Source: Phycisphaerales bacterium
Lineage (GTDB): Bacteria > Planctomycetota > Phycisphaerae > Phycisphaerales > UBA1924
Assembly: GCA_015487555.1 (NCBI GenBank)
Contig: WFPK01000025.1
Location: forward strand, 1 to 64,000
DNA: 64,000 bases
Direction of reading: 5' to 3'
Positions 1-64,000 of the stretch are shown piece by piece. The notes beneath the pieces are model-generated. The model saw only the letters and a list, made by a program, of their open reading frames with translations. It searched no databases and had not been told where the DNA came from. Position numbers and translations under genes: made by a program. Each line of letters opens with the position of its first letter. Positions within the stretch are counted from its first letter, which is position 1.

Positions 1-1582
1 CGCGCTTCATCCCCGCGTTGGTGTTGTCCGCGTGGTCATCGAAGTTGTGCCCGTTCCAGATGGCCTTGACGGTGCCTTTGATATCGCGTGTGTTGAACTT
101 GAACGAGTCATCGGTGGGCTTGACATGGAGGTGTCCGAGTTTGGCGACCTGTTCCGCCCGAAGCTCGATCTTCTGTTCGCCCGTTTCTTTGCGTCCGCCC
201 TGGCGCGATCGCTGCTTGGCTTCTTCCATGGCTTTCTCAAAGCCCTCAAGATCGACGCTCAGCCCGCGTTCTTGGGCCATCAGATCGGTGAGGTCGATGG
301 GGAAGCCGTAGGTGTCGTAGAGCTTGAAGGCGTCGGGGCCGGAGATGGAGCCAGAGTCTGATGCAAGCCCTTCAAACATCTTGATCCCACGATCCAGCGT
401 CTTCCCAAAGCTCGTCTCTTCCTCCGCGATGATCCCAATCACTCGCTCGCTGTTGGGCACCAGCTCCGGGAACGCCTCGCCCATCGTCTCGATGACGGTG
501 GGGGTCAACCCGGCCAAGAACCCTTCGGGGGCGCTGAGTTTCTGCCGCCCGTAGCGCACCGCCCGGCGCAGAATCCGCCGAAGCACATACCCACGCCCCT
601 CATTGCTCGGCATCCCGCCATCGGTGATCGCAAAGACCAGCGTGCGGATATGATCGCCGATCACGCGGTACGCCTCATCGACGCCATCGGTATCCTCATC
701 GCCGAGCTTGCCGGTGTAGGCGCGAGCGCCCGTCAGCGATTGAAGCTTCTCAAAGATCGGCGTGAACACATCCGTGTCGTAGTTCGAGTCCTTGCCTTGC
801 AGCACCGACACCACGCGCTCAAGCCCCATCCCCGTATCGACATGCTGGGCGGGCAGCTGGCTCAGCTTGCCGCCTTCAAGTCGATCGTACTGGATAAACA
901 CCAGGTTCCACAGCTCAATCACCTCCGGGTCGTCGGCGTTGACTAGATGCGACGCATCACGATTGCCCACGCGATCATAATGCAGCTCCGAGCAAGGCCC
1001 GCACGGGCCGGTATCGCCCATCTCCCAAAAATTGTCCTTCATCCCAAACGCCATCACCCGCTCGGGCGGGAGGAACTTCTCCCAGATTTTTTTCGCTTCG
1101 AGATCAGGATCGAGCCCTGCTTTTTCATCGCCTCCGAAGTACGACGCATAGAACCGCGATGGATCAAGTCCGAAGCACCCGTTCTCCCGCGGCCCGGTCA
1201 TCAGCTCCCACGCCCATGCGATCGTCTCGGCTTTGAAATAATCCCCAAACGACCAGTTGCCGAGCATCTCGAAGAAGGTATGGTGATAGGTGTCCTTGCC
1301 CACATCATCGAGGTCGTTGTGCTTGCCGCCCGCGCGGATGCACTTCTGGGTATTGGTCGCGCGCTTGAGCCCCTGCAAAGGCGAGTTGGGATCGAGCGTG
1401 CCCAGAAAGATCGGCTTATATTGATTCATCCCCGCGTTGGCAAAGGTATCACGAAGCGACGGATCGTTCGTCGGGCAGGTCGTCGATGAGGGCACGAAGG
1501 TGTGTCCACGATCGGTAAAGAACTTGATAAACGCGCTGCGAACCGCAGCTGCGGAGTTGGTATCGGTAGCAGTAGGGGACAT
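1..1582 (-). CDS. alaS: Alanyl-tRNA synthetase, 3' end cut by window edge
   Basis: Minus-strand frame (missing from the ORF track because it runs off the edge) reads [61 protein letters not shown]... with [19 protein letters not shown] and [10 protein letters not shown], typical of AlaRS. Confidence 0.95.
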
Positions 1583-1788
1583 TGGGTGTTCCGTTTCTGT
1601 TGGGGATTGGCCATTGCGTTCAATTACGCATCGGTGATGATAGGGGCTTTGCATTCGTGTTGTACCGATTCCCAAGGTCGCAAAAGCACACAAATTACCC
1701 GAGTTCATTGGCAGCCGGGCGGTTTTCGGGGTCTCTTTGAGTGTCCAACGATCCCGAGCGATTTTCCAAGAGACGAGGAGCCCAGCCG

Positions 1789-2673
1789 ATGCGCTATCTG
1801 TATACCGCCCAAGCCATCACCCTGCTTGGTATTGTCGCTGCGTCTGGGTCCGCTGGCGTCATCCGCCACGATGTCAACGATGCCCTCTATCAAGAGCTCG
1901 GGCAACAGAACCCGTTTAGCGCAGTCGGCCAGCTGAGCGTTTCATTCTCCACCGGCGGGGGGACAAGCTGCTCGGGAACATTGATCGCCGACCAATGGAT
2001 CCTCACCGCTGCCCACTGCGTCGATCGCCCGGTCGCCTCGGCTGCCTTCCTCCGCGATACCAACTTCGGATTCATCGACCAAGTCATCCTCCACCCAGAC
2101 TGGCAACGCAACAACTTCCTCGGCGGCGGAGACCTCGCACTCCTGCGCCTGAGCACCCCGATCACCGCCATCGACCCCGCAGAAATCTACACCGGACGCG
2201 ATGAACTCGGCGCCCAAGGCACCATCGTCGGGTTCGGACAAACCGGCACCGGACTCACCGGCGCCCAGGCAGGAACCCAAGGCACACTCAGAGCAGGTAA
2301 CAATGTCATGGATGTGCTGGGCACCGCGCGCGGATGGGACGAACGCATCCTGCTCACCGACTTCGACAACCCGCTCAACCCCGGTGACTCAAACTACGGT
2401 TCGAGCTCGCCTTTGGATCTCGAATACTCCATCGCCCCAGGCGACTCGGGCGGGGCCCTGTTCATCATGACCGATTCAGGATGGCAGATCGCGGGCGTCA
2501 GCTCATTTGTCAACTCAACCGACGGCTCACCCAACAGCGACTACGGCGATAGCAACGGCTTCACCCGCGTCTCGGACTACGCCGGGTGGATCAACTCGAT
2601 CATCCCCGCGCCGGGAACCCTCCCGATGCTGGCTGGCGGATTGCTCTTTGGCGCCCGCCGACGCCGAGCGTGA
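1789..2673 (+). CDS. Secreted trypsin-like serine protease with C-terminal PEP-CTERM-like sorting tail
   Basis: Signal peptide [36 protein letters not shown] and PGDSGGAL motifs; C-term [24 protein letters not shown]. Start chosen inside ORF 1741..2673. Confidence 0.9.
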
Positions 2674-2695
2674 CAAGTATTTGAAATCCCCATCC

Positions 2696-2789
2696 GGGTG
2701 CCACGCCTTGACCGTCTTCGGCAAGGCGTGTCTTGTTCCCTACTCAACGCAAGAACACTGCTTGCCGAAGACGGTCAAGCAGCGGTACC
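2696..2789. repeat. Double-hairpin palindromic repeat (family A, divergent copy)
   Basis: 19-bp perfect inverted repeat CTTGACCGTCTTCGGCAAG (2707-2725) / CTTGCCGAAGACGGTCAAG (2761-2779). Each arm is also its own hairpin: CACGCCTTG/CAAGGCGTG (2702-2710/2722-2730) and CTGCTTG/CAAGCAG (2758-2764/2776-2782). Confidence 0.85.
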
Positions 2790-2811
2790 TTTGTGAGGTA
2801 TCGGGTCAAGA

Positions 2812-4182
2812 TTACGGACATCCAGCAGCAAATGCTTGAAGAAACTCGGAGACATCAAAGAAGTTCCATCGTCCGTCATTGTTGAAGTCGGCTGCGGGAT
2901 CGTTGGCGGCGAAGAGTTTGAGGAACTCAGAGATGTCAAAGAAGTCAAGTGCAAAGTTGTTAGTAAGATCAGCGGCGCAGTTGATGTCGAAGATATATGT
3001 GGAACCAGAACTGGTCATTCCGGCACTGTCATCACCAGCGGCTCCAATTGCAATGGTGCCGTTGTTGATCGCAACAGACCAGCCGAAGTAATCGTATCTC
3101 TCACCATCGCTTGCAAGGAGTTTGGCGAGTTGAACACCAGTGGACGCATCGAATAGATACGCGGACCCAGACAGAAACCCATTGTCTACATCCCCAATCG
3201 CTCCAACAGCGATTAAGCCATCATTGATAGAAGTTGAATGCCCAAATCGGTCTTCGTATGCCCCATCGTTTGGCAGGAGCTTGGAGTTTTGGAAGTGAGT
3301 GCCGGTGGATACATCATACAGGTACACGGAGCCGGAGGCAGGACCATTTTCGTTGTCAGTGAAGGCGCCAACTGCGACGAGGTCATCCGCAATGGCAATG
3401 GACCAGCCGAAGTCGCCACCCCCATCGCTTGGAAGAAGCTTCGCGATTTGAGTCCCTGTGGAAGCATTAAAAAGATACGCGGAGCCAGAAATAGCATCTC
3501 CAATTGACCCAACGGCCACAATGTTGTTGTCGATAGCAATTGACCATCCAAAGTAATCTGCGACCCTGCCACCGATAGGGAGTAGTTTTGCGATCTGTGT
3601 GCCCGTGTTTGCATCAAACAAATATGCTGAACCAGCAGAGAATCCGTTTTCGTCATCGAACCATGCTCCAACTGCAACGATGCCGTTGTCAATAGCAATA
3701 GACTTGCCAAATTGATCCCCCTCAGTTCCATCATTTGGAAGCAGCTTGATGAGTTGAGTGCCTGTTGTGGCATCAAAGAGATAGGCAGACCCAGAATCGT
3801 CGCCGTTGTCATCATCAAATGGTGAACCAACCGCGACAACTCCATTGTCTATGTCTATTGAGGTGCCAAACAAATCATCCATTGCTCCATCACTGGGGAG
3901 AAGTTTGGCGAGTTGAGTACCGGAAAGTGCATTGAAAAGATATGCAGATCCGGAGTTTTCGCCATTGTCGTCGTCATTTTTCGCGCCAATTGCGATGATG
4001 TCGATGTCGATGGCAACGGAAGTGCCAAACCAATCACTCCCAGAAGGATCGTTCGCTTGCAGTTTGAAGTCTTCGTTGATTACTTGCCCACTTGCTGTGG
4101 GCACGGCACCTGTAGACATGCCAATGAGTGTTGTGAAAAAAATGCAGTTCCTGTAGGAAGCACGGTTGTTCATGATATTCAT
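2812..4182 (-). CDS. FG-GAP-like seven-bladed beta-propeller protein with dockerin/EF-hand-like C-terminus
   Basis: Seven ~50-aa repeats of the type FGxSIAIDNxIVAVGAxxDDxNGxxSGSAYLFDxxTGxQxAKLLPxDG; C-term CAADLTNNFALDFFDISEFLKLFAANDPAADFNNDGRWNFFDVSEFLQAFAAGCP. Confidence 0.85.
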   Translation of the reverse strand: MNIMNNRASYRNCIFFTTLIGMSTGAVPTASGQVINEDFKLQANDPSGSDWFGTSVAIDIDIIAIGAKNDDDNGENSGSAYLFNALSGTQLAKLLPSDGAMDDLFGTSIDIDNGVVAVGSPFDDDNGDDSGSAYLFDATTGTQLIKLLPNDGTEGDQFGKSIAIDNGIVAVGAWFDDENGFSAGSAYLFDANTGTQIAKLLPIGGRVADYFGWSIAIDNNIVAVGSIGDAISGSAYLFNASTGTQIAKLLPSDGGGDFGWSIAIADDLVAVGAFTDNENGPASGSVYLYDVSTGTHFQNSKLLPNDGAYEDRFGHSTSINDGLIAVGAIGDVDNGFLSGSAYLFDASTGVQLAKLLASDGERYDYFGWSVAINNGTIAIGAAGDDSAGMTSSGSTYIFDINCAADLTNNFALDFFDISEFLKLFAANDPAADFNNDGRWNFFDVSEFLQAFAAGCP

Positions 4183-4317
4183 TCCGTTTCGTGTGACATA
4201 TACAGCGAAGATGGTCTACTCAACAGAGATGTTCATCGGCACACGGTAGGGATTTTGGCCAACCAGCGAGCTTATTCTCCTGACCCAAGAAGCAAAATCG
4301 GCTACCCTTCCAATGCA

Positions 4318-5502
4318 ATGGCCAAACGCACCACCAAAAAGAAAACGACCAAGAAAACGACCAAGAAGCCCACCCGCAAACGCGTCGTCACCGATGCCGC
4401 CCCCGCGATTCGGCTTTATGACTCGCCCATCGCACTCGGGTCAGTCCTGGGTCAATCGCGGGCGGCCGAAATCCTTGGGCAGTCCATGCAATCGGGGCGT
4501 GTGCATCACGCCTGGATATTCCATGGCCCCGAAGGCGTCGGCAAGTTCACCGCGGCCATCGCGTGGGCGGCGACGATCCTTGATCCAAGCTCGGCTCCCG
4601 ATCTGGGCGGGCAGATCGCACCCGATCCCGACAGCCATGTCCAGCAACTCCTCAAAGCCGGCACGCACCCGGACCTGCATGTCATCAAGAAAGAACTCGC
4701 GCGGTATCACGAAGAAAAAAAGGTCCGCGATGCCAAGCTCGCGACGATCCCCAAAGCCATCGTCGAAGAGCACCTGATCGTGCCCGCGACCTTGGCCCCG
4801 ACGATGAAGAGCGATTCGATCGCGGGCAAGGTGTTTATTGTCGATGAAGCCGAGCTGCTCGATCGCTCGCCGACCAATGCCCCGGTGCAGAACGCGATCC
4901 TCAAAACCCTCGAAGAGCCCGCGCCCGGCACAGTGATTATCCTCGTGACCTCCAGCGAAGATCGGCTCTTGCCCACCATCCGCTCCCGATGCCAGCGCGT
5001 GGCCTTTACGCCCCTCGATGACGACGCGATGCGGGCATGGGTCAACACGCAGGATTTGAACCTCGATCCCGACGAACACCACTGGCTGATGCACTACGCA
5101 GCCGGCTCGCCGGGGCGATTCCTCGGCGCGATCGAAGGCGGGCTCTACCACTGGCACAAGCAGATCGACCCGATGTGCAAAGAGGCCGAGCGAGGCGTGC
5201 ATCCGATCGCGCTGGGCCCGACGATGGGCGAGCTGGTCGATCAATGGGCAAGCAAGTGGGTCAAAGAGGGCGAGAAGCTCGGCGAGAACCGCTCGAAAGA
5301 AGCAGCCAACAAGAAGGGGGCCGACCAGATGTTCGCGCTCATCGCCCAACGCGCCCGCAAGGGATTACGCGAACCTGCATCAATAGCTCGCGCGCTCCAC
5401 ACGATTGATTGCGTCGAGCGTGCCAAGATCGAGCTCAACACCAATGTGCAGGTCAAGTTCGTGATGGAACACCTGGCAGCAGGGCTCAGCGAACCGGTAT
5501 AA
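4318..5502 (+). CDS. holB: DNA polymerase III delta' subunit (clamp-loader AAA+ ATPase)
   Basis: HAWIFHGPEGVGKFTAAIAWA (Walker A), VFIVDEAELL, NAILKTLEEPAPGTVIILVTSSEDRLLPTIRSRCQRV. Start at MAKRTTKKKTTKK within ORF 3913..5502. Confidence 0.85.
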   Translation: MAKRTTKKKTTKKTTKKPTRKRVVTDAAPAIRLYDSPIALGSVLGQSRAAEILGQSMQSGRVHHAWIFHGPEGVGKFTAAIAWAATILDPSSAPDLGGQIAPDPDSHVQQLLKAGTHPDLHVIKKELARYHEEKKVRDAKLATIPKAIVEEHLIVPATLAPTMKSDSIAGKVFIVDEAELLDRSPTNAPVQNAILKTLEEPAPGTVIILVTSSEDRLLPTIRSRCQRVAFTPLDDDAMRAWVNTQDLNLDPDEHHWLMHYAAGSPGRFLGAIEGGLYHWHKQIDPMCKEAERGVHPIALGPTMGELVDQWASKWVKEGEKLGENRSKEAANKKGADQMFALIAQRARKGLREPASIARALHTIDCVERAKIELNTNVQVKFVMEHLAAGLSEPV

Positions 5503-5519
5503 GTTTTCGGATTGGGCTT

Positions 5520-5999
5520 TTAGGCCTGGAAACTGATCGGCTGATGGGCCGTCGGCGATGCCTGCGATGCGGGTGTCGCTGGCGGGGTTGGAATCGAGCC
5601 AACGATCCCTTGCTCGCGTTCCTTGGCCACCTGCTCCATCGTCAAGACCCATGTCTCGCGTTCGTATTCGAGCAGGTTGATCATCTCATCGAGCTTCTTG
5701 ATGTCTTTGTCGTTGCTCGCGCGGAACAGCTCGCCATAGATAAAGGTATAGAGCTCGCGGACCGCTTTGGCGATCTCGGGTGCGGGCTCGGTTTTGATCG
5801 TGTTGAGCAGCTCAAGGACGATATCCCGGCACTGGGTAAACCCTTCGTAGATCATCTCCGGGTGCTTTTTCTCAAGCCCTGCGCGGGCCTGATTGGCAAA
5901 CTTGATTGCTCCATCGAGGAGCATCAGCCGAAGCTCTTCAGGCGATGCGGTCATCACCTTGGTCCGAAGGTACGCATTGGCGGTGGTGTTTTCATTCAT
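5520..5999 (-). CDS. fliS: Flagellar export chaperone FliS
   Basis: NAYLRTKVMTASPEELRLMLLDGAIKFANQARAGLEKK; directly downstream of fliD. Confidence 0.9.
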   Translation of the reverse strand: MNENTTANAYLRTKVMTASPEELRLMLLDGAIKFANQARAGLEKKHPEMIYEGFTQCRDIVLELLNTIKTEPAPEIAKAVRELYTFIYGELFRASNDKDIKKLDEMINLLEYERETWVLTMEQVAKEREQGIVGSIPTPPATPASQASPTAHQPISFQA

Positions 6000-6044
6000 C
6001 GCAGGGAGTATCGGTCCTTCACGAGCCCTTCTTGAGCCGGATTC

Positions 6045-8924
6045 TTATCCTAAAGCTGCCAACTGTGATAATGATGCACCTTGGGTCTGGAATGCGCCAA
6101 TCGCCTGCTCCATGGCCAAGAACTGGCGTTGGAGGACGACTCGTTTGTTGTCGAGCCCACGCTGAATCGCTTCGATCCGATCTTCTTGGAGCTTGATTTG
6201 CGAATCGAGCGCGTCGGATCGGTTCTGAAGCACGCCTCCGATGCTGGTAACATATGAGTTGGCGAACTCTTCGAGCTGCCCGAGCACACTCAGCTCCGTG
6301 AAGAAGGGTTCGTCGATGGTGTTTGGATTATCATCGTCGTTTGCATCAAGGGTCTGCTGGGTGAAGAGGTTCTCAACCGCTTCGGGGTCCTGGGCATACG
6401 CCTCGCGGAACACCTCGGCATCGAACTCGAGCTTGCCACCCGATCCAACCCGGATTCCCACCTCATCGAGCGAGTTAAAAGTATCGGTAAACCCATCATT
6501 CTCTCGGCGGATAACCGAATACATCGAGTTGCGTAGATTGAGGAGCGTGCCATCGCCGAGCAAGATGCCGCGTTCTTCGGTCTCTTCGTCATAGCGTGTC
6601 TGGAAATCAATCCCCTCGATGACATTGTTGAACGATGCGACAAAGTCACTGATTTTGGACTCGATCTCGGCGGTGTTTGTTGTCACCGAGACTTCAACCG
6701 AGTCTTCCGAGCTTGAAAGCAGGTCGATGGTGACGCCTTGGACAATCCCGTCGAGTTGATTGGTCGAGCTGGTCAAGAGCACGCCGGTGGCAGCGTTATC
6801 AGAGCCAAAGAACACACGCGCGTCGTTGCCTTCGTCGAGGGTGCTGAGCCCAAGATCAAATCCGCCGGTATCGACCAAGAACCGCCCGTCTTCACCCGAG
6901 CGTTCGCTGGTGAGGTTGAGCCGGAACGGTGCCGATCCGACTCCAGTATTGATCACCGAGGCGTTCACACCGACATTGGCAGCATTGATCGCATTGCGAA
7001 CATCTTCAAGCGTTGCATCGGCATCAAAGTCGATGACCTTCTCGAATGAGCCAGTGATGAAATTATCGGCACCTGAGCCTGTCGCTTCGCCCACGATTCC
7101 GAGATTGGTCGCGACCGAGCCGGAGACTTCGGCGATGGTTATCGTTGTGCCAGCCCCGCTTGTATCTTCGATGGTGATACCGTCGCCGTTGTCGTTGATC
7201 CGTGCGTTGATCTCGAGCGAAGGCGACGCGTTATTGATTTTCTTGAGCAAGTCGGCGATGGTGTTGTCGGAGTTGGTGATGGTGATCTCAGCACGGATGC
7301 CATTGGCATCAACGATTTCGAATGTCCCGGTGCCGATGCCCTCGCCGTTGTTGAGTTCGTCAAGGAGCGAGCCCGTGCCGACATACGCTAGTTGCAGGTT
7401 CGATCCCGCAGCAGTCCCATCGGTGAATGATCCCGAGATACCCAAGATCGCCGCGGTATCGCTGCCTCCGGTTCCCGTGATACTAAAGGTTGTTCCTCCG
7501 GTGGTATTGTCCACGATCTGGATGCCGGTGCCGTTGGCATTGATCGAAGCGGTGACCGCACCGCCGGAATCAGCATTGATTTTGTTGATAATGTCATTGA
7601 CATCATCGAGCCCGCTGACATCACTCGAAAAGGCGCTAGTCCCATCTTGTGTGACAAAGTTGAGTATCCCGTCGGTTGCTCCAAGCCCCGTTCCGCCGTT
7701 GAGACTCGAGACGAGTTTGGTGTTCATCCCTGCGAGGATGCGCGATCCACTGGCGCTGCCTCCGGTGTAGCTTCCGACGAGTCCGAGGTCTTCTGCGGTG
7801 GTGACGACGCCGGTGCTGTTCGAGAAGTTGGCGATGTCAAAGTTGCGTCCCGATGAATCGACGATATCGATGCCGCCGGTGGTGGTATTGATCGAAGCGG
7901 TAAACTCGGAGAACCCGGCATCGCTCAGTTGGGTGTTCAAGCGATCAATCACACCACCAACGGTCGAGACCGCTCCGCTGATCACACCGATCACCGGCTG
8001 CCCATCATCATCGAGGATCGGATCACCATTCTCATCGGTGAGTTCGCCCTCGATCTCGCCGATGCGGATATCAACAACAATATCATCAGTCCCAACACCA
8101 ACCCCGTCGCCGTCGATATCAATGGTGATGGTGAAATCCTCGATACCCAGCCCTGATGCGACACGCGTAGCGACGCCTCGACCATCATTGAGCGATTGAA
8201 GCGGGGTGTTGGCATTCATACCAAAGACGGAAGTCCCGACCAAGGTGTTGCCGCTGATGTCGTTGGGATCGAGCCCGAGCGATGCAAGGATTCCCGCTCC
8301 GGATTCTTCCGAGATGCTGAGTGTGCCGGTGCTGCTGATAACAAAGTTGTCGTTTTCGACCCGTGCGGTGACATCGGGAACCGATGAGATCGCATCGAGC
8401 ACTTCTTGGACGGTGCCTGCGCGTGAGAGATCGACCTCGGTGCCGTTGACGGTGATGGTGCCCCGGGTGATCCCATCGCCGTTGTTGAGGTCGGCCAGTG
8501 CGGTATTGTTATCGAGTCTTGCCGCATCGGATTCAAAGGAGAGCGAAGAGATCCCGATGGCCGAGGAGTCCAGATCGGCAAAGCCGCGTGTGAGCATCTG
8601 CTGGGTCGAGACAAGCCGATCAACGATGAAGTTGTAGCTCCCGGGCACCGCTGCGGAGCTCGCTGTCGCGGTGAGCACGGATTCATTGCTCGATGCAACG
8701 CTTCGCGATGCGAAGATGTTGTTGATGCGAAACGAGGCAGCTGCGGTCTTGAAGTTGTTGAGTCGAGAGTTGATATCCAGAAAGGCAGACTGCTGGGACT
8801 TGAGCTGGATGACCCGCTGCTGGGCAAGAATCTTGGGGCGAGACTGTACCGAAATCAACTGGTCGATCAGCGATGCCGAATCAATCCCCGAAAATATCCC
8901 AACGCCTGTGGTGATGCCACCCAT
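6045..8924 (-). CDS. fliD: Flagellar hook-associated protein 2 / filament cap, expanded
   Basis: N-term GITTGVGIFSGIDSASLIDQLISVQSRPKILAQQRVIQLKSQQSAFLDINSRL; C-term FliD helix region; about four internal Flagellin-IN-like repeats; SD AAAAGGAG before the start. Confidence 0.9.
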   Translation of the reverse strand: MGGITTGVGIFSGIDSASLIDQLISVQSRPKILAQQRVIQLKSQQSAFLDINSRLNNFKTAAASFRINNIFASRSVASSNESVLTATASSAAVPGSYNFIVDRLVSTQQMLTRGFADLDSSAIGISSLSFESDAARLDNNTALADLNNGDGITRGTITVNGTEVDLSRAGTVQEVLDAISSVPDVTARVENDNFVISSTGTLSISEESGAGILASLGLDPNDISGNTLVGTSVFGMNANTPLQSLNDGRGVATRVASGLGIEDFTITIDIDGDGVGVGTDDIVVDIRIGEIEGELTDENGDPILDDDGQPVIGVISGAVSTVGGVIDRLNTQLSDAGFSEFTASINTTTGGIDIVDSSGRNFDIANFSNSTGVVTTAEDLGLVGSYTGGSASGSRILAGMNTKLVSSLNGGTGLGATDGILNFVTQDGTSAFSSDVSGLDDVNDIINKINADSGGAVTASINANGTGIQIVDNTTGGTTFSITGTGGSDTAAILGISGSFTDGTAAGSNLQLAYVGTGSLLDELNNGEGIGTGTFEIVDANGIRAEITITNSDNTIADLLKKINNASPSLEINARINDNGDGITIEDTSGAGTTITIAEVSGSVATNLGIVGEATGSGADNFITGSFEKVIDFDADATLEDVRNAINAANVGVNASVINTGVGSAPFRLNLTSERSGEDGRFLVDTGGFDLGLSTLDEGNDARVFFGSDNAATGVLLTSSTNQLDGIVQGVTIDLLSSSEDSVEVSVTTNTAEIESKISDFVASFNNVIEGIDFQTRYDEETEERGILLGDGTLLNLRNSMYSVIRRENDGFTDTFNSLDEVGIRVGSGGKLEFDAEVFREAYAQDPEAVENLFTQQTLDANDDDNPNTIDEPFFTELSVLGQLEEFANSYVTSIGGVLQNRSDALDSQIKLQEDRIEAIQRGLDNKRVVLQRQFLAMEQAIGAFQTQGASLSQLAALG

Positions 8925-9318
8925 AGCTCAACTCCTTTTGAGCGGTTTCTCTACCTGATGAACCGCTTCTCGTGCCGGTTTCACACGCACGCCACCCGCC
9001 CAAGGCCGGTGGCAAGAAAAAGTTCACGCTGCACCATCTATCGGGCGAGGAAAGGGGTATTCTGGACTCAGATTCGCCTCATCCACGACCATTGCTCGGG
9101 TTGGAGCCAGAGAAGTCGAGTAATGCGCCCAATCGGTCAGAATCTGCCCTTGGCTGCGCAAGAACTGCCCAGGCGTGAATCAATCACCCGATTCATGGGT
9201 TTGGTCTGCCAACATCCCATCCGATGCCTACAAATCATCAAATAAATCATGCAGCGATGCCGATCACACCTTTGCGAGGATCGTACACAATAAGCACATA
9301 CCCTTACGGCTACACACC

Positions 9319-9999
9319 ATGAGCACACCAGAGCAGTCCAGTCCAAATACCTCCCCCGCGTTGCTTCGTTCTGCAACACTGATCGTCTGCGCTATTGTCG
9401 CGCTGACGACACTTCCCTGGATTTGGATGAGCATGGGACGATTTGGCGGGTTTGCATGGGGGATGTTTGGGTTCGAGTTGATTCTTTTGATCGGGTGCCT
9501 GATGACGATTCTGGCAGCACTGGGCAAGGTGCGCGTCGGGGACGCCTTTCCCATGGCCATCACTTGCCTTCTCGGAACCATCCTCGTCGGGGCGGTCTTT
9601 GGCATCCATGTCGATGCGCGGGCGGTGGTTGGTGATAATCCCCAGATCGGCCCGTGGATCAATCGGACACTCCTCTTCAGATTCGGTGCCATCGGGATGC
9701 TGGGGCTCTTGGCGACGCTCGATGTGTATCGCCGAGACCCACGATCGTGGTCATTGGTGCTTCGCAGCATCCTCTTCCTGATCCCCGTGATCGCAGCATT
9801 GGGGTGGGCGAGATTCAAAGGCATGCCCACCGTGGCCGACGCTACAGGTGAGCCAAGCCCTGTCCGTATGATCCTGTTCCTGATCGGAGGCCTTGCCCTG
9901 GGCATCCTCTTCTCGGTCGGTGGACATCTCCTGATCCGCTCCTACGAAATCGCCCTGCCCGAAGCAGAACCCGAAAAAAATACCAATAATCCCTCCTGA
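9319..9999 (+). CDS. Integral membrane protein of unknown function
   Basis: Start MSTPEQSSPNTSPALLRSATLIVCAIVALTTLPWIW; several hydrophobic segments. Confidence 0.6.
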   Translation: MSTPEQSSPNTSPALLRSATLIVCAIVALTTLPWIWMSMGRFGGFAWGMFGFELILLIGCLMTILAALGKVRVGDAFPMAITCLLGTILVGAVFGIHVDARAVVGDNPQIGPWINRTLLFRFGAIGMLGLLATLDVYRRDPRSWSLVLRSILFLIPVIAALGWARFKGMPTVADATGEPSPVRMILFLIGGLALGILFSVGGHLLIRSYEIALPEAEPEKNTNNPS

Positions 10000-10066
10000 A
10001 CGCCGATTTTGCGATCAAATCCGCGATCCCTGAAACCGCCGAGATTACCCGACCAACAATGAGGGT

Positions 10067-10762
10067 ATGAGTGATTTCATTCTCTTAGCCATCGCGTTGT
10101 TCTTCGCTGCCATCATCGGCGCAGGGGTTGTGTTCTTCCTCGTTTCTTCGCTCAAGCGAGGGCGCAAGGGCGGGGGTGTGGACAAAATCTCGCTGCGGAT
10201 GCTCACCGAGCGCGTCCGCGCGGTCGGCAAGCTCGTCGGGCTCGAGGTCCACGCCAAGGAGATCGCCACCGCGACAAGCGGGTGGAACTGGCTGCCTCCG
10301 ATTCTGCTCAGCCAAGCCAAAATCGCGATGATCTTCCAGTTCGAGAAGCAGTACGCTGTCGAACTCGGCGCGATCACCGAATCGGATGTCGAGGACTTGG
10401 GCGATGGGCGTTTCCGCGTCACCTTGCCTCCGATCGTTGGGTCGCTGCGTCTGATGGATGTCGAGCCCTACGACATTCAGCAAGGGCGTGTGCTGGGATT
10501 GGTCGATGTCATCAACATGAACGCCGAGCGCCAATCGCTCTTGATGAAAACCGCCCAGACCCAAGCTGCCGAGCTCTTCGAGAAGAACGACGAACGCTAC
10601 GAAGCCCAGGCCCGTGATGCGATCGAACGCCAGCTCCATTCGATCGCCAAGCTCTTCGAAGGCTCACTCGAAATCCACTGGCGCGAACAACCAGTCCGCA
10701 CCCAGCCCCGCATCATCATGGACGAAGCCCTCAAGACCGGGTCGGCGCTCGCAACGGGCTAA
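10067..10762 (+). CDS. Membrane-anchored conserved hypothetical (DUF4230-like)
   Basis: Single N-terminal TM MSDFILLAIALFFAAIIGAGVVFFLVSSLKRG then soluble region; family assignment tentative. Confidence 0.55.
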   Translation: MSDFILLAIALFFAAIIGAGVVFFLVSSLKRGRKGGGVDKISLRMLTERVRAVGKLVGLEVHAKEIATATSGWNWLPPILLSQAKIAMIFQFEKQYAVELGAITESDVEDLGDGRFRVTLPPIVGSLRLMDVEPYDIQQGRVLGLVDVINMNAERQSLLMKTAQTQAAELFEKNDERYEAQARDAIERQLHSIAKLFEGSLEIHWREQPVRTQPRIIMDEALKTGSALATG

Positions 10763-10771
10763 ACAACTCCC

Positions 10772-10850
10772 GGTGGCCCGGCTCGCCGAGCCGGGTCTTC
10801 TTTCAATGATCGTGAACCCCAAAGAGCCTGGTTCGGCGAACCGGGCCACC
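10772..10850. repeat. Double-hairpin palindromic element (family B, REP/BIME-like), intergenic copy
   Basis: GGTGGCCCGGCTCGCCGAGCCGGGTCTTC + spacer + GAGCCTGGTTCGGCGAACCGGGCCACC; outer arms GGTGGCCC/GGGCCACC; lies between convergent genes. Confidence 0.9.
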
Positions 10851-10855
10851 AAGAG

Positions 10856-11704
10856 TCACACCGCGCTGGGATGCCAGATCGTCTTGAACTCCACAAACGG
10901 ATCAATCCAGTTCGGCCCTTCGCACTGGGCATCGTCAAAGAAGTCGATGTCTTCGCGGATGGTGACTCGTTTGAGATTATCCGCCGAGCCCCGCCGGAGA
11001 AGTGTCCGGTGCTCGTCGCTGACGCCACTGGCGTGAATCCCGATCAACTCACGATGCGAACTGAAATGCTCGACGAGCTCATCGCGGTACCCGCTGAGCA
11101 GGTTGACGATGCCGCCGGGCAGGTCACTCGTCGCGATGGCTTCACTCAAGATCATCGCCGGCACCGGGTTCTTTTCGCTGGCAAGCACGACACATGCATT
11201 GCCCGCTGCGATCACGGGGGCAATCAACGACACCACCCCGAGTAGTGCAGGCTCATCGGGGGCAATCACGCCCACCGTGCCCATCGCGAACGGGATCGTA
11301 AAGTTATGGTAAGGCCCCGCGACCGGGTTCGTCCCGCCCATCACCTGGGCGTATTTGTCCGTCCACCCTGCAAAGTGCACCACGCGATCAATCGCGGCAT
11401 CGACTTCTTTTTCGCCGCCTTGACCAATTGCGTGGGCGAGTTCTAATCGCTTGCCCTCCATCATCTCAGCGAGCCGATAGAGCACCTGCCCGCGCAGATA
11501 CGCTGTGGCGTTGGCCCATGCCCCTTGGGCCTTGCTCGCCGCTTCGACCGCGTTGCGCACATCCTTGCGCGACGCCCGGCAGACATGGGCAACCAGATTC
11601 TGCGCATTGTCATGCACCTCGATCGTCCGTCCCGATTCGGTCCGAGGAAACTTGCCTCCGATGGCCAGTTTGTAGGTCTTGATGATGGGGACTCGGTCAC
11701 TCAT
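10856..11704 (-). CDS. Truncated aldehyde dehydrogenase-fold protein (no catalytic C-terminal half)
   Basis: IKTYKLAIGGKFPRTESGRTIEVHD..., AMGTVGVIAPDEPALLGVVSLIAPVIAAGNACVVLASEKNPVPAMILSEAIATSDLPGGIVNLLSG; lacks the GQxCxxxxR active-site Cys region. Confidence 0.8.
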   Translation of the reverse strand: MSDRVPIIKTYKLAIGGKFPRTESGRTIEVHDNAQNLVAHVCRASRKDVRNAVEAASKAQGAWANATAYLRGQVLYRLAEMMEGKRLELAHAIGQGGEKEVDAAIDRVVHFAGWTDKYAQVMGGTNPVAGPYHNFTIPFAMGTVGVIAPDEPALLGVVSLIAPVIAAGNACVVLASEKNPVPAMILSEAIATSDLPGGIVNLLSGYRDELVEHFSSHRELIGIHASGVSDEHRTLLRRGSADNLKRVTIREDIDFFDDAQCEGPNWIDPFVEFKTIWHPSAV

Positions 11705-11746
11705 AAATACGCTCGTTTCTCAGTTTCGTTTCTCAATCGCCCCGCT

Positions 11747-12247
11747 TTAGAGCATGTATTCCATTTCAAGTTCATGCCGAATCGCAATCCCATCGAACCC
11801 GGCGTTGGGAATCTCAGGCTTGAGCTTGCGCGATTCCGTCACCGCGTTGCGATACAAGGCCACCAGATCAAACCCCCGGCGTTGATAAAACCGCATCGCT
11901 GGCGTGTTGTCGTTGGTCGTAATCAGCCACAATCTTTTGCACCCGAGTTCGCGGGCTTTGTCGCGCACCGCATCGAGCAGGCACGAACCGATCCCCCCGT
12001 GACCAGCCATCGAGTTGTGTGTGATGATCTCGCATTCGTCGCCTTCGATGTTGTAGGTTAAAAGCCCGACTTCAGACCCGTCACGCACCGCAACGACTCC
12101 GGGCAGTTCGTCCGCCTGGAGCTGCTGTCCGCGCGTGATCTGCACCGTCGAGCCCCAATACTGCACCAAGACCCGCTGGACCCAGGATTTGTCTTCATCA
12201 GTCAGATCACGGATATCGAAGGAATGGATGCCTGGTTGTGTCGTCAT
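11747..12247 (-). CDS. GNAT-family N-acetyltransferase
   Basis: HNSMAGHGGIGSCLLDAVRDKARELGCKRLWLITTNDNTPAMRFYQRRGFDLVALY, GNAT motifs A/B. Confidence 0.88.
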   Translation of the reverse strand: MTTQPGIHSFDIRDLTDEDKSWVQRVLVQYWGSTVQITRGQQLQADELPGVVAVRDGSEVGLLTYNIEGDECEIITHNSMAGHGGIGSCLLDAVRDKARELGCKRLWLITTNDNTPAMRFYQRRGFDLVALYRNAVTESRKLKPEIPNAGFDGIAIRHELEMEYML

Positions 12248-12289
12248 GGTGTACCTCTGAATAGCCTAGAAAATATGAATCTCTACGAT

Positions 12290-13807
12290 TTACTTGCAAT
12301 ACGCCATCAACCCGTGCCGACCGCCCTCGCGCCCGAACCCGGATTCCTTATACCCGCCGAATGGACTCGTCGGATCAAACTTGTTGTAGGTGTTGAGCCA
12401 GATGATCCCCGCATCGAGCTTCTTGGCGACATCGAAAATCTTCGACCCCTTGTCCGTCCACACCCCCGCAGCCAACCCATAAGGCGAGTTGTTCGCACGC
12501 GAGATCGCCTCGCCGGGCGTGCGGAAACTCAGCACTGCCAAGACCGGCCCAAAGATTTCCTCCCGCGCGATCGTATGGCTCGGCTGCACCCCGGTATAAA
12601 AACAAGGCTTGCACCAATACCCCTTCTCTGGCAGCGTCGATTGGCACACATCATGCTTCGTCGCGCCTTCATCTTCGCCCGTCGCCAAGAACCGCTCGAT
12701 CGTGCCGAGCTGCTCTTTGGAGTTGATCGCGCCCACATCGGTGTTCTTATCCATCGGATCCCCAACGCGAAGCGTGCTCATCCGATCACTCAGCTTGTCG
12801 ATGACCCGATCCAGAATCGACTCCTGCACAAACAGCCTCGACCCAGCGCAGCACACATGCCCCTGGTTGAAATAAATCCCTTCGATGATCCCCTCGATCG
12901 CCTGATCGAGCGATGCGTCCTCGAAGATGATGTTGGCGCTCTTGCCTCCGAGTTCGAGGGTGAGTTTTTTCTTCGTCGAGGCGACGGCCTGAGCGATCGC
13001 CTTGCCGACCGCGGTCGAACCCGTGAACGCGATTTTGTCGATGCCATCATGCTCGACAATCGCCTTGCCCGTCTCGCCTGCGCCCGTGACGATATTCACC
13101 ACGCCCTTGGGCAGCCCAACCTCCTGACAGATCTGCGCGAACCGCAAAGCAGTGAGCGAAGTCGTCTCAGCCGGTTTGAGCACCACCGTGTTCCCGCACG
13201 CCAAAGCCGGGGCGATCTTCCAAGAGAGCATCATCAGCGGGAAGTTCCACGGGATAATCTGCCCGCACACACCCACGGGCTGAGGGTCGCGCCCGGGCAG
13301 TGCATAGCGCAGCTTGTCCGCCCAACCGGCGTGATAGAAAAAATGGGCTGCTGCCAATGGCACATCGACATCGCGCGATTCCTTGATCGGCTTGCCCCCA
13401 TCGAGCGTTTCGAGCACCGCCAGTTCCCGGGCGCGTTCTTGCATCCTTCGCGCGATGCGGTACATATATTTCCCGCGATCCTTGCCGCTCAATCCCGCCC
13501 ACGCCGGGAGCGCATCGCGTGCTGCCTGCACCGCCCGATCGACATCTGCTGCTGAGGCTTCGCCCACCATCGCAAGCGTGTCCTCGGTCGCCGGGTTGAT
13601 CGTGGCGAAGTGACTACTGGATGATCCAATCGAAGTCGGCTCGATGAACTCGCCTCCGATAAACAATCCATACTTATCGGCGATCTCCGGGCGCACCGAT
13701 TCAGGAGCCGGGGCATATTCAAAGATCCCGCCTCCGATTGCTGCCCGCAGATCAAGTCTTTTCGGTGCTTCGATCCCCGAACCTGATGGTTTACTCACAA
13801 TACTCAT
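12290..13807 (-). CDS. NAD(P)-dependent aldehyde dehydrogenase
   Basis: IIPWNFPLMMLSWKIAPALACGNTVVLKPAETTSL, ELGGKSANIIFEDA, FNQGHVCCAGSRLFVQ (catalytic Cys), EEIFGPVLAVLSF. Confidence 0.95.
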   Translation of the reverse strand: MSIVSKPSGSGIEAPKRLDLRAAIGGGIFEYAPAPESVRPEIADKYGLFIGGEFIEPTSIGSSSSHFATINPATEDTLAMVGEASAADVDRAVQAARDALPAWAGLSGKDRGKYMYRIARRMQERARELAVLETLDGGKPIKESRDVDVPLAAAHFFYHAGWADKLRYALPGRDPQPVGVCGQIIPWNFPLMMLSWKIAPALACGNTVVLKPAETTSLTALRFAQICQEVGLPKGVVNIVTGAGETGKAIVEHDGIDKIAFTGSTAVGKAIAQAVASTKKKLTLELGGKSANIIFEDASLDQAIEGIIEGIYFNQGHVCCAGSRLFVQESILDRVIDKLSDRMSTLRVGDPMDKNTDVGAINSKEQLGTIERFLATGEDEGATKHDVCQSTLPEKGYWCKPCFYTGVQPSHTIAREEIFGPVLAVLSFRTPGEAISRANNSPYGLAAGVWTDKGSKIFDVAKKLDAGIIWLNTYNKFDPTSPFGGYKESGFGREGGRHGLMAYCK

Positions 13808-13918
13808 GCCCCCATTCTAACAGCTTGGCCCACGCCTTGCCGTCCTAACCCGCATCCTGTTGAGTTTTCTTGACCGATTCGGGCAAAGTTGCACGCGGAT
13901 CTAGTCGCTCTGGGCCCT

Positions 13919-14581
13919 ATGAGTAACTCGCCACCAGATCGGAAAGCACCCAAACTCTGCCAATCGGGTTATCAAACACGCCGGGAGTCTCGGTTTGGCA
14001 CCGATGAGCTCCATTGCTCACTCGGGCGCATCGCCGACATCACAGGCTCGGGCATGCGCATGATCGTCAAACCCGAAGACCTCCCCGAGGTCGGCGATAT
14101 CCAGTCCTACACCTTCACGGACGAGAAAAACGAACTCACCATCACCGGCACCGTCAAATGGACCCGCAAAGCAACACTCTTCACCCGCAGAGGCGAAATC
14201 GGGGTCGAGTTTGTCAAACTTGCCCCCCAAACCCGCGAAGCCATCATCCGCCTGGCAGTTCATGGCGAGATGGGGCTCGCCAAAGACAAAGATATCCAAG
14301 TCGCCTACCCAGACCTCTACAAAATCCTCGGCTCAAGCCGATACGCCAGCAAAGACGAACTCCAAGCAAGCTACCGCAAAGAGGCCAAAGCCTGGCACCC
14401 CGATGTCAACGATCATCCCCAAGCGGCCCAATACTTTGAAGAAATCCAAAAGGCCTACGCCGCCTTGAGCAACGACCAAGCCCGCGCCAAGTACGACCTC
14501 CGATTCTTCGGCCCCGAACTCGACCCCGAAAACACCTTCGGCGATCATCCCGACGAACAATCAGGCTTCGCTGCTGCGTGA
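13919..14581 (+). CDS. PilZ domain fused to C-terminal DnaJ (J) domain
   Basis: RRESR...GRIADITGSGMRM (PilZ RxxxR / D-x-T/S-xxG) then PDLYKILGSSRYASKDELQASYRKEAKAWHPDVNDHPQAAQYFEEIQKAYAALSNDQARAKYD (J domain with HPD). Confidence 0.85.
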   Translation: MSNSPPDRKAPKLCQSGYQTRRESRFGTDELHCSLGRIADITGSGMRMIVKPEDLPEVGDIQSYTFTDEKNELTITGTVKWTRKATLFTRRGEIGVEFVKLAPQTREAIIRLAVHGEMGLAKDKDIQVAYPDLYKILGSSRYASKDELQASYRKEAKAWHPDVNDHPQAAQYFEEIQKAYAALSNDQARAKYDLRFFGPELDPENTFGDHPDEQSGFAAA

Positions 14582-15279
14582 TCTGATCCACACTCCGGAC
14601 ACCGATCCAAATCCTCCGCCGCATACCCACACGCCAGGCACAACCCCCGGCGCTTTCGCCGATGAGTGCGAACCGTGCGCCAGATTACGCCGGGGAAATA
14701 CCATGCGGCGCTCCAAAAGAGGATATTGAGGAACAATCCTGTCCAGATCGGTGCGATCGGAATGCGGTAGAAGGGCATCCACGATGGAATCCAGTTTGGA
14801 CGATCAAGCCCTCGATAGATACCCGCGCGCTCATACATGAGTTGGTGATACGACATGACCTTCATGTTGGCGATGCTCGAACCAGTGCTTAGATCATCAA
14901 ACGAGAATGCCCGCCAAGGATAACCAAATCGAAATCGCGTGAGGTACACCGTCGGCGGGATGTCCGCATGTTCGATATCCCAAGTGTCTTGCAACCCGCC
15001 ATAGGTATACTCAATCAGGTCAAAGCCCAAGTTGTATCCTAAATACAAGGCTTCTCCATTCACACCCGCGGGCAATGCAAGCTCTGTATGCTCAAGGGGG
15101 GGAGCGATATCACTCAGATATGTGGGGGGATTCGGGTACGATCGCGGGGCATAGTCCATCACCCAGTTGCCGAGATTGCCAAAGGTTGCAATGGATTGGG
15201 CGATGAACACGGTAAGTATCACCCCCATGCAAAGCGCACGAAGCAATCGCCATCTCAGTTTGATCCGCTTTGCAATCAT
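14545..15279 (-). CDS. Membrane protein with C-terminal zinc ribbon, paralog 1
   Basis: RTHRRKRRGLCLACGYAAEDLDRCPECGSDH; N- and C-proximal TM segments. Confidence 0.7.
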   Translation of the reverse strand: MIAKRIKLRWRLLRALCMGVILTVFIAQSIATFGNLGNWVMDYAPRSYPNPPTYLSDIAPPLEHTELALPAGVNGEALYLGYNLGFDLIEYTYGGLQDTWDIEHADIPPTVYLTRFRFGYPWRAFSFDDLSTGSSIANMKVMSYHQLMYERAGIYRGLDRPNWIPSWMPFYRIPIAPIWTGLFLNILFWSAAWYFPGVIWRTVRTHRRKRRGLCLACGYAAEDLDRCPECGSDHAAAKPDCSSG

Positions 15280-15358
15280 ACATCCCCAAGAAATCTACCA
15301 ACAGCTTCGCTCAAAGTTTCAAGCCCCCGGTGCCGTGGTTAAAATCTCGAAGAGATTT

Positions 15359-16099
15359 CTAACCACGATCTTCAACCCGCTCCGCCCCACACTCTGGGCA
15401 CACTTCCAAGTCCTCAACCGCATACCCACACGCGAGACAAAGTCCCCGACGCTTTTGCCGATGAGTGCGAACCGTGCGCCAGATCACGCCGGGGATGATC
15501 CAGAAGACGCTCCAAAACAGGAGGTTGATGATGAGTCCGCTCCAGATCGGGATTGCAGGCAATCGACGCCCGTACGCATCGCAGAAAAGCCAGCCCGGAT
15601 ATTCAATACCCATCTGCCGACCAGCGCATTGCTTGACCTGATCGAAATAGACCTTGAGTGATTGGCTCGTCCCACCTGAAACGCCATAGTCATCCCAATA
15701 TGCAGCACGCAGCGGAAACCCGAAGCGGTATCGTGAAAGAGACAGCGACGGCGGGCGATCGCCATCGCGTTTGACTTCCCAGCCGAGATGAGAGTCGCCA
15801 TAGATGTACTCGATGACATCGACACCAAAATCAGGAGTCGGCATAAACTGGCCATCACATTTGCCAAACGGTGTACGAGCCCAAGCGGATGAAAACGCAG
15901 GCGCGAGATCGCCCAAATAACTGGGAGCGTCTTGTGGGCGGATTGTGAGATCATGCTCACTGGAATAGGTCCAACTGTTGAGGTCTTGTACGGATGCCGG
16001 CCAGTATACAGTAAATGCAGTAGCGAGCAGTCCAAAGAGAACAGCCCGAGCATATCGCCACCTTCGTTTTCGTGTGTGCTTACGCATCCGAAAGATCAT
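15359..16099 (-). CDS. Membrane protein with C-terminal zinc ribbon, paralog 2
   Basis: RTVRTHRQKRRGLCLACGYAVEDLEVCPECGAE; same layout as the neighbouring 14545..15279 ORF. Confidence 0.7.
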   Translation of the reverse strand: MIFRMRKHTRKRRWRYARAVLFGLLATAFTVYWPASVQDLNSWTYSSEHDLTIRPQDAPSYLGDLAPAFSSAWARTPFGKCDGQFMPTPDFGVDVIEYIYGDSHLGWEVKRDGDRPPSLSLSRYRFGFPLRAAYWDDYGVSGGTSQSLKVYFDQVKQCAGRQMGIEYPGWLFCDAYGRRLPAIPIWSGLIINLLFWSVFWIIPGVIWRTVRTHRQKRRGLCLACGYAVEDLEVCPECGAERVEDRG

Positions 16100-16160
16100 A
16101 CCCGCCGCATACTCCCCGTTGCGAGATTCTGGTTTTTCCTATACACTATCGCTGGCGAGT

Positions 16161-16871
16161 TCAGGTGTGTTTGGTGCCGCATTCGGGACACTGGTTGAGG
16201 CCTTTCAGTGGGTACTGGCACTCTGGACAAAGCCCGCGCCTGCTGCGATTCGATCTGATTCGTTTCCATATCAGACGCCTACAAAAAAGCAGAATCTCGA
16301 AGATCAATGCGAACACGAGGACATTCGGAATGAATGTTCGCCAGATTGGCATCAGAGGCAGAAATCTACCGCCTTGCTTGTTAGAGATTTTGACACCGTT
16401 GAGAAACAAATCGCCAAACAGGGTTTGGGCACCCGGGCGGGCGTCGTCAGGTCCTCTGTGCGTCATGGTGTAGAACGGCCAACCCACATAGACCTGATCC
16501 ATTCCATACTCCAGCTGATCTTTGTAAAATGAGACCGTGCCTCCCAAAATGCGCGTCCCTTTGTGCATGCCTTGGCGTAGACGCATCCACGCAGGTCGGT
16601 CTCCCATCGATGCTGTGTTCAGATCATATGTCGTGTATATGAGTGTGGTTTGCTCTGGTTTCGTAGGCCAATGTTCAGGTACAGACTCAACCCAATGCGT
16701 GCTCACTCCATGCGTGTAGGCCATCGATGCAGGCAGTGCGACAATCACGATCGCATAAGTAAATGCGATTGTCATCACGATACCCGCGAGCGTGTCGCGA
16801 ATAACCCTGCAGGCGATCTTTGATATTCTGCGTTTCCTCATGCTGGATGAGACCTTACCAGATATTCTCAT
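16161..16871 (-). CDS. Membrane protein with C-terminal zinc ribbon, paralog 3
   Basis: RSNRSRRGLCPECQYPLKGLNQCPECGTKHT C-term; N-terminal TM. Confidence 0.7.
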   Translation of the reverse strand: MRISGKVSSSMRKRRISKIACRVIRDTLAGIVMTIAFTYAIVIVALPASMAYTHGVSTHWVESVPEHWPTKPEQTTLIYTTYDLNTASMGDRPAWMRLRQGMHKGTRILGGTVSFYKDQLEYGMDQVYVGWPFYTMTHRGPDDARPGAQTLFGDLFLNGVKISNKQGGRFLPLMPIWRTFIPNVLVFALIFEILLFCRRLIWKRIRSNRSRRGLCPECQYPLKGLNQCPECGTKHT

Positions 16872-17027
16872 TCTGTTTAAGACCTATGAAACAATGAGTT
16901 GATTTCAGCTCCAATACAAACACACAAATTTTCGTTCCCATGTGCAAGTCTCGCTCGCTTCCTCGTTTACGCATAGAGAATAAAATGCGTTCGTATATGA
17001 ATGAAGGTGAAGGAGTTTGCAGGCTTC

Positions 17028-17957
17028 TTACGCATCCGAGAAGTCATACCCCGCGGCATACTCCCCGCTCTTGAGCTTCTGCATACTCCGAAGCACATCA
17101 TTGAGCAACGAACTCGCTCCAAACCGGAACCACTCGGGGCTCAGCCACCCCTCGCCGAGCGTCTCGTTGACCATGCAGAGATAGTGCCAGGATTGCTTAG
17201 CCGTGCGGATCCCGCCAGCGGGTTTCATGCCGATCTTCTTGCCAGTATCTTTATAAGCGTCCCGGATCGCTTCGAGCATCACCAGGGTGACGGGCATCGT
17301 CGCGGCTGGCGAGACCTTGCCGGTGGATGTCTTGATGAAGTCACCTTCACGGATATTGGCGATTGCGATATCGCTGGCTTTGCGCACATGGTCGTAGGTG
17401 ACGAGTTCGCCGGTTTCGAGGATGACTTTCAAATGGGCATCGCCGCAGGCTTGCACCACCGCTCGGATTTCCTCCGCGACGATCTCGTATTTGCCCGACA
17501 AGAACGCCCCGCGATTGATGACCATATCAATCTCGTCAGCCCCATCCCTGACCGCCTGCTCCACATCGCGCACACGAATATCAAGCGGATATTGCCCACT
17601 CGGGAACCCCGTCGCGACCGACGCCACCTTGACCCCGGTGCCCCCGAGCAGTTCCTTGGCGTAGGGCACCATCGAGGGATACACGCACACCGCAGCTACG
17701 GGCCCGAGCCGACGCCCCAAAAACTCCTCGTCCTTTTCCCAAGGGCGAATCGCCTTGATGCACAAACTCCGCACCTTCTCAGGCGAGTCCGAGCCTTCAA
17801 GCGTCGTCAGGTCGATCATCGACGCTGCCAGTTCGAGGGCGCCGAGTTTGGAATCCTTCTTGATCGAGCGCGTGGTGAACGACGCCGCCCGTCGATCGGT
17901 CGCGATGGCATCAACAGTGGGGGAGATTGGAAGCAGTGGATTGGTCATCTGGATCAC
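17028..17957 (-). CDS. deoC: Deoxyribose-phosphate aldolase
   Basis: DLTTLEGSDSPEKVRSLC, VCVYPSMV, VASVATGFPSGQ, EIDMVINRGAFLSG, KVILETGEL, FIKTSTGK, GMKPAGGIRT. Confidence 0.95.
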   Translation of the reverse strand: MIQMTNPLLPISPTVDAIATDRRAASFTTRSIKKDSKLGALELAASMIDLTTLEGSDSPEKVRSLCIKAIRPWEKDEEFLGRRLGPVAAVCVYPSMVPYAKELLGGTGVKVASVATGFPSGQYPLDIRVRDVEQAVRDGADEIDMVINRGAFLSGKYEIVAEEIRAVVQACGDAHLKVILETGELVTYDHVRKASDIAIANIREGDFIKTSTGKVSPAATMPVTLVMLEAIRDAYKDTGKKIGMKPAGGIRTAKQSWHYLCMVNETLGEGWLSPEWFRFGASSLLNDVLRSMQKLKSGEYAAGYDFSDA

Positions 17958-18457
17958 TCGCCTCCCATGTTTGTTTCAGGCTCCGTGATCGGCAACCCGG
18001 TGATCTCCCACTCGACCCATCCGCCCAGATACACCTTGACGCGTTTTTTGGCGAACCCGTTGTACCCCGCTTCGATCATCCGCTTGGCCATCGCATGGGT
18101 GCTGGCCTGCCCGGGGTTTTCGCCATAGAGCACGAGGTTCTTGTACCGCGTGATCGCCGGGTCGGTGCCATAGCGCAGATCAATATCAGGCGTCCGCATA
18201 TTGACCGCCCCGGGGATATGCCCTTGGGCGAATCGCTCAGGTTTGCGTGTGTCGATGAAGAGGGCGGTGTCGTTTTCCTTCTGCTGTTTCTCGTAGAGTT
18301 TCACCGCCTGGGTGAGGTCGATATAGTCGATCTTGCGATCCGAAATATTCGACTTGGCGCATCCGCCGAGCATCAGCACCGCCAGAAAAGCCCCCCCAGC
18401 CACGAGAAAAAGGACAGCTGGAGCATTTCGCGAAAACATGTGCATCTTTTTGACCAT
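17954..18457 (-). CDS. Rhodanese-like domain lipoprotein
   Basis: Lipobox-like VLMLGGC; ALFIDTRKPERFAQGHIPGAVNMRTPDID; the usual active-site Cys position reads LVLYGENPGQAS, so probably non-catalytic. Overlaps deoC start by 4 nt. Confidence 0.75.
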   Translation of the reverse strand: MVKKMHMFSRNAPAVLFLVAGGAFLAVLMLGGCAKSNISDRKIDYIDLTQAVKLYEKQQKENDTALFIDTRKPERFAQGHIPGAVNMRTPDIDLRYGTDPAITRYKNLVLYGENPGQASTHAMAKRMIEAGYNGFAKKRVKVYLGGWVEWEITGLPITEPETNMGGE

Positions 18458-18596
18458 GAACAACAATAAGCATGTGGAGTGGTGCGTTCTGCTTTGTAAG
18501 CCGATGAACATGGCAGAATCCTTGGCAGCCAAAGGAAGATCAAGACACGATCAAGACACGATCAAGACATGATCAAGACAAGACGGAGCCCCATCA

Positions 18597-19418
18597 GTGC
18601 CGATCTGTGCAAAACAACTCAGCTTTTCGACCCTCCTGACAACCAGTGCGCTCTTCTTGGGATCGGCCCAGGCGGCCAAGGCGGGCGAGCGTCTCACACT
18701 CTCCGCAACGACCTCATTGAGCGAGATTCACCCCGGCGATGAAGGAATCCTCGCGATCACCATCGAGATCGAAGAGGGCTGGCACACCTATTGGCCCGGC
18801 GTGTCGGACTCGGGGGTCGGGTTCAAGCTCGATATCGACACCTCCGATGCGATCACCCTCGACGATCCGATCTGGCCCACCCCCAAGCGATACCTTCAGC
18901 CCGGCGACATCCTCGATTTCATCTACGAAGATGCGGTGACCATCCTCGTCCCCTTCCAGGTCGATGACGATGCCTCCGCAGGCGATCTGCTGCTCTTCGA
19001 TATCAACGCGGACTATCTGGTCTGCGAAGAAGTCTGCCTCCCCGAAAGTGCCAGCACCTCGGCAAGCATCACGGTGGTTGATGCCCAGAGCACCAAGTCC
19101 CCAGCCGCATCGCATGACGCAATCCGTGCACTCTACGATGCCAGGCCTCAAGTCTTTGATCCCAAAGCCGAGCATGTGCGTGTGCAGTGGATCGCCTACC
19201 GCGCTGCCATCATGTTCCGCGACGCCACCAAGATCGAGTTCTTCCCATCCGCAGAGTGCACCGAGCTGGCCGACCCAATCACCAGCACCCTGACCGAGAA
19301 TAACCGACTCATCCTCAAGTTCGCCACGAGCGAAAACAAAGTCCTCGCCGGGCGCATCCGCTCCTACGAACGCACAGGCCCGGTCGATTACGACATCCGC
19401 ATCACCCCGCCGGACTAA
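18597..19418 (+). CDS. DsbD N-terminal-domain-like secreted protein
   Basis: GTG start; signal peptide; GWHTYWPGVSDSGVGFKLDI..., DYLVCEEVCLPESA as in DsbD N-terminal domains. Confidence 0.75.
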   Translation: MPICAKQLSFSTLLTTSALFLGSAQAAKAGERLTLSATTSLSEIHPGDEGILAITIEIEEGWHTYWPGVSDSGVGFKLDIDTSDAITLDDPIWPTPKRYLQPGDILDFIYEDAVTILVPFQVDDDASAGDLLLFDINADYLVCEEVCLPESASTSASITVVDAQSTKSPAASHDAIRALYDARPQVFDPKAEHVRVQWIAYRAAIMFRDATKIEFFPSAECTELADPITSTLTENNRLILKFATSENKVLAGRIRSYERTGPVDYDIRITPPD

Positions 19419-19442
19419 CTTCTTTCGAGAAAGAAAGCCGCT

Positions 19443-20099
19443 ATGAACAGAGCCGCCATGAACACAAGAACACGCTTGGTTGGAGTCCTCGCACTGATCG
19501 GGCTCGGCATCGCCATGCTCGGCGCGGGGAATGTCGCCCAGGCCCCCAAAGCCCAAGCCCCCAAAGCCCAGATTGGACAACCCGCGCCCGATTTCACCCT
19601 CACCGATCTCGATGGCAACGAGCACACGCTTTCTCAGTACAGTGCCAAGGGGCAGATTGTGGTGCTCGAATGGTTCTCGCCGTTGTGTCCGTTCGTGAAA
19701 AAGCACTACCGCGAAGACACCGGCACGATGCTGGCGATCGAGCAGGATTTCAAGGATGAATCGGTCGTCTGGCTCCGCATCAACTCGTCGCGGGCTTCGC
19801 ACCGGGCTGCCGATCTCGACCTCAACAAACAGACCGCAGAAAAATGGAGCATCACCTCGCCGATTTTGTTGGATCCACAGGGCACCATCGGGCGTACATA
19901 TAAGGCCAAGCGCACCCCCGAGATGTACATCATCGACGCCCAAGGCGTGCTCGTCTACCACGGCGCGATCGACAACCGTTCCGATGCGCAAAGCCCAGGC
20001 GAGATCAACTATGTCCGCAACGGGCTCGATGAGCTCATCGCAGGCAAAGAACTCTCCAAACCCACCACCAAAGCCTACGGGTGCACCATCAAATATTAG
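19443..20099 (+). CDS. AhpC/TSA (redoxin)-family thioredoxin-like protein, secreted
   Basis: IGQPAPDFTLTDLDGNEHTLSQYSAKGQIVVLEWFSPLCPFVKKHY. Confidence 0.85.
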   Translation: MNRAAMNTRTRLVGVLALIGLGIAMLGAGNVAQAPKAQAPKAQIGQPAPDFTLTDLDGNEHTLSQYSAKGQIVVLEWFSPLCPFVKKHYREDTGTMLAIEQDFKDESVVWLRINSSRASHRAADLDLNKQTAEKWSITSPILLDPQGTIGRTYKAKRTPEMYIIDAQGVLVYHGAIDNRSDAQSPGEINYVRNGLDELIAGKELSKPTTKAYGCTIKY

Positions 20100-20282
20100 C
20101 GTTTTTCAAAGTGAATCCATCCGACTCCTCTTCAGGCACGCCCGCACACATCCCCCGGGCGTGCCTGTTCTTTCTGCCCAGGTGGGACATCGGGCGAGGG
20201 CATCGGGCATTTGAGCCGATAGACTTCCATAGAGCAAGTCGGCCCAAGGCCAGAACCCACGACCACCGCTTCGGAGCATTGC

Positions 20283-22460
20283 ATGTTTGATCTTCTTCCA
20301 GGACCATTGGGCACCTTCGCCAACTTCCTTGTCATCGCGCTGGGATTCGGGTCCATCATCTTCATCCACGAGCTGGGTCACTTTGTCGCAGCCAAATGGG
20401 CCGGCATCCGGGTCCTGGCCTTCTCGATCGGGTTCGGCAATGTCCTCGTCTCCTACCGCAAAGGGATCGGGTTTCGCCGAGGCTCATCCGATGCCGAGTA
20501 CCGCAAGCTCGTCTATGGCTCAGGTGCATCCGACGGGCCCGACGAATCCGACAAATCCAATCATCGCCCAGAGATCAGCCCCACCGAATACCGCCTCTCG
20601 ATGCTCCCGCTGGGCGGGTATGTCAAGATGCTCGGACAAGAAGACCTCAACCCCGATGCCACCTCCCAAGCTCCCGATTCCTACCAGAACTGCCCGGTGG
20701 GCAAACGGATGGTGGTGATCTCGGCGGGTGTGGTCATGAACATGGTCATGGCAGCTGTCCTGTTCATCATCGTGTTCATGGCCGGTCTGCAATCACTCCC
20801 CGCAGAGGTCGGGTTTGTCAGCGCAGGCTCGCCCGCAGCCAAAGCCGTCGCGATCAACCACCCCGAGATCACCCCCGGGCTCCAACGCGGCGATCAGATT
20901 ATCTCGATCAACAACAAAGCCGTCTACTCCTTTGAAGACATCCTCCCCGAAATCGCCATGGCATCCAAGGATGCCCACGCCCAAATCCTCGTCGAGCGCC
21001 CCGGTATCGAAGACCCGATCGCGTTCGAGACCATCCCGACCAAGAGCGAGCTCAACGGGCTCTTGGAAATCGGCATCTCGCCTGCGATCAGCGCAACACT
21101 CAAATCGGTCAGTACCCCCGCCGAGCGTCGGCTTTGGGAGATGTCAAGCCGAGAGTATGGCATGGATGGGCTCGAACCCGGCGACCGATTCGTCAGCGTC
21201 AACGGCCACCCCATCACCTCGCCTTTCGATGTGCTCGACGCTGCCAAGGCCGATCCGGGTCAACCCGTCACCATCGAGATTCAACGCGGCAGCGAGCATT
21301 TCGAGCACACCATCGAACAAGTCCCCGCGTTGCAGGTCGATCTTGTTGAAGTCGGCGAGCAGGTCCAGGCGGTCCGCCATATCCTGGGTTTGACCGGCGT
21401 GATGATGGTCAATCCATACGCAGCTCAAGAAGACACCAAGCAAGGCTTGCAACCCGGCGATATCTTCGTCCGCATCGCCACGGTCGAGTATCCTTCAATC
21501 GGCGAAGGGATCACCGCCATCCGTGCGCACAAAGGGCAATCACTGGACCTGGTCGTGCTGCGTGAGAATCAGCGCGTCAAACTGACCGTCGAAGTGACCC
21601 CAGCGGGCACCATCGGGTTCTACCAGGCGATGAGCACGACCCACACCAACCTCGTCTCCAAACCCGCTAGGTTCGTTCGTCCGATCGAAGCTGACGAAAA
21701 TGACGATGGTGAGCAAACCCATCTCGTCTCACCACCCGCTGCCGACCTGATCGAATACCCCGGCTCGCGCATCATCGCGGTGGGGGACTCCCCGATCACC
21801 ACCCTGCGCGATGTGCCCAATGCGATCTTGCGCACAATCGACCAGGCAGACCAGGCTAGTGACAAAGAAACCTTCACCATCCCCATCACACTCGAGCTCC
21901 CGCTCCCCATCCAGCCCGATGGCTCAATCCCGACGACCACCGCCCAACTCACCATCGACCAGACTCAGCTCCAGATGATCCGCGAACTGGGCTCGACACT
22001 CCCCGGCGATATCGCGATGGTCAACATGTTCGAATATGCCCAGATCATCGTCAAAGCCGACGGGCCGATTGATGCGATCTCCCGGGGGATGAGCAAGTCC
22101 CGCCGAGTGATGATCCAGACCTACATCACCTTCCTGCGCCTCTTTGAAGGCTCGGTCAAGGTCGAGCACCTCAAAGGCCCCGTCGGGATCGCCCACATCG
22201 GCACCCAGCTCGCATCCCAAGGGTGGGTCTGGGTCTTGTTTTTCATGGCCCTGATCTCGGTGAACCTCGCGGTCATCAACTTCCTCCCTCTGCCCATCGT
22301 CGATGGCGGGCAGTTCCTGATGCTCGTCTACGAATGGATCCGAGGCAAACCCGTCCCGATCGTCGTCCAGAACATCGCCACGATGGCAGGGCTGTTGATG
22401 ATCGGCACCATCTTCCTCTATGTCACCTTCAACGATGTCAAAGCGCTCTTTGGGCTCTGA
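20283..22460 (+). CDS. rseP: Site-2 protease family (RseP-like) membrane metalloprotease with PDZ domains
   Basis: FIHELGHFVAAKWAGI (HExxH), YRLSMLPLGGYVKMLGQED, GLQRGDQIISINNKAV and GLEPGDRFVSVNGHPI (PDZ), NFLPLPIVDGGQ (LDG-type motif). Confidence 0.9.
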   Translation: MFDLLPGPLGTFANFLVIALGFGSIIFIHELGHFVAAKWAGIRVLAFSIGFGNVLVSYRKGIGFRRGSSDAEYRKLVYGSGASDGPDESDKSNHRPEISPTEYRLSMLPLGGYVKMLGQEDLNPDATSQAPDSYQNCPVGKRMVVISAGVVMNMVMAAVLFIIVFMAGLQSLPAEVGFVSAGSPAAKAVAINHPEITPGLQRGDQIISINNKAVYSFEDILPEIAMASKDAHAQILVERPGIEDPIAFETIPTKSELNGLLEIGISPAISATLKSVSTPAERRLWEMSSREYGMDGLEPGDRFVSVNGHPITSPFDVLDAAKADPGQPVTIEIQRGSEHFEHTIEQVPALQVDLVEVGEQVQAVRHILGLTGVMMVNPYAAQEDTKQGLQPGDIFVRIATVEYPSIGEGITAIRAHKGQSLDLVVLRENQRVKLTVEVTPAGTIGFYQAMSTTHTNLVSKPARFVRPIEADENDDGEQTHLVSPPAADLIEYPGSRIIAVGDSPITTLRDVPNAILRTIDQADQASDKETFTIPITLELPLPIQPDGSIPTTTAQLTIDQTQLQMIRELGSTLPGDIAMVNMFEYAQIIVKADGPIDAISRGMSKSRRVMIQTYITFLRLFEGSVKVEHLKGPVGIAHIGTQLASQGWVWVLFFMALISVNLAVINFLPLPIVDGGQFLMLVYEWIRGKPVPIVVQNIATMAGLLMIGTIFLYVTFNDVKALFGL

Positions 22461-22476
22461 TGGAAGGGCGTGATCC

Positions 22477-23430
22477 ATGCACCCACTGATCGGGTTGATC
22501 CAGCTCTTGGGCATCGGGTTCGGGTTGTATCTTGCCCTGCTGATCCTCTACACCATGTGGGGGTTGACCCATCCGCGCCGACAGACCTACGCCTGGGCGA
22601 TCTGTCGAAACCTCCCCGGCGATCCTTCCGAACTCGATGAACCAATCCCCTTTGAAGAACGCATCGTCCAGGGAGACCAAGCCGACCAGGGCGAGCTGCA
22701 CCTCTGGGTCTTGCAAGGCAAGAACCCCCAAGGTCCGCGCATCGTGATGACCCATGGCTGGGGATCGAGCCGAATCGGTGGACTCAAACGCATTGCCCCA
22801 TTGCTCGAACACGCATCGCAGATCGTCCTCTGGGACCTCCCCGGGCACGGCGACTCGGCAGGAAAGGTGCATCTGGGATCAACAGAACACACCGATCTTG
22901 CGCGCATCCTCGAATCACTCGAAGACGAAACACCAACGATTTTTTACGGCTGGTCGATGGGCGCGGGGGTCTCGCTGGCGTTGGCCAAAGCGTTTGGAGA
23001 TCAGTATCCGATCGTGGGGCTCATCTGCGAATCGCCTTATATCCATGCTCAGACCCCCGCCCGCAATGTCATCCGTCTGCGAGGCATCCCGTATCGGTTG
23101 AATCTCACACCCGCGATCTGGTTGCTGGGAATCTGCTTTGGGCTTGGCCCATCTTGGCGCGGGTTCGCCCGCGATGAACTCGCCAAATCCATCGAGCTCC
23201 CGATCCTGATCCTCCACGGCGACGCCGACCCCGTCTGCCCGATCGACGACGCCCGGCGCATCGCTGCATGCGCCCCCAACGCCACACTCGTCCCCATCGC
23301 AGGCGGCGGGCACAACAACCTCTGGACGGACCCGGTGTATGCCCACCAGATGAGCCAGGCGATCGAATCATTTCTGGCCGAGTGTTCGGTCAGTCCGCCA
23401 TCGCAAACCGGATCGCCTGCTCGGCCATGA
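22477..23430 (+). CDS. Alpha/beta hydrolase
   Basis: RIVMTHGWGSSRIGG, FYGWSMGAGVSLALA nucleophile elbow, LILHGDADPVCPIDDARR, GGGHNNLW. Confidence 0.88.
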   Translation: MHPLIGLIQLLGIGFGLYLALLILYTMWGLTHPRRQTYAWAICRNLPGDPSELDEPIPFEERIVQGDQADQGELHLWVLQGKNPQGPRIVMTHGWGSSRIGGLKRIAPLLEHASQIVLWDLPGHGDSAGKVHLGSTEHTDLARILESLEDETPTIFYGWSMGAGVSLALAKAFGDQYPIVGLICESPYIHAQTPARNVIRLRGIPYRLNLTPAIWLLGICFGLGPSWRGFARDELAKSIELPILILHGDADPVCPIDDARRIAACAPNATLVPIAGGGHNNLWTDPVYAHQMSQAIESFLAECSVSPPSQTGSPARP

Positions 23431-24082
23431 TGTCGCTGGCGTTGTAGATCGGCAGGTCGCAGTTGTCGGGGGTGACCATCAGGGGGGCTTCGGAGCATCC
23501 GAGGATCACCCCTTCGCATCCCTTGGCGCCGAGCCGACCGATCACATCGAGAATCAACTGGCGCGATTCTTCGCGGACGATCCCGAAGACCAGCTCATCG
23601 AAGATGATCCGATCGAGCATCGCCGAGTCATCTTCGTCGGGGCGGACAAGCTTGATGCCCTTGACTCCAAGGTCGGTCTGGTAGGCCGAGCCCGAGGTGA
23701 CATATTTGGTGCCGATGACGCCGATAACGGTACGGCTGTCGGCTTCGATCCGATCGGCGACGGCACTGGTCATTTTGAGCCAGGGGATCGGGCACGAGAC
23801 CTCGGCGAGTTGCACCGCGTGCTGGACAGCGTTGTCGGGGGTGAAGCAGAACTCGGCGCCGATCGAAGCGAGTCGCTCCGCCGAGTCGCGCATGAGCACC
23901 GCGACCTGCCTCCAGTCATCGCGCCGGACCGCATCGACATACTGGGCAAGGGGGATGTTGTGGACACACACCGCCGGGTGCATATGGGGCTCGAGGTTGA
24001 CCGCTGCGTGGCGAAAAAGCTGTTGATAACACAGCGATGCCCCTTCAGGACTCACGCCCACAATCCCGATCTGTTTGGTCAT
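23390..24082 (-). CDS. Aspartate/glutamate racemase-family protein
   Basis: MTKQIGIVGVSPEGASLCYQQLF, CFTPDNAVQHAV, VIGVIGTKYVTSGSAYQ, GCEGVILGCSEAPLMV. Confidence 0.85.
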   Translation of the reverse strand: MTKQIGIVGVSPEGASLCYQQLFRHAAVNLEPHMHPAVCVHNIPLAQYVDAVRRDDWRQVAVLMRDSAERLASIGAEFCFTPDNAVQHAVQLAEVSCPIPWLKMTSAVADRIEADSRTVIGVIGTKYVTSGSAYQTDLGVKGIKLVRPDEDDSAMLDRIIFDELVFGIVREESRQLILDVIGRLGAKGCEGVILGCSEAPLMVTPDNCDLPIYNASDIMAEQAIRFAMAD

Positions 24083-24213
24083 ATCCGATCGCCTTTCTAG
24101 CACCCCATCGAGTTTCTGGGAGGATTCCCGATACTCCATCGTCCACGATCCTGGCCTATTCGTCAAACGCGAACACCAAAAACGCACCAATCTCGTCTAC
24201 ACTCACCCATTCT

Positions 24214-24753
24214 ATGGCCAACACTCCACAATCCAACCCATTTGCCCTCTTTGATCTACCACCCAGGTTCGATCTCGATGCAACAGATATCGAACGGTCC
24301 TATCTGTCCAAGCTCGCCTTGGCACACCCGGATATGGGTGATGGTGATGCCCAAGGGCCCGATGCAGCCGAGCTCAATCGGGCGCGGGCGACTTTGCTCG
24401 ATGGGGAGCAACGGGCCATCGCCTTGCTCGAAGTGCTCGGCGGGCCCAGCGCCTCAGCGTGCAAAGACCTCCCCGATGGGTTCTTGATGGAGATGATGAC
24501 CCGTCGCCAGGAGATCGAAGAGGAGATTGCCAAGGCGGGCGATCAATCGCGCACCCGATGGGAAGCATGGGCACGCGATGAACGCGCTCAATATGCGCAC
24601 CAAGTCGGCGAGCGTTTCGCAGCACTCGGGGAGGCTCCGAATTCTGAAAAACTTGTCGAAATCCGCGTGCTGCTCAATGCCTGGCGGTATATCGAGCGAC
24701 TGATCGAACAACTCGATCCCGAATATGATCCTGCACAGGCAGATTTCCGATAA
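24214..24753 (+). CDS. HscB-like Fe-S cluster co-chaperone
   Basis: NPFALFDLPPRFDLDATDIERSYLSKLALAHPDMGDGDAQ...AAELNRARATLLDGEQRAIALLEVLGG; J-like N-term (HPD) plus HscB oligomerisation-type C-term. Confidence 0.8.
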   Translation: MANTPQSNPFALFDLPPRFDLDATDIERSYLSKLALAHPDMGDGDAQGPDAAELNRARATLLDGEQRAIALLEVLGGPSASACKDLPDGFLMEMMTRRQEIEEEIAKAGDQSRTRWEAWARDERAQYAHQVGERFAALGEAPNSEKLVEIRVLLNAWRYIERLIEQLDPEYDPAQADFR

Positions 24754-24795
24754 AAGGATCGTGAGGAGCAATCGGGATCGCCCCGAAACTGGTTT

Positions 24796-26085
24796 ATGGA
24801 TGCATCAGACACCCCCATGATTATTCTGCTCGTCGCTTTGCTGGTGTGCTCTGCATTGACCTCGGGTTCGGAAACCGCCCTCTTCGGGATTACCCACGGG
24901 CAGCGGGCGATGCTCAAACGCACCAACGCCAAGCTCTCGCGCATCATCGAGTCCTTGCTCACGCGCCCGCGTGAGCTTTTGATGCAGGTACTCTTGCTCA
25001 ATATGGTGGTCAATGTCTCGTACTTCATCGTCACCAGCATCCTGACGATCCACGCTGACTCGATGATTGCTCAGGTCGCGATTTCGGTGATTTCGCTGGG
25101 CGCGATCATCCTTATCGGCGAGGTCTTCGCCAAGCTCTTCGCCTCGTCGGCGACGATCCTGTTCTTGAGATTTGCCGGGCCGATGCACATCATGATCCGC
25201 CGACCGATCTCGCCTGTGATCAGATTTATGTACGCATGGATCGTGGGCCCGCTATCGAGGTTATTTGCACCAAGTCAGTCCAAAGCCCAGCCTCACGCGG
25301 TTTCGCCAGAGCAGATGGGAACGCTCATCGAGCTCAGTGTCCACGATGGTGTGATTGATCCCGGCGAGCAGGAGCTGCTCACTTCGATTGTGTCGATGGG
25401 GCAGATGCGTGTTGAGCAGGTGATGACGCCTCGGGTTGATATGTCGTGGATTGATTTCAATACGAGCAACGAGGAGATCATCACGATCTGCAAAGCCACC
25501 GGGCGGACGAGGCTTTTGGTCTGCAAAGACGGGATCGACGCGGGGGTCGACGGCATGGTCAACGCCCGCAGGGTGCTCGAAGGACAAACAATCGAGCAGG
25601 CGATGAGCGAGGTGCTCTTTGTCCCCGAGCAGAGCCGCCTTGATATGCTCATCGAGCAGTTCCGCCAATCCGGGCAGAGCGTCGCGGTGTGTGTCGATGA
25701 GCACGGCGGGGTCTCGGGGATCGTCACCATCGCCGATGTCACCAAAGAACTCATCGAAAGCGTTGGCGACCCACACCATGATTTGGCCAACGAGGTTCAA
25801 CTCGTCGGCGTAGGCAAATGGATCGTGCCCGGTCGATTGTCGATCCGGGATTGGTCTGCGATGTTTGCTGACCGATCGGTGATCGAGCACGCCAAGAAGG
25901 TCAACACACTCGGCGGGTTGGTAATGGTTTTGCTTGATCGTGTGCCTGAGGTCGGCGACCGGGCCCGGATTGGTGAGATTCAGCTGACGGTTGTGGAGAT
26001 GGACGAGCGTTCGATCGAGCGTATCGAGGTGAAACTTATCGAAAGCGATCAGGATGAAAGCGATCAGGACGGGGGTGCATCATGA
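24796..26085 (+). CDS. CNNM/CorC-type (DUF21-CBS-CorC_HlyC) transporter-associated protein
   Basis: SGSETALFGITHGQRAMLKR (DUF21), VMTPRVDMSWID, CVDEHGGVSGIVTIADVTKELI, C-terminal CorC_HlyC region. Confidence 0.88.
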   Translation: MDASDTPMIILLVALLVCSALTSGSETALFGITHGQRAMLKRTNAKLSRIIESLLTRPRELLMQVLLLNMVVNVSYFIVTSILTIHADSMIAQVAISVISLGAIILIGEVFAKLFASSATILFLRFAGPMHIMIRRPISPVIRFMYAWIVGPLSRLFAPSQSKAQPHAVSPEQMGTLIELSVHDGVIDPGEQELLTSIVSMGQMRVEQVMTPRVDMSWIDFNTSNEEIITICKATGRTRLLVCKDGIDAGVDGMVNARRVLEGQTIEQAMSEVLFVPEQSRLDMLIEQFRQSGQSVAVCVDEHGGVSGIVTIADVTKELIESVGDPHHDLANEVQLVGVGKWIVPGRLSIRDWSAMFADRSVIEHAKKVNTLGGLVMVLLDRVPEVGDRARIGEIQLTVVEMDERSIERIEVKLIESDQDESDQDGGAS

Positions 26086-27077
26086 GTGCTTCTGAACTGA
26101 TTTTCTGGTGGGCAATCATGTTCATCGGGCTCGGTGGGGCAGCGATGTGCTCGGGGTTTGAGGTTGGGTTGTATACGGTCAACCGGGTGTTGGTGCGTGT
26201 GCATGCTGTTGGAGGGCATCAAGGCAGACGGGCACGGGTGCTCGAGTCCCAGATCGAGCATGCCGCCTCGACGCTGACAGCTTTGCTGGTCTGGAACAAC
26301 ATCTCGAACTATGCGGGTACCTTGGCACTCACGACGCTGATTGCGACACTCGGGCTCGCCGACATCGAGATGATCCTCATCCAGGTGGTGGTGCTGACGC
26401 CAGTGCTTTTGGTATTTTCTGAAGCGATGCCTAAGGAAATCTTCCGCTCCAATGCCAATATGCTGATGGAGCGCTTTGCTTATGTGATCTATTGCATGAG
26501 GCTGGTGCTCATCTGGATCCCGATTGTGCCTGTGCTTATGTGGGTCGCCAACGGGGCATCGAAACTCGTTGGCGTCGATACACTCGGCTCATTGACCACC
26601 GCGCGCGAACGGATGGCCGACCTGCTCAAGTTTGGCTCGAACCAGATGAGCGATGCCCAGGTCTCGCTGATCGAACGGGCGCTCGAACTCGAGCATGCGA
26701 CGGTGCGTTCTGAGATGATCCCGCTGCGCAATGCGGCGTTTGTGCGCACAAACTGGTCGATCGCCAAAGCCCGGGCCTTTATCCGCAATCACCCCTACAC
26801 GCGATACCCAGCCCTTTCACCCAAGGGGCAGGTGGTCGGGATTCTAAGCAGCATCGACCTGTATACCCAATCGGAGATGGATACTCACCAGTCAGTCCAA
26901 GCTTTGCTGCACCCGCCTGTGCGGGTCGAAGGCGGGCTTTCGGTGAGTCAGGCGCTGGGCAAGCTCAGTCAAGGGAGTGGACGATTGGGGATTGTGACCC
27001 TTGGTGATCGTGATGTAGGGATCATTACTCGAAAGGACCTGATCGAGCCTCTGGTCGGGGAGCTTGAGGATTGGTAA
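26082..27077 (+). CDS. CNNM/CorC-type DUF21-CBS protein, paralog
   Basis: CSGFEVGLYTVNRVLVRVHAVGGHQGRRARVLE..., CBS pair ending LGIVTLGDRDVGIITRKDLIEPL; ATGA overlap with the upstream gene. Confidence 0.85.
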   Translation: MSASELIFWWAIMFIGLGGAAMCSGFEVGLYTVNRVLVRVHAVGGHQGRRARVLESQIEHAASTLTALLVWNNISNYAGTLALTTLIATLGLADIEMILIQVVVLTPVLLVFSEAMPKEIFRSNANMLMERFAYVIYCMRLVLIWIPIVPVLMWVANGASKLVGVDTLGSLTTARERMADLLKFGSNQMSDAQVSLIERALELEHATVRSEMIPLRNAAFVRTNWSIAKARAFIRNHPYTRYPALSPKGQVVGILSSIDLYTQSEMDTHQSVQALLHPPVRVEGGLSVSQALGKLSQGSGRLGIVTLGDRDVGIITRKDLIEPLVGELEDW

Positions 27078-27201
27078 AGTGTTTGGTGGGCGATCCCATT
27101 TGTCTGATAGAAGGATGCCCAGTCTAAGCCTCAAGGGGGAATAGCTCAAACTTTGGGTGTGTTCGCCAAGAGAATCGCATGTGCTGAAAAGAGGATTCCT
27201 G

Positions 27202-27660
27202 ATGCAGAAGTCAAAGCTGATTGTTCCATTCTTGCTCGTGGTCGCTGCTGCGATTTTCGTGCTCCCCACGGTGATCGGTCTGATCAAAGGCACCGCCGAC
27301 ACGCCGGGCGTCTTTGCCGATGCCTATACCCTGACTCAGGCAGCCGAGCTTTCTAAAGAAACCGGCAAACCGATGCTGGTTTTGGCGACCGCCGACTGGT
27401 GCCCGCCTTGCCAGACACTCAAGCGAACGACCCTTGTGGATCCAACCGTGGTCGAGTGGATCAAGGCCAATACGATCCCGGTGTATCTCGAAGATGCAGT
27501 CAATGGCGAGGAGATCGGTGGGTTGGGCGTGCGATCGTACCCAACGACGATGCTGATTCAGGATGACAAGGTCTTGGTGTCGGTGCCCGGGGCGGTCAAG
27601 GCGGGCTCATTTGTGCGGGCGCTGAGTGCTGCGATTCCTGCGACACCCAAAGCGCCCTAA
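27202..27660 (+). CDS. Thioredoxin-family protein, membrane-anchored
   Basis: TGKPMLVLATADWCPPCQTLKRTTLVDPTVVEWIKAN, GVRSYPTTMLIQDDKV. Confidence 0.88.
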   Translation: MQKSKLIVPFLLVVAAAIFVLPTVIGLIKGTADTPGVFADAYTLTQAAELSKETGKPMLVLATADWCPPCQTLKRTTLVDPTVVEWIKANTIPVYLEDAVNGEEIGGLGVRSYPTTMLIQDDKVLVSVPGAVKAGSFVRALSAAIPATPKAP

Positions 27661-27710
27661 AATGGAAGCGAGTCAAAAGCTGCCCTTTCGCCATGCTCTG
27701 CGGCGGGCCT

Positions 27711-27735
27711 CCCTGCAAGGGTGCAGGGAGGGGCG
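27711..27735. repeat. Intergenic hairpin
   Basis: CCTCCCTGC aagggt GCAGGGAGG, 9-bp perfect stem downstream of the thioredoxin gene; no T-tract. Confidence 0.5.
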
Positions 27736-27770
27736 ATGCCGATCCTCTTGCTTTGTCCCTCGGTCGTGGC

Positions 27771-27913
27771 TGACGGCTCAAAGGCATCCCATCGGGTGCC
27801 ACTACTCGCCGTCTTCGGTGCCGTCGTGTCTTTGTTTGGTTGAGCACACGGGCACTACTGCGCCCTTCGGGCGAGTAGTGGCACCCAGATTCGGATTGAT
27901 AATCGAGCCGTCA
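27771..27913. repeat. Double-hairpin palindromic repeat (family A) with terminal inverted repeats
   Basis: TGACGGCTC (27771-27779) / GAGCCGTCA (27905-27913); GGGTGCCACTACTCGCC (27794-27810) / GGCGAGTAGTGGCACCC (27870-27886). Same layout as 49735-49888. Confidence 0.9.
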
Positions 27914-28065
27914 GATGCGACCGAGCTCATCGTCGCCCTTGCCTTCCTTTCTGAATCCTTATTCTGCCAGAACCAAATGGGTATGTATCGGGTATAGACT
28001 CAGAGAACGACCAATCGGCGTTCCCGTGTATGTGCGGGGGCGTTTGTGTCCATATGGAGGCCATC

Positions 28066-29751
28066 ATGGCTCAGAAAAGCTCATTGCTGCTCATAGGGAT
28101 TCTTGGCATCGCGGTTGTTGGCTCGACCATCGCGGTGGCGACCAACGCCATCCGTGTGACGGCTGACGACTACGCATTCTTTGATCCGATTGTCGATGTC
28201 GAGACGCTTATCGAGGGACTCTATGTTGAAGAGCCTGATACCGACAAGCTCCAGCTCGGGGCGATCAATGGCATGATCGAGGAGCTCAACGATCCATACA
28301 CCACCTTTGTTCCCAAACGAGATACTGACGATTTCGAGCGAAGTCTGACCGGCGAGTATGTCGGGATCGGGGCCGAGGTGCAGATTCGGGACGGTTGGCT
28401 GACGATTTCGTCGCCGCTCGATGGATCGCCTTCGTGGAAGGCCGGGGTGATGCCTGATGATCGGGTGATCAAAATTGATGGTGAGAGCACCGAAGGGCAA
28501 TCCATCGACGATGCAATTGATCGGCTCATCGGCGAGCCTAAGACCAAAGTGGTCATCACGGTCGAACGCGGCGCCGAGACACTCGATATCGAGATCATCC
28601 GCGACCATATCAAAGTTCAGGCGGTCAAGGGGTTCATGCGCCTCGAAGGCGACGGGGCCTGGGAGCATGTGATTGATTCGGATCGGAACATCGGATACAT
28701 TCGGCTGACGCAGTTCACACCCAAGGCGGCCCTCGAGATTATTCATGCGATTAACAACGCTGAAAAAGAGAACGGCGAAGAGCTCGGGGGGTTGATCCTC
28801 GACCTGCGATTCAATCCCGGTGGGTTGCTCGACGAGGCGGTGAAGATCGCGGATATGTTTATCGACGAGGGCACGATTGTCTCGACCAAGGGGCGGGTGT
28901 TCGAGGAGCGTATCGAGCGGGCGCACAAGAAGAATACGATCATCGACATGCCTTTGGTTGTGCTGATCAACGGGCAGAGCGCCTCGGCTTCGGAGGTCTT
29001 GTCGGGTGCATTGTCCGATCATGATCGGGCCGTTGTCATCGGGACGCGATCGTTTGGTAAGGGATCGGTGCAGACGGTTCGCGAGCTTGAGAGTGGTGCT
29101 GGGATATTGAAGATCACCGAGCAGTATTACTATCTGCCCTCGGGTCGGTTGCTCCATCGACGCGATGATTCGACGGTGTGGGGGGTTGATCCGACGCCTG
29201 GATATTATGTGCCGGTGAGCAACGAGGAGATCGGCGAGATGCTCGCAGCGAGGCGTGAGCAGGAGATTCTCACGCATGTTGATGCAGCCGACACGGTGGA
29301 TATCCATGATACGGATGCGGTGCTCGATGCGCTCAAAGACCCGCAGTTGACTGCAGCGGTGCGGGTGATGCAAAATCGGATTGATACAGGGATATTCGAG
29401 CCCGTCGGGATCGAGGCCAATGCGCCCGATGATGTCGCGCTCGCTGAGCTCAATGCGCTGCGGAACCAGGAAGAGCGGATGCTCCGCGAGTTGACGAGAC
29501 TCTACAAACGCGTCGAAGCGGTTGAAAGCGGGATTGACGAAGCCAAGGCTGAGGAAAACCCACGCGATTTCTGGGACGACGAACTCGAACTCAAAGGCGG
29601 CGAGCTCATCGTCCGCGATAAGGACGGCAACATCGTCACCACCCTGAGAATCACAGGCGAGAACCTCGAACGCTGGCTCATTGATGCCGATGTCGAGAAA
29701 GTCGAGAAGGTCGAGCAGACTGAAGATTCAGAAACGGAATCCGGTTCGTGA
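28066..29751 (+). CDS. S41-family C-terminal processing peptidase with PDZ domain
   Basis: GLILDLRFNPGGLLDEAVKIADMFI, VVLINGQSASASEVLSGAL, GTRSFGKGSVQTVREL. Confidence 0.92.
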   Translation: MAQKSSLLLIGILGIAVVGSTIAVATNAIRVTADDYAFFDPIVDVETLIEGLYVEEPDTDKLQLGAINGMIEELNDPYTTFVPKRDTDDFERSLTGEYVGIGAEVQIRDGWLTISSPLDGSPSWKAGVMPDDRVIKIDGESTEGQSIDDAIDRLIGEPKTKVVITVERGAETLDIEIIRDHIKVQAVKGFMRLEGDGAWEHVIDSDRNIGYIRLTQFTPKAALEIIHAINNAEKENGEELGGLILDLRFNPGGLLDEAVKIADMFIDEGTIVSTKGRVFEERIERAHKKNTIIDMPLVVLINGQSASASEVLSGALSDHDRAVVIGTRSFGKGSVQTVRELESGAGILKITEQYYYLPSGRLLHRRDDSTVWGVDPTPGYYVPVSNEEIGEMLAARREQEILTHVDAADTVDIHDTDAVLDALKDPQLTAAVRVMQNRIDTGIFEPVGIEANAPDDVALAELNALRNQEERMLRELTRLYKRVEAVESGIDEAKAEENPRDFWDDELELKGGELIVRDKDGNIVTTLRITGENLERWLIDADVEKVEKVEQTEDSETESGS

Positions 29752-30806
29752 TCGTCCTGGGGGTCGAATCTTCATGCGATGAAACCGCAGCGTCGATCGT
29801 CGAAGACGGGCAGATCGTGCGTTCGTCGATCGTGGCGAGTCAGTACGAGCTCCACGAAGAGTTCGGAGGCGTTGTTCCCGAGATCGCCTCGCGCGCCCAC
29901 GAACAGCACATGATCCCTGTGCTCCGCGATGCGGTTGCGCAAGCGGGGATCGAGCTACGCAAGATCGACGCGATCGCGGTGGGGCATCGACCGGGGTTGA
30001 TTGGGTCGTTGCTGGTTGGTTTGAGCGCAGCCAAGGCCTTGGCGTGGTCGCTCGGGGTGCCGATGGTCGGGGTGGATCATGTGCATGCACACCTCTACGC
30101 CGGGATGCTCGGCAGAGAGATTCCCAGGTTCCCCGCGTTGGGCGTGGTGATCTCAGGCGGGCACACCTCGCTCTATCGCATGGACTCAGAGATGAAACTC
30201 ACCCGCTTGGGCGCGACGATCGACGATGCGATCGGCGAAGCGTTTGATAAGGTCGCTGCGATTTTGGAGCTTGGGCATCCGGGGGGACCAAAGCTCGATG
30301 CGCTGGCTGCAGAGGATGGATCCGATGATCGGGCGTTTGATTTTCCAGTGTCTCGATTGGGCAAAGAATCGCTCGATTTCAGTTATTCGGGGCTCAAAAC
30401 CGCGGTGCTTTATACGGCCAAGGGGCGTCCTGCGCCGCCTGCGCTCAAGGGCAAGCCGCCACTTCCAAAGCCTGCGGTTCCTGAGCTGACCGATGAGCGC
30501 AAGCGCGACATCGCAGCGAGTTTTCAGCGTGCAGCGGTCAAGGCGCTGACACTCAAAATCGGGCGGGCGCTCGAACATATTGATGATTGCCGCACCCTGA
30601 TCGTCGGCGGCGGCGTCAGCGCCAACACCCTCGTGCGCTCCGAGATGAGCCGCATGGCCGACGAACATGGGCTCGAGTTGTTGATCCCGGAGATGGCGCA
30701 CTGTGTCGATAACGCAGCGATGATCGCAGGGCTGGGCACCAAGCTCCTCCAGGCGGGTTATCGCGACGACTTCTCCCTCTCGGCAGTGCCCACGGCGGCG
30801 TGCTGA
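29748..30806 (+). CDS. tsaD: tRNA N6-adenosine threonylcarbamoyltransferase
   Basis: GTG start; VLGVESSCDETAASIVEDG, EIASRAHEQHMIPVL, GVDHVHAHLYAGML, ISGGHTSLY, GGGVSANTLVR. Confidence 0.95.
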   Translation: MIVLGVESSCDETAASIVEDGQIVRSSIVASQYELHEEFGGVVPEIASRAHEQHMIPVLRDAVAQAGIELRKIDAIAVGHRPGLIGSLLVGLSAAKALAWSLGVPMVGVDHVHAHLYAGMLGREIPRFPALGVVISGGHTSLYRMDSEMKLTRLGATIDDAIGEAFDKVAAILELGHPGGPKLDALAAEDGSDDRAFDFPVSRLGKESLDFSYSGLKTAVLYTAKGRPAPPALKGKPPLPKPAVPELTDERKRDIAASFQRAAVKALTLKIGRALEHIDDCRTLIVGGGVSANTLVRSEMSRMADEHGLELLIPEMAHCVDNAAMIAGLGTKLLQAGYRDDFSLSAVPTAAC

Positions 30807-31348
30807 TGGATTTCGATTTCCTCGATCAACCCGTCGATCGCCCAATCCACCCGGCAGCCCTCGATGTGGAGACGCTGCTCAAGGATTGCACCATTTCCCG
30901 AGGACGAGCATCGGGACCCGGCGGGCAACATCGCAACAAGGTCGAGACGCATATCACCGTGGTGCATAACCCTAGCGGGATTGATGCCCAGGCGGGCGAG
31001 CGACGGTTGGCCAAGGAGAATCAGTCCGTGGCCATCCGCAGGCTTCGGCTCAAGCTCGCGATGGAGATTCGGATCGAGGTGCCCGCTGGCGAGATCCGAT
31101 CCCAGCTCTGGAAAAGCCGATGCGTGAAGAATCGGATCGTGTGCAATCCCAAGCATGCGGATTATCCGAGCCTGCTCGCCGAGGCATTGGATGTCATCGA
31201 GGCGTGCGGGTTCGATCTCAAGAAGGCATCGGCTCGGCTTGAATGTTCGACGACCCAGCTCATCCGGCTTATCGGGGATCATCGCCCCGCGTTGGAACAA
31301 CTCAATCAATCGCGCGAAGATCGCGGATTGCACAGGCTCAAAGTGTGA
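30806..31348 (+). CDS. Peptide chain release factor-like (GGQ) protein, candidate ribosome-rescue factor
   Basis: SRGRASGPGGQHRNKVETHITVVHNPSGIDAQAGERRLAKENQSVAIRRLR; no codon-recognition domain; distinctive C-term. Confidence 0.85.
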   Translation: MDFDFLDQPVDRPIHPAALDVETLLKDCTISRGRASGPGGQHRNKVETHITVVHNPSGIDAQAGERRLAKENQSVAIRRLRLKLAMEIRIEVPAGEIRSQLWKSRCVKNRIVCNPKHADYPSLLAEALDVIEACGFDLKKASARLECSTTQLIRLIGDHRPALEQLNQSREDRGLHRLKV

Positions 31349-31380
31349 TTCGGGCGGATTTGCGGGTACACTACTGATCT

Positions 31381-32880
31381 ATGCCACCGTCCAAAGATCG
31401 TGAATCCATCAAAATGCAGGCGGAAAAAACCGTCCTGGCCGCCTTGCGCCTGCCCGATTCGAACTATGACCAGCGCGATTCCTTCGGCGAGCTGCGCGAG
31501 CTGGCGGTCCAGGCCGGCGCCGTGATCGTCGGCGAGATCGAACAACGCAAAGACCGGCCCGAACCGGGCACCTACATGGGCAGGGGCAAGGTCGAAGAGC
31601 TCCGCGATTTGTGCGATGCGACCGGTGCGACTTCGATCATCTTCGATCATGATCTCTCGCCCAAGCAGATCAGCAATATCCAGGAGATCACCAATCGCAA
31701 GGTGCTCGATCGTTCGGAGCTGATCCTTGATATCTTCGCCTCGCGCGCTGCGACGCATGAAGCCAAGCTACAGGTCGAGATCGCCCAGCTCGAATATACT
31801 TTTCCAAGATTGCGCGCGATGTGGAATCACCTCGAACGGCTCGGAAGTTCTGGCGGGGCCGGGAGCATGGGCGGGATGGGCACGCGTGGGCCTGGTGAGC
31901 AACAGCTCGAAGTTGACCGTCGATTAGTCCAACGCCGAAAGTTGGTGCTCCAGCGCGAGCTCGAGGAGATTCAGGTCCGCAAGCGCCGAGCGGTCGAGAA
32001 AAGGAATACGGATTACTTCACGATCGGGCTCGTGGGGTATACCAACGCGGGCAAGAGCACGCTGTTCAATACGCTTACTGAGGGCGGGGCGTATGCCGAC
32101 GATCGCGTGTTTGCCACGCTGATGACCCGCACGCGCGAGTGGGACATGGGCGGCGGGCATACGGCCATGTTGTCCGATACCGTCGGGTTTGTCCGCGATC
32201 TGCCTCACCACCTGGTGGCGTCGTTTCGCGCGACACTCGAAGAGGCGACCCATGCGGACCTGTTGTTGGTGATGCTCGATATTTCTGATCCAAGCGTGGA
32301 GCTGCACTATGAAACCGTGATGAAAACGCTCGATGGGTTGTTCGAGGAGGTCGAGGATCGTCAACAGAAGGATGCGCTCCGCGCCAAACGCGACGGTACG
32401 GGTGACTTCATCGCCTACAAACGACCTGAGTTGTTGGTGCTGCTCAACAAGGCCGATGTTGAGACGGTCGATGAGCAGGATACTCTGTATTGGCAGTCCC
32501 GTGCGCCTGGTGCGATCCCGATCTGTTCGATTGCAGCTGCTGAAGAGGCCCCCGATGATCAGCTGCCGATGGGGCAGGGTGAGTTGATCGAGCGTGTCAA
32601 AGCCATTTCCATTGGTCCGATCGAAGAGCTTGATATCACGGTGCCGATGTCGGATTCAAAGACGATCCACACCATCGAGAACCGGGCCCAGGTGTTGGAT
32701 CGGACTTACGAGAATCAGGTTGTGATTCTTCGGGTCAAGATCGGCAGGAACCAGCTTGCCAAGTTGCGCTCGGCGGGCGCGCGGATGTGGGTGATGACGG
32801 TTGAGGGCGCGCCGTACTTTGCCAACGATGAGAAAACCGGATGGGTGTATGACCCGGCTGCTGCGGATTTGGATTTCTGA
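31381..32880 (+). CDS. hflX: Ribosome-associated GTPase HflX
   Basis: GTYMGRGKVEELRDLCDATGATSIIFDHDLSPKQISNIQ, GMGTRGPGEQQLEVDRRLV, GYTNAGKSTLFNTLT, DTVGFVRDLPHHLVASFRATLEEATHADLLL. Confidence 0.95.
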   Translation: MPPSKDRESIKMQAEKTVLAALRLPDSNYDQRDSFGELRELAVQAGAVIVGEIEQRKDRPEPGTYMGRGKVEELRDLCDATGATSIIFDHDLSPKQISNIQEITNRKVLDRSELILDIFASRAATHEAKLQVEIAQLEYTFPRLRAMWNHLERLGSSGGAGSMGGMGTRGPGEQQLEVDRRLVQRRKLVLQRELEEIQVRKRRAVEKRNTDYFTIGLVGYTNAGKSTLFNTLTEGGAYADDRVFATLMTRTREWDMGGGHTAMLSDTVGFVRDLPHHLVASFRATLEEATHADLLLVMLDISDPSVELHYETVMKTLDGLFEEVEDRQQKDALRAKRDGTGDFIAYKRPELLVLLNKADVETVDEQDTLYWQSRAPGAIPICSIAAAEEAPDDQLPMGQGELIERVKAISIGPIEELDITVPMSDSKTIHTIENRAQVLDRTYENQVVILRVKIGRNQLAKLRSAGARMWVMTVEGAPYFANDEKTGWVYDPAAADLDF

Positions 32881-32902
32881 CCGGTCTGTATGATCGATTT
32901 CC

Positions 32903-32938
32903 ATGGTTCAAATCATGGTTCAAATCATGGTTCAAATG
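32903..32938. repeat. 3 x 12-bp tandem repeat (ATGGTTCAAATC)
   Basis: ATGGTTCAAATC ATGGTTCAAATC ATGGTTCAAATG directly after hflX. Confidence 0.85.
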
Positions 32939-32955
32939 AAGGGGTCTGCCCATTC

Positions 32956-33498
32956 TCAATGGGATGATGATTTGTCTTTACCTTGCACAAATGTTCCGCG
33001 TTCTCGGTCTTTGATTGGTCCTGGGAACTGGTGGGCGTTGCCGTGGGCGACGACATAGATGCCGGGGTCGAGGGCCGCGGTGGCGAAGATGGCTTCGTTG
33101 AGGTTTTGCAAGGCATCGGAGCGTTTCATCTCGAAGGGGCGCATCGCCCCGGTGAGGATGATGGGGATGGTGGGGGATTTGAGGTGCTGATAGAGGTATT
33201 CGCCGGTGTCGCAGAGGGTGTCTGTGCCGTGGAGAATGACGATGCCGGAGCACTCGGTGGGGTCTTCTTTGGAGCCTGTGAGGAGTTCGACAGCCCCGGC
33301 GATGCGCTTGCGGTCGGAATCGGTAAATTCGAGCGAATCCTTGGACATGAGCTCGAGTGTGTTGATGCTGGTGTCTTCGAGGCGGAGCAGGCGGAGCATC
33401 TCCTGGACGATCGAGGTGCGGTTGGAGAGGGTTCCAGCGTGTTCATCGTAGGTTTTTTCGATGGTGCCACCGGTTGAAATGAGCGTGATCTGTCGCAT
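32956..33498 (-). CDS. Short asparaginase-domain protein (N-terminal domain only)
   Basis: MRQITLISTGGTIEKTYDEHAGTLSNR (TGGTI), GIVILHGTDTLCDTGEYL (HGTDT), IILTGAMRPFEMKRSDALQNL; ends at ~180 aa. Confidence 0.82.
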   Translation of the reverse strand: MRQITLISTGGTIEKTYDEHAGTLSNRTSIVQEMLRLLRLEDTSINTLELMSKDSLEFTDSDRKRIAGAVELLTGSKEDPTECSGIVILHGTDTLCDTGEYLYQHLKSPTIPIILTGAMRPFEMKRSDALQNLNEAIFATAALDPGIYVVAHGNAHQFPGPIKDRERGTFVQGKDKSSSH

Positions 33499-33570
33499 CT
33501 GCATAACCTTCTTCCCTGTTCTCGTCGATATCGTGGATGATATTCGCTCGGTGGCTCGGAGGTTGTGTGT

Positions 33571-35067
33571 ATGCCCATGTTGAGCATGAAAGATGCCTAT
33601 GGCAACGCCAAGGCGTTGTACGATAAAGGATTTTATCGGGCTGCGGTGCATGCCTCGGAGGTGCTTTATAAGCAGATGCCGCACCATCCGCCGATCGTTG
33701 CCCTTTATGTGGGCTCATTGCTGCGTATTCAGCGGTTCGAAGACGGGGTGCGGATCGCATCGCGGGCATTGCGTCATATCACGCACAAAGAGCATCGGAT
33801 CGCGATTATCACTCAGCTCACCGAGGGGATGACGCAGGCGGGTCAGCTCGATGGCGCGATCGAGCTGGTACGCAAGGAGCTCGATGCCCAGCCTGACCAT
33901 CAATCGCTTATCGGAGCGTACACCCACTTGCTGGTGGTGAACAATCAGCGCGAGGAGGCGATCGAGTATATTGATGCGCTGCGGGCGCGTGGGATCGAGG
34001 GGCTTTCGATTGCAGCGGTCTTCGGGCGGGCGGTTTTGCGAACGGATCGGCGCGACGAAGCGATCGAGTGGCTGACCAGGTTACTTGAGACTCAGGCAGG
34101 TGCATCCGATGCCCGCAAGCTCCAGGCGCTCAACTCGCTGGGACATCTGCTCGACCGGGCCAAGCGCTATGACGAGGCGATGGAGGCTTTCAAGCGTTCC
34201 AATGCGTTGCACGAAGCTGACTATGTGGATCAGCGTGTACAGGTGCTCGAAGAGTCGATTATCGCCAACTGGACCAGCGATCGGTTCCGTGGGGCGAAGC
34301 GCCCCGAGCCCTCGGGCCCGCGTCCGGTGTTTATTGTCGGGATGCCCCGATCGGGGACGACGCTGACCGAGCAGATCATTGATGCGCATCCCAAGGGATA
34401 CGGCGCGGGCGAGCTGGGGCTGATCTCGGAGCTCTTCCGCGGGTTGGCCAAATCGGAAATGAATCCCTACGATACGCCTCCCGATGAGTATGACCCCGAG
34501 AAGCTCGCCGAGGCTGCCAGGATCTATCGCCAGGAGACCGCCGCGATGGCCAACGATGAGTCGGTCGAGGTGATTGTCGATAAGGCACCGATGAACTTCA
34601 ACTACCTGGGGATGATCGCGTTGGCGTTTCCCGATGCGCGGATTATTCATTGTCAGCGTGATCCGCGGGATAACTGTTTGTCGTGCTTTTTCCAGCTGCT
34701 CAACGCCGGGCACGCCTATAGCTTCGATCTCAAAGACTGCGGGCTGTTCTACCGCCACTACCGCGCGATCGTCGAGCACTACACCGAGCTGCTGGGTTCG
34801 GATCCAGTCAACATGCCGATCTTTGAGAATGTGTATGAGGACATGGTCGCCGATCAGGAAAAACGCACCCGCGAGCTGCTCGATTTCATCGGGCTCGATT
34901 TTGACCCGGCCTGCCTGGATTTCCACAAAACCGGGCGGGTGGCGATCACGCTGAGCAACGAGCAGGTCCGTCAGCCGATATACAAATCATCGACCAAACG
35001 CTATGAGCGGTACAGCAAGCACATCGGTCCGATGGTCGAAGCTCTCGGAGATGTGATCCGGGATTGA
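33571..35067 (+). CDS. TPR + sulfotransferase domain protein
   Basis: N-terminal TPR-like repeats; RPVFIVGMPRSGTTLTEQIIDAHPKGYGAGEL (5'-PSB loop), ARIIHCQRDPRDNCLSCFFQL. Confidence 0.88.
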   Translation: MPMLSMKDAYGNAKALYDKGFYRAAVHASEVLYKQMPHHPPIVALYVGSLLRIQRFEDGVRIASRALRHITHKEHRIAIITQLTEGMTQAGQLDGAIELVRKELDAQPDHQSLIGAYTHLLVVNNQREEAIEYIDALRARGIEGLSIAAVFGRAVLRTDRRDEAIEWLTRLLETQAGASDARKLQALNSLGHLLDRAKRYDEAMEAFKRSNALHEADYVDQRVQVLEESIIANWTSDRFRGAKRPEPSGPRPVFIVGMPRSGTTLTEQIIDAHPKGYGAGELGLISELFRGLAKSEMNPYDTPPDEYDPEKLAEAARIYRQETAAMANDESVEVIVDKAPMNFNYLGMIALAFPDARIIHCQRDPRDNCLSCFFQLLNAGHAYSFDLKDCGLFYRHYRAIVEHYTELLGSDPVNMPIFENVYEDMVADQEKRTRELLDFIGLDFDPACLDFHKTGRVAITLSNEQVRQPIYKSSTKRYERYSKHIGPMVEALGDVIRD

Positions 35068-35153
35068 GACACGCACACGATATCCGGGTTCTGGTCGCAT
35101 AAACTGTGCGAGACCCTCCGACCTGATGACCTTGCCCACAATGGGAGTGAGCC

Positions 35154-36698
35154 ATGCAGCAACAAGCACCACCAAATCAACCCACCCCCCAACAAGTCTT
35201 TGAAGAGGCGTATCGCTTGCTCCGCGTGGGCGATGTATTCGAAGCTTCCAAGCGGGCGGGCAAGCTTCGGGCCCACTTCCCCGAAGATATCCCCGTCCTG
35301 ACCCTCCACGGGTTGGTCCTTGCCCGGATGGGGATTCACCCCCAGGCGTTGAGCGATCTCATCAAGGCAGCCCAGCTTACCGAGAACGCGCTGGCCAACG
35401 AGGAAGATGAGAACCCGTCGCGTCCGCGGATTGTGGATCAGCTGATTCGGCTGTGTGTGCAGATTTGCCGATCGTCATTGGCGATCGGGGAGCTCAAAGC
35501 AGCGGATGAAGCGATCGAGCAGGCGATCAAATGGGATCCGGATCGGGGCGACGCTGTCGCAGCCAAGGCCGAGCTGATGGCCCAGCAAGGCGACGAAGGC
35601 GGGGCATTGGAGCTCATCGAGCAAGGGCTCGCCGACAAGCTCGATTCGATGCCTCTGGTGCTGAGCAAGGGGAAGATTCTGCTCGATTGGGATTCGGCGA
35701 CAGACGAAGCGTTTGAATCCGCGAAGAAAGCGCTCGAAACCGAGTCACAGGTCTCTGGGCTCAGCGCGATGGATCTGGGCGATCTTTTGCGGACATTGGG
35801 GATGATTCACGATCGGCTCGGCGAGCATGAGCAGGCGTTCAACGCCTTCCGCCGGGCGAGCAAGCTTCGGCGTGGTTCCTACGACGCCAAAGCACACGCG
35901 ATGATGAGCACCAAGGTGATCCACGATTGGACCAGCGAGAAGGTCGCCAAACTCAAGAAACCCGATGAATCGGGCGAGCGATTCGTGCTCGTGCTCGGGG
36001 CGCCCAAGTCGGGTGCAGATGAGCTGGCGGATTTGCTCGGGCAGTTCGAGGGCGTGACGATCATCGGGCCTTTGGAAACCTTGTCGTCGGTGGGCGTACG
36101 CCATCTGGGCGCTCGCCAGGGTGTGCTCCGTCCGGTGCCCTTCGAGCCCACCAAGCTTCGGGGCGTTCAGCTCAAAGAAGGGGCAGCCGAGTATGCCAAG
36201 CAGGTCTCAGCCTTGAATGATTCGGGAGCCAGCGATGGCGAGGCGGTTCGATTTGTGGATACGCATCCGCTCAATATCCCGCTTGCCGGGGCAGCAGCAG
36301 CGATGCTCCCGGGGATCAATGTGGTGATCTGTCAGCGTGATCCGATGGAATCAACGCTCGCGTGCTTCTGCGATGCGATGGTGGGGAACCACCCGTATGC
36401 GGGCGATCTGATCGACGCTGCGAGCTTTGTCGCGGACTGCAACCGAATGCTCGAGCACTGGAGCGCGGTGCTTGGCGAAGAGGGCTTTGGTGCCAATGTG
36501 GTGGGCGTGAGCTATGCCGATCTGAGCAATGATCCCAAGAAGGTCGCTGCCAAGGTGGCGCGTGAGATCGGGCTCGATGCGCGGGCGACTTCGATCAAGC
36601 ACACGCCGAGCTTTGATCGCGGGCCAGGTGCGCATCCTGAGCTCTATACGCAGTTCACCAAGCCGATCGAAGGGTTCTTTGACCCGGCCAATGCGTGA
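35154..36698 (+). CDS. TPR + degenerate sulfotransferase-like domain protein
   Basis: Same architecture, but PAPS-binding loop reads RFVLVLGAPKSGADELADLLGQFEGV; INVVICQRDPMESTLACFCDA retained. Confidence 0.75.
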   Translation: MQQQAPPNQPTPQQVFEEAYRLLRVGDVFEASKRAGKLRAHFPEDIPVLTLHGLVLARMGIHPQALSDLIKAAQLTENALANEEDENPSRPRIVDQLIRLCVQICRSSLAIGELKAADEAIEQAIKWDPDRGDAVAAKAELMAQQGDEGGALELIEQGLADKLDSMPLVLSKGKILLDWDSATDEAFESAKKALETESQVSGLSAMDLGDLLRTLGMIHDRLGEHEQAFNAFRRASKLRRGSYDAKAHAMMSTKVIHDWTSEKVAKLKKPDESGERFVLVLGAPKSGADELADLLGQFEGVTIIGPLETLSSVGVRHLGARQGVLRPVPFEPTKLRGVQLKEGAAEYAKQVSALNDSGASDGEAVRFVDTHPLNIPLAGAAAAMLPGINVVICQRDPMESTLACFCDAMVGNHPYAGDLIDAASFVADCNRMLEHWSAVLGEEGFGANVVGVSYADLSNDPKKVAAKVAREIGLDARATSIKHTPSFDRGPGAHPELYTQFTKPIEGFFDPANA

Positions 36699-36715
36699 GT
36701 GGGATGGTCTATCAT

Positions 36716-37441
36716 TTAGTGCGTGTGATCGTGGGCGTGGTCATGGTCGTGGTTGCATCCGCCGCCACGACCACCACCGCCGCACCCGCCGCCGCTGCCA
36801 CATCCGCCGTTGCCGTCGCAGCATCCTGATTTTTCGGGGATGGGTCCCAGGAGTTTTTCGACCTTGGCGTTGAGGTACCAGGCGTGGTGTTCGAGGTGCC
36901 AGCAGAGGTGGTTGGCGATTTCTCGGACACTGACTGGCCCATTGGTCGGATGAATCCCTTGCCTGTTCCATTGGGTCTCATCGAGCTGCATGAGCAGGGC
37001 GACGAGCCAGGATCGGGTGGTGTGGATCATTGCCAGGTCGCCTCCCATTGGTGGGAGGAGGTTTGATCCTTCGGTGCACCCGTAGATTCCGCCGTCGATG
37101 AAGGCGTGCTCGTCCCAGAGGTTGAGCGTGGGGTTGTCTTCGGCGATGATTCTGCGGATGCGATGGGCGATGACCATCTCTGCATCGGCGAGGTGTCCGA
37201 TGAGGATTCGGATGGGCCAGGTTCCTACGCCAGCGTCTTCGAGCCACGCCTGCGAGACTTGCTCGTTGTCGAGCTCAGCGACACGCGGATCAAAGAGCCC
37301 GAGCCCGATGTGCATCCGCGCTGCCAGCGATGCGCCGTCGAGGGCTTTGATCTTTCTCATCGAAGGGCGCGGGCACAGCGGGGGGGCGGATGAATCCGTT
37401 GAGTCGGTTGAATCAGTGGGGGGGGTGGGGGGGGTGGTCAT
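36716..37441 (-). CDS. DinB-like protein with Cys/Gly/His-rich C-terminal tail
   Basis: TWPIRILIGHLADAEMVIAHRIRRIIAEDNP..., EIANHLCWHLEHHAWYLNAKVEKLLG; tail SGCCDGNGGCGSGGGCGGGGRGGGCNHDHDHAHDHTH. Confidence 0.75.
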   Translation of the reverse strand: MTTPPTPPTDSTDSTDSSAPPLCPRPSMRKIKALDGASLAARMHIGLGLFDPRVAELDNEQVSQAWLEDAGVGTWPIRILIGHLADAEMVIAHRIRRIIAEDNPTLNLWDEHAFIDGGIYGCTEGSNLLPPMGGDLAMIHTTRSWLVALLMQLDETQWNRQGIHPTNGPVSVREIANHLCWHLEHHAWYLNAKVEKLLGPIPEKSGCCDGNGGCGSGGGCGGGGRGGGCNHDHDHAHDHTH

Positions 37442-37477
37442 AGAGAGAGTTTAGCATCTTTGAGGGGAGAAGATCAC

Positions 37478-38089
37478 TCAGTCCACGAACCAGCGGAGCC
37501 GATAGTTGCCTTTTTCGAAGACCACATCGAGCCCGATCCAGTAGAGCGATTCGTTGTTCGCCCGGGGGAGTTTGAGCCGAAACACATTTCGTCCGATGGT
37601 TTCGAGGAAGAGCCCGGGGGTGTATTCGCCCATGGGCATGTAGTAGAACATGCGGAAAATATCTCGTTGCCGGTTGGCGAGTTCATCGAAAGCCAATCCT
37701 GGGTCGAGCCCGCGCTCGTGGAACTCCTCTTTGGTGATCGAGGACAAGACCTGTTCGACGAAGAGGTCTCGTTCGTCGTTCTGGATGGTGGCGGTGATGT
37801 GGGCCATGAGCTGGCGGACGGATTTGGAATAGAGGGTGATTGAGCCGTCGTCGTGCTCGATGCGGATGCCTTCGTCGGGTGTGCGCAGGAAATCGGGGAG
37901 GGCCTGGGTCGGGCGCTTGGCGGGGATGGCGGATTCTGATCCATCGAGCCCTGAGAGGATGCTCGTTCTGGAGATCACCCGTTCGTATCGGCACCCGCCG
38001 ATGGGCAAGGCGATGATGAGCAGGGCGCATCCCAAGATCATCAGCAAGCGCGGGTGCGTGGATGGGGGTTGTGATTCGGGTGGGGGCAT
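37478..38089 (-). CDS. Hypothetical lipoprotein
   Basis: Start MPPPESQPPSTHPRLLMILGCALLIIALPIGGCRYE (lipobox-like); overlaps nadB stop by 1 nt. Confidence 0.65.
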   Translation of the reverse strand: MPPPESQPPSTHPRLLMILGCALLIIALPIGGCRYERVISRTSILSGLDGSESAIPAKRPTQALPDFLRTPDEGIRIEHDDGSITLYSKSVRQLMAHITATIQNDERDLFVEQVLSSITKEEFHERGLDPGLAFDELANRQRDIFRMFYYMPMGEYTPGLFLETIGRNVFRLKLPRANNESLYWIGLDVVFEKGNYRLRWFVD

Positions 38090-39831
38090 CAGTTCTTCGA
38101 TACGCCTGGTTTGGCGCTGGGTTCGATGTGAATCGTGATCGGATTGGGATTTGTCGTCTCGAGCTGGGCGAGGGTGCGTGTGAAGGTCGGCGTTGATGCC
38201 CCCCGAGTCCAGATGGTGTGCTGGCGGGGTGTTGGGTGCTCGGGGTGCTCGTTCATCGGGCTCGGCTCGGGGGCATTGGCCAGGGTGTGGGTGCCGATCG
38301 AGTGTTCGCGGGAAAGGGCTGCCCGGGCAATGAGGGCACCGACAGCGAGCATATTCTGCACCTCCCACCCTTCGGGAGTCTCAAAGATTTTATCGAGGGT
38401 GTACCGCCCCCAGAGATCGAACATATCGCAGGCATCATCGAGTTTGGTCAGCGTCCGCTCGATCCCGGCGTTGTACCACATCGTCGAACGCAAGGACGAG
38501 CGGACATCATCGAGATCGAGCTCGGCGTGGTTCGAGTGCTCGATCATCGAGACGATCGAGCCCGGCGAGACCGGCGAGGTGTCGGATCGGTTGGCTGCCT
38601 CGTCGCCTGCGATCGCGCCCATGACCAATCCTTCGAGCAGGGAGTTGGACGCGAGTCGATTGGCCCCGTGGAGTCCGGTGCACGAGACCTCGCCAACAGC
38701 GAGCAGATTGGGCAGGTTGGTGCGGGTGCCCAGATCGGTGCGGACGCCTCCGATGGTGTAGTGGGCAGCGGGGTGGACGGGGACGAGGTCTTTGGATGGA
38801 TCGAGCCCGAAGGAGTCGAGCGTGGAGTGGATGCCCGGGAATCGGGCTTTGAATCCTTCGATGTGCCTGCAATCGAGCCAGACATGCTTGCCGCCTTGGA
38901 TCGCCAGCTGGCGGACGATCGCACTGGCGACGACATCACGCGGGGCGAGCTCGGCGAGCTCATGAATCGCGGGCATGAACCGATGCCCCGCATGATCGAG
39001 CAAATACGCCCCTTCGCCTCGCACGGCTTCGGAGATCAGGGCCCGGGCGGCACCGGGGATGTAGAGCGTGGTGGGATGGAACTGGATGAACTCCATGTCG
39101 GCGATCTGTGCCCCTGCGCGATACGCCATGGCGATGCCGTCGGCGGTGGCGACGCGCGGGTTGCTCGTCTCGCGGTAGACCTGACCCGACCCGCCCATCG
39201 CTAAAATCGTGGTGCGTGCCCAGATGACCTGCAGCCCGTATTTGGGATGCCAGGTCATCGCGCCCAGCACCGGCGATCCGGGCTCGTTGGAATGAGTCAA
39301 CAGGTCGATGACGAAGCAGTGATCGAAGAGCCGGATGTGTTCATGGGATGCCGCTTTGTCGATGAGTGTGCGTTGGAGCTCGACGCCGGTTGCATCGCCG
39401 CCGGCGTGGTAGATGCGCGAGCTGTTGTGTCCACCTTCGCGTCCTGCGCGGAGTGAGCCGTCGGCGTTGCGATCGAACGCCATGCCCCAGTCGATGATCT
39501 CTTTGATGCGATCGGGCCCTTGCTCGCAGATGAGCCGGACAGCTTGAGGATCGCACAACCCCGCCCCGGCGGTTGTGGTGTCGTTGATGTGATCTTCGAT
39601 GGAATCGTCAGGCGAGAGCACGCCTGCGATCCCGCCTTGGGCCCAGGCGGTGTTGGTGAGATCGAGCGATTCTTTGGCGCAGACGATGACCTGTCCAGAT
39701 TTGGCAGCCCCGATGGCCGATCTGAGCCCGGCGACCCCTGATCCGAGCACGAGGGTGTCGCAGAAGATCTGCGGGAGGAGCCCGGTGCGGAATGGGATCA
39801 AATATCGGCGTGTGTCGAAGATGGTGTTCAA
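38089..39831 (-). CDS. nadB: L-aspartate oxidase
   Basis: CDTLVLGSGVAGLRSAIGAAKSG, TAWAQGGIAGVL, REGGHNSSRIYHAGGDATGVELQRTL, QFHPTTLY, HGANRLASNSLLEGLV. Confidence 0.95.
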   Translation of the reverse strand: MNTIFDTRRYLIPFRTGLLPQIFCDTLVLGSGVAGLRSAIGAAKSGQVIVCAKESLDLTNTAWAQGGIAGVLSPDDSIEDHINDTTTAGAGLCDPQAVRLICEQGPDRIKEIIDWGMAFDRNADGSLRAGREGGHNSSRIYHAGGDATGVELQRTLIDKAASHEHIRLFDHCFVIDLLTHSNEPGSPVLGAMTWHPKYGLQVIWARTTILAMGGSGQVYRETSNPRVATADGIAMAYRAGAQIADMEFIQFHPTTLYIPGAARALISEAVRGEGAYLLDHAGHRFMPAIHELAELAPRDVVASAIVRQLAIQGGKHVWLDCRHIEGFKARFPGIHSTLDSFGLDPSKDLVPVHPAAHYTIGGVRTDLGTRTNLPNLLAVGEVSCTGLHGANRLASNSLLEGLVMGAIAGDEAANRSDTSPVSPGSIVSMIEHSNHAELDLDDVRSSLRSTMWYNAGIERTLTKLDDACDMFDLWGRYTLDKIFETPEGWEVQNMLAVGALIARAALSREHSIGTHTLANAPEPSPMNEHPEHPTPRQHTIWTRGASTPTFTRTLAQLETTNPNPITIHIEPSAKPGVSKN

Positions 39832-40055
39832 TCGAGGCTCCGATGATTTCCGGACTTGTCGCGACGGATCGTGTGGGTTTATTCTACGCGCTTGGGCATG
39901 GCGGGAATATGGTGGGGATTGAGGGGAATTGTGCAGCCAAAACCGTCTACGATAGATGGATATTGGCGTTTGGACGCGATTCTCAGGCGGTCTTGAGTCG
40001 CCGACGAGCTGTGCCGATGGAGACCGATCCCGGGTGTGTGTGGAGTATCAAACCG

Positions 40056-41513
40056 ATGGCCAAGAACAAGCACAAAGCTGCCCAATGCTACCGCAAAGGG
40101 GTCGAAGCGATCAAAATCGAGAACTTCGGGGTCGCCAAGGGCATGCTCACCAAGGCCTACGAACTCGACAAGGATAATCCCGACATCATGATGAAGCTCG
40201 GGCAGGTGCTGGTGGCTTCGGGGTATACACAAGAAGCAGTCGAGGTCTTGCGCCGGTGTATCAAGCGCAAGCCCAACTTTCCCGATTCGCTCTTGCTCTT
40301 GTCGCAGGCGTACATGGGGCTGGGGCGGATCGAGGATATGCACGCGACGCTCGATAAGGCCTTGGCGTGGGACCCGACGCATGGGGCGTGTTTGCATGCC
40401 AAGGTGATCGGGTACATCAATGCTGGCGAGCTCGAACTCGCCAGCGAGGTGCTCGATCGGGCCAAGGGGATAGATGATCCTCACCCACTGATTTTGCTCT
40501 CGCAGGCCAAGCTCGCGCGGGCGAAGAAGGAATACTCGATCGGGGTCGATGCTGCCAACGCGCTGCTCGAACACCCCCGAGCGCTCGATCGGCACAAGCG
40601 CTCGGCCCGGTTCGAGCTCGGGCATCTCCATGATGCGATGGGTGAGTATGACCAGGCGTTTGCATTTTTTAAGCTCGCCAACTCGGGGCATATTCATGGG
40701 AAGGTTCTGCATGCCGATTCGATCATCTCGATGTGGACGCCTGAGATGCTCAAAGCGATCCCCGAGTCCACGATCGAGACCCAGCGCCCGGTGTTTATCG
40801 TCGGGATGCCCAGAACCGGGACGACCCTGACCGAGCAGATTCTTATCGCGCATCCGCTTGTTGGCGGGGTGGGCGAGTGTCCACAGATGATGCAGATGCT
40901 TCGGCGTCGCTCGCCGACTTCGCTGAGCATCGCTGAGGTCGATGCCTATGCCCGCGAGTATATCGAGCTCTGCGATGGGAATGTTGATGCGGGGATCACC
41001 CGCGTGATCGACAAGCACATCGGCGCCGAGCGGACACTCGGGCTCATCAGCCGACTCTTCCCCAATGCCAAGGTGATCCACTGTCAGCGGGACCCGGTCG
41101 ATACCTGCCTGAGCTCGTATTTCCAGAACTTTGGCACCAATGTGCCCTACTCGCGTGACCTTGCCCAGCTCGGCAAGCACTTTGTCGCGTATCAACGGGT
41201 GATGGCGCACTGGTACGAAGTGCTCGAGATCGAGATTCTGCCCAATCCATATGAAGAGCTCGTCGCTGATCCTGAGCCCAGGTCGCGGGCATTGGTTGCG
41301 CATGTCGGGCTCGAGTTTGATCAGCGGTGTTTGCGGTTCCATGAATCGCGAGCGCATGTCAGCACCGCCAGCAGCGTGCAGGTGCGCAGCCCGATCTACC
41401 AATCGAGCAAACAACGCTGGCGCAACTATGAGCATCACCTTGGTCCATTGATCGATCAGCTTGGCGAGTTTGCCCAAGGGGCGAGGCCTTTTGTCTCAAA
41501 GCACGGAGCGTAG
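40056..41513 (+). CDS. TPR + sulfotransferase domain protein
   Basis: Start MAKNKHKAAQCYRKGVEAIK; TPRs; RPVFIVGMPRTGTTLTEQILIAHPLVGGVGE; AKVIHCQRDPVDTCLSSYFQNFG. Confidence 0.88.
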   Translation: MAKNKHKAAQCYRKGVEAIKIENFGVAKGMLTKAYELDKDNPDIMMKLGQVLVASGYTQEAVEVLRRCIKRKPNFPDSLLLLSQAYMGLGRIEDMHATLDKALAWDPTHGACLHAKVIGYINAGELELASEVLDRAKGIDDPHPLILLSQAKLARAKKEYSIGVDAANALLEHPRALDRHKRSARFELGHLHDAMGEYDQAFAFFKLANSGHIHGKVLHADSIISMWTPEMLKAIPESTIETQRPVFIVGMPRTGTTLTEQILIAHPLVGGVGECPQMMQMLRRRSPTSLSIAEVDAYAREYIELCDGNVDAGITRVIDKHIGAERTLGLISRLFPNAKVIHCQRDPVDTCLSSYFQNFGTNVPYSRDLAQLGKHFVAYQRVMAHWYEVLEIEILPNPYEELVADPEPRSRALVAHVGLEFDQRCLRFHESRAHVSTASSVQVRSPIYQSSKQRWRNYEHHLGPLIDQLGEFAQGARPFVSKHGA

Positions 41514-41517
41514 TTTT

Positions 41518-42975
41518 ATGATGTCTCAGTTTTCCAACTTTGGTTCGGGTGCACCGGTATTGACTGCCTATGACAAGGCGGTCAACAACTGCCGAGGCTT
41601 GGTCGAGGCGGGTCAGTATGACGCAGCAATCCAGATGTTGCGTGAGGTACTCAAGCAATCGCCTCGGGATGTGCAGGTGCTCCGGATGCTTGGGCATTCG
41701 CTGATGATGATCGATTCGCCGGTCGAAGCGATCCGGAATCTGACCTTCGCCAGCAAGCTCGACCCCAGGAATCCGGATCTGCTCTGTGACTTGGCTTCTG
41801 CGCTTCGCAGGATGGATGAGATGCGCAAAGCCCACCAGGCAGCCGACAATGCCCTCAAACTCGCGCCGAGTTACCCACGCGCGGTCATGACCAAAGCCCG
41901 CCTGCTCCAATCGCATGGGCAATCTCAGCGGGCCTACGAGCTGGTCGATCAGGCACTCGAGCAGAAGTTCGATCCGATGCTCATCGCCACCTACGGGCAG
42001 CTCTGCCGAGAGCTCAAGTACCTGAGCAAGGGGATCGACACGATGCGAAAAGCCCTCGAGATCCCAACACTGACGCGGGCAGCTCGGACAGATATCCTGA
42101 TGGTGCTCGGGCATCTGCTCGATTCGGCAGGCGAATACGACGAAGCGTTCGAGTGTTTCCGCAAGGGCAACGCGATGAGCGACGAACCTTCGCATGTGAA
42201 TATCGAGAAATACATCGAACGATGGGATCCCGAGGAGTTTGCCAAGGTGCCGACATCAGAGCTTGATGGATCGCGGGCGGTGTTCATCGTCGGCATGCCC
42301 CGATCGGGCACCACGCTCACCGAGCAGATCATCGCTTCGCACCCCTTGGCAGGCGGGATCGGCGAGAGTTTGCTCCTGGGCACATTCACACGCAACAAAG
42401 AGCTCAAAGAATACGACCAGGCCTATATCAATCAGACCGGCAGGACCTATCTCGATATGCTCGACGAGCATTTCCCCGATAAGTCAATCAAACGCGTTTG
42501 CGATAAGATGCCCGAGAACTATTACTACCTCGGGTATGTTTCAAAGTTTCTCCCCGGGGCTCACATCATCCATTGCAAGCGCAATCCGATCGACACCTGC
42601 CTCTCGATCTACTTCCAACGCTTTGGCCCGCGCCTGACCTACGCGACCGATATCGAGCACTGCGCCAAGCAGTACCTCGTGTATACCAAAGTGATGAAAC
42701 ACCTGAGCGAGCACTTTGACATTTCGATGCATGATGCGGTCTACGAGCAGACCACCACCAATCCAGAAGAGTCGATCCGGGCGATGCTCGATCATATCGG
42801 GCTGCCCTTTGACCAGGCGTGCATGGAGTTCCACAAGAGCAAGAAAGCAGTGCACACCGCCAGCGCAGCCCAGATTCGTCAGCCGATGTATACCAGCTCG
42901 ATGCAACGATGGAAAAACTACGAAAAACACATCGGCCCGATGATCGAGATCCTTACGCCCGTGCTTGAAGAGTGA
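41518..42975 (+). CDS. TPR + sulfotransferase domain protein
   Basis: TPRs; RAVFIVGMPRSGTTLTEQIIASHPLAGGIGE; AHIIHCKRNPIDTCLSIYFQRFG. Confidence 0.88.
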   Translation: MMSQFSNFGSGAPVLTAYDKAVNNCRGLVEAGQYDAAIQMLREVLKQSPRDVQVLRMLGHSLMMIDSPVEAIRNLTFASKLDPRNPDLLCDLASALRRMDEMRKAHQAADNALKLAPSYPRAVMTKARLLQSHGQSQRAYELVDQALEQKFDPMLIATYGQLCRELKYLSKGIDTMRKALEIPTLTRAARTDILMVLGHLLDSAGEYDEAFECFRKGNAMSDEPSHVNIEKYIERWDPEEFAKVPTSELDGSRAVFIVGMPRSGTTLTEQIIASHPLAGGIGESLLLGTFTRNKELKEYDQAYINQTGRTYLDMLDEHFPDKSIKRVCDKMPENYYYLGYVSKFLPGAHIIHCKRNPIDTCLSIYFQRFGPRLTYATDIEHCAKQYLVYTKVMKHLSEHFDISMHDAVYEQTTTNPEESIRAMLDHIGLPFDQACMEFHKSKKAVHTASAAQIRQPMYTSSMQRWKNYEKHIGPMIEILTPVLEE

Positions 42976-42997
42976 GTTTGTAAGCTGTTCCTGCACA

Positions 42998-43028
42998 ATA
43001 AAAAAATCACCCAAGTTGCTGGGTGATT
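42998..43028 (-). terminator. Rho-independent terminator for the OmpH-like gene
   Basis: Minus strand AATCACCC agcaactt GGGTGATT TTTTT. Confidence 0.75.
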
Positions 43029-43051
43029 GAAGTTCGATGATCCGAGTTTGA

Positions 43052-43774
43052 TTACTCGTCTTCGCTTGCAGGCGTCTCGGCTGATTCCTCAGCTGGTTCT
43101 TGAGCGGGCTCAATTGCAGGCTCGGTGACAGGCTCTTGCGATTGAGGTTCGACATCGGGGAAAGGAAGCTCTTCAGGATATCCGAGTTTGATGCGCACGA
43201 GCTCGGTGATATCAACCCCTGCCGGCGGGGTCATCAGCGGGCGGGCGAGGATTTCCTGGGTGACGCCTGCGATGGTATTGGTCTGGACGAGCTCACCATC
43301 AGAACGGGTCGCAAAGACGAAGACGAATCCTTCTTGTGCTCCGATCTCGTTGGCTGCAGCGTAGATATCGGTGTAGGCCGAGGCGAGTTGCTGGGCGACC
43401 AGCACCTGGTAGGCGGCGCCGATCTGTTGCGATGCGTTGTCGTGCTGGGCGGAGATCGATTGGTACTGTTGATAGACGGTTGCCGCTTCGGGATCACCTT
43501 GCTGCATGGTCGAGAGTTTGGTTTCGAGCTCGGCGAGCTGGGCTTTGAATCCATCGAGCATCTCGTTGGACTTGGTGGTGAACTCGGTTCGGGCGTTGGC
43601 CGATTCTTCGGAGCTTAGCGCATGGTCGATGAGCTTGAAGACATCGACAAATGCAATATCGCCAGACTCGATCGCGGCGCGTTTGCCCGCATCGGCGGGC
43701 GAGACGAGCATCGTGATGAGGACGGCGGCCAGCACTAGGGTGCTCAGGGTGAGGATGTGGGTCACAGATTTCAT
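43052..43774 (-). CDS. OmpH/Skp-family periplasmic chaperone-like protein
   Basis: Signal peptide; IAFVDVFKLIDHALSSEESANARTEFTTKSNEMLDGFKAQLAELETKLSTMQQG coiled coil; acidic QEP repeat C-term. Confidence 0.75.
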   Translation of the reverse strand: MKSVTHILTLSTLVLAAVLITMLVSPADAGKRAAIESGDIAFVDVFKLIDHALSSEESANARTEFTTKSNEMLDGFKAQLAELETKLSTMQQGDPEAATVYQQYQSISAQHDNASQQIGAAYQVLVAQQLASAYTDIYAAANEIGAQEGFVFVFATRSDGELVQTNTIAGVTQEILARPLMTPPAGVDITELVRIKLGYPEELPFPDVEPQSQEPVTEPAIEPAQEPAEESAETPASEDE

Positions 43775-43913
43775 ATCTCGGTACTCCGTTTGGATGGAAA
43801 CTCGTGGGGGGGTATAGTTCGGTTACAACTGTACGGCCCGGATTCCTCCTCGTGTTCGCTGTGGGCATGAAAAATCGGTCGAACGGTCAAGAGATGCCCG
43901 ATTGGAGACCCTG

Positions 43914-45053
43914 ATGCGCGATCAACGCCTCGATAAACTCGCCGATGTGATTGTCAAATATTCAACCAAGATCAAAAAAGGCGATCTGGTGGCGATCAAT
44001 GCCGATCCCATCGCGATGCCGATGGTCGAGGCAACCTTCGAAGCCGTCCTCAAAGCCGGCGGGCACCCCTTCTGGCAGGTCCGTGGCGATTCGCTCGCCG
44101 ACATCTTCATGGAGCACGCCACCGACGAGCAACTCGATTTTCTCAACCCGATTGTGATGAACACAGTCGAGACCATTGATGTCCAGATCGGATTCTGGGC
44201 CGATACCAACACGAAGTCCCTCTCGCGGGTCGATCCCAAACGCGTCTCACGACAACGCGTCGCCAATACCCCGAAGATGACCCGGTTCATGAAACGCGCA
44301 GCCGACGGCGATCTCCGATGGTGCGGCACCCTCTACCCAACACTCGCCTCGGCACAAGATGCTGAGATGTCCCTGGCGCAGTATGAAAAGTTTGTCTTTG
44401 AAGCTGGGCTCTTGCACCTGCCCGATCCCGTCGCAGCATGGCAGGCGATTCATCAACGCCAACAAGGGGTGTGCGATTACCTGCAAACCAAGAACGAAAT
44501 CCATTTCAAAGCACCCGCCCGCGATGGACATGACGGCACGGATCTGCGCGTCAATGTCGATCACAGCAAGTCCATCTGGATCAACTGCTCAGGCGGCGAG
44601 AACTTCCCCGACGGCGAGGTCTTCTGTGGCCCGCAGGGGGCAGACGGGCATGTGAACTACACCTTCCCCGCGGTCTACAACGGGCGCGAAGTCGAAGGCG
44701 TACGATTGGAGTTCAAGGACAACCGCGTTGTCGATGCCAGTGCGACTAAGAACGAGGAGTTTTTGATTGCGATGCTCGATCAGGACGCTGGCGCTCGCAC
44801 CATGGGCGAGATCGCCATCGGGACCAACTACTCGATCAAGGAGTTCTCCAAGAACACCCTCTTCGATGAAAAAATCGGCGGGACTTTCCATGCTGCATGC
44901 GGGGCCGGGTATCCCGAATCGGGCTCGGACAATGAGTCGGCGCTGCACTGGGATATGGTCTGCGATCTGCGTACTGGCGGGACGATCTCAGCCGACGGCG
45001 AGGTCTTTCACAAGGATGGCAAGTTCCTCAAAGATAACTGGCCTGGCGAGTAA
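43914..45053 (+). CDS. M29-family aminopeptidase (AmpS/T-like)
   Basis: RLDKLADVIVKYSTKIKKGDLVAINADPIAMPMVEATFEAVLKAGGHPFWQV; SGGENFPDGEVFCGPQ; IGTNYSIKEFSKNTLFDEKIGGTFHAACG; ALHWDMVCDLR. Confidence 0.9.
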   Translation: MRDQRLDKLADVIVKYSTKIKKGDLVAINADPIAMPMVEATFEAVLKAGGHPFWQVRGDSLADIFMEHATDEQLDFLNPIVMNTVETIDVQIGFWADTNTKSLSRVDPKRVSRQRVANTPKMTRFMKRAADGDLRWCGTLYPTLASAQDAEMSLAQYEKFVFEAGLLHLPDPVAAWQAIHQRQQGVCDYLQTKNEIHFKAPARDGHDGTDLRVNVDHSKSIWINCSGGENFPDGEVFCGPQGADGHVNYTFPAVYNGREVEGVRLEFKDNRVVDASATKNEEFLIAMLDQDAGARTMGEIAIGTNYSIKEFSKNTLFDEKIGGTFHAACGAGYPESGSDNESALHWDMVCDLRTGGTISADGEVFHKDGKFLKDNWPGE

Positions 45054-45118
45054 ATCCACAGCGTCTTAGCATGGAAGAGCAAGCCGATGCTGCTGCATCA
45101 TTGCGGGCCCGACTTGAA

Positions 45119-47053
45119 TCAGGCAGCACGCCTGGGTTGGGCATGTGATGCGCGCCACTTTGCGACCAGATGAGCACAGGATTTGATGAGGGCGTCTTTG
45201 TTGATTGGTTTGGTCATGTATTCATCGCATCCAGCTGCGATGCAATGCTCGCGATCGCCATCGAGGGCGTGGGCGGTCAGGGCGATGATGGGGATGGTGA
45301 TGCCCTGTTCTCGGAGCTCAACGGTGGCGTGGTACCCATCGAGCACGGGCATCTGCATGTCCATGAGGATGAGGTCGAAGGGGGATTGGTTCTCGATGGC
45401 GTTGTTGATCGCGTCGATTGCTTGCTGACCATCATGTGCCTGCTCAATCGTAGCGCCGGTGCGTTTGAGGATATGTTCGAGGAGGACACGATTGTCTTTG
45501 GCATCATCGACGATGAGGAGTTTGATGGATTCGAGCGATGCCTGGGGCGATTGGGCATTGGCAGCGATATTCAGGGCAGGGCTTTGCTGGAGCGTTTCTT
45601 TGAGCCCGATGGTCAGGGTGAATGTGGAGCCTTGCCCTGGAGTGGATTCGACAGCGATATCGCCATTGAGCGCATGGGCGAGTTCCCGTGAGACGGTGAG
45701 TCCGAGTCCTGCGCCGCCGAAGGATCGGGTGAGGTTGTCGTCGGATTGGGTAAAGAGTTCGAATATGGATTGTTGATCTTCTGGTTTGATTCCAACGCCG
45801 GTGTCGGTGATTTTGATCTCAAGTGTTTGAGGGGTTGGCGTGTCGATAAGGGCGGCGGAGATGTCGATCCGTCCGGCATCTGTAAACTTGATGGCGTTGT
45901 CGATGAGGTTGTAGATGATCTGTTCGAGGCGTTTGGTGTCTGTCTCGATCTCGACGGGGCAAGACTGGTCGATATGCAAGTTGAGATCGAGTTGCTTGGC
46001 CTTGCTCAGAGGGTCGGCGTTGTTGCAGAGCCTCTCGAGGGTCTGGTGCAGGTTGCACTGCTCGGTGACGGTGCGGAGCTGTCCCGACTCGATCGCAGAC
46101 ATATCGAGCATGGTCTCGATGAGGTGGGTGAGCTGGGTGCTCGAATCGCAGATTGATTTGGTGAGCCTTGTACGCTCAGATTCAGAGAGCGATTCCTCCG
46201 CGAGGAGATCGGTGAATCCCACAATGGCGTTCATTGGTGTGCGAAACTCGTGTCCCATGTTCGAGAGCAGACGCCACCGGACCGCATCTGAACGGGCAGC
46301 CTGCTTGGTTGCCTTGTCGAGCTCTTGGAGCTGGCGTCGGATGATGAGGAAGGTTGGTTCGATGATAAAGAGGATATTGGCCGCCAGGACACCCAGGAGA
46401 ATAATCATCCCAAGTCTGGCGTAGGCGATGCTCTGGTCGATCTCGGATTCGTATTTCTGCTCCTCGAGCGAGACAATTTTCTCGATCCCCGGGAGGAGGG
46501 CCGCGTGGGCTTGTGCGATTTCATCCTTGGCTGCGGTGACACGATCGAGGGTAAGCTGGTCGATATAAGGCGATCTGCGAATGATGCTGATGGTCAGTTT
46601 GTTGAGTTCCACCGCTGCTTTGATCATGCTCTGGTAAGGCAATGCAATGTCGGCGAGTACCGCTTGCTCTGCTTCGGTATGCGCTTGATTGGCACCGGAT
46701 TGATGGACAAACTCAGTGAGGAAGAGGTGGGTTTCTTGGATATCCTGCGTGGATTGCTGGAGGTCACCCAAGGCGGGTTCGAGGGCATCCCAGTGCTGGA
46801 TTTGGATTGCATGGTCGATGGTGATGGCATCGGTGAGGATTTGTTGGGCGAGCAATCGTTGTTTGCTGGTGATACTGATTTTGGTTGCGGTGGTGGCATC
46901 GAGGACCGAGATGACACTGATGACCATCATCGCAGCCAAGACCGCAACAAAGGCGGCAGATCCGATGGCGAGCTTGCGGAATCGGGTGATGCTTCGGAGT
47001 ATCTGATTGCTGTTGGGTTCGCTCACCGAGGAGTTCCTGTGCTTTGAGATCAT
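45119..47053 (-). CDS. Hybrid sensor histidine kinase (TM sensor, HisKA, HATPase_c, REC)
   Basis: LLSNMGHEFRTPMNAIVGFTDLL (H-box), NLIDNAIKFTDAGRIDI (N-box), DTGVGIKPEDQQSIFELFTQ, GGAGLGLTVSRELA, IKLLIVDDAKDNRVLLEHIL...DLILMDMQMPVLDGY. Confidence 0.95.
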   Translation of the reverse strand: MISKHRNSSVSEPNSNQILRSITRFRKLAIGSAAFVAVLAAMMVISVISVLDATTATKISITSKQRLLAQQILTDAITIDHAIQIQHWDALEPALGDLQQSTQDIQETHLFLTEFVHQSGANQAHTEAEQAVLADIALPYQSMIKAAVELNKLTISIIRRSPYIDQLTLDRVTAAKDEIAQAHAALLPGIEKIVSLEEQKYESEIDQSIAYARLGMIILLGVLAANILFIIEPTFLIIRRQLQELDKATKQAARSDAVRWRLLSNMGHEFRTPMNAIVGFTDLLAEESLSESERTRLTKSICDSSTQLTHLIETMLDMSAIESGQLRTVTEQCNLHQTLERLCNNADPLSKAKQLDLNLHIDQSCPVEIETDTKRLEQIIYNLIDNAIKFTDAGRIDISAALIDTPTPQTLEIKITDTGVGIKPEDQQSIFELFTQSDDNLTRSFGGAGLGLTVSRELAHALNGDIAVESTPGQGSTFTLTIGLKETLQQSPALNIAANAQSPQASLESIKLLIVDDAKDNRVLLEHILKRTGATIEQAHDGQQAIDAINNAIENQSPFDLILMDMQMPVLDGYHATVELREQGITIPIIALTAHALDGDREHCIAAGCDEYMTKPINKDALIKSCAHLVAKWRASHAQPRRAA

Positions 47054-47143
47054 CTAAAACCGTGTCGATGTTGCCCAGTATCGGCCAGATAGAGATTGGG
47101 CTGAAGTTCAAGTGCTTATGCAGGCTTGGGTTATGGCGGTGAT

Positions 47144-48235
47144 TCAGGCGGCCTGCTTGGTGCTTTTGCAGAGGGTCATGATGGATTTGAGCTCTTTGTC
47201 AAACTGATGCAAATCACCCGAAGCAGCGATTTTTTCCCCGACTTGCAAGGTGAGGTCGCGGAGTTCTTTCATACCCAACAGCGGGGCAAGCGAGCGGATT
47301 TTGGTGCAGGTGCCGTAGACTTTGATCGGATCATCAGAATGGATTTGCTGCTCGAGGAGAATGCCAAGCTTTGTAAGCTCTGTGCATATGGATTTGACGG
47401 TATCAATATCGACCCCCGAGCGGAGTGCTTCGAGCGTGTCTTGAGACCACTTGGTGAGGAGAAACTCGCCCAAGGCGCACATGACCGATTTCTCGGTCAG
47501 TGGCGTAGACAAGAACATGTCGGCATTTGAGAGTCTGATTTGCTGTTTGGTCAGCTCATCCTCTGCCTGACCTGCAAGAATAATCGGGTTGTGATAGTTG
47601 TTTTCGCGGAGGTATTTGGTGAACTCCGGGCCCGTCATATCCTCGAGATCAAGACACAAAAAGAGAAGTGCATATTGGTCGGCACCCTTCTCAAGCACTT
47701 CTTTGGCAGACTTGACGAACCCGAAGTTCATGTTGGTGTTGATAAGGTATTCGCGAAGAAATGGCACGACAGTTTCATCGGTGCCAACGAAGAGCACTTT
47801 TCCATTGAGTTGTTCGGGGTCGACGATTTCAAGCGAAGAAATGGAGTTGTTGATATCTGGGCGGACAAACTCCTGAACGATGATTTCTCGATCGAACTCG
47901 ATCCCGATTTCGTGGACGACGCCGCCTCGATGTGAGCATCGGCAGACTTTTCCCGAGACCCTCGAGACCGACCCGTCTGTCCGTCGGAGCCGGGCAGTGA
48001 TCCGGGTGTCAGTGTAGACAAAGCTCGCATGGAGCACGGACATCCCCCCGCGGGAGATGTTGCGCGTTGCGACGGTAATGTCTTTACGGGATCGATCCGC
48101 AGCTTCGAGCGTGAGCAGGAGGTAAGGGTCGAGGTATTCAAGGCGGGTATAGATACGATCGGCGGGGATATCGGTCGTTTTGGAAGCGATCTCGTCGAGC
48201 TTCGAGAGCAGCTGCTTGTAGACCGGATCGCTCAT
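47144..48235 (-). CDS. PilZ-like + pseudo-receiver + C-terminal helical protein
   Basis: ATRNISRGGMSVLHASFVYTDTRITARLRR...EIGIEFDREI (PilZ-like), GKVLFVGTDETVVPFLREYL...ALLFLCLDLEDMTGPEF (receiver-like), helical C-term. Confidence 0.75.
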   Translation of the reverse strand: MSDPVYKQLLSKLDEIASKTTDIPADRIYTRLEYLDPYLLLTLEAADRSRKDITVATRNISRGGMSVLHASFVYTDTRITARLRRTDGSVSRVSGKVCRCSHRGGVVHEIGIEFDREIIVQEFVRPDINNSISSLEIVDPEQLNGKVLFVGTDETVVPFLREYLINTNMNFGFVKSAKEVLEKGADQYALLFLCLDLEDMTGPEFTKYLRENNYHNPIILAGQAEDELTKQQIRLSNADMFLSTPLTEKSVMCALGEFLLTKWSQDTLEALRSGVDIDTVKSICTELTKLGILLEQQIHSDDPIKVYGTCTKIRSLAPLLGMKELRDLTLQVGEKIAASGDLHQFDKELKSIMTLCKSTKQAA

Positions 48236-48413
48236 TCCAAGCGTGTTTCGTTTGTTAGGCAGGCAGGGTTTGGGAGATCGGCTTCTCATGCAATGCACGA
48301 TGGATCGGGCGATTGGCATTGGGAGTTGAGGGGTTGATGGCGCATTGAGGCACCGATTGCATCATCTGGCAATCGGTGGTTTGGGTGGTTCGGATTGGCA
48401 GGGTTATCGGGGG

Positions 48414-49559
48414 TTAGGCAGCGGGTCTGGCTTTGATTCTTCGGCAGGCAACGATGAGTGCTCGGATTTGAGATGAGGCGCCCTTGAGATCGCCAGTATC
48501 GAGCTTCTTCTCGGCTGCGATGGCAAGCTCGGAGATGGATTCAAATCCCAAAGGCGAAGCGGTACCCGAGAGGGCCCGGCAAGTTTCGATGCTGCTCTGG
48601 AGATCATCGTTCTGCATCGCCTTCTCAAGCCCGAGCGCCATCTTGGGGATGGCGGTGAGGAACTTGTTGAGCAACGAGTATGCGGGATCATCTTTGGTGA
48701 GCGTGGTGTAGAGCGGCCCCCCATCGCCATCGGCGTGGAGGAACTCTGCCAATGCCTGGAGGAGGCGTTCGCTGGAGATCGGCTTTGAGAGGATGCCCGA
48801 TGCGTCGGCGTCTCGGATGGTGTCAAGGATCGTTTCCGATTTGTCCGAGGTCATAATAATCACAGGCATATCCGCGCCTTGAGATCGCAGGGCCTTGACG
48901 AGATCGGCGCCCGACTCTTCGCCAAGATGAAAATCGGAGATCACCAGATCACATCCCTTAGAAGCCCTCTTTACAGCCGATTCGATGGTGTTGGCATAGG
49001 TGAGCATAAGCCCGGTTTCTTCGAGGAAGACGAAGATGATGTCTCGATCGAGTTCAGTGGGCGTGACGACCAGGACCGAACCATGGAGATGCTTGGGCTC
49101 GACACGCTCGAGTGAATACGCCTCGTTGAGCGGGTCGAGCCCCAAGAGGTCCTTGGTAGAAATCTGTTCATCAAAGGCAATCCCGACCTCGTGCACACGC
49201 CCGGTGATATGAGCGCACCGGATAACCTTCGCAGGGATACCCTGTGATTTGCCGCCCGGGATTTGAAGCACAACCTCGCACGGGCTTCCGGTGTGGATAT
49301 AAGTCGAGTGGAGGATGGAGATGCCGCCTCGAGAGATGTTTCGCGTGGCGACGGGTAAAGAAATCTTTGATCCGGTGGCGTGCTCGAGGATGAGATCAAC
49401 CGCGCTGAGCCGATATGTCCATCGGACGAACTCGCGATCGGGATGGGCCGTCTTGGTTTGCGAGTGATCGAACTGTTCAAGGAGTTTCTGGAGATCGTGC
49501 TGGGCAAGGCGGAGGGTATTGAGCTTGTTGTTGGGGTCGCTGGCCATAAAAGTTTCCAT
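48414..49559 (-). CDS. PilZ-like + receiver + C-terminal Hpt-like protein (paralog)
   Basis: RWTYRLSAVD...ATRNISRGGISILHSTYIHTGSPCEVVLQIPGGKSQGIPAKVIRCAHITGRVHEVGIAFDEQ; VLVVTPTELDRDIIFVFLEETG...CDLVISDFHLGEESGADLV. Confidence 0.78.
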   Translation of the reverse strand: METFMASDPNNKLNTLRLAQHDLQKLLEQFDHSQTKTAHPDREFVRWTYRLSAVDLILEHATGSKISLPVATRNISRGGISILHSTYIHTGSPCEVVLQIPGGKSQGIPAKVIRCAHITGRVHEVGIAFDEQISTKDLLGLDPLNEAYSLERVEPKHLHGSVLVVTPTELDRDIIFVFLEETGLMLTYANTIESAVKRASKGCDLVISDFHLGEESGADLVKALRSQGADMPVIIMTSDKSETILDTIRDADASGILSKPISSERLLQALAEFLHADGDGGPLYTTLTKDDPAYSLLNKFLTAIPKMALGLEKAMQNDDLQSSIETCRALSGTASPLGFESISELAIAAEKKLDTGDLKGASSQIRALIVACRRIKARPAA

Positions 49560-49734
49560 CGAGAGATGATGTGCGAACGGATGGGCTTTTTCTGGCGGGG
49601 ATATCGTTACCAAAGGATGTCGGCTTAGACGCAGGCAGGATATGCGACAGGAATGTGTTGATGCGCCCAAAAACAACCCAAAGCTGGGGCATCGCGCGGT
49701 TGAGAAGCTTTGGAATCGGTGGGCTTCCTAGGGC

Positions 49735-49888
49735 GTGTCTGACGGCTCAAAGACATCCCATCGGGTGCCACGACTCGCCGTCTTGGGTGCAGTCGTGCTT
49801 TGGTTTCTCCGCCATCAAAGAACACGACTGCGCCCTTCGGGCGAGTCGTGGCACCCAGATTCGGATTGATAAACGAGCCGTCAGACAC
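49735..49888. repeat. Double-hairpin palindromic repeat (family A) with 14-bp terminal inverted repeats
   Basis: GTGTCTGACGGCTC (49735-49748) / GAGCCGTCAGACAC (49875-49888); GGGTGCCACGACTCGCC (49763-49779) / GGCGAGTCGTGGCACCC (49840-49856). Confidence 0.9.
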
Positions 49889-49951
49889 GATCGAGGCGGG
49901 CTTCCTCCAGGTGGGTTTTCCGGGCGGGAAGCTTGGGGGATGCCGAGCCGA

Positions 49952-52612
49952 TCAGACATCGAGATTCTTGACTTCGAGGGCGTGGTCTTCGATATACTTC
50001 CTTCGAGGCTCGACATGCTCGCCCATCAAGAGCGAGAACAGGTTGTCCGCTTCGCCTGCCTGATCCCACTGGACGCGGAACATCGAGCGGACCTCGTGGT
50101 CCATCGTGGTCTCCCAGAGCTGGATCGCATCCATCTCGCCCAATCCCTTGAATCGCTTGACTTCCATGCCTCGGCGTCCGATCTCATGAAGAGCACTGAG
50201 AATGGCAGGGATATTTTCTGCTTCGACAATTTTCGAACTTGCTGTTGAAACGGTTTCGTTTTCATCGTTTGGGATGTCGAGCTTGGTGCTCTTGCCAGTC
50301 TTGGTCGTGCTCCAGGCGAACCGGGCGGGCATCTTGTCGCCAGTGATCGACTCTTCCTGAACCAGGGCATAATCATTGATGTCGATGCCCAGCTCGGTAA
50401 GCTCGGCGAAGATGACAGCGAGTTCGCGGTTTTCATGGAGCTCGCGGACGGTGGCAACAGGGGCATTGATCTCGGCGATGGCATCAGATTCGGAAGGGGC
50501 GCCCGGGAGCTCGATCCCTTCGATGGCATCCTCTTCGATGTCGTCGGAATGACGCCAGTTGTTCTGGGCGATGACTTCCAACGCTTCGGTCTCTGACCAC
50601 GCGTATTGGCTCGTAGCCTGTGTCGCCACGATGTGGGTCGGAAGGACGCCATCGCGGCGGGCTTCGAGCAGATCGACAAACTTGGTGCCCCGACGCTCTG
50701 CAACTTCAACAAGCTCACCCAGACGCGAGATGGCGCGAACAAGCCGCTTTGCATCGTTGCCCGTGATCTCGGCGATGGTTTCAGGTTGATCGCCGATGCG
50801 GGTGTTGTCGATATCGCGGATGAGCAGCGACGAGCCTTCGAGCCCAAGCTCGGTCAGCACCGCGTCGAGCTTGCCCTCGTTGAGCACATACTGCGACTTC
50901 TTGCCTTTGATAATCTGATACAACGGCGGCTGGGCGATGTAGATATGCCCGCGCCGGAGTAACTCGTTCATATGACGGAAAAAGAAAGTCAACAACAAGG
51001 TCCGGATGTGCGACCCGTCGACATCGGCGTCGGTCATGATGATAATCTTGCCGTACCGGAGTTTGGAGATATCGAAATCGCCTCCGATGCCGCAGCGGAG
51101 CGCGCCGATGAGTGTGCGGATTTCTTCAAAGCCCAGCACCTTGTCGATGCGTGCGCGTTCGACATTGAGAATCTTCCCCTTGAGCGGCAAGATCGCCTGC
51201 GTTTCGACATCGCGCCCCTGGGTCGCTGATCCACCCGCCGAGTCGCCTTCGACAATGAAGAGTTCTGCGCGGTCGAGGTCCTTGGTTTTGCAATCGCGGA
51301 GCTTGTGAGGCATCGAGCCTGAATCGAGGGCGGTTTTGCGCCGGGTGAGCTCGCGGGCTTTGCGGGCAGCTTCGCGGGCCTGGGCAGCGACGATGCCCTT
51401 CAAACACAGCTTTTTGGCTTCGGCGGGGTGTTCTTCGAGCCAGTTGTTGAGGGCTTCTTGAACGGTGCCCGAGACAAAGGATTCGATCTCTGGGTTGAGG
51501 AGTTTCTCTTTGGGCTGATTGTTGAACTGGGGGTCGGGGAGTTTGACCGAGACGATGGCGATCAAGCCTTCGCGCAGGTCATCGCCCGATGGGTTGGGGT
51601 CTTTGTCTTTGAGGAACCCGAGTCGGCGGGCGTAGCTGTTGAGTGTGCGGGTGAGTGCGGTTTTGAATCCTTGCCCGTGTGTTCCCCCGTCGGCGTTGTT
51701 GATGTTGTTGGCGAAGGTGAGGAGGTTTTCGGAGTACCCATCGTGGTATTGGAGCGCGATCTCGCAGAGCATGTTCTCTTCAGCGATTTCATTGCGGAGG
51801 AAGATCGGCGAGGAGATCGCGGTCTTGCCCTTCATGAGGTGGACAACATATTCGAGGAGCCCGTTGTCGGCCTTGAATGAATCGTGCTTGATTTTGCCAT
51901 CGGCACCGACGCGTTCGTCGGTGAGGCGGATCGCGACGCCGGGGTTGAGGTAGGCCAGTTCGCGGAGTCGATGGGCCAAGACAGTGTAGTCGAAGGTGAC
52001 ATCTTCGAAGATTTCGGTGTCGGGCTTGAAGACGATGGTGGTGCCGGTTGCGCGGGTGGCATTCTCGGGGATTTTGCCGACATCGTAGAGCGGTTTGGTG
52101 ACGACGCCTCGCTCGAAGGCGATGGCTTTGATCTCGCCGTCGCGCCAGACCTCTGCTTCGAGCATGGACGAGAGGGCATTGACACACGAGACGCCCACGC
52201 CGTGAAGACCGCCCGAGACTTTGTATGCCGAGTCTTCTTGTTGGAACTTTCCGCCGGCGTGAAGTTTGGTGAGGACGACTTCGATGGCGGGTTTGCCGTT
52301 GATTGTGGGGTCGTCGTTGTTGGTGACGGGGTCGGTGGGGATTCCTCGTCCGTCGTCGGTGACTTTGATTGAGCCGTCGGCTTGGATGGTGACGGAGACA
52401 AAGGTGGCAAAGCCGGCCATAGCCTCGTCGATGGAGTTATCGACGACTTCGTAGACGAGGTGGTGGAGGGCACCGAGTCCTGTGCCTCCGATGTACATGC
52501 CGGGTCGCTTGCGGACCGCTTCGAGTCCTTCGAGGACCTTGATCTGGTCCGAGGAGTACTCGGTGTTGGGGGCGGATTGTGAAACGGGATTGGTGTCTTG
52601 TTGTTCGGTCAT
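49952..52612 (-). CDS. gyrB: DNA gyrase subunit B
   Basis: YSSDQIKVLEGLEAVRKRPGMYIGGTGLGALHHLVYEVVDNSIDEAMAG, VEGDSAGGSATQGRDVETQAILPLKGKILNVERAR, RFKGLGEMDAIQLWETTM. Start at MTEQQDTNPVSQ. Confidence 0.97.
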   Translation of the reverse strand: MTEQQDTNPVSQSAPNTEYSSDQIKVLEGLEAVRKRPGMYIGGTGLGALHHLVYEVVDNSIDEAMAGFATFVSVTIQADGSIKVTDDGRGIPTDPVTNNDDPTINGKPAIEVVLTKLHAGGKFQQEDSAYKVSGGLHGVGVSCVNALSSMLEAEVWRDGEIKAIAFERGVVTKPLYDVGKIPENATRATGTTIVFKPDTEIFEDVTFDYTVLAHRLRELAYLNPGVAIRLTDERVGADGKIKHDSFKADNGLLEYVVHLMKGKTAISSPIFLRNEIAEENMLCEIALQYHDGYSENLLTFANNINNADGGTHGQGFKTALTRTLNSYARRLGFLKDKDPNPSGDDLREGLIAIVSVKLPDPQFNNQPKEKLLNPEIESFVSGTVQEALNNWLEEHPAEAKKLCLKGIVAAQAREAARKARELTRRKTALDSGSMPHKLRDCKTKDLDRAELFIVEGDSAGGSATQGRDVETQAILPLKGKILNVERARIDKVLGFEEIRTLIGALRCGIGGDFDISKLRYGKIIIMTDADVDGSHIRTLLLTFFFRHMNELLRRGHIYIAQPPLYQIIKGKKSQYVLNEGKLDAVLTELGLEGSSLLIRDIDNTRIGDQPETIAEITGNDAKRLVRAISRLGELVEVAERRGTKFVDLLEARRDGVLPTHIVATQATSQYAWSETEALEVIAQNNWRHSDDIEEDAIEGIELPGAPSESDAIAEINAPVATVRELHENRELAVIFAELTELGIDINDYALVQEESITGDKMPARFAWSTTKTGKSTKLDIPNDENETVSTASSKIVEAENIPAILSALHEIGRRGMEVKRFKGLGEMDAIQLWETTMDHEVRSMFRVQWDQAGEADNLFSLLMGEHVEPRRKYIEDHALEVKNLDV

Positions 52613-52799
52613 GGTGTGCTTATATGGGGCGTCCGTATGCCGATGAAACCGGAGTGATCGAACGCGGAATACTGTGTTGTGGTATCGTGTGCGTACGGGG
52701 CCGTTTGTGGATAATTTCGTACGGCAGATTATAGCGCATTGGGGCGTGTTTTGCTCGCATTTCGAGGCACAAAGCGAGGCATGGATGGGGTTGCATCGG

Positions 52800-53819
52800 A
52801 TGAGCGAAAACACTGAAAAAACAGATGAAAACCTCGATTTTGGGCGTGGGTTGTTCGTGTGCGAGAGTCCCGGGCATGAGTTTGTCGGCATGAGGAAGGC
52901 CGGGGCAGTGATCGGTGTGCTGGGATCGCAGGTCTTTGCCATGTTGCTTTTGATCCCGGGGCTTGGATTCTTCGTGTTGTGGAATCAGTTCGGGGTTTCT
53001 CTTCTCGTGACCGGGCTTGTCACAGGGGCGACGCTGATTGTGGCGGTGGCGATTGGGCTGATTTTTTTGTTGAAGCTCAACAAGATGAATCGCAAACAAT
53101 TACCGGGTGCATTTTTTAGGAAGAAGAGTGACTCGCGGTATCGGGTGCGGGCAGTGATTCCGCAGAAACGCCAAGGTGATGCGATCCACAGGTGGGCCCA
53201 GCTCGCAGCGTATGGGAGGATTGGCGATGGAGATATGGTCAGCGCCGATGAACTTGAGATGGTGCAAGGCGGGTTCGAGCCGATCATTCTTCAACCCTGT
53301 TTTGGGATCAAACGGGATCGCCGATATTGGTGGACCGTTGTCGTGATGTCGGTTGTGGTGGGCGTTGGTACTCTCTTTGGGCTAAGCCTGTTCTTTGGAA
53401 GCTTGACGGATTTGTTGCAGGTGTTTGGCTTTCTGGGGTATGCCGTGATGGGATTGTCGATGGTGGGGGGCGTGGTGGCTGGGGAGTTGATGTGGCCGGT
53501 GTATATCCGGTTGGTTCCTGGGCAGTTGGACATTTTTCGGTATGGTTTTTTGGGATCGGGCAAGCCTGTCGTTGAGCGCTTTGATCTGCGCAAGGTTGGC
53601 GTGTGCGTGGATTTTGGCGGGTACATTGTTTCGCTCGAACCCCAGCGCCCGGTGGGCGAGCCTTTGCCCGCGTTGGTGATGGGCAAGCGCTGGCCCAATG
53701 CCCAGGTATTTCCCGAGTGGTTCGCGCCGACCTATTTTACAAGCGGTTGCAGCCCGGAATCGGCGCGAGTTCGCGCAGCGATTGATCCAGGCGGCCTGGA
53801 CCGACGAGCCTGCGCCTGA
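52800..53819 (+). CDS. Membrane protein of unknown function
   Basis: Start MSENTEKTDENLDFGRGLF; several TM segments. Confidence 0.6.
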   Translation: MSENTEKTDENLDFGRGLFVCESPGHEFVGMRKAGAVIGVLGSQVFAMLLLIPGLGFFVLWNQFGVSLLVTGLVTGATLIVAVAIGLIFLLKLNKMNRKQLPGAFFRKKSDSRYRVRAVIPQKRQGDAIHRWAQLAAYGRIGDGDMVSADELEMVQGGFEPIILQPCFGIKRDRRYWWTVVVMSVVVGVGTLFGLSLFFGSLTDLLQVFGFLGYAVMGLSMVGGVVAGELMWPVYIRLVPGQLDIFRYGFLGSGKPVVERFDLRKVGVCVDFGGYIVSLEPQRPVGEPLPALVMGKRWPNAQVFPEWFAPTYFTSGCSPESARVRAAIDPGGLDRRACA

Positions 53820-53894
53820 GGTTTCAATGGAGCAACTCAGCGAGCCTTCAGGCGAGGATCAAGCACGCCAACAGTGAGGACAGCGTGCAGAGGG

Positions 53895-54263
53895 TTATTT
53901 TTTCTTTCCATCACGCATCGCTCGGCGGGCCTGATGGGAGTCAAGGTTGATCCCACACTCTGGGCAGGTGGTCGGGCGGGGGAGGCTGCTCACATCGTAT
54001 TGACAGAAATAGCAATGCCCATCGACGGTGACAGCCCGCCCATATTCGTCGAGAATCGCATCCCAAATTCCCGCGATGGACTCCTTCGCGATGCGGAGCT
54101 GGATCATGGTCGGGGATTCAAGGATGATCTGGTATCGGTCAGTCTTTTTCTTGTGTGCTTCGAGCACTTTGGCGCGGACGCCTCGGATGGATAAGCCATA
54201 GAGAATCTGGGCGACATCGGCCTGGTCGTTGGCGGTGGTGATGATGAGGTCTGGATCGGGCAC
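53895..54263 (-). CDS. Small zinc-ribbon protein of unknown function
   Basis: GHCYFCQYDVSSLPRPTTCPECGINLDSHQARRAMRDGKKK; N-term ITTANDQADVAQILYGLSIRGVRAKVLEA. Confidence 0.65.
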   Translation of the reverse strand: MPDPDLIITTANDQADVAQILYGLSIRGVRAKVLEAHKKKTDRYQIILESPTMIQLRIAKESIAGIWDAILDEYGRAVTVDGHCYFCQYDVSSLPRPTTCPECGINLDSHQARRAMRDGKKK

Positions 54264-54303
54264 GGGTGAGGATAGGGAGATGGGAGGGGTCTATCCTCTC
54301 TCG

Positions 54304-55293
54304 ATGCCTGATGAACAACCAGACGAACTTGGTCATATCCCGGTGCTGCCCGACGAGGTGGTCGAGCTGCTCGATCCCCAGCCTGGCGAGGTTTTGGTCG
54401 ATTGCACCGCCGGTTTGGGTGGGCATGCTGCACTGATTGCCCAGCGGCTTGGCCCGACGGGCACCGTGGTGCTCAACGATCTGGATCAAGAGAATCTGGA
54501 TCGTGCCAAAGTCAGTGTCGCCAAGGTGTTATGTCCGGGCGATCCGGGGTCGGCCAAGGTGTATGCGATCCGGGGGAACTTTGCCGAGTTGCCGATCAAG
54601 GTGCGGGAGCTGGGGTTGTCTGCGGACATGATTCTGGCGGATTTGGGGTTTGCCAGCACGCAGGTGGATGATCCCGAGCGTGGGTTGAGTTTTCGTTTTT
54701 CTGGGCCTTTGGATATGCGATTGGATCAATCGACCCCGATCACCGCTGCGGAGTTAGTAAACACTCTTCCCGAGCGGGATCTGGCGGAGATCATCTGGCG
54801 GTTTGGCGAAGAAAAATCGGCCCGTCGCATCGCATCAAAACTTGTTGCTGCGCGGGAGGTTGAGCCGATTACAACGACTGATCGGCTTGCCGAACTTGTG
54901 CGTTCGGTCAGCCGCGGACCTCGCGGTTCGATCAATCCCGCAACGAAGACCTTTCAGGCGTTGCGGATCGCGGTCAACGATGAGCTGGGCAGCTTGGAAG
55001 CGCTGCTTCGGGTCATGGGCATCGCGCTTCGCAAACAGTCCCAAACGGGGGCTGGTGGGGAATCGGGTTGGATTGGATCAGGCGCGAGGATCGCGGTCAT
55101 CGCGTTTCATTCGCTCGAAGACCGCCCGGTGAAACGGGCGTTTGGCGAGTGGGTCAAATCGGGATGGGCCAAGCCGATCACCAAGGGCGTGGTCACGGGC
55201 ACTGAGTCCGAGATCGCGTCGAACCCGCGGGCCAGGTCGGCCAAGCTGCGGGTGTGTCGGTCGGTTCGCGGAGACGCGTTGGGCTCGATTTAG
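54304..55293 (+). CDS. rsmH: 16S rRNA (cytosine1402-N4)-methyltransferase
   Basis: HIPVLPDEVVELLDPQPGEVLVDCTAGLGGHAALIAQRL, ADLGFASTQVDDPERGLSFRFSGPLDMRLDQ, FHSLEDRPVKRAF. Confidence 0.95.
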   Translation: MPDEQPDELGHIPVLPDEVVELLDPQPGEVLVDCTAGLGGHAALIAQRLGPTGTVVLNDLDQENLDRAKVSVAKVLCPGDPGSAKVYAIRGNFAELPIKVRELGLSADMILADLGFASTQVDDPERGLSFRFSGPLDMRLDQSTPITAAELVNTLPERDLAEIIWRFGEEKSARRIASKLVAAREVEPITTTDRLAELVRSVSRGPRGSINPATKTFQALRIAVNDELGSLEALLRVMGIALRKQSQTGAGGESGWIGSGARIAVIAFHSLEDRPVKRAFGEWVKSGWAKPITKGVVTGTESEIASNPRARSAKLRVCRSVRGDALGSI

Positions 55294-55380
55294 ATGGTGT
55301 TCATTGCCCAGAGTCAAGGATCGACTTTGGGGCGATCTGTTTCTCGATAGTTTTTATCCCCTTGCCGCAAGGAAGCGCCC

Positions 55381-56184
55381 GTGACCAGAGAAAGCAAACT
55401 CGCCCTCATTATCGGATTTGTGCTTGTGCTTGTTGTTGGTGTGCTCATCAGCGATCATTTTTCGCAGGCCAGCACCATGTCGCTTGATCTCCAAGAGCCT
55501 CAAGTCGCTCGGGTGATTGCGCCCCTTGCGGATTTGGGTCAGCGCGAGGAGCAGAAGCTGGGCACTGCGATTAGCTCGGCACGCGCCAATCAGGCGATGG
55601 GTGATCGCCGGGGGGTGTTATCGCCGACTCCATCAGCTGGGCCTGTGATGATTTCCAACAGCCCGGGCACATCGAGCGATGCCAGGACCAAGGCGGGGAA
55701 CTCGATCCTTGATCGCGCATTCGATCATGTTCAAGACATCGAGCTGCCTCGGGCTGCTCAGATTTCACCAAGGACACAGCGCACGAATCTTCGCCCACTG
55801 CCCGAGACGCAAACCCGGACATACACAGTCGTCAAGGGCGACACCCTCATCGGCATCGCGCGGCGGACGCTCGGCGATGGACAACGATGGACTGAGATTC
55901 ATCAGCTCAACGCCGATGTGCTCGGGCCCGATGCGATCCTCAAGATCGGGATGTCCCTCAAGCTGCCAGGCGATGCCAAGGCTGGCGCTGTTCAATCAAA
56001 CAATCCGCAACGGGCAGCTTCGTCAAAGACGAGCTACACCGTTGTCTCGGGTGATACCCTCGGCGAGATTTCGATGAAACTGCTGGGCACCTCTCGGCGG
56101 GCCAACGAAATCGCCAAGTTGAACGGGTTGGAAAGCGCCAACGATATCCGTATCGGGATGACGCTCAAAATCCCGGCGAAATGA
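55381..56184 (+). CDS. Double LysM-domain protein with N-terminal membrane anchor
   Basis: TYTVVKGDTLIGIARRTLGDGQRWTEIHQLNADVLGPDAILKIGMSLKLP and SYTVVSGDTLGEISMKLLGTSRRANEIAKLNGLESANDIRIGMTLKIP. Confidence 0.9.
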   Translation: MTRESKLALIIGFVLVLVVGVLISDHFSQASTMSLDLQEPQVARVIAPLADLGQREEQKLGTAISSARANQAMGDRRGVLSPTPSAGPVMISNSPGTSSDARTKAGNSILDRAFDHVQDIELPRAAQISPRTQRTNLRPLPETQTRTYTVVKGDTLIGIARRTLGDGQRWTEIHQLNADVLGPDAILKIGMSLKLPGDAKAGAVQSNNPQRAASSKTSYTVVSGDTLGEISMKLLGTSRRANEIAKLNGLESANDIRIGMTLKIPAK

Positions 56185-56197
56185 ATGAATCCGATGG

Positions 56198-56599
56198 GTG
56201 TGGGAGTGTGATGTGTTTGTGAAGCTGGTGGTTTTGATTCTGGTGTGCGGAAGCAGCGGCGTGGGGTTGCTGTCGGTGCGCCAGTCCCGGCTTCAAGCAG
56301 CCCATGAGATGGCCGAGGCGAGGCATCGGACACAACGGCTCGACGAGCAAGCCCGCGAGATCCGTACGCGGATCGCCCAGGCATGTACACCCGAGCGCGT
56401 CATTGCGTTGCTCAAGACGCAGGGGGAGTATGACCCAGCGGTGCATCGTCGAGCCAAGTGGACAATCGGGGTTGATCCCGAAGCTGCATCTGTGTTTGAA
56501 CCCGACGATACCCAGGGGGGCTGGATGGATGATGATTTCAAGGCCGAGCATTCGTGGATTCTCGAAGATGGATCGCATGTGATCCTGCTCAACGATTGA
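56198..56599 (+). CDS. Small bitopic protein in the FtsL position
   Basis: FVKLVVLILVCGSSGVGLLSVRQSRLQAAHEMAEARHRTQRLDEQAREIRTRI: short N-term, TM, coiled-coil; between rsmH and ftsI. Confidence 0.55.
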   Translation: MWECDVFVKLVVLILVCGSSGVGLLSVRQSRLQAAHEMAEARHRTQRLDEQAREIRTRIAQACTPERVIALLKTQGEYDPAVHRRAKWTIGVDPEAASVFEPDDTQGGWMDDDFKAEHSWILEDGSHVILLND

Positions 56600-56613
56600 T
56601 ATGAAAGTTTGCC

Positions 56614-58719
56614 ATGCTCAATGAACGCGATGCTCTGATGGATCCGGCGCCGATCAGCCCTGCCCAAGATGCGCCGAGCAACCGGATCGCTTGGATGCTT
56701 CGCATCGGCACGCTCTTGGGGTTGGCGATTGTGCTCGGGCGGGTGGTGCAGCTTCAGGTTGCGCCCGGTGAGCAGCTCGAAGGGTTTGTCGCAGCGCGCC
56801 AGACCACGCAGACACTCAAATCCGTGCGGGGCGATCTGCTCGATCGGCGCGGGCGGGTCTTGGCGACGACACGCGTCGGATATCGTGTGATTGTCGATCC
56901 GGTGGGGTTGCATCAGGCGATGAAAAAAGACCCGGCTGTGATTGACCGGGTGATCGTGAGTCTCGGGCAGGTCATCGACCTGCCGATCGAGCAGATCGCG
57001 GATCGGTTGATCTCGAAGATGGTGCGCAACGAGCAGATTCGTGTCGCTGCCAAGACGCAATCGACTGCGCCAAGTTCGGCATCGTTCGTGATGGCCACGC
57101 TCGGTTCCAATACCGAGTCGGCACCCAAACCGATCAAGCGCTCGCGCTATCTGCCGATGGGCTCGCCGATGGATCAGGCCAAGACCCAAAGGCTGCGCGA
57201 GCTCATCAAAGAACAGAACCTGGCAGGGGTGACACTCGAACATACACCCATGCGGGTGCAGACCGGCGAAGCACTGGTCGGTTCGATTGTCGGCAAGTTC
57301 GGATACACACCCGAAGGCACCGAGCGCACCGGGGTATTGGGCGCGGAAAAGCTTTTCAATGCCCGGCTCATCGGCGAGGACGGGTCAAAGACCTATGTTC
57401 GCGATGCCAAAGGACGCCCGCTTTGGGTCCAACGCGGGGCATGGGTTGAGAGCAGCAAAGGGCAAGATGTCCGATTGAGTATTGATCTCGAACTCCAGCG
57501 CATGGTGCACGAACAGCTCGTGCGCGGCGTTGAGGACGCCGACGCAGCGGGCGGACGGGCGATTGTGCTCAACCCACACACCGGCGAAGTGCTCGCGATG
57601 ACCGATGTGCTCCGCGAGATTCCGGGTCTGCAAACGGTGCAGTGGTGGGATCCAAAGTCAGATACGCCTCGCCCGACGATGCCCGAGGTGAAGGATCAGC
57701 CCAGATACAAGGTGCTCCGCGATGATCCGCATCGGGAGACCGAGCCCGCGCTGGCCTACAACCGATGCTTGCAGGATGTCTACGAACCCGGATCAACCTT
57801 CAAACCCTTCGCCTGGACATTGGCCAAGTCCAAAGGCTTGCTCCCCGACGATGAAGTGCTCGACATCAAACAGAAATCGGCCCGCACTGAATATGGGCGG
57901 GTGATCACCGATGTGTATTCATATCCCGATCTCGACAACTGGGACGCGGTGCTCCGATATTCGTCGAATATCGGGATGTGGAAAGCGACCTCAAGACTCA
58001 CCCATGACGAGCTCCGCCTGATGGTCGAATCGCTCGGGTTTGGGAATCGAACCGGGATTGGGTTGGCGGGCGAGTCGAGCGGGATTGTTCGATCGAAGAA
58101 GGATTGGACGGACTACACGCAGACCTCGGTGGGGATGGGGTATGCAGTCGCGGTGACGCCGATCCAGATGGTCCGGGCGTTCTCGGTCTTTGCGCGCAAA
58201 GGCGAGATGGCAGGGACATTGCCCGAGGTTCGTCTTTCCGCTGCGGGCGATCGGAACAAACCTGGCATGGTTGGCGATGAGATTGTCGTCGAGCGGGTGT
58301 TCAGCGCCGAGTCGGTGCAGCGGACGATCGCGCCGATGCGTGAGGTTGCCCAGCGGATGGATAAGAATGCTGCCCGTCAGTATCCCGATGATCCCGAGCC
58401 CAGATATTCGATGTTCGGCAAATCGGGCACGACATTGATCTCGATGGTGCCCCCGGCGGGGCTCTTGGCGCCCAAGAGCAAACGGACTTACTACGAGAAG
58501 CAGCACCATTCGAGTTTCATTGTTGCAGCTCCCGCCGACGACCCCGAGATTGTGGTGTTGGTGGTGATCGATGACATCGGCCCAGAGCGTGTAGACAAGA
58601 AACAGCACTTCGGATCGTGGGTCGCAGGCCCGGTGGTTCGCCGCATTGTGGAGGATGCTCTTCCCTATTTAGGGGTGGAGGCAGACATCGAGCCGGATGA
58701 AGTTGTCGCTGGACAGTGA
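56614..58719 (+). CDS. ftsI: Penicillin-binding protein, FtsI/PBP2-type transpeptidase
   Basis: VRGDLLDRRGRVLATT; YEPGSTFKPFAWTLA (SxxK), YSSNIGM (SxN), FGKSGTTLIS (KSG). Confidence 0.9.
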   Translation: MLNERDALMDPAPISPAQDAPSNRIAWMLRIGTLLGLAIVLGRVVQLQVAPGEQLEGFVAARQTTQTLKSVRGDLLDRRGRVLATTRVGYRVIVDPVGLHQAMKKDPAVIDRVIVSLGQVIDLPIEQIADRLISKMVRNEQIRVAAKTQSTAPSSASFVMATLGSNTESAPKPIKRSRYLPMGSPMDQAKTQRLRELIKEQNLAGVTLEHTPMRVQTGEALVGSIVGKFGYTPEGTERTGVLGAEKLFNARLIGEDGSKTYVRDAKGRPLWVQRGAWVESSKGQDVRLSIDLELQRMVHEQLVRGVEDADAAGGRAIVLNPHTGEVLAMTDVLREIPGLQTVQWWDPKSDTPRPTMPEVKDQPRYKVLRDDPHRETEPALAYNRCLQDVYEPGSTFKPFAWTLAKSKGLLPDDEVLDIKQKSARTEYGRVITDVYSYPDLDNWDAVLRYSSNIGMWKATSRLTHDELRLMVESLGFGNRTGIGLAGESSGIVRSKKDWTDYTQTSVGMGYAVAVTPIQMVRAFSVFARKGEMAGTLPEVRLSAAGDRNKPGMVGDEIVVERVFSAESVQRTIAPMREVAQRMDKNAARQYPDDPEPRYSMFGKSGTTLISMVPPAGLLAPKSKRTYYEKQHHSSFIVAAPADDPEIVVLVVIDDIGPERVDKKQHFGSWVAGPVVRRIVEDALPYLGVEADIEPDEVVAGQ

Positions 58720-58810
58720 AGATAGGCAAGGCGTCTTTCGTGGCGTGTTGGCCAAAAAAACCACGAAAAAGTATGGTTTTGATCCCACATGGGTCTTGTA
58801 TGGGAAAGAT

Positions 58811-58824
58811 GTTTCGCGTATCCT
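58811..58824 (+). promoter_or_regulatory. Shared upstream motif GTTTCGCGTATCCT (candidate promoter core)
   Basis: Matches GTTTCGTGTATCCT at 59872-59885, both ~100 bp upstream of paralogous PEP-CTERM-like genes. Confidence 0.4.
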
Positions 58825-58911
58825 CTTTGCCAATGAGTCACCCAATTGTGGGTGTGAGGAACGATTGAACACCGCGCGTTTCTTACGCGATTCGTGGTTC
58901 ATAGGGAGAGG

Positions 58912-59631
58912 ATGATGCAGAGAGTACGAATCACAGCAGCGATGATTGCAATGATCGCAGGGGTTGCCCAGGCGGAAGTATACACCGACGCAACGAATGA
59001 CATTCACAGCAATATTGGGAGTGGTGCTGACATTCTCAATATCACGCAAGTTAAAGTGACCAACGATGCCAACTTTATCTACTTCGCGATCAGCGTAACA
59101 GGCGATCTCGATGCAGTGAACTGGGGCAAGTATGTCATCGGGATGGACACCGGGCGCAATGCGGGCGAGAACTCGAATCCTTGGGGGCGAAATGCTGACT
59201 GGGGACGCGGAATTACTGATTTTGTAGGCTCGTGGGCTGATGCTGGTGGCTCAGGTGTTGGTGCCGAGTTGTTCGCATGGAATGGTGGATGGAGTCTGAC
59301 GGATTCGACCAATGGTGCGGGCACCGAAATTATGGGTGATGACGCAGATCATGCAGCGGGCATTCAGCGTATCGCCATTTCGCTCGCAGCGCTTGGGCTT
59401 GGTAATGGCGATGTGCTCGAGTTTGATGTTTTCTCGACCGGGGGCAACGGCGGCGATGCGGGAGTCGATCACCTGAGCCGATCCGATGCATCCACCGACT
59501 GGTGGACGAACCAATCCCTTTCTGGAGAGTTCTTGTCGTACACCGTTCAGGTTGTGCCGTTGCCGAGCTCGGCAATGGCGGGGCTCCTTGGGCTCGGTGG
59601 TCTGGCAGCATTCAAACGGCTACGCCGATGA
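58912..59631 (+). CDS. Secreted protein with PEP-CTERM-like tail, paralog 1
   Basis: Signal peptide MMQRVRITAAMIAMIAGVAQA; C-term VVPLPSSAMAGLLGLGGLAAFKRLRR. Confidence 0.85.
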   Translation: MMQRVRITAAMIAMIAGVAQAEVYTDATNDIHSNIGSGADILNITQVKVTNDANFIYFAISVTGDLDAVNWGKYVIGMDTGRNAGENSNPWGRNADWGRGITDFVGSWADAGGSGVGAELFAWNGGWSLTDSTNGAGTEIMGDDADHAAGIQRIAISLAALGLGNGDVLEFDVFSTGGNGGDAGVDHLSRSDASTDWWTNQSLSGEFLSYTVQVVPLPSSAMAGLLGLGGLAAFKRLRR

Positions 59632-59675
59632 GCAGGCCATAGCGAATGCATTGAAAAGTTCACACTTGGAGAACG

Positions 59676-59706
59676 CACACCCGGCCAAAAGCCGGGTGCT
59701 TTTTTG
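59676..59706 (+). terminator. Rho-independent terminator
   Basis: CACCCGGC caaaa GCCGGGTG CTTTTTT. Confidence 0.85.
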
Positions 59707-59871
59707 AAGTGAAATCAACCAAGCACATCGGTGCCGGCCTCCCAAGGAGGGACCAGCGCCTGCGTACGCCCTGCGAACAAAGTCCGTTCAAGTAAGTTTT
59801 CGTGGAATAAAGCCCGAAAAACGGGTAGAAATTGGCAAATCTGATCTCTTTCCGCGTTGTTTAGGAAACAA

Positions 59872-59885
59872 GTTTCGTGTATCCT
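59872..59885 (+). promoter_or_regulatory. Shared upstream motif GTTTCGTGTATCCT (candidate promoter core)
   Basis: 13/14 identical to 58811-58824 at similar spacing from the paralog start. Confidence 0.4.
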
Positions 59886-59978
59886 TCACATGGACAACGG
59901 GCCCATTTGGTGGGTCTGTGAAGAGAGCGTCTTCGAAAATCGCACATTTGTGTGAAACTGAGAATGGAGAAAAGAGAG

Positions 59979-60695
59979 ATGAGAAAAGCACTGATGACAG
60001 CTGCTGCCCTCGCGATGGTCGCAGGCGTAGCACACGCGGATGTTTACACGGACAACTCGGGGATGGAAGCCGATGGCGGCGATATCGCAGCTGCATTCGC
60101 AGGCTTTGACCATCTGGACATCACCCAGGTTGAAGTGACCAACGATGCCAACTTCCTTTACTTTGATATTTCGGTTGCGGGTGACCTCGATGCAACCAAC
60201 TGGGGCAAATACCTCATCGGGATGGATACCGGTCGTGTTGCAGGGACCAATACAGACGCATGGGGACGCAACATTGATTGGGGCTCGGGTATGACTGACT
60301 TTGTTGGTTCATGGGCCGACGATGGCGGGACGGGCATTGGTGCCGAGCTCCACGCATGGGATGGCGCTGCATGGAACTTGACCGATGCGACTTATGGCGC
60401 AGGTACCGAAATCATGGGTGACGATGCCAATCATGCTGCGGGCGTGCAGCGCATCGCCGTTTCGCTCTCGGCACTGGGTGTCGGGGTTGGCGATGTCATC
60501 TTCTTCGATGTTGCCACCACCGGCGGCGGGTTCGACCCAGGGGTCGATATGTTGAGCCGACAGGATGCAGCAACCGATGGGTGGGGCACCCAGTCTGTCT
60601 CGGGGCAGTACCTGTCGTACACGATCATTCCTGCACCAGGTTCGGCAGCACTGCTGGGTCTTGGTGGGCTCGTCGCTCTGCGTCGTCGCCGCTGA
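59979..60695 (+). CDS. Secreted protein with PEP-CTERM-like tail, paralog 2
   Basis: MRKALMTAAALAMVAGVAHADVYTDNSG...; shares DITQVEVTNDANFLYFDISVAGDLDATNWGKYLIGMDTGR with paralog 1; C-term IIPAPGSAALLGLGGLVALRRRR. Confidence 0.88.
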   Translation: MRKALMTAAALAMVAGVAHADVYTDNSGMEADGGDIAAAFAGFDHLDITQVEVTNDANFLYFDISVAGDLDATNWGKYLIGMDTGRVAGTNTDAWGRNIDWGSGMTDFVGSWADDGGTGIGAELHAWDGAAWNLTDATYGAGTEIMGDDANHAAGVQRIAVSLSALGVGVGDVIFFDVATTGGGFDPGVDMLSRQDAATDGWGTQSVSGQYLSYTIIPAPGSAALLGLGGLVALRRRR

Positions 60696-60751
60696 ATGAA
60701 TCATCAGCCAAACGGTTGAGAGACCAATGGTTGAAAGACAAAGCTACGAAT

Positions 60752-60785
60752 CGCACCCGGGCGGAAGTTCGGGTGCGTTCTTTTT
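60752..60785 (+). terminator. Rho-independent terminator
   Basis: CGCACCCG ggcggaagtt CGGGTGCG TTCTTTTT. Confidence 0.75.
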
Positions 60786-60795
60786 GAATCTCATA

Positions 60796-61848
60796 TTATC
60801 GCGTGATCGGGGATTGTCCCATCACGATCCGGTTGCGTGAGCCCACGCGGACGATCTGGGCGATGAACTGCTGATACTCGAGATCAAGCTGGCGCAGTGT
60901 GGTGCCTTTGGGGAGAGCGGTCAAGAGTGTTGCCGGGCCGGTGCGCCGGGTGTTGAACTGGCGCAGATCGTGCTCATCGAGCTTGGATCGAAACGCACCC
61001 GATGCCGTATCTTTGAGGAGTTGATGCAGGGCCGATTGATAGCGCCCGCCTTGCCCTTCGTTGAGGAAATGGATCAAGGCCCAGACCTGCGCGTAGTAGG
61101 TCAGCGCGGTGGGTTTGCCGGTCGAGGCGCCCATGAGGTCTTGGGGGCGCAGGGTCAGCAGCGAATGGATCGGCATCAGGGCGTCGCGGTTGTGTGCGTC
61201 GCGGAGCTGATCGAACCGCTCGGTGTTGGCCCAGGGGAGGAATCGTGGGTGATCGGGGAACTGCTCGTCCCATTTGAACCCTTCCATTATGCACGCGACG
61301 CCCTCGTCGAGCCAGACGGGCATGGGGTCTTTGAAGGTCGAGTGGGCGTATTGATGCCACCCTTCATGGGCGCAGATGACGAAGGAGTCTTTGGGGCCGA
61401 TGTCGTAGAAGACGCCGATCTGCTTGGCCGAGTATCCGCCTCGCTCGATCGAGAGGTAGATGCCTGCGCGATCGCCCATGAGCGATCGGGTGAGGGTCTC
61501 CCATTGGTTGCGGGTGTCGAAGAAGTAGGTCTCGATGGGCTGATTCGGGCGAGGCAGTCGGGTGATATCGGATTGATAGTGCAGGATCGAGAGCTCGACG
61601 AACGAGGGTAATCGTTCGAGGATTTTGCGATCGGTTGAGGTGGTGCGGATGATCGAGTTGGGGGTGTAGTACGCCCAGCCTGTGTGCCCTTTGAATGTCC
61701 AAAGTTGACGGTCGGCAACGAATCGGGAAACATCGGTGCTTGGATTGATCGCTGGGCCAACCTGCCCGGTTGGCTGGCGCACAGGCACAGAGGCGCACCC
61801 CGCGAGCAGGGTTGCGCCGAGTCCAAGTGTAAGCCAAAGGCGGCTCAT
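60796..61848 (-). CDS. DUF1570-like lipoprotein, putative HExxH metallopeptidase
   Basis: Lipobox LLAGC; ICAHEGWHQYAHSTFKDPMPVWLDEGVACIMEGFKWDE (HExxH plus downstream E); ATGA overlap with valS stop. Confidence 0.78.
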   Translation of the reverse strand: MSRLWLTLGLGATLLAGCASVPVRQPTGQVGPAINPSTDVSRFVADRQLWTFKGHTGWAYYTPNSIIRTTSTDRKILERLPSFVELSILHYQSDITRLPRPNQPIETYFFDTRNQWETLTRSLMGDRAGIYLSIERGGYSAKQIGVFYDIGPKDSFVICAHEGWHQYAHSTFKDPMPVWLDEGVACIMEGFKWDEQFPDHPRFLPWANTERFDQLRDAHNRDALMPIHSLLTLRPQDLMGASTGKPTALTYYAQVWALIHFLNEGQGGRYQSALHQLLKDTASGAFRSKLDEHDLRQFNTRRTGPATLLTALPKGTTLRQLDLEYQQFIAQIVRVGSRNRIVMGQSPITR

Positions 61849-64000
61849 CCGAGTTTGTCCAATGCGGACTTGGTCGCGTCGCGGTCTTTTTCGAGCCCGG
61901 CGAGCTGATCGCGGGTTTGCTCGACGAGATGGGCGGGTGCTTTGTCGGTGTAGCCGGGATTCGAGAGCCGACCCTTGATACCCTTGATGGATTTTTCGAT
62001 GGCTGCGAGTTCTTTTTCGAGCCGATCTTTTTCCGCGCCCGCGTCGAGTGCGTCAGCGAGATTCGAGAGCTGGTACTCGCTGCCCTCGAAGGTAAACGAC
62101 GCTGCCTGCCCGTCGGGGGTGTCGGAGGTGATGGATTCGACCCCGGCGAGGGTTTCGATCAAAGGCGACCACCGCGCGATATCCTCAGCGAGCGATCCCG
62201 ATGCGTGCAGGACAATCCGGCGCTTGGGCGCGACCTGCGACTGGGCCCGGACCTCGCGGATGGTCGAGACCAACGAACGAATCCGCTCGTAGGCCTCCTC
62301 AGCCACTTCATCACGCAGCTCATCGTCAGGCTCGGGCCAACCAGATTGGCAGAGGGTCTGGTTCGATTTCGTGGGCGCAAAGCCGAATCCGGAAATCTCG
62401 CCCAGCGGGATGTCGGCGAGTTGCTCACTCAGGGTTTCGGTGATGAAGGGCATGACCGGGTGCATCAGGCGCAGGATACTCTCGAACACGAGTCGAAGCA
62501 CCGCCCGCTGGTTCGGGTTCTCGGCGATGGTCGGCTTGATCGACTCAAGATACCAATCACAGAAATCACGCCAGAACAGATCATACAGCGTATCGGCGTA
62601 GTCCTTGAACATGTAGTTGCGCTGGGCGGTGTTGATCTTGTTGGTCGCATCAACCACACGCGAGAGCATCCATCGGTCGATCAGGGTGAGTTCCTGCGGA
62701 TCAATCGGCATGCCGATAGGAACAGGATTCTTTTCGAGCATCATCATCGAGAACTTGGCGGCGTTCCAGAGCTTGTTGCACAGGTTGCGTCCCAGATCGA
62801 ACTTGGGCGATGTGTTTTTGCCGGTGGATTCGTCGCGGACGACGGGCATGCGGACATCCTGGGTCTGCGTGGTCATCTGGCAGAGGGTGAACCGCATCGC
62901 GTCAGCGCCGTGGGAGTGGATGATATCGAGGGGGTCTACGCCATTGCCCAGGGACTTGGACATCTTGCGTCCTTCGCCGTCTTGGATCATGGCGTGGATG
63001 AAGACATCTTTGAAGGGGGCAGGGCCAGGTTGATTTTCGGTGGCCCGGTTCGTCGAACCGGGTTCTTGTTGTGCTCCTTGAGGTTCTGAAGACCCGGCTC
63101 GGCGAGCCGGGCCACCGGGGAGGAAGTACCGGTTGAACATGGTCATCCGCGAGACCCAGAGGGTGATGATCTCGCGGGCGGTGGTGAGGACGGAGGTCGG
63201 GTTGTAGGCCGCGAGCATGGACTCGAAATCTTCGATCCCAGTGGAGGCTTTGGCAGCGGCAGCGTCGGGCCAGCCCATTGTCGAGAGCGGCCAGAGCGCA
63301 GAGGAGAACCAGGTGTCGAGGACATCAGGGTCTTGGGTGAATGTACATGATTCAAGAAACTCAACTACTTCGTGATCTGACTCATCCTTTACACATACAA
63401 ACACTTGCTCATCGGTTGAAAGCCATGGCTCATACATTTTGCCTACTGGTCTATTATTCAACCAAACTCTACCTTCTTCGATAAGTTGATTGATCCGTTT
63501 ACTAAAATCAACTACACGCTCTTGCTGTGAACGGTCTTTGGTTCCTCTTCCAATACCAACAGGAATAGGGGGTTCAACAAGGCGCTCGCCGGAACGAATC
63601 CATGTAGGTTTCGAACTCCACACCGGAATCCGATGCCCCCACCAAAGCTGTCGGCTGATGCACCAGTCGCGGAGGTTGTCGTGCCAGGTTTCGTAGGTTT
63701 TGGCGTAGCGGGCGGGGTGGAAGGACATTGAGCCATCGGTTGATTCCCCGGTGGCCCGGCTCGCCGAGCCGGGTTCTTCAGATACACCAGTCAGTGCTGA
63801 TATCACCGACTCGCTGAGCAAACAATGTAGCCATTCATGGCGATGCTTGGTCAGTTCTGCCTTGATGGGATTGTCAACGATGTAGGTGAGGTGGTCAACA
63901 TATTCATTTTCATCTCGAACAATCCGATCAAAGTGTTCATCTTGCCAGAGAGAACCGGTGCGGTTGGACTGGCTGTTGATTGTTCGTGCGGTGTATCGTT
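61845..64000 (-). CDS. valS: Valyl-tRNA synthetase C-terminal half, in an open frame running off the window; frame contains palindromic elements and a RAYT-like segment
   Basis: TYETWHDNLRDWCISRQLWWGHRIPVW, QDPDVLDTWFSSALWPLSTMGWP, PFKDVFIHAMIQDGEGRKMSKSLGNGVDPLDII, C-terminal coiled-coil. ORF track starts at an internal TTG only because the frame is open to the edge. Confidence 0.9.
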   Translation of the reverse strand, partial: RYTARTINSQSNRTGSLWQDEHFDRIVRDENEYVDHLTYIVDNPIKAELTKHRHEWLHCLLSESVISALTGVSEEPGSASRATGESTDGSMSFHPARYAKTYETWHDNLRDWCISRQLWWGHRIPVWSSKPTWIRSGERLVEPPIPVGIGRGTKDRSQQERVVDFSKRINQLIEEGRVWLNNRPVGKMYEPWLSTDEQVFVCVKDESDHEVVEFLESCTFTQDPDVLDTWFSSALWPLSTMGWPDAAAAKASTGIEDFESMLAAYNPTSVLTTAREIITLWVSRMTMFNRYFLPGGPARRAGSSEPQGAQQEPGSTNRATENQPGPAPFKDVFIHAMIQDGEGRKMSKSLGNGVDPLDIIHSHGADAMRFTLCQMTTQTQDVRMPVVRDESTGKNTSPKFDLGRNLCNKLWNAAKFSMMMLEKNPVPIGMPIDPQELTLIDRWMLSRVVDATNKINTAQRNYMFKDYADTLYDLFWRDFCDWYLESIKPTIAENPNQRAVLRLVFESILRLMHPVMPFITETLSEQLADIPLGEISGFGFAPTKSNQTLCQSGWPEPDDELRDEVAEEAYERIRSLVSTIREVRAQSQVAPKRRIVLHASGSLAEDIARWSPLIETLAGVESITSDTPDGQAASFTFEGSEYQLSNLADALDAGAEKDRLEKELAAIEKSIKGIKGRLSNPGYTDKAPAHLVEQTRDQLAGLEKDRDATKSALDKLG
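63039..63116. repeat. Family B double-hairpin element, in frame inside valS (78 bp)
   Basis: GGTGGCCCGGTTCGTCGAACCGGGTTCTTG...GAAGACCCGGCTCGGCGAGCCGGGCCACC; reverse complement aligns with 10772-10850. Encodes GGPARRAGSSEPQGAQQEPGSTNRAT. Confidence 0.9.
63750..63779. repeat. Family B half-element (single hairpin), in frame inside the valS ORF
   Basis: GGTGGCCCGGCTCGCCGAGCCGGGTTCTTC, nearly identical to the first arm of 10772; encodes EEPGSASRAT on the minus strand. Confidence 0.88.
63812..64000 (-). mobile_element. C-terminal part of an IS200-like Y1 / REP-associated tyrosine transposase (RAYT), open to the window edge
   Basis: Minus-strand translation RYTARTINSQSNRTGSLWQDEHFDRIVRDENEYVDHLTYIVDNPIKAELTKHRHEWLHCL matches the family pattern [Y/F]TAR.IN...RTG.lWQ.e.FDRIVRde.E...l.YI..NP.KA.L. 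Confidence 0.82.

Follow-up and report, generated by a model that had tools for sequence, protein, structure and literature searches.

Short repeats of a Phycisphaerales genome probably combine a REPIN with a MITE-like shell

The window, a stretch of 64,000 nt from a 2.64-Mb Phycisphaerales MAG (93% complete), contains two copies of a composite repeat that very probably comprises two mobile layers: a REPIN copied by an IS200-like RAYT and, around it, a MITE-like shell with terminal inverted repeats (TIRs). In each of the two inverted REPs of the inner layer, a conserved GGGTGC head stands 5′ of an imperfect hairpin. This layer is most likely copied in single-stranded form by a RAYT, one of the IS200-like HUH/Y1 transposases. 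This enzyme would read the head together with the hairpin, so that changes in an arm would survive mainly when accompanied by a change in the partner arm. The outer layer would be a shell with 20-nt TIRs that inserts at YTAR targets, probably duplicating TA; a DDE transposase, at a guess similar to those of IS630, probably moves it in trans. Any REPIN inside would travel as a passenger, and the shell has probably brought REPINs of this family to at least 14 distinct places in the genome.

Anatomy and distribution of the repeats

A single repeat family had been described in an earlier note on this DNA, with copies at 27771-27913 and 49735-49888. The places of both copies, their shared ends and their heptamers agree with our analysis, but the borders lie further out, because the inverted repeat runs on to TAGGYCGTGTCTGACGGCTC (Table 1); likewise, the repeat is real but would correspond to two nested mobile elements instead of one. 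The ends of the shell are 20-nt TIRs with the consensus TAGGYCGTGTCTGACGGCTC, adjoining a YTA target. The REPIN of copy 2 (49763-49856) contains two inverted REP hairpins with a GGGTGC head on each, and its heptamers read CACGACT/AGTCGTG/CACGACT/AGTCGTG. Those of copy 1 read CACTACT/cGTCGTG/CACTACT/AGTAGTG, leaving mispaired one of the four hairpins that the two copies have together; this had been half noticed before, as changed heptamers of which the fourth still read GTCGTG. Copy 2 is situated between the 3′ end of gyrB (49952-52942, minus strand) and an upstream gene for a protein similar to PilZ/response regulators, and copy 1 between a thioredoxin-like gene and an S41 peptidase-like gene, these three being named by eye from their translations.

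Table 1. Coordinates in the window of the composite repeats, their parts and a related REPIN
Feature	Position	Strand	Basis
Copy 2 of the composite element (166 bp), TIR shell enclosing a REPIN	49729..49894	+	TIR pair by pattern; nine relatives without TIR at the orthologous gyrB-side locus
Left terminal inverted repeat, TAGGGCGTGTCTGACGGCTC	49729..49748	+	1 mismatch to TAGGYCGTGTCTGACGGCTC
Right terminal inverted repeat, with decay of the outermost bases to TCGA	49875..49894	-	2 mismatches
Copy 2 left REP, head GGGTGC and hairpin CACGACT..AGTCGTG	49763..49797	+	
Copy 2 REPIN spacer, common to most shell-borne copies, random-like among solo REPINs	49798..49822	.	Spacer similarity
Copy 2 right REP, inverted, hairpin CACGACT..AGTCGTG and head	49823..49856	-	
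Composite element copy 1, 165 bp, same shell, different REPIN spacer	27760..27924	+	
REPIN core of copy 1; same spacer without shell at contig C39:7803-7894	27794..27886	+	Alignment
Related solo REPIN, GCCTTGACC subfamily, no shell seen	2695..2790	+	Inverted repeat and head match

The two copies first compared were not the only ones: a search with the pattern GGTGCCACN50-80GTGGCACC identified 52 cores in the 2.64 Mb of the genome, against none for the reversed control pattern. Each core (GGGTGCCAC..GTGGCACCC, about 92 nt) has two inverted hairpins, and alignment of the 104 arms revealed a common layout of a GGTGCC start, a 7-bp stem, an inner stem and a loop. The most frequent stems were CACTACT/AGTAGTG (33 arms) and CACGACT/AGTCGTG (25), followed by CACTGCT/AGCAGTG (nine), CACGCCT/AGGCGTG (six) and CACGGCT/AGCCGTG (five). 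As expected of REPINs, the REPs are paired in inverted orientation with their tags outermost, the copies are many and dispersed, and the hairpin is kept through compensatory changes; however, the GT[AG]G tetranucleotide was not found 5′ of the stem in any of the arms, which all start with GGTGCC, with rare point changes. Fourteen of 46 cores lie within long open frames, most of which look spurious in this G+C-rich genome. A search of the window against Rfam gave no match, and hence no known RNA family, and a search for tRNA and tmRNA found none. Spacer similarity was 0.84 among shell-borne REPINs, compared to 0.57 among solo REPINs and 0.52 among random 24-mers. Inverted repeats at 10769-10858 in the window correspond to a REPIN of a second family (GGTGGCCCGGCTCGCC).

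The outer shell

Searches with the TIR yielded 36+27 matches, against none for the control. The base preceding the terminal TA at the shell ends was C in 119 cases, T in 12, A in one and G in one, resulting in YTA at 131 of the 133 scored ends; since the base inside the TA is nearly constant, we infer that the duplication is likely to be the TA within YTAR. A sample of 59 TIR-paired shells from five congeners, including the genome of the window, was drawn from the TIR matches and is not a census; 44 of them enclosed a matched REP pair, 11 a pair judged by eye to be degenerate, and four, one of these a spurious match, no REP pair at all. The enclosed REPINs belong to about six families, including the GGTGCCAC, GGTGGCCCGG, GGTGCCCCGCTGGTGG, GGTGCCCCGTCGGAGC, CCTCCCCCG and GGTAGAACGGGC types. 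The TIR was present in three of 151 sampled genomes of the order, and the shell is nearly restricted to this genus.

The scarcity of shells without REPs, similar to that reported for Anabaena (PMC3733652), together with the occupation of the same shell by different REPIN families, could suggest that the shell is a palindromic landing site for REPINs, as with the REP dimers of Anabaena variabilis, and not a separate transposon. We consider this unlikely, because copies of the shell, with TIRs that are almost identical and a strong edge of YTA, are found at dozens of sites unrelated to each other, and shell-borne REPINs have spacers in common whereas solo REPINs do not, which indicates that the shell itself multiplies. 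Assuming a shell that transposes, it is conceivable, although we hold it to be doubtful, that it is an obligate REPIN carrier that couples two unrelated systems, single-strand copying by the RAYT and double-strand TIR transposition. Such a shell would repeatedly take up the REPIN family current in a given genome, and might depend on the REP hairpins for its movement.

IS630 and Tc-mariner MITEs are short and non-coding, with TIRs and with TA at their edges in a CTAG-like target. The shell resembles them in all these traits, and its copies are multiple and occupy unrelated sites; it differs in that its interior is, in our reading, a second mobile element and in that no partner transposase was found. 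No autonomous element with the same TIRs was detected, that is, no transposase flanked by shell TIRs and no long TIR pair in the loci searched, and the IS630 label is a guess. The sole DDE_3 (IS630) matches among the congeners, in C36 and in G001:C219, were discarded, being below the cut-off, IS3-like in appearance and lacking the TIRs. Orthologous loci gave no target site duplication and no exact empty site: in G016, the same gene pair has about 67 nt between the aligned parts, compared to 284 nt here, with neither TIR nor core, and this gap is too diverged for the target to be read. In contigs C72, C96 and C33 of genome G000, shell TIRs are arranged in tandem and have CCTAGG in common where they meet; the CTAG formed by the end of one shell seems to serve as insertion site for another.

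The conserved fold of the REPs

The earlier note had proposed that structure is under selection, with folding either as two local hairpins or as one long cruciform; the first of these forms is the one that our counts support. The local 7-bp pairing was perfect in 79 of the 104 arms and imperfect in the other 25, and amounted to 30 mismatches in total, against 70 for cross-pairing and a mean of 106 when the 3′ arms were shuffled (minimum 84 of 2000). With 26 distinct arms, a few of them taken from a congener, 95.6% of the cells were standard pairs and three pairs showed double changes. The covariation score for these arms was 0.246, against 0.083 after shuffling, and was reached by none of 500 shuffles, a count that is not a probability because the arms are related; the signal was lost when the partners were slid. 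Nine REPINs combining CACGCCT/AGG[CT]GTG with CACTGCT/AGCAGTG pair locally (three of them with one G-T wobble) and not across. The base swaps in the arms keep each local hairpin intact, and the compensation is real. The long cruciform was rejected as the conserved fold on the mismatch counts, although the predicted energy minimum of the single strand is a long hairpin. Energy and evolution thus favour different folds. The DNA folding z-scores of the copies, -11.3 and -7.7, speak against a product of chance.

Covariation of the local hairpins would also be expected if they were kept by a host function, as transcription terminator, mRNA stabiliser or protein-binding site, with mobility being secondary, and REPs elsewhere have gained such roles. 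Nevertheless, each of the window copies occupies a gap flanked by unrelated genes, the spacers of solo REPINs look random, the hairpins match no Rfam family and none of nine relatives has a shell TIR at the gyrB-side locus, all of which make this explanation improbable.

Gene conversion within the genome, or template switching between arms, could produce coordinated changes without any structural selection, and homogenisation of the arms by conversion had indeed been put forward. A few shells would fit such a process: the shells of C55 and C30 enclose an inverted core, that of C37 has its arms exchanged around a spacer that kept its orientation, and both arms have the same loop in C104; flips during replication of short inverted repeats would yield these forms. 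Conversion between arms would make them alike, however, and the outer arms differ in 23 of the 52 REPINs, mostly with local pairing retained, which is evidence against homogenisation, and we give this explanation little credence.

Separate movement of the two layers and RAYT genes

The REPIN with spacer TCTTTGTTTGGTTGA was found twice inside the shell, at 27771 and in contig C94, and once outside of it, in contig C39. The flanks of the C39 copy are wholly different, and its match to the other two ends at GGGTGCC..GGCACC; in turn, most copies with the same shell flanks enclose a different spacer. The presence of this REPIN both within and without the shell therefore indicates that it moves on its own. 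A reading of the complete 144-166-bp unit as a single ordinary MITE, with the hairpins as part of its body and no role for a RAYT, is very improbable: although identity between shell-borne copies and the window copy reaches 96% along the entire unit, 38 of the 52 cores have no such shell, the TCTTTGTTTGGTTGA REPIN already contradicts it, and the same hairpins bracket RAYT genes.

The copying of REPINs is attributed to chromosomal RAYTs, of which a genome usually has one. In G006, from the same genus, convergent copies of GGGTGCCACGGCTTGACCGTCTTCGGCAAGCCGTG, an arm that also occurs in the genome of the window, bracket a 169-aa RAYT that scores 110 bits with the NCBIfam REP-associated tyrosine transposase model (cut-off, 80). 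The RAYTs of G002 and G010 carry GGGTGCCCCGACTCGCCGTCTGCGGCGCAGTCGGG. This sequence differs from the main arm in the loop and in one outer stem pair, of which both sides have changed. At most of the intact RAYT loci in the order, the gene has its own outward REPs, headed by GGTGCC or GGTGGC and with a locus-specific stem. Cleavage of the REPs by a RAYT would be the most likely mode of copying. The head of such REP-RAYT pairs in this planctomycetotal order is GGTGCC, and not GT[AG]G. No RAYT with this exact stem was found in the assembly of the window, which is broken at these repeats; its one clear free-standing RAYT (contig C12) carries other REPs, GGTGCCGTGGTTAAAATC. Because the stem of the latter is different, the cognate RAYT would be either absent from this genome or unassembled. 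Shell TIRs do not bracket RAYT loci: the two matches near them belong to a single type of locus, where they lie to one side and at a distance of about 900-1000 bp from the start of the match.

REPINs, or BIMEs, with their RAYT (TnpA-REP) transposases are best known in Proteobacteria (PMC3116915, PMC6006769), where each RAYT is tied to its own REP family (PMC6006769). The elements described here share with them the two inverted REPs, the conserved tag at the outer foot of the hairpin, the variable spacer, the many dispersed copies and, in sister genomes, the bracketing of a transposase gene by its own REPs, whereas they differ in the GGGTGC head, instead of GT[AG]G, in their Phycisphaerales host and in the large share of copies within a MITE-like shell. 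Nesting itself is not new, because REP dimers within palindromes are known as GTAG-15 in Anabaena variabilis and CGTC-1 in Halothiobacillus (PMC3733652). There too a REP dimer lies in a palindromic outer sequence that is seldom without REP; unlike them, the shell described here has TIRs and a YTA edge and, although a single type, holds about six REPIN families that are unrelated to each other and come from different species. As far as the literature searched shows, the association of one TIR shell with many REPIN families, the occurrence of the same REPIN with and without shell in one genome, and the GGTGCC head across an order of Planctomycetota are new. The repeats offer a natural system to separate the role of each transposase and to test which fold is read.

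A RAYT domain was also found within a tRNA synthetase gene. An ORF on the minus strand of contig C25 (C25:61845-65858; 61845-64000 in the window, running on beyond it) encodes a valyl-tRNA synthetase of 1337 aa, which scores above the valS cut-off and whose residues 548-678 are an in-frame RAYT domain (96.9 bits, against a cut-off of 80), whole and with the HUH motif DHVH and the Y motif YIVDNP. This frame also contains REP palindromes of the second family (GGTGGCCCGGCTCGCCGAGCCGGGT), at 63031-63121 and 63745-63774 of the window, translated as PGGPARRAG. A Y1 transposase domain interrupts the same frame in G001, G008, G011, G014, G015, G016 and G018, and the frame is uninterrupted in other congeners; complete frames in the genus have about 1034-1217 aa without the insert and 1295-1440 aa with it. 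The insert is always between the same profile positions, about 375-394, and in G018 a different RAYT type occupies this place. The congener G001 has the same valyl-tRNA synthetase stretch as the window. Similarly, an in-frame RAYT is found inside a MiaA-like tRNA-modification gene in G022 (L184) and inside LeuRS-like class I synthetase frames in two Verrucomicrobia records (L336 and L351). Elsewhere in the window, three paralogous stretches (34319-34413, 40783-40877 and 42272-42366) encode a RPVFIVGMPRSGTTLTEQI-like motif that resembles sulfotransferase P-loops.
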